Source: Sulfurimonas sp. (GTDB taxonomy: Bacteria; Campylobacterota; Campylobacteria; Campylobacterales; Sulfurimonadaceae). From it: a stretch of DNA of 7,244 nucleotides. Below the pieces are notes generated by a model. That model had not been told where the DNA came from. It did no database searches and worked only from the letters and a program-made list of their open reading frames with translations. A program made the translations under genes and the position numbers. Shown here piece after piece: positions 1 to 7,244 of the stretch. The stretch spans positions 1-7,244 of the forward strand of contig JANTGV010000049.1 of NCBI GenBank assembly GCA_024762745.1. The letters run 5' to 3'. How positions within the stretch are numbered: the stretch's first letter is position 1; each line of letters begins with the position of its first letter.

Positions 1-1306
1 CATAACTCTTAGTCCACTAACACTTAATGATGCAATAAATATTTTAAAAAAACAGAACTTAGAGATAAAAGCAGCCAAACTTGATGTTAAAGTTGCCAAA
101 GAAGATGCAGATACAGTTTCTGGAATGAACTGGGGTAAACTTGATTTTGAACAGAATATAGCCCGTTCAGATGACGCTGGAAATGTATTTGGTTTTAAAC
201 TTACATCTCGCGAGGCTAGTTTTGGAGATTTTGGTTTTGCCGAGTTTGACTCTACAAATCCAAATATTTTAGATGTTCAGCCAGAGGACTTAAACTATCC
301 AGAAGACAGAAATTTTTTCCAGAGTAAACTTAAATATGAAATTCCACTTTTTACAGGTTTTGCTCTCTCTAGTTACTCAGACATCAAAGAGTCTATGATA
401 AAGATGAAGAGTTTAGAAAAAGAGCAACTTGTAAATGAAAAAATTTATCAGCTTAGAAAGAGTTTCTACGATATGGCACTCCTTAAATCATCAATGAAAA
501 ACCTCAATAAGATTTTAAAAAATATTGATGTACTTGAAGAGATGACGCAGAGTATGATAGATGTTGGATACGCTAAAAAGGTTGATCTTTTAGAGGTAAA
601 AGCTAAAAAGGGTAACGTAGAGAGACTTCTAATGAATATGGAGTCAAACAAAAAACTTCTCTATCACTACTTAAGTTTTCTTCTTAACCAAAACGTAAAT
701 AACATAACAGCTCCAAGTGGTGATGTTCCTATGCCGATATACAGCGATGCAGATATATTGAATAATAACCTTGATATTCAAAAAGCGCAGACTGGTCTTA
801 CCATAAGAAAAAGTATGTTAAATGCATCAGAGGCATCATACTATCCTACTGTCGGTGCGTTTGCTGAACTTGCAACTGCTGATGACACTTTTTTAGGTGA
901 TGCAGGTGACCATAAATCCTATACAGTCGGAGCAAGACTTACTTGGAATATTTTTAATGGCGGTATAGACAGTGCAAAAATTGAAAAGTCAAAGCTAGAA
1001 CACCTTAAAACGCAATCACAGGTACAGCTTGCAAAAAAAGGCATAGCACTACAGATAGCAAAAATTAGAACTGAGATATCAAGTGCAGATGATGAGATAG
1101 CATCTTTAAAAGATGAACTTGCATTAGCAGATGTTATTTATGAGAACTACGAAGGAAGATATAAAGAGAAACTCTCTTCTATGAGTGACGTAATCATAAA
1201 ACAGTCTGAGCAAATTCAAAAAATTCTAGAGCTGCAGGTAGCGAAAAACAAACGCAACCAAAAAGTATTTGCACTAGAAAAAATAGCAAACGGAGAGTAT
1301 AAATAA
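1..1306 (+). CDS. TolC-family outer-membrane efflux channel protein (5' partial)
   Basis: Outer-membrane channel of a tripartite efflux system, expected to form a trimeric barrel with a periplasmic alpha-helical tunnel. The frame is open from base 2, so the first visible ATG at 125 is not the real start: the 41 codons before it read LTLNDAINILKKQNLEIKAA, the typical first helix of mature TolC-like proteins. Only the signal peptide and a few residues should be missing; 434 residues are visible. The rest shows the two-fold TolC repeat: long amphipathic helices rich in Lys, Glu and Leu, then a beta-strand segment near 300-325 of the visible chain ending in TWNIFNGG, then a second helical hairpin to the C-terminus (IANGEYK). 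The gene overlaps the adaptor gene by one base (TAATG), so it is probably the first or an early gene of the efflux operon. The family is clear; the substrate is not. Confidence 0.93.
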   Translation, partial: ITLSPLTLNDAINILKKQNLEIKAAKLDVKVAKEDADTVSGMNWGKLDFEQNIARSDDAGNVFGFKLTSREASFGDFGFAEFDSTNPNILDVQPEDLNYPEDRNFFQSKLKYEIPLFTGFALSSYSDIKESMIKMKSLEKEQLVNEKIYQLRKSFYDMALLKSSMKNLNKILKNIDVLEEMTQSMIDVGYAKKVDLLEVKAKKGNVERLLMNMESNKKLLYHYLSFLLNQNVNNITAPSGDVPMPIYSDADILNNNLDIQKAQTGLTIRKSMLNASEASYYPTVGAFAELATADDTFLGDAGDHKSYTVGARLTWNIFNGGIDSAKIEKSKLEHLKTQSQVQLAKKGIALQIAKIRTEISSADDEIASLKDELALADVIYENYEGRYKEKLSSMSDVIIKQSEQIQKILELQVAKNKRNQKVFALEKIANGEYK

Positions 1307-2055
1307 TGATACGAAAAATTTTAATAATAGTAGCACTCGGTGCTACACTTACAGCAGAGACACTAACTCTCTCAGGAAGCGTTATCTCTGATAACCAGAA
1401 GATGATTACAAGTAGATTTATGGGATTTGTAACAAATGTAAATATTTCAGAAGGTGAAAAAGTCCGTAAAGATCAGACTCTTTACACTATTGACTCACGC
1501 GAAATAGACTCTGCAAAAAGACAGTCTGAGCTCTCTCTTCAAATGTACCAAAACCAATACACAAATGTAAAACTAAACCTAGAGAGATATAAAAGACTTC
1601 TTGAAAAAGATATGGTTTCAAAATATGAAGTTGAAAACCTTGAGCTTGCTGCTCTGAACCTTCAAGATATGATCTCTATAGCTGAAGCAAGGCTCCAAGA
1701 GGTAAACAACCAGTATAAATACTTAAACATAAAAGCTCCAAACAGCGGTGTGGTTGTTGCTAAAAATATAAAAGTTGGCGAGATGGCAATGCCAGGTATG
1801 CCTGCCATAATCCTTTCAGACTTAAGTAACCTGAAAATCTCTGCTGAAATCGCTGAGAGTAATCTTGCAATGATTAAACATGGAAAAAAAGTTACTGTTA
1901 AAATACCTTCGCTTGGAATCAATACAATCGGTAAAATATCTGCAATTATTCCAAACTCCAACCCTATGACTCACACTTTTAAAATCAAGGTCTCATTCAA
2001 GACTAACAATAGATCAGTGTATCCTGGTATGTATGCAACAATAGACATAAACTAA
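1306..2055 (+). CDS. Short periplasmic adaptor (HlyD/AcrA-type membrane fusion protein)
   Basis: Periplasmic adaptor linking the RND pump to the TolC channel. Residues 1-17 (MIRKILIIVALGATLTA) look like a Sec signal peptide; there is no lipobox Cys, so it is probably soluble rather than a lipoprotein. The order is: first half of the lipoyl/barrel-sandwich domain (about 35-62), an alpha-helical hairpin (about 65-135), the second lipoyl half (KAPNSGVVVAKN, 143-154), then a beta-barrel domain to the end. The hairpin tip carries the TolC-contact signature R-x3-L-x6-S at R94, L98 and S105. At 249 residues it is well below the usual 350-400, and it ends at PGMYATIDIN, where the membrane-proximal domain would normally begin. 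The start uses GGAG at 1292-1295, inside the upstream gene. The shortness may be natural or an old truncation; the 9-base gap to the next gene leaves no room for a remnant. Confidence 0.93.
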   Translation: MIRKILIIVALGATLTAETLTLSGSVISDNQKMITSRFMGFVTNVNISEGEKVRKDQTLYTIDSREIDSAKRQSELSLQMYQNQYTNVKLNLERYKRLLEKDMVSKYEVENLELAALNLQDMISIAEARLQEVNNQYKYLNIKAPNSGVVVAKNIKVGEMAMPGMPAIILSDLSNLKISAEIAESNLAMIKHGKKVTVKIPSLGINTIGKISAIIPNSNPMTHTFKIKVSFKTNNRSVYPGMYATIDIN

Positions 2056-2064
2056 GGTAATAAT

Positions 2065-3672
2065 ATGCAAAATCACAAACCTTATGAACCAACAGATATA
2101 GCAGGAAAACTTGCTCGGGCATTTCTAAGAAATCCTCTTACAGTTGTTCTTGGTATATTTCTTCTAGCTATTGGCTATTTAGCCCTTTTGATTATGCCTC
2201 GTGAAGAGAATCCTCAAATGGTAGTTTCAGGCTCCACAGTTATCGTTGCCCTACCAGGTGCGAGTGCAGCCGAAATACAAAAAGTCATCGTTCAACCTCT
2301 TGAGAGAAAGATGAAAGAGGTAAAGGGTGTCGAGCATATTTTTGGTCGAGCTATGGATAACGTTGGTATAGTAAACGCAGCCTTTTATATCGGTGAGGAA
2401 AAAGAGGACTCCAACCTTAAAGTCTATGATAAAATCATGCAAAACTCAGATATTTTCCCTCAGGGTGCTATGAGTCCAATCATAAAACCTCTTGATATCG
2501 ATATCGATATTCCCGTTGTCTCTATCGCTTTTTTTGCAAGTGACAATAGTATAGGTCATGTTGAACTGCATGATAAAGTCAAAAAAATTCAACACCACCT
2601 CAATGGCTTACCTAATGTTGCAGTCACTGCCATAAAAGGTGACCACAAACACCAGTTTAATATAGAGGTCGATCTCAATAAACTTTCAGGTTATAACATC
2701 TCTATGGGGCAGATTGTTGAATCAGTTCAGTCTCTTGCCTATAGTGTTCCTGCAGTTAAAAACAGAACTAAAGATAATGAGATAGTTATGCTTGGTGTTA
2801 AAAACGCTATAGAGAGTTCAAAGGATGTTGGTAATATTATGGTTGCTCAATACATGGGTTCTCCAATCTACTTAAAAAATATTGCCAAAATTACAGACTC
2901 ATATAATATACAAAACTTCCAGTCTGCTTCTATCAGTATACAATCGGATGATGGAAAGTTTTCACCTCTTCAAGAACAGGTAACCTTAACGGTCTCCAAA
3001 CTACAAGGTACAAACGCAGTTGTTATTGCAAACGCAGTTAAAAAAGAGTTAGAGTCTTACAAAGAGTTTTTAAAGAGTAATGGTATTAACTATGTCATCA
3101 CAAGAAATGATGGAGAGAGAGCAAACGAAGCTGTAAATGAGCTTGTTTATCACTTAGTACTTTCTATTGTAATCATCGCTGTTTTACTTGTTTTAGTTCT
3201 TGGTTGGAGAGAATCTCTCATCGTTACTTTTACTGTTCCTGCTATTTTAGCTATTACACTTTTTGTAGCTTACTTAAGTGGTCAAACCATCAACCGTATT
3301 ACTCTCTTCGCATTTTTACTCTCGCTAGGTCTACTTGTTGATGCCGCGATTATTGTTATTGAGAATATTCATAGACACTACCACTCAGTTGAGTCTTCTC
3401 ACGAGAGTGATGATGACCTTATGATTAAGGCGACAGATGAGATTGGGCCACCTACAAATATAGCAACACTTGCAATTATCATGACTATGGTACCTATGGC
3501 CTTTGTTGGCCAAATGATGGGTCAGTTTATGAAACCGATTCCTGCCAATGTACCAGTTGCTCTTGTCGCTTCACTTTTTGTTGCATACATCTTTACACCT
3601 TATCTGGCTGTAAGAATGTTAAAAAAACCGGACCACTCCAAACAAACAAATCATGACAAGGGAGAGCATTAA
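2065..3672 (+). CDS. RND efflux permease, N-terminal half (TM1-TM6)
   Basis: N-terminal half of an inner-membrane proton-driven RND pump of the AcrB superfamily. TM1 is at about 25-45, followed by the PREENPQ motif (46-51), then the first periplasmic porter region (about 50-355, with ALPGASAAEI at 62-71). TM2-TM6 lie at about 360-380, 386-405, 411-434, 464-483 and 493-517. The protein stops just after TM6 with a hydrophilic, His/Lys-rich tail. Unsplit relatives are about 1000-1100 residues, so this is half a pump; the other half follows directly. In TM4 the proton-relay motif reads LLVDAAIIVIEN: D426 matches AcrB D407, but the partner Asp (AcrB D408) is Ala427. The stop overlaps the next start as TAATG. 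The start follows AAGG (2054-2057) at normal spacing. The motifs fit the RND subfamily with the PREE.PQ motif, often labelled acriflavin resistance; the substrate is unknown. Confidence 0.93.
   Translation: MQNHKPYEPTDIAGKLARAFLRNPLTVVLGIFLLAIGYLALLIMPREENPQMVVSGSTVIVALPGASAAEIQKVIVQPLERKMKEVKGVEHIFGRAMDNVGIVNAAFYIGEEKEDSNLKVYDKIMQNSDIFPQGAMSPIIKPLDIDIDIPVVSIAFFASDNSIGHVELHDKVKKIQHHLNGLPNVAVTAIKGDHKHQFNIEVDLNKLSGYNISMGQIVESVQSLAYSVPAVKNRTKDNEIVMLGVKNAIESSKDVGNIMVAQYMGSPIYLKNIAKITDSYNIQNFQSASISIQSDDGKFSPLQEQVTLTVSKLQGTNAVVIANAVKKELESYKEFLKSNGINYVITRNDGERANEAVNELVYHLVLSIVIIAVLLVLVLGWRESLIVTFTVPAILAITLFVAYLSGQTINRITLFAFLLSLGLLVDAAIIVIENIHRHYHSVESSHESDDDLMIKATDEIGPPTNIATLAIIMTMVPMAFVGQMMGQFMKPIPANVPVALVASLFVAYIFTPYLAVRMLKKPDHSKQTNHDKGEH
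2494..2510 (+). repeat. Short GATATC tandem repeat inside the pump N-half
   Basis: GATATCGATATCGATAT is almost three copies of a 6-base unit; 2495-2510 is also a perfect 16-base palindrome. It encodes DIDIDI (residues 144-149) at the place where relatives, from memory, carry a Ser/Asp-Ile-Asp-Asp type segment before the next porter strand. It may be a local slippage expansion that kept the frame. Confidence 0.5.
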
Positions 3673-3674
3673 TG
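3658..3674 (+). promoter_or_regulatory. Ribosome binding site and TAATG overlap that start the pump C-half
   Basis: AAGGGAG at 3658-3664 lies seven bases before the ATG at 3672, and the N-half stop TAA at 3670-3672 shares its last A with that ATG. This arrangement favours re-initiation by the terminating ribosome, which would keep the two halves near 1:1. It argues that the split is a real gene boundary rather than a sequencing frameshift. Confidence 0.75.
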
Positions 3675-5387
3675 TTTAAAAAGTTTGAAAAAGCTGTTTT
3701 AAATGGCATACAGAGCTCTGCTCAAAGAAAATTTATACTTATAGGGACGCTTGTTGCGTTTATACTATCCGTGATGATGATAGCCCCTACAAAAATAGTA
3801 TTAGCAAAGATGCTTCCGGGTAAAAACAATGACACCTTTACTGTATATATAGATTTGCAAAATGGAAGTTCTATTGAGCAGACAAAACAAGTAAGTGACT
3901 GTGTTGTCGGCTTTATACAAAAAGAGAAAGAGGTTCTTGATACTGAAGTTTTTTTAGGTACAGGTTCACCTCTTGATTTTGCAGGACTTATTAAAGGTTC
4001 ACACTTTAAAAATTCAGAAAATGTGGCTGAAATCGTTTTAAACCTTACGAAAAAACATCATAGAGTGGAACCATCATATATGATGGTTCAAAGAATGAGA
4101 CCTATCATAAACCAGACATGTTCTCAACTCTTTCCAAATACGAAAATATCTTTTGTAGAACCACCTGCCGGGCCTCCGGTTTTAGCAGCAGTTGTTGCAG
4201 AGATATATGGATACGATTCAAAAGGAATCAGAAACCTAGCAGATAAAGTCTCTAATGTATTTGAGAGTACTGAAGGTCTAGTTGATGTTGATGTAATGCA
4301 AGATGATATCTACGACACTTACGAAATAAAAGTCAACACAGAAAAAGTTTCACGTTCAGGTGTCTCTGTAAAACAGTTAAATGATATTCTTTACCTTGCG
4401 TTTGAGGGTATGAATATAGCTGTTAAAAACTCTGATGTTTATTCAGATCAGATTCCAATCTATCTCTCACTGAGTAAAGAGTCTAAAAAGTTCTCTACAA
4501 AAGACATAAACGCAGTAAAAGCAAAACTGGCAGCTCTTAAACTTATGAATAAAATGGGCATGATGACTCCATTAACAGAACTTGTAACAGTTATACCTAA
4601 AAAATCTAATCCAATGATTCTAAGTAAAAACCTTTATCAGATGACAAATGTAATGGCTGAGACAGATATGGTATCTCAAGTTTACCCTCTCATGGATGCA
4701 AGAAGTGTGATTTTAGATACATTCTCCGATGAGTATGAGATCACAACAACCGGTCTCTTTAATCTTGAACTTAAAGAGAAGAGTACAGGCTCTATATATA
4801 GACTCGTTTGGGATGGAGAAATGGAAGTTACACTCGATACCTTTGTAGAGCTTGGAGCTGCGTTTATAGCTGCTTTAGTACTTATATTTTTACTTATGGT
4901 AATTTACTATAAGAGTTATACACTAAGTGGAATCATTTTGTTAGGTTCTTTTCTCTCTATAATCGGTGTAATTGTCGGTCACTGGATAATGGATTTATTC
5001 ACCACAGACACATTCTTTTTAACTGCGACATCTCTCATCGGATTTATTGCACTCATAGGAATCAGTTCTCGTAACTCTTTGCTACTTATAGACTTTACAA
5101 AATCTCTGATGGATGAAAAAGGAATGCATAAAGCAGAAGCTATCGCATACGCAACAGCAACACGTGCTAAACCGATTTTCTTAACTGCAGCAGCTATTAT
5201 TCTTGCTTCGACACTTCTTGCTGGTGATGCAGTCTTTGGTGGTCTTGGTGTTGCTCTTATATTTGGAACTGTAGCGGCTGTTGTAGCTTCACTTATAGTA
5301 GTACCAGTACTCTTATATATGGCAGATTTGGAAACGCACTTTCACTTTCATGAAAAAAGAGCTGTATCTATAAACGATCCACTTTAA
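3672..5387 (+). CDS. RND efflux permease, C-terminal half (TM7-TM12)
   Basis: C-terminal half of the same RND pump. It begins with a short cytoplasmic helix and TM7 (about 20-38), followed by the KMLPG motif (46-50), then a large periplasmic porter region (about 50-385) containing PPAGPPVLAAVVAEIYG (164-180) and WDGEM (380-384). TM8-TM12 lie at about 391-411, 417-437, 450-475, 498-517 and 522-549. TM10 reads GISSRNSLLLIDF: Arg467 occupies the place of AcrB Lys940. TM11 begins RAKPIFLTAAA, with Lys where AcrB has Arg971. The tail is His-rich (THFHFHEK). It has its own SD-like AAGGGAG at 3658-3664, seven bases before the ATG, within the end of the N-half gene. A TGA in this frame at 3654-3656 shows the ORF cannot extend far upstream. 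Assembly of a working pump from both halves is inferred; each alone lacks half the proton relay. Confidence 0.93.
   Translation: MFKKFEKAVLNGIQSSAQRKFILIGTLVAFILSVMMIAPTKIVLAKMLPGKNNDTFTVYIDLQNGSSIEQTKQVSDCVVGFIQKEKEVLDTEVFLGTGSPLDFAGLIKGSHFKNSENVAEIVLNLTKKHHRVEPSYMMVQRMRPIINQTCSQLFPNTKISFVEPPAGPPVLAAVVAEIYGYDSKGIRNLADKVSNVFESTEGLVDVDVMQDDIYDTYEIKVNTEKVSRSGVSVKQLNDILYLAFEGMNIAVKNSDVYSDQIPIYLSLSKESKKFSTKDINAVKAKLAALKLMNKMGMMTPLTELVTVIPKKSNPMILSKNLYQMTNVMAETDMVSQVYPLMDARSVILDTFSDEYEITTTGLFNLELKEKSTGSIYRLVWDGEMEVTLDTFVELGAAFIAALVLIFLLMVIYYKSYTLSGIILLGSFLSIIGVIVGHWIMDLFTTDTFFLTATSLIGFIALIGISSRNSLLLIDFTKSLMDEKGMHKAEAIAYATATRAKPIFLTAAAIILASTLLAGDAVFGGLGVALIFGTVAAVVASLIVVPVLLYMADLETHFHFHEKRAVSINDPL
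4068..4089. repeat. 22-bp perfect palindrome within the pump C-half
   Basis: The two 11-base arms, GAACCATCATA and TATGATGGTTC, meet with no spacer. It lies inside coding sequence and specifies part of VEPSYMMVQR (residues 132-141). It is centred on TATA, as many dimeric repressor sites are, but no function is shown. Without a spacer an RNA hairpin would have to open the central bases for a loop. Confidence 0.6.
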
Positions 5388-5410
5388 TCTCAACTCTTTA
5401 ATTTCTTCAT

Positions 5411-5442
5411 CTCGCTCCCATGCTTTGATTGGGAGTGTATAC
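5411..5442 (+). repeat. REP-like hairpin unit, copy 1
   Basis: A 32-base unit starting CTCGCTCCCA and ending GGGAGTGTATAC. A 6-bp stem (CTCCCA 5415-5420 with TGGGAG 5430-5435) encloses a 9-base loop. Aligned by eye with the reverse complement of 5478-5509 it agrees at about two thirds of positions, concentrated in the outer arms (CTCG, TCCCA, TGGGA, ATAC). It begins 23 bases after the pump stop codon. Confidence 0.7.
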
Positions 5443-5477
5443 TGATTTATCTTACTTTACTCTCTATTGCTATTGAT

Positions 5478-5509
5478 GTATGCATTCCCAAGTCCAACTT
5501 GGGAACGAG
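5478..5509 (-). repeat. REP-like hairpin unit, copy 2 (inverted)
   Basis: A 32-base unit in inverted orientation to copy 1. It has a perfect 9-bp stem, TTCCCAAGT (5485-5493) and ACTTGGGAA (5497-5505), around a CCA loop, followed by CGAG. The CGTTCCCA/TTGGGAACG type of hairpin is a widespread dispersed intergenic repeat in bacteria, linked in some genomes to REP-associated tyrosine transposases (RAYTs). No such transposase is in this window. The paired inverted layout, 35 bases apart, resembles a BIME. Confidence 0.75.
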
Positions 5510-5558
5510 AAAATTATATTAGTAGAACGTGATTGTTGTTAAAGGATGAAGAGTTGTT

Positions 5559-5582
5559 TTCTCTTCTCAATAGAGAAGAGAA
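5559..5582. terminator. Perfect 10-bp stem-loop downstream of serA, possible terminator
   Basis: TTCTCTTCTC (5559-5568) pairs perfectly with GAGAAGAGAA (5573-5582) around an AATA loop. It lies 17 bases past the serA stop on the - strand and is also the last structure met by read-through from the efflux operon. Neither strand has a proper T-run after it, so it is a weak intrinsic terminator at best; it may instead stabilise the mRNA 3' end or limit convergent transcription. Confidence 0.4.
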
Positions 5583-5599
5583 TCAGAAGTGTAGTATAT

Positions 5600-7189
5600 T
5601 TATATACGAGCGTAATTTACACTAATACAAGCATCTAAGCTTGCGAGTTCTGTAAGTGTTGTATCATCAACTGTATTATCAACTAAAATAACAGCCAGTG
5701 CCTGACCTTCGCTATTTCTTGAGAGTGAAAAGTCTGCAATATTAACATTGTGACTTGCAAGAGTGGAACCTATACTTCCGATAACACCAGGAACATCACT
5801 GTTTTTAAACAGAATCATATCACCTTTAAGAGCAACTTCAATATCAAAACCATCAATAGCAACAATACGTTTCACACCATCATCAAAGATAGTAGCTGAA
5901 ATACTTGTTGTACCCTCAGCAGTTGTTAGTTTTACAGTAATTAAGTTCTTAAATACAGCAGAGTCAGCAAGTGCTTCTGACTCTATTTTTATACCTTTCT
6001 CTTTGGCAACAAAATCTGCGTTTACATAGTTGATTGTGTCTCCACTACTTTGACTCATTGCACCAACTGCAACGAAAGTAGCAAGAGAGTCTACATACTC
6101 AGCTATATCACCATGACCACTTACTTTAATAGCAATGATTTGAGACTTGTTCATTTGAGACTCTAAGAAACCGATTTTTTGTCCCATCTCTAAGAATGGT
6201 TTTACAAATGATGGTATTTTAGACTCATCTATCGGTAGGTTCATCGCATGTGGATATGCGATACCTTTTGCTGCTTCCATTGCGTTTGCTGCTGCTTGTG
6301 TACCGATATTGTACTGAGACTCAAAAGTATTTGCACCTAAGTGAGGAGATACTGTTACATTATCAAGGTCTAAAAGTGGATGGTCAATTGCTGGTTCTTT
6401 GTTAAATACATCGATACCTGCAAAACGGATTTTACCGTTTGTAAGGTTGTTATAGAGTGCTTCTTCATCGTAAAGACCACCACGAGCACAGTTAATTACA
6501 ACTACACCATCTTTCATCTGTGCAAATTCTGCCTCACCAATCATACCGATTGTCTCTTGATTTTTAGGTGTGTGAATCGTGATAATGTCACACGCTAAAA
6601 TATCTGCAAAGTCTTTAGTGTAGGTCATATCTAAATCTGTTACTTTTGAAGGATGAATATATGGATCATATGCAACAATATCCATCTCAAAAGCCTGTGC
6701 ACGTTTTGCAACGCGAGAACCGATGTTACCAAAACCGATTACACCAAGTTTTTTCCCTTTCATCTCATACCCATACCATTTTTCTCTTTTCCAAATTCTT
6801 TGGTTTTTAAGGTGATCATGTGAATATGGGAACATTCTCATACATGAAAGCATATGTGTCAAAGTAAGTTCAACTGCAGCTATTGTATTTGCAGTTGGCA
6901 CATTCATGACGATAATACCCTCTTTTGAACACCCTGGGATATCTACATTGTCAACACCAACACCCGCACGAACAATCGCTTTCATGTTTTTTGCATTTGC
7001 TATAAACTTCTCATCTACGTCAGTTGAACTTCTAGTAATAGCTACATCAGCAGTTGGAATTATCTTCTCTACCAATTCAGTTTTATCAACATCTGCTGCC
7101 ATTACAAAATTTATAGTATCATCGTTTTTAAGCATTTCAAGACCAGCTTCATGAATGTGGTCACAAACTACTACTGTATGTTTTTTCAT
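5600..7189 (-). CDS. serA: D-3-phosphoglycerate dehydrogenase, long form with ACT domain
   Basis: Oxidises 3-phosphoglycerate to 3-phosphohydroxypyruvate with NAD, the first step of serine biosynthesis, in the cytoplasm. The 529 residues match the long (type 1) form. The N-terminal substrate-binding domain and the Rossmann domain (about 100-290) carry GFGNIG (152-157) with the NAD-ribose Asp at 175 (AYDPY). The catalytic triad is Arg236 (CARGG), Glu265 (NKEP) and His283 (SPHLGAN). Residues about 320-450 fit the intervening regulatory (ASB) domain. The C-terminal ACT domain (about 455-529, with NSDVPGVIGSIGSTLASHNV) is the usual seat of serine feedback inhibition. The start is the ATG at 7187-7189, with an AAGAGGAA SD at 7196-7203. 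The gene converges on the efflux operon. All key residues are present and nothing suggests damage. Confidence 0.97.
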   Translation of the reverse strand: MKKHTVVVCDHIHEAGLEMLKNDDTINFVMAADVDKTELVEKIIPTADVAITRSSTDVDEKFIANAKNMKAIVRAGVGVDNVDIPGCSKEGIIVMNVPTANTIAAVELTLTHMLSCMRMFPYSHDHLKNQRIWKREKWYGYEMKGKKLGVIGFGNIGSRVAKRAQAFEMDIVAYDPYIHPSKVTDLDMTYTKDFADILACDIITIHTPKNQETIGMIGEAEFAQMKDGVVVINCARGGLYDEEALYNNLTNGKIRFAGIDVFNKEPAIDHPLLDLDNVTVSPHLGANTFESQYNIGTQAAANAMEAAKGIAYPHAMNLPIDESKIPSFVKPFLEMGQKIGFLESQMNKSQIIAIKVSGHGDIAEYVDSLATFVAVGAMSQSSGDTINYVNADFVAKEKGIKIESEALADSAVFKNLITVKLTTAEGTTSISATIFDDGVKRIVAIDGFDIEVALKGDMILFKNSDVPGVIGSIGSTLASHNVNIADFSLSRNSEGQALAVILVDNTVDDTTLTELASLDACISVNYARI

Positions 7190-7244
7190 TTAATATTCCT
7201 CTTTATACGGCTTCACACTTGCCGAAATTTGATAGTTTTTTAGT
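7190..7244 (-). CDS. Possible 3' end of an unidentified upstream gene
   Basis: On the - strand one frame is open from the window edge to a TAA at 7190-7192 that directly abuts the serA ATG, reading LKNYQISASVKPYKEEY. A second frame is also open for part of the way (TKKLSNFGKCEAV), so 17 codons cannot prove a gene. In Campylobacter and Helicobacter, as I recall, serA lies close behind rpsA with a small hypothetical gene between them; this tail could belong to such a gene, in which case serA would be co-transcribed with it. I do not recognise the product. Confidence 0.35.
   Translation of the reverse strand, partial: LKNYQISASVKPYKEEY
7196..7203 (-). promoter_or_regulatory. serA ribosome binding site
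   Basis: On the - strand AAGAGGAA lies six bases before the serA ATG, with good complementarity to the 16S 3' end. It supports this start over any internal Met. Confidence 0.75.

Follow-up and report, generated by a model that had tools for sequence, protein, structure and literature searches.

The window, which is the whole 7,244-nucleotide stretch of Sulfurimonas sp. DNA analysed, encodes an RND permease in two adjoining genes divided between TM6 and TM7. We consider it probable, at about 80%, that these genes specify an obligate two-gene RND pump that arose by one ancestral fission and whose halves assemble as a trimer of N/C heterodimers. The relevant features are as follows.

2..1306, + strand: outer membrane factor (TolC-like), 5′ end beyond the window (PF02321, 4.5e-33)
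1306..2055, + strand: periplasmic adaptor (membrane fusion protein), 249 aa (PF16576, 2e-31; TIGR01730, 134 bits, cut-off 94.9)
2065..3672, + strand: RND permease N-half, 535 aa; TM1-TM6 and first periplasmic (porter) region
3340..3342, + strand: Asp426 of the N-half, TM4; D in 71/71 split and 14/14 one-chain rows
3654..3674, + strand: junction, with TGA, SD-like element and overlapping stop/start (TAATG), read from the DNA sequence
3654-3656, + strand: in-frame TGA of the C frame, within the junction sequence
3658-3664, + strand: SD-like AAGGGAG, within the junction sequence
3670-3672 and 3672-3674, + strand: N-half stop TAA and C-half start ATG, overlapping by one base
3672..5387, + strand: RND permease C-half, 571 aa; short helix 2-14, TM7-TM12 and second periplasmic region
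5070..5072, + strand: Arg467 of the C-half, TM10; R in 71/71 split and 14/14 one-chain rows
5163..5186, + strand: Arg498 and Thr505 of the C-half, TM11; R and T in 71/71 split and 14/14 one-chain rows

The coordinates and sizes of both reading frames (535 and 571 aa) agree with the initial annotation. A profile search with PF00873 (ACR_tran, 1021 positions; gathering cut-off 28 bits) matched the N-half to positions 5-498 (E 3.6e-72, 243.9 bits) and the C-half to positions 526-1019 (E 1.3e-39, 136.2 bits), both above the cut-off, and the 27 profile positions between the two matches correspond to the TM6/TM7 linker. Together the halves cover the whole model above the gathering score, which places the pump in the RND superfamily. 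The proposal of a complete pump in two parts with no loss at the cut is borne out by this joint span, and that of a real split at the internal-duplication boundary by the position of the cut in the TM6/TM7 loop. Pairwise dN/dS against three relatives was 0.04-0.09 for N-half and C-half alike, with dS near saturation; both halves are under purifying selection, and a reading of them as decaying genes was rejected.

AlphaFold2 models of each half alone were of moderate confidence (mean pLDDT 74.9 and pTM 0.58 for the N-half, 75.7 and 0.57 for the C-half). Long helices were predicted at residues 25-43, 349-379, 381-404, 411-439, 449-485 and 491-518 of the N-half, and helices at 2-14, 16-40, 383-413, 416-443, 452-482, 487-517 and 523-550 of the C-half. 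Each modelled half has six long membrane-type helices, the C-half adding helix 2-14 ahead of TM7, which suggests that no main structural element is missing. The top Foldseek matches were AcrD for the N-half model (E 8.3e-29) and AcrB for the C-half model (E 9.4e-20), and the fits to known pumps were loose (TMq ~0.5-0.7, rmsd 6-11 Å).

Comparison of 176 loci found 168 split at the same TM6/TM7 place and 8 encoding one chain; many assemblies, with 167 distinct N-half sequences among them, share the split, down to ~46-50% identity. Among the matches listed, all 120 N-half homologues were 525-535 aa long, in a search whose length limits (0.55-1.75 times the query) shut out one-chain pumps. When 298 Campylobacterota genomes were searched with each half, a check proposed in the initial annotation, the N-half (E<=1e-60) and the C-half (E<=1e-40) matched the identical 97 genomes, the lists being compared by eye; thus neither half occurred without the other in that sample. 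Genome contigs gave 79 loci with both halves, of which all 77 that were readable were split, and the remaining two run off their contigs. In every locus read, both halves were present as neighbours. The pump consists of two separate six-helix chains, both always present, a statement about arrangement only and not about SecDF membership. RefSeq likewise carries two separate CDS in plasmids of Sulfurovum mangrovi and Sulfuricurvum kujiense.

The permease genes follow those of their presumed partners, and the adaptor and outer membrane factor lie in one operon with them, as in a tripartite efflux system, both in the window and in 140 of 165 split loci, where both genes are directly upstream. Taken singly, the adaptor gene was at position -1 in 147 of the 165 and the outer membrane factor gene at position -2 in 144. 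Sixteen split loci, some of them at contig ends, had no adaptor upstream, and some second pump copies lacked an adaptor or outer membrane factor directly upstream.

The residues presumed to form the proton relay are divided between the chains, the N-half carrying the Asp and the C-half both Arg and the Thr. By alignment, we take Asp426 of the N-half to be AcrB Asp407; Arg467 of the C-half is taken to occupy the position of AcrB Lys940, Arg498 and Thr505 of the C-half presumably equal AcrB Arg971 and Thr978, and a role of all four in proton relay is assumed from AcrB. The TM4 Asp and the charged residues of TM10 and TM11 were invariant in the 71 split rows, and the TM4 motif was D-A in 59 of these rows and D-D in 12. 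This division suggests that neither half should work alone. The idea that each half is a minimal RND unit was accordingly not upheld, as the presumed relay is shared between the halves and each looks incomplete. A homo-oligomer in which each half is a working transporter by itself would agree with the six helices and porter-type periplasmic region modelled for each half, and SecD/SecF is given as a known 2 x 6 helix arrangement in PMC8277102; but this is improbable given the divided, invariant residues (71/71), the constant adjacency of the halves in the loci read and the matching half-trees.

For each half a tree of 85 rows was built; the rows came from 128 candidates, reduced by thinning at 88% N-half identity, and these candidates included 19 of the 79 loci from genome contigs. 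The split rows (71/85) formed one clade in both half-trees with SH-aLRT 100; in smaller trees the split clade (35/47 rows) had support of 100/100 and was recovered in 100% of 200 bootstrap trees. Outside it stood one-chain pumps, both those of the Nautiliaceae type and those from other phyla. No re-fusion of split pumps was seen in the trees of either half. The N-half and C-half trees shared 59 of 82 splits, and no two branches with SH-aLRT >=95 were in conflict between them, so swapping of halves is not supported; nor is the suggestion that halves could be exchanged with paralogues, and 83 of 90 split-bearing genomes carry a single such pump at the search threshold.

One ancient gene fission would be the simplest history on these sequences, with a rooting that rests on distant one-chain relatives, some on long branches, and the sulfur-cycle relatives, as far as the trees indicate, inherited the two-gene arrangement from a common ancestor. 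The reverse history, in which the split is ancestral and one-chain pumps are later fusions, draws on the fact that parsimony on an unrooted tree cannot separate gain from loss. We consider it highly improbable: 15 of the 16 nearest relatives outside Campylobacterota are single ORFs, with other phyla covered through listed protein matches and a small plasmid set; five genomes sampled for their remaining RND pumps have these as one chain (frames mostly 1011-1074 aa); and in both trees the split rows make up a single internal clade.

The junction is as the initial annotation described it, with an SD-like motif belonging to the C-half, an ATG overlapping the N-half stop and a TGA at 3654 all present in the DNA. 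An identical 1-base stop/start overlap occurs in 93 of 168 split loci, and in 166 of the 168 the C-half start codon falls between -14 and +9 nt relative to the N-half stop. Start codons with an SD-like motif of at least 4 nt were found in 162 of 168 loci, against 8% of random stretches, a figure biased upward because the start codons were picked by a rule favouring SD. Programmed frameshifting or stop read-through could still yield a one-chain pump in the window, where 15 nt of open C frame, with an SD-like element in them, precede the overlap. In 33 of 168 loci, however, the open stretch of the C frame ahead of the end of the N-half stop is <=9 nt long. Offsets differ among loci, and so does the relative frame, which divides them 132, 28 and 8; a shift site common to all is thus impossible. 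With the C-half start and SD-like motif of most loci, this leaves frameshifting a very slight chance, and we reject it. The possibility that sequencing or assembly went wrong, or that a nonsense or frameshift mutation confined to one strain disrupted a normal one-chain pump, which the initial annotation itself had raised, is refuted with near certainty by the conserved split (168 loci, none with one frame across the junction, the 8 one-chain loci grouping apart in the trees), its recurrence in 167 distinct N-half sequences, the two-CDS RefSeq annotation in the Sulfurovum mangrovi and Sulfuricurvum kujiense plasmids, and low dN/dS in both halves.

As the two-gene arrangement is inherited and not an error, the halves presumably must meet in the membrane. 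For the obligate heterodimeric pump we propose a single cut of a formerly one-chain permease, in its hydrophilic TM6/TM7 loop, in an ancestor of the carrying Campylobacterota lineages, with the halves co-inherited ever since. Comparison of loci suggests that one operon would translate the halves with the adaptor and outer membrane factor, stop and start usually overlapping, and translational coupling may supply the halves at ~1:1. One N-half and one C-half would dock laterally within the membrane, giving the usual 12-helix protomer, in which the N-half relay Asp would meet the two Arg and the Thr contributed by the C-half. Three heterodimers would then form a trimer engaging the adaptor and outer-membrane channel and could export substrate using the proton gradient.

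The label "HAE-type" was not supported, since the one-chain relatives, on which the family test was done (full-length cut-offs cannot judge separate halves), score far below the curated HAE cut-offs. Three of them gave 429, 426 and 456 bits with NF033617 (RND_permease_2; cut-off 1250), 367, 330 and 342 with NF000282 (1250), and 339, 294 and 294 with TIGR00915 (940), none reaching HAE-1 membership. The HME model TIGR00914 gave 282, 289 and 269 bits (cut-off 701), below membership of the CusA/CzcA family, and the HAE-type models score higher. The one-chain members therefore fall in neither curated family.

Split pumps resemble AcrB/MexB (HAE-1) in the fold of both halves, element order, tripartite operon and TM4/TM10/TM11 relay positions, but are two chains instead of one, with mostly D-A in TM4 (59/71) and Arg replacing Lys in TM10. 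CusA/CzcA (HME) pumps share the superfamily and, in CusA, the TM4 pattern of one Asp, whereas the one-chain relatives lie under the TIGR00914 cut-off. The nearest one-chain relatives are pumps of Nautiliaceae (Caminibacter, Nautilia, Lebetimonas) and plasmid pumps of other phyla; unlike the split pumps, they are single ORFs of 1126-1181 aa with a helical-looking N-terminal extension, and the eight from Campylobacterota match the window at 43-50% (N-half) and 38-42% (C-half). SecD/SecF, a heterodimer of 2 x 6 TM according to PMC8277102, also builds a 12-helix RND core from two six-helix chains, but is a protein-translocation helper outside tripartite efflux and of a different family (the split pump is PF00873). 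MdtB/MdtC, an RND pump described in PMC8277102 and PMC7015380 as needing two different permease proteins, combines two full-length paralogues in one trimer, whereas here two halves form one permease. The nodulation factor exporter NolGHI was likewise once named as several genes, but is a single gene according to PMC8277102, while the split here is real. No split RND efflux permease appeared in the titles and opening abstract lines of the papers found, in a collection with few subscription journals, nor in passages of PMC8277102, PMC5417439, PMC11349517 and PMC4338810.

A broader reading, which we offer tentatively and think rather unlikely, is an undescribed RND subfamily outside curated HAE/HME, possibly for sulfur compounds, whose obligate N/C-heterodimer trimer predates the diversification of the carrying Campylobacterota families; if true, the fission has effectively reversed, as far as the genes go, the internal duplication of the pump. 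The suggestion of sulfur comes from the gene context of one-chain relatives outside the phylum: of 15 annotated loci, 10 have ArsR/SmtB, DUF2892, rhodanese or sulfide:quinone-type oxidoreductase genes as neighbours. The other five lack sulfur-gene context, including three in the best-supported separate group, and the three plasmid-set one-chain relatives most like the Campylobacterota pumps have no sulfur-gene neighbours. A sulfur or metal substrate was not adopted: by sequence, the Campylobacterota neighbours are housekeeping genes (serA, efp, DJ-1 family, rpsA) in some loci and a mixture in others, so the sulfur context of the one-chain relatives is only a lead. The Nitratiruptor metal-response genes of PMC10092412 could not be matched to the split pump.

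The textbook picture of an RND pump is a single chain containing an internal repeat. An ancient and stable natural split means that the TM6-TM7 connection was dispensable in evolution, and, because each half can be separately deleted or tagged in its native operon, it offers a natural system for studying how proton relay, porter motion and adaptor docking are divided between the pseudo-symmetric halves. Annotators should be warned that shared naming of the halves can inflate pump counts: the RefSeq plasmid records call both "efflux RND transporter permease subunit", so one pump may be counted as two.

Two overlapping ORFs in the window encode the N-half (TM1-6) and the C-half (TM7-12) of a pump that, by its match to PF00873, is assigned to the RND permeases. 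The genes and signals are arranged as follows:

5′ of the adaptor gene, + strand: outer-membrane-factor gene, its start cut off by the window edge
1306-2055, + strand: adaptor gene, directly 5′ of the N-half
2065-3672, + strand: RND permease N-half, ORF of 535 aa, PF00873 positions 5-498 of 1021
3654-3656, + strand: TGA in the C frame, upstream of the C-half start
3658-3664, + strand: SD-like AAGGGAG ahead of the C-half ATG
TAA 3670-3672 and ATG 3672-3674, + strand: junction TAATG, N-half stop and C-half start, 1-base overlap
3672-5387, + strand: RND permease C-half, ORF of 571 aa, PF00873 positions 526-1019 of 1021
3′ of the C-half, opposite strand: serA

The two ORFs, the overlapping stop and start codons, the SD and the upstream TGA in the C frame are all present as the initial annotation had claimed. 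AcrB/MexB-type pumps are the nearest solved-structure relatives of both halves, by sequence and by the fold of AlphaFold2 models, which were of moderate confidence and fitted known pumps loosely. Between the C-half stop and serA (5400-5590), several inverted repeats were seen by eye; a terminator scan listed none.

Among the matches listed, 120 of 120 N-half homologues were 525-535 aa long with 79-93% identity, in a search blind to one-chain pumps. A genome-contig scan found at least 79 loci, mainly from Sulfurimonas, Sulfuricurvum or Campylobacterales and also from Thiovulum and Arcobacter; both halves were present in 77 of the 79, all 77 split, and the remaining two run off their contigs. 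Combining the window and the scan loci with 96 genome regions and 2 plasmid loci gave 176 loci, 168 of them split and eight one-chain; as locus L003 is on the same contig as L119, there are 167 distinct split N-half sequences. In both halves dN/dS was 0.04-0.09 (three comparisons each, with dS near saturation), synonymous change far exceeding non-synonymous change. The split is therefore real, as first proposed, and not an artefact.

A search of both halves against Campylobacterota genomes, suggested with the initial annotation, matched the N-half in 97 of 298 sampled genomes (E<=1e-60) and the C-half in the same 97 (E<=1e-40), the lists being compared by eye; the other 201 had no member at these thresholds. 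The 96 regions, read from 89 of the 97 matched genomes, comprised 88 split and eight one-chain loci, and the search listing gave N-half frames of 528-535 aa for the other eight genomes. In total, 90 of 298 genomes carry a split pump and eight a one-chain member, with both in one (G215). Genome G049, listed with a 1093-aa frame, was counted as split because a TAG separates the halves in the region sequence, with its own SD and ATG. Five genomes searched fully each had one split pump, together with further RND matches whose identity was 19-27% and whose frames were mostly 1011-1074 aa.

Several individual loci were also noted. On the L119 contig (G244:C73), two equally scoring N-half matches lie about 7.2 kb from each other, and the same holds for two C-half matches; either a tandem duplication or an artefact of assembly could account for this. 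In Sulfurovum mangrovi (L215), the split pump is accompanied by serA, efp and a DJ-1 family gene, neighbours that it shares with many other loci; its 395-kb record, labelled plasmid, might be a chromid or a contig given the wrong label. Two divergent split pumps (L216 and L188; 46-49% N-half identity), one on pSULKU01, adjoin a TetR-type regulator, which suggests a version that is mobile and under separate regulation.

In 166 of 168 split loci, the C-half begins between -14 and +9 nt relative to the N-half stop; the two exceptions are at -38 and +48. The overlap is 1 base in 93 loci and 4 bases in 35. SD-like motifs 4 nt or longer were found in 162 of 168 loci versus 8.1% of 8,350 random stretches, the choice of start having favoured SD. 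A shared frameshift mechanism is ruled out, since the relative frame offset varies (132, 28 and 8 loci) and in 33 loci the C frame stays open for no more than 9 nt upstream of the end of the N stop. Of 165 split loci, 147 have the adaptor at -1, 144 have the outer-membrane factor at -2, and 140 have both. A separate clade of split copies (L177-L179 and L202-L204) lacks the customary outer-membrane-factor and adaptor genes immediately upstream; these are second copies in G014, G052, G239, G226 and G269 and the sole copy in G209, and L202-L204 have an adaptor-like gene downstream on the opposite strand.

By alignment, Asp426 of the N-half is the TM4 Asp (AcrB 407), and Arg467, Arg498 and Thr505 of the C-half occupy the relay positions of TM10/TM11. 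None of the four varies in any of the 71 split or 14 one-chain rows; Asp426 is followed (AcrB 408) by Ala in 59 of the split rows and by Asp in the remaining 12. Should the four residues work as their AcrB counterparts do, a complete relay would require the two chains to come together. The split point lies in the stretch with the lowest conservation, the last N-half block (mean 0.18). The two halves would rebuild a 12-helix protomer, and the pump would presumably be a trimer of N/C heterodimers.

The HAE-type label given initially is unproven, because three one-chain relatives scored 426-456 bits to RND_permease_2 against a curated cut-off of 1250, which rules out HAE membership by that measure; HME membership is likewise ruled out (269-289 bits versus 701). 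Searches of an open-access library turned up no account of an RND efflux permease split in this way. The nearest known arrangements are SecD/SecF, which has 2 x 6 helices, and MdtB/MdtC, in which both permeases are full-length. NolGHI, formerly given as multiple genes, is one gene according to excerpts of PMC8277102.

A sulfur role for the pump seems rather unlikely. Fifteen annotated relatives from plasmids of other phyla (L217-L232), one-chain or broken, were hand-picked from the top of match lists. Ten of them adjoin ArsR/SmtB, DUF2892, rhodanese or sulfur-transferase, or FAD/NAD(P)-binding oxidoreductase genes, a count with no background rate; the other five do not. Excerpts of two papers concern RND pumps that may or may not belong to this subfamily: an RND/SQR/adaptor operon of Azospira suillum was highly expressed under H2S oxidation, and its deletion left H2S oxidation unslowed (PMC5358917); and RND pumps are among the genes near sulfane-sulfur repressors (PMC12423496). 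In Campylobacterota, the neighbouring genes are housekeeping or mixed, the sole redox hints, both faint, being DUF4395 in 13 loci (at -3 or -4) and, in six, a thioredoxin-fold protein.

Trees were built for each half alone (85 rows), with careful trees of 47 rows. In all of them a fully supported branch set the split pumps apart; both careful runs recovered it in 100% of 200 bootstrap trees. On its other side were the one-chain Campylobacterota pumps (Caminibacter, Nautilia and Lebetimonas) and one-chain pumps from plasmids of Pseudomonadota, Cyanobacteriota and Bacteroidota. Fifteen of 16 plasmid relatives outside the phylum are one ORF; the C part of the 16th (L227, Methylocella) is broken internally, not at the TM6/TM7 boundary. 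One fission with no re-fusion within the sample is the simplest reading of these trees, which are unrooted, so that parsimony cannot prove direction, and have several long outgroup branches. The 85-row trees of the two halves shared 59 of 82 splits, with no conflicting pair among branches of SH-aLRT >=95; thus the halves travel together. The one-chain Campylobacterota pumps (L194-L201) have a Glu/Lys-rich N-terminal extension of about 30-70 residues before TM1 (five of eight inspected), coiled-coil-like by eye, which the N-half in the window does not have.
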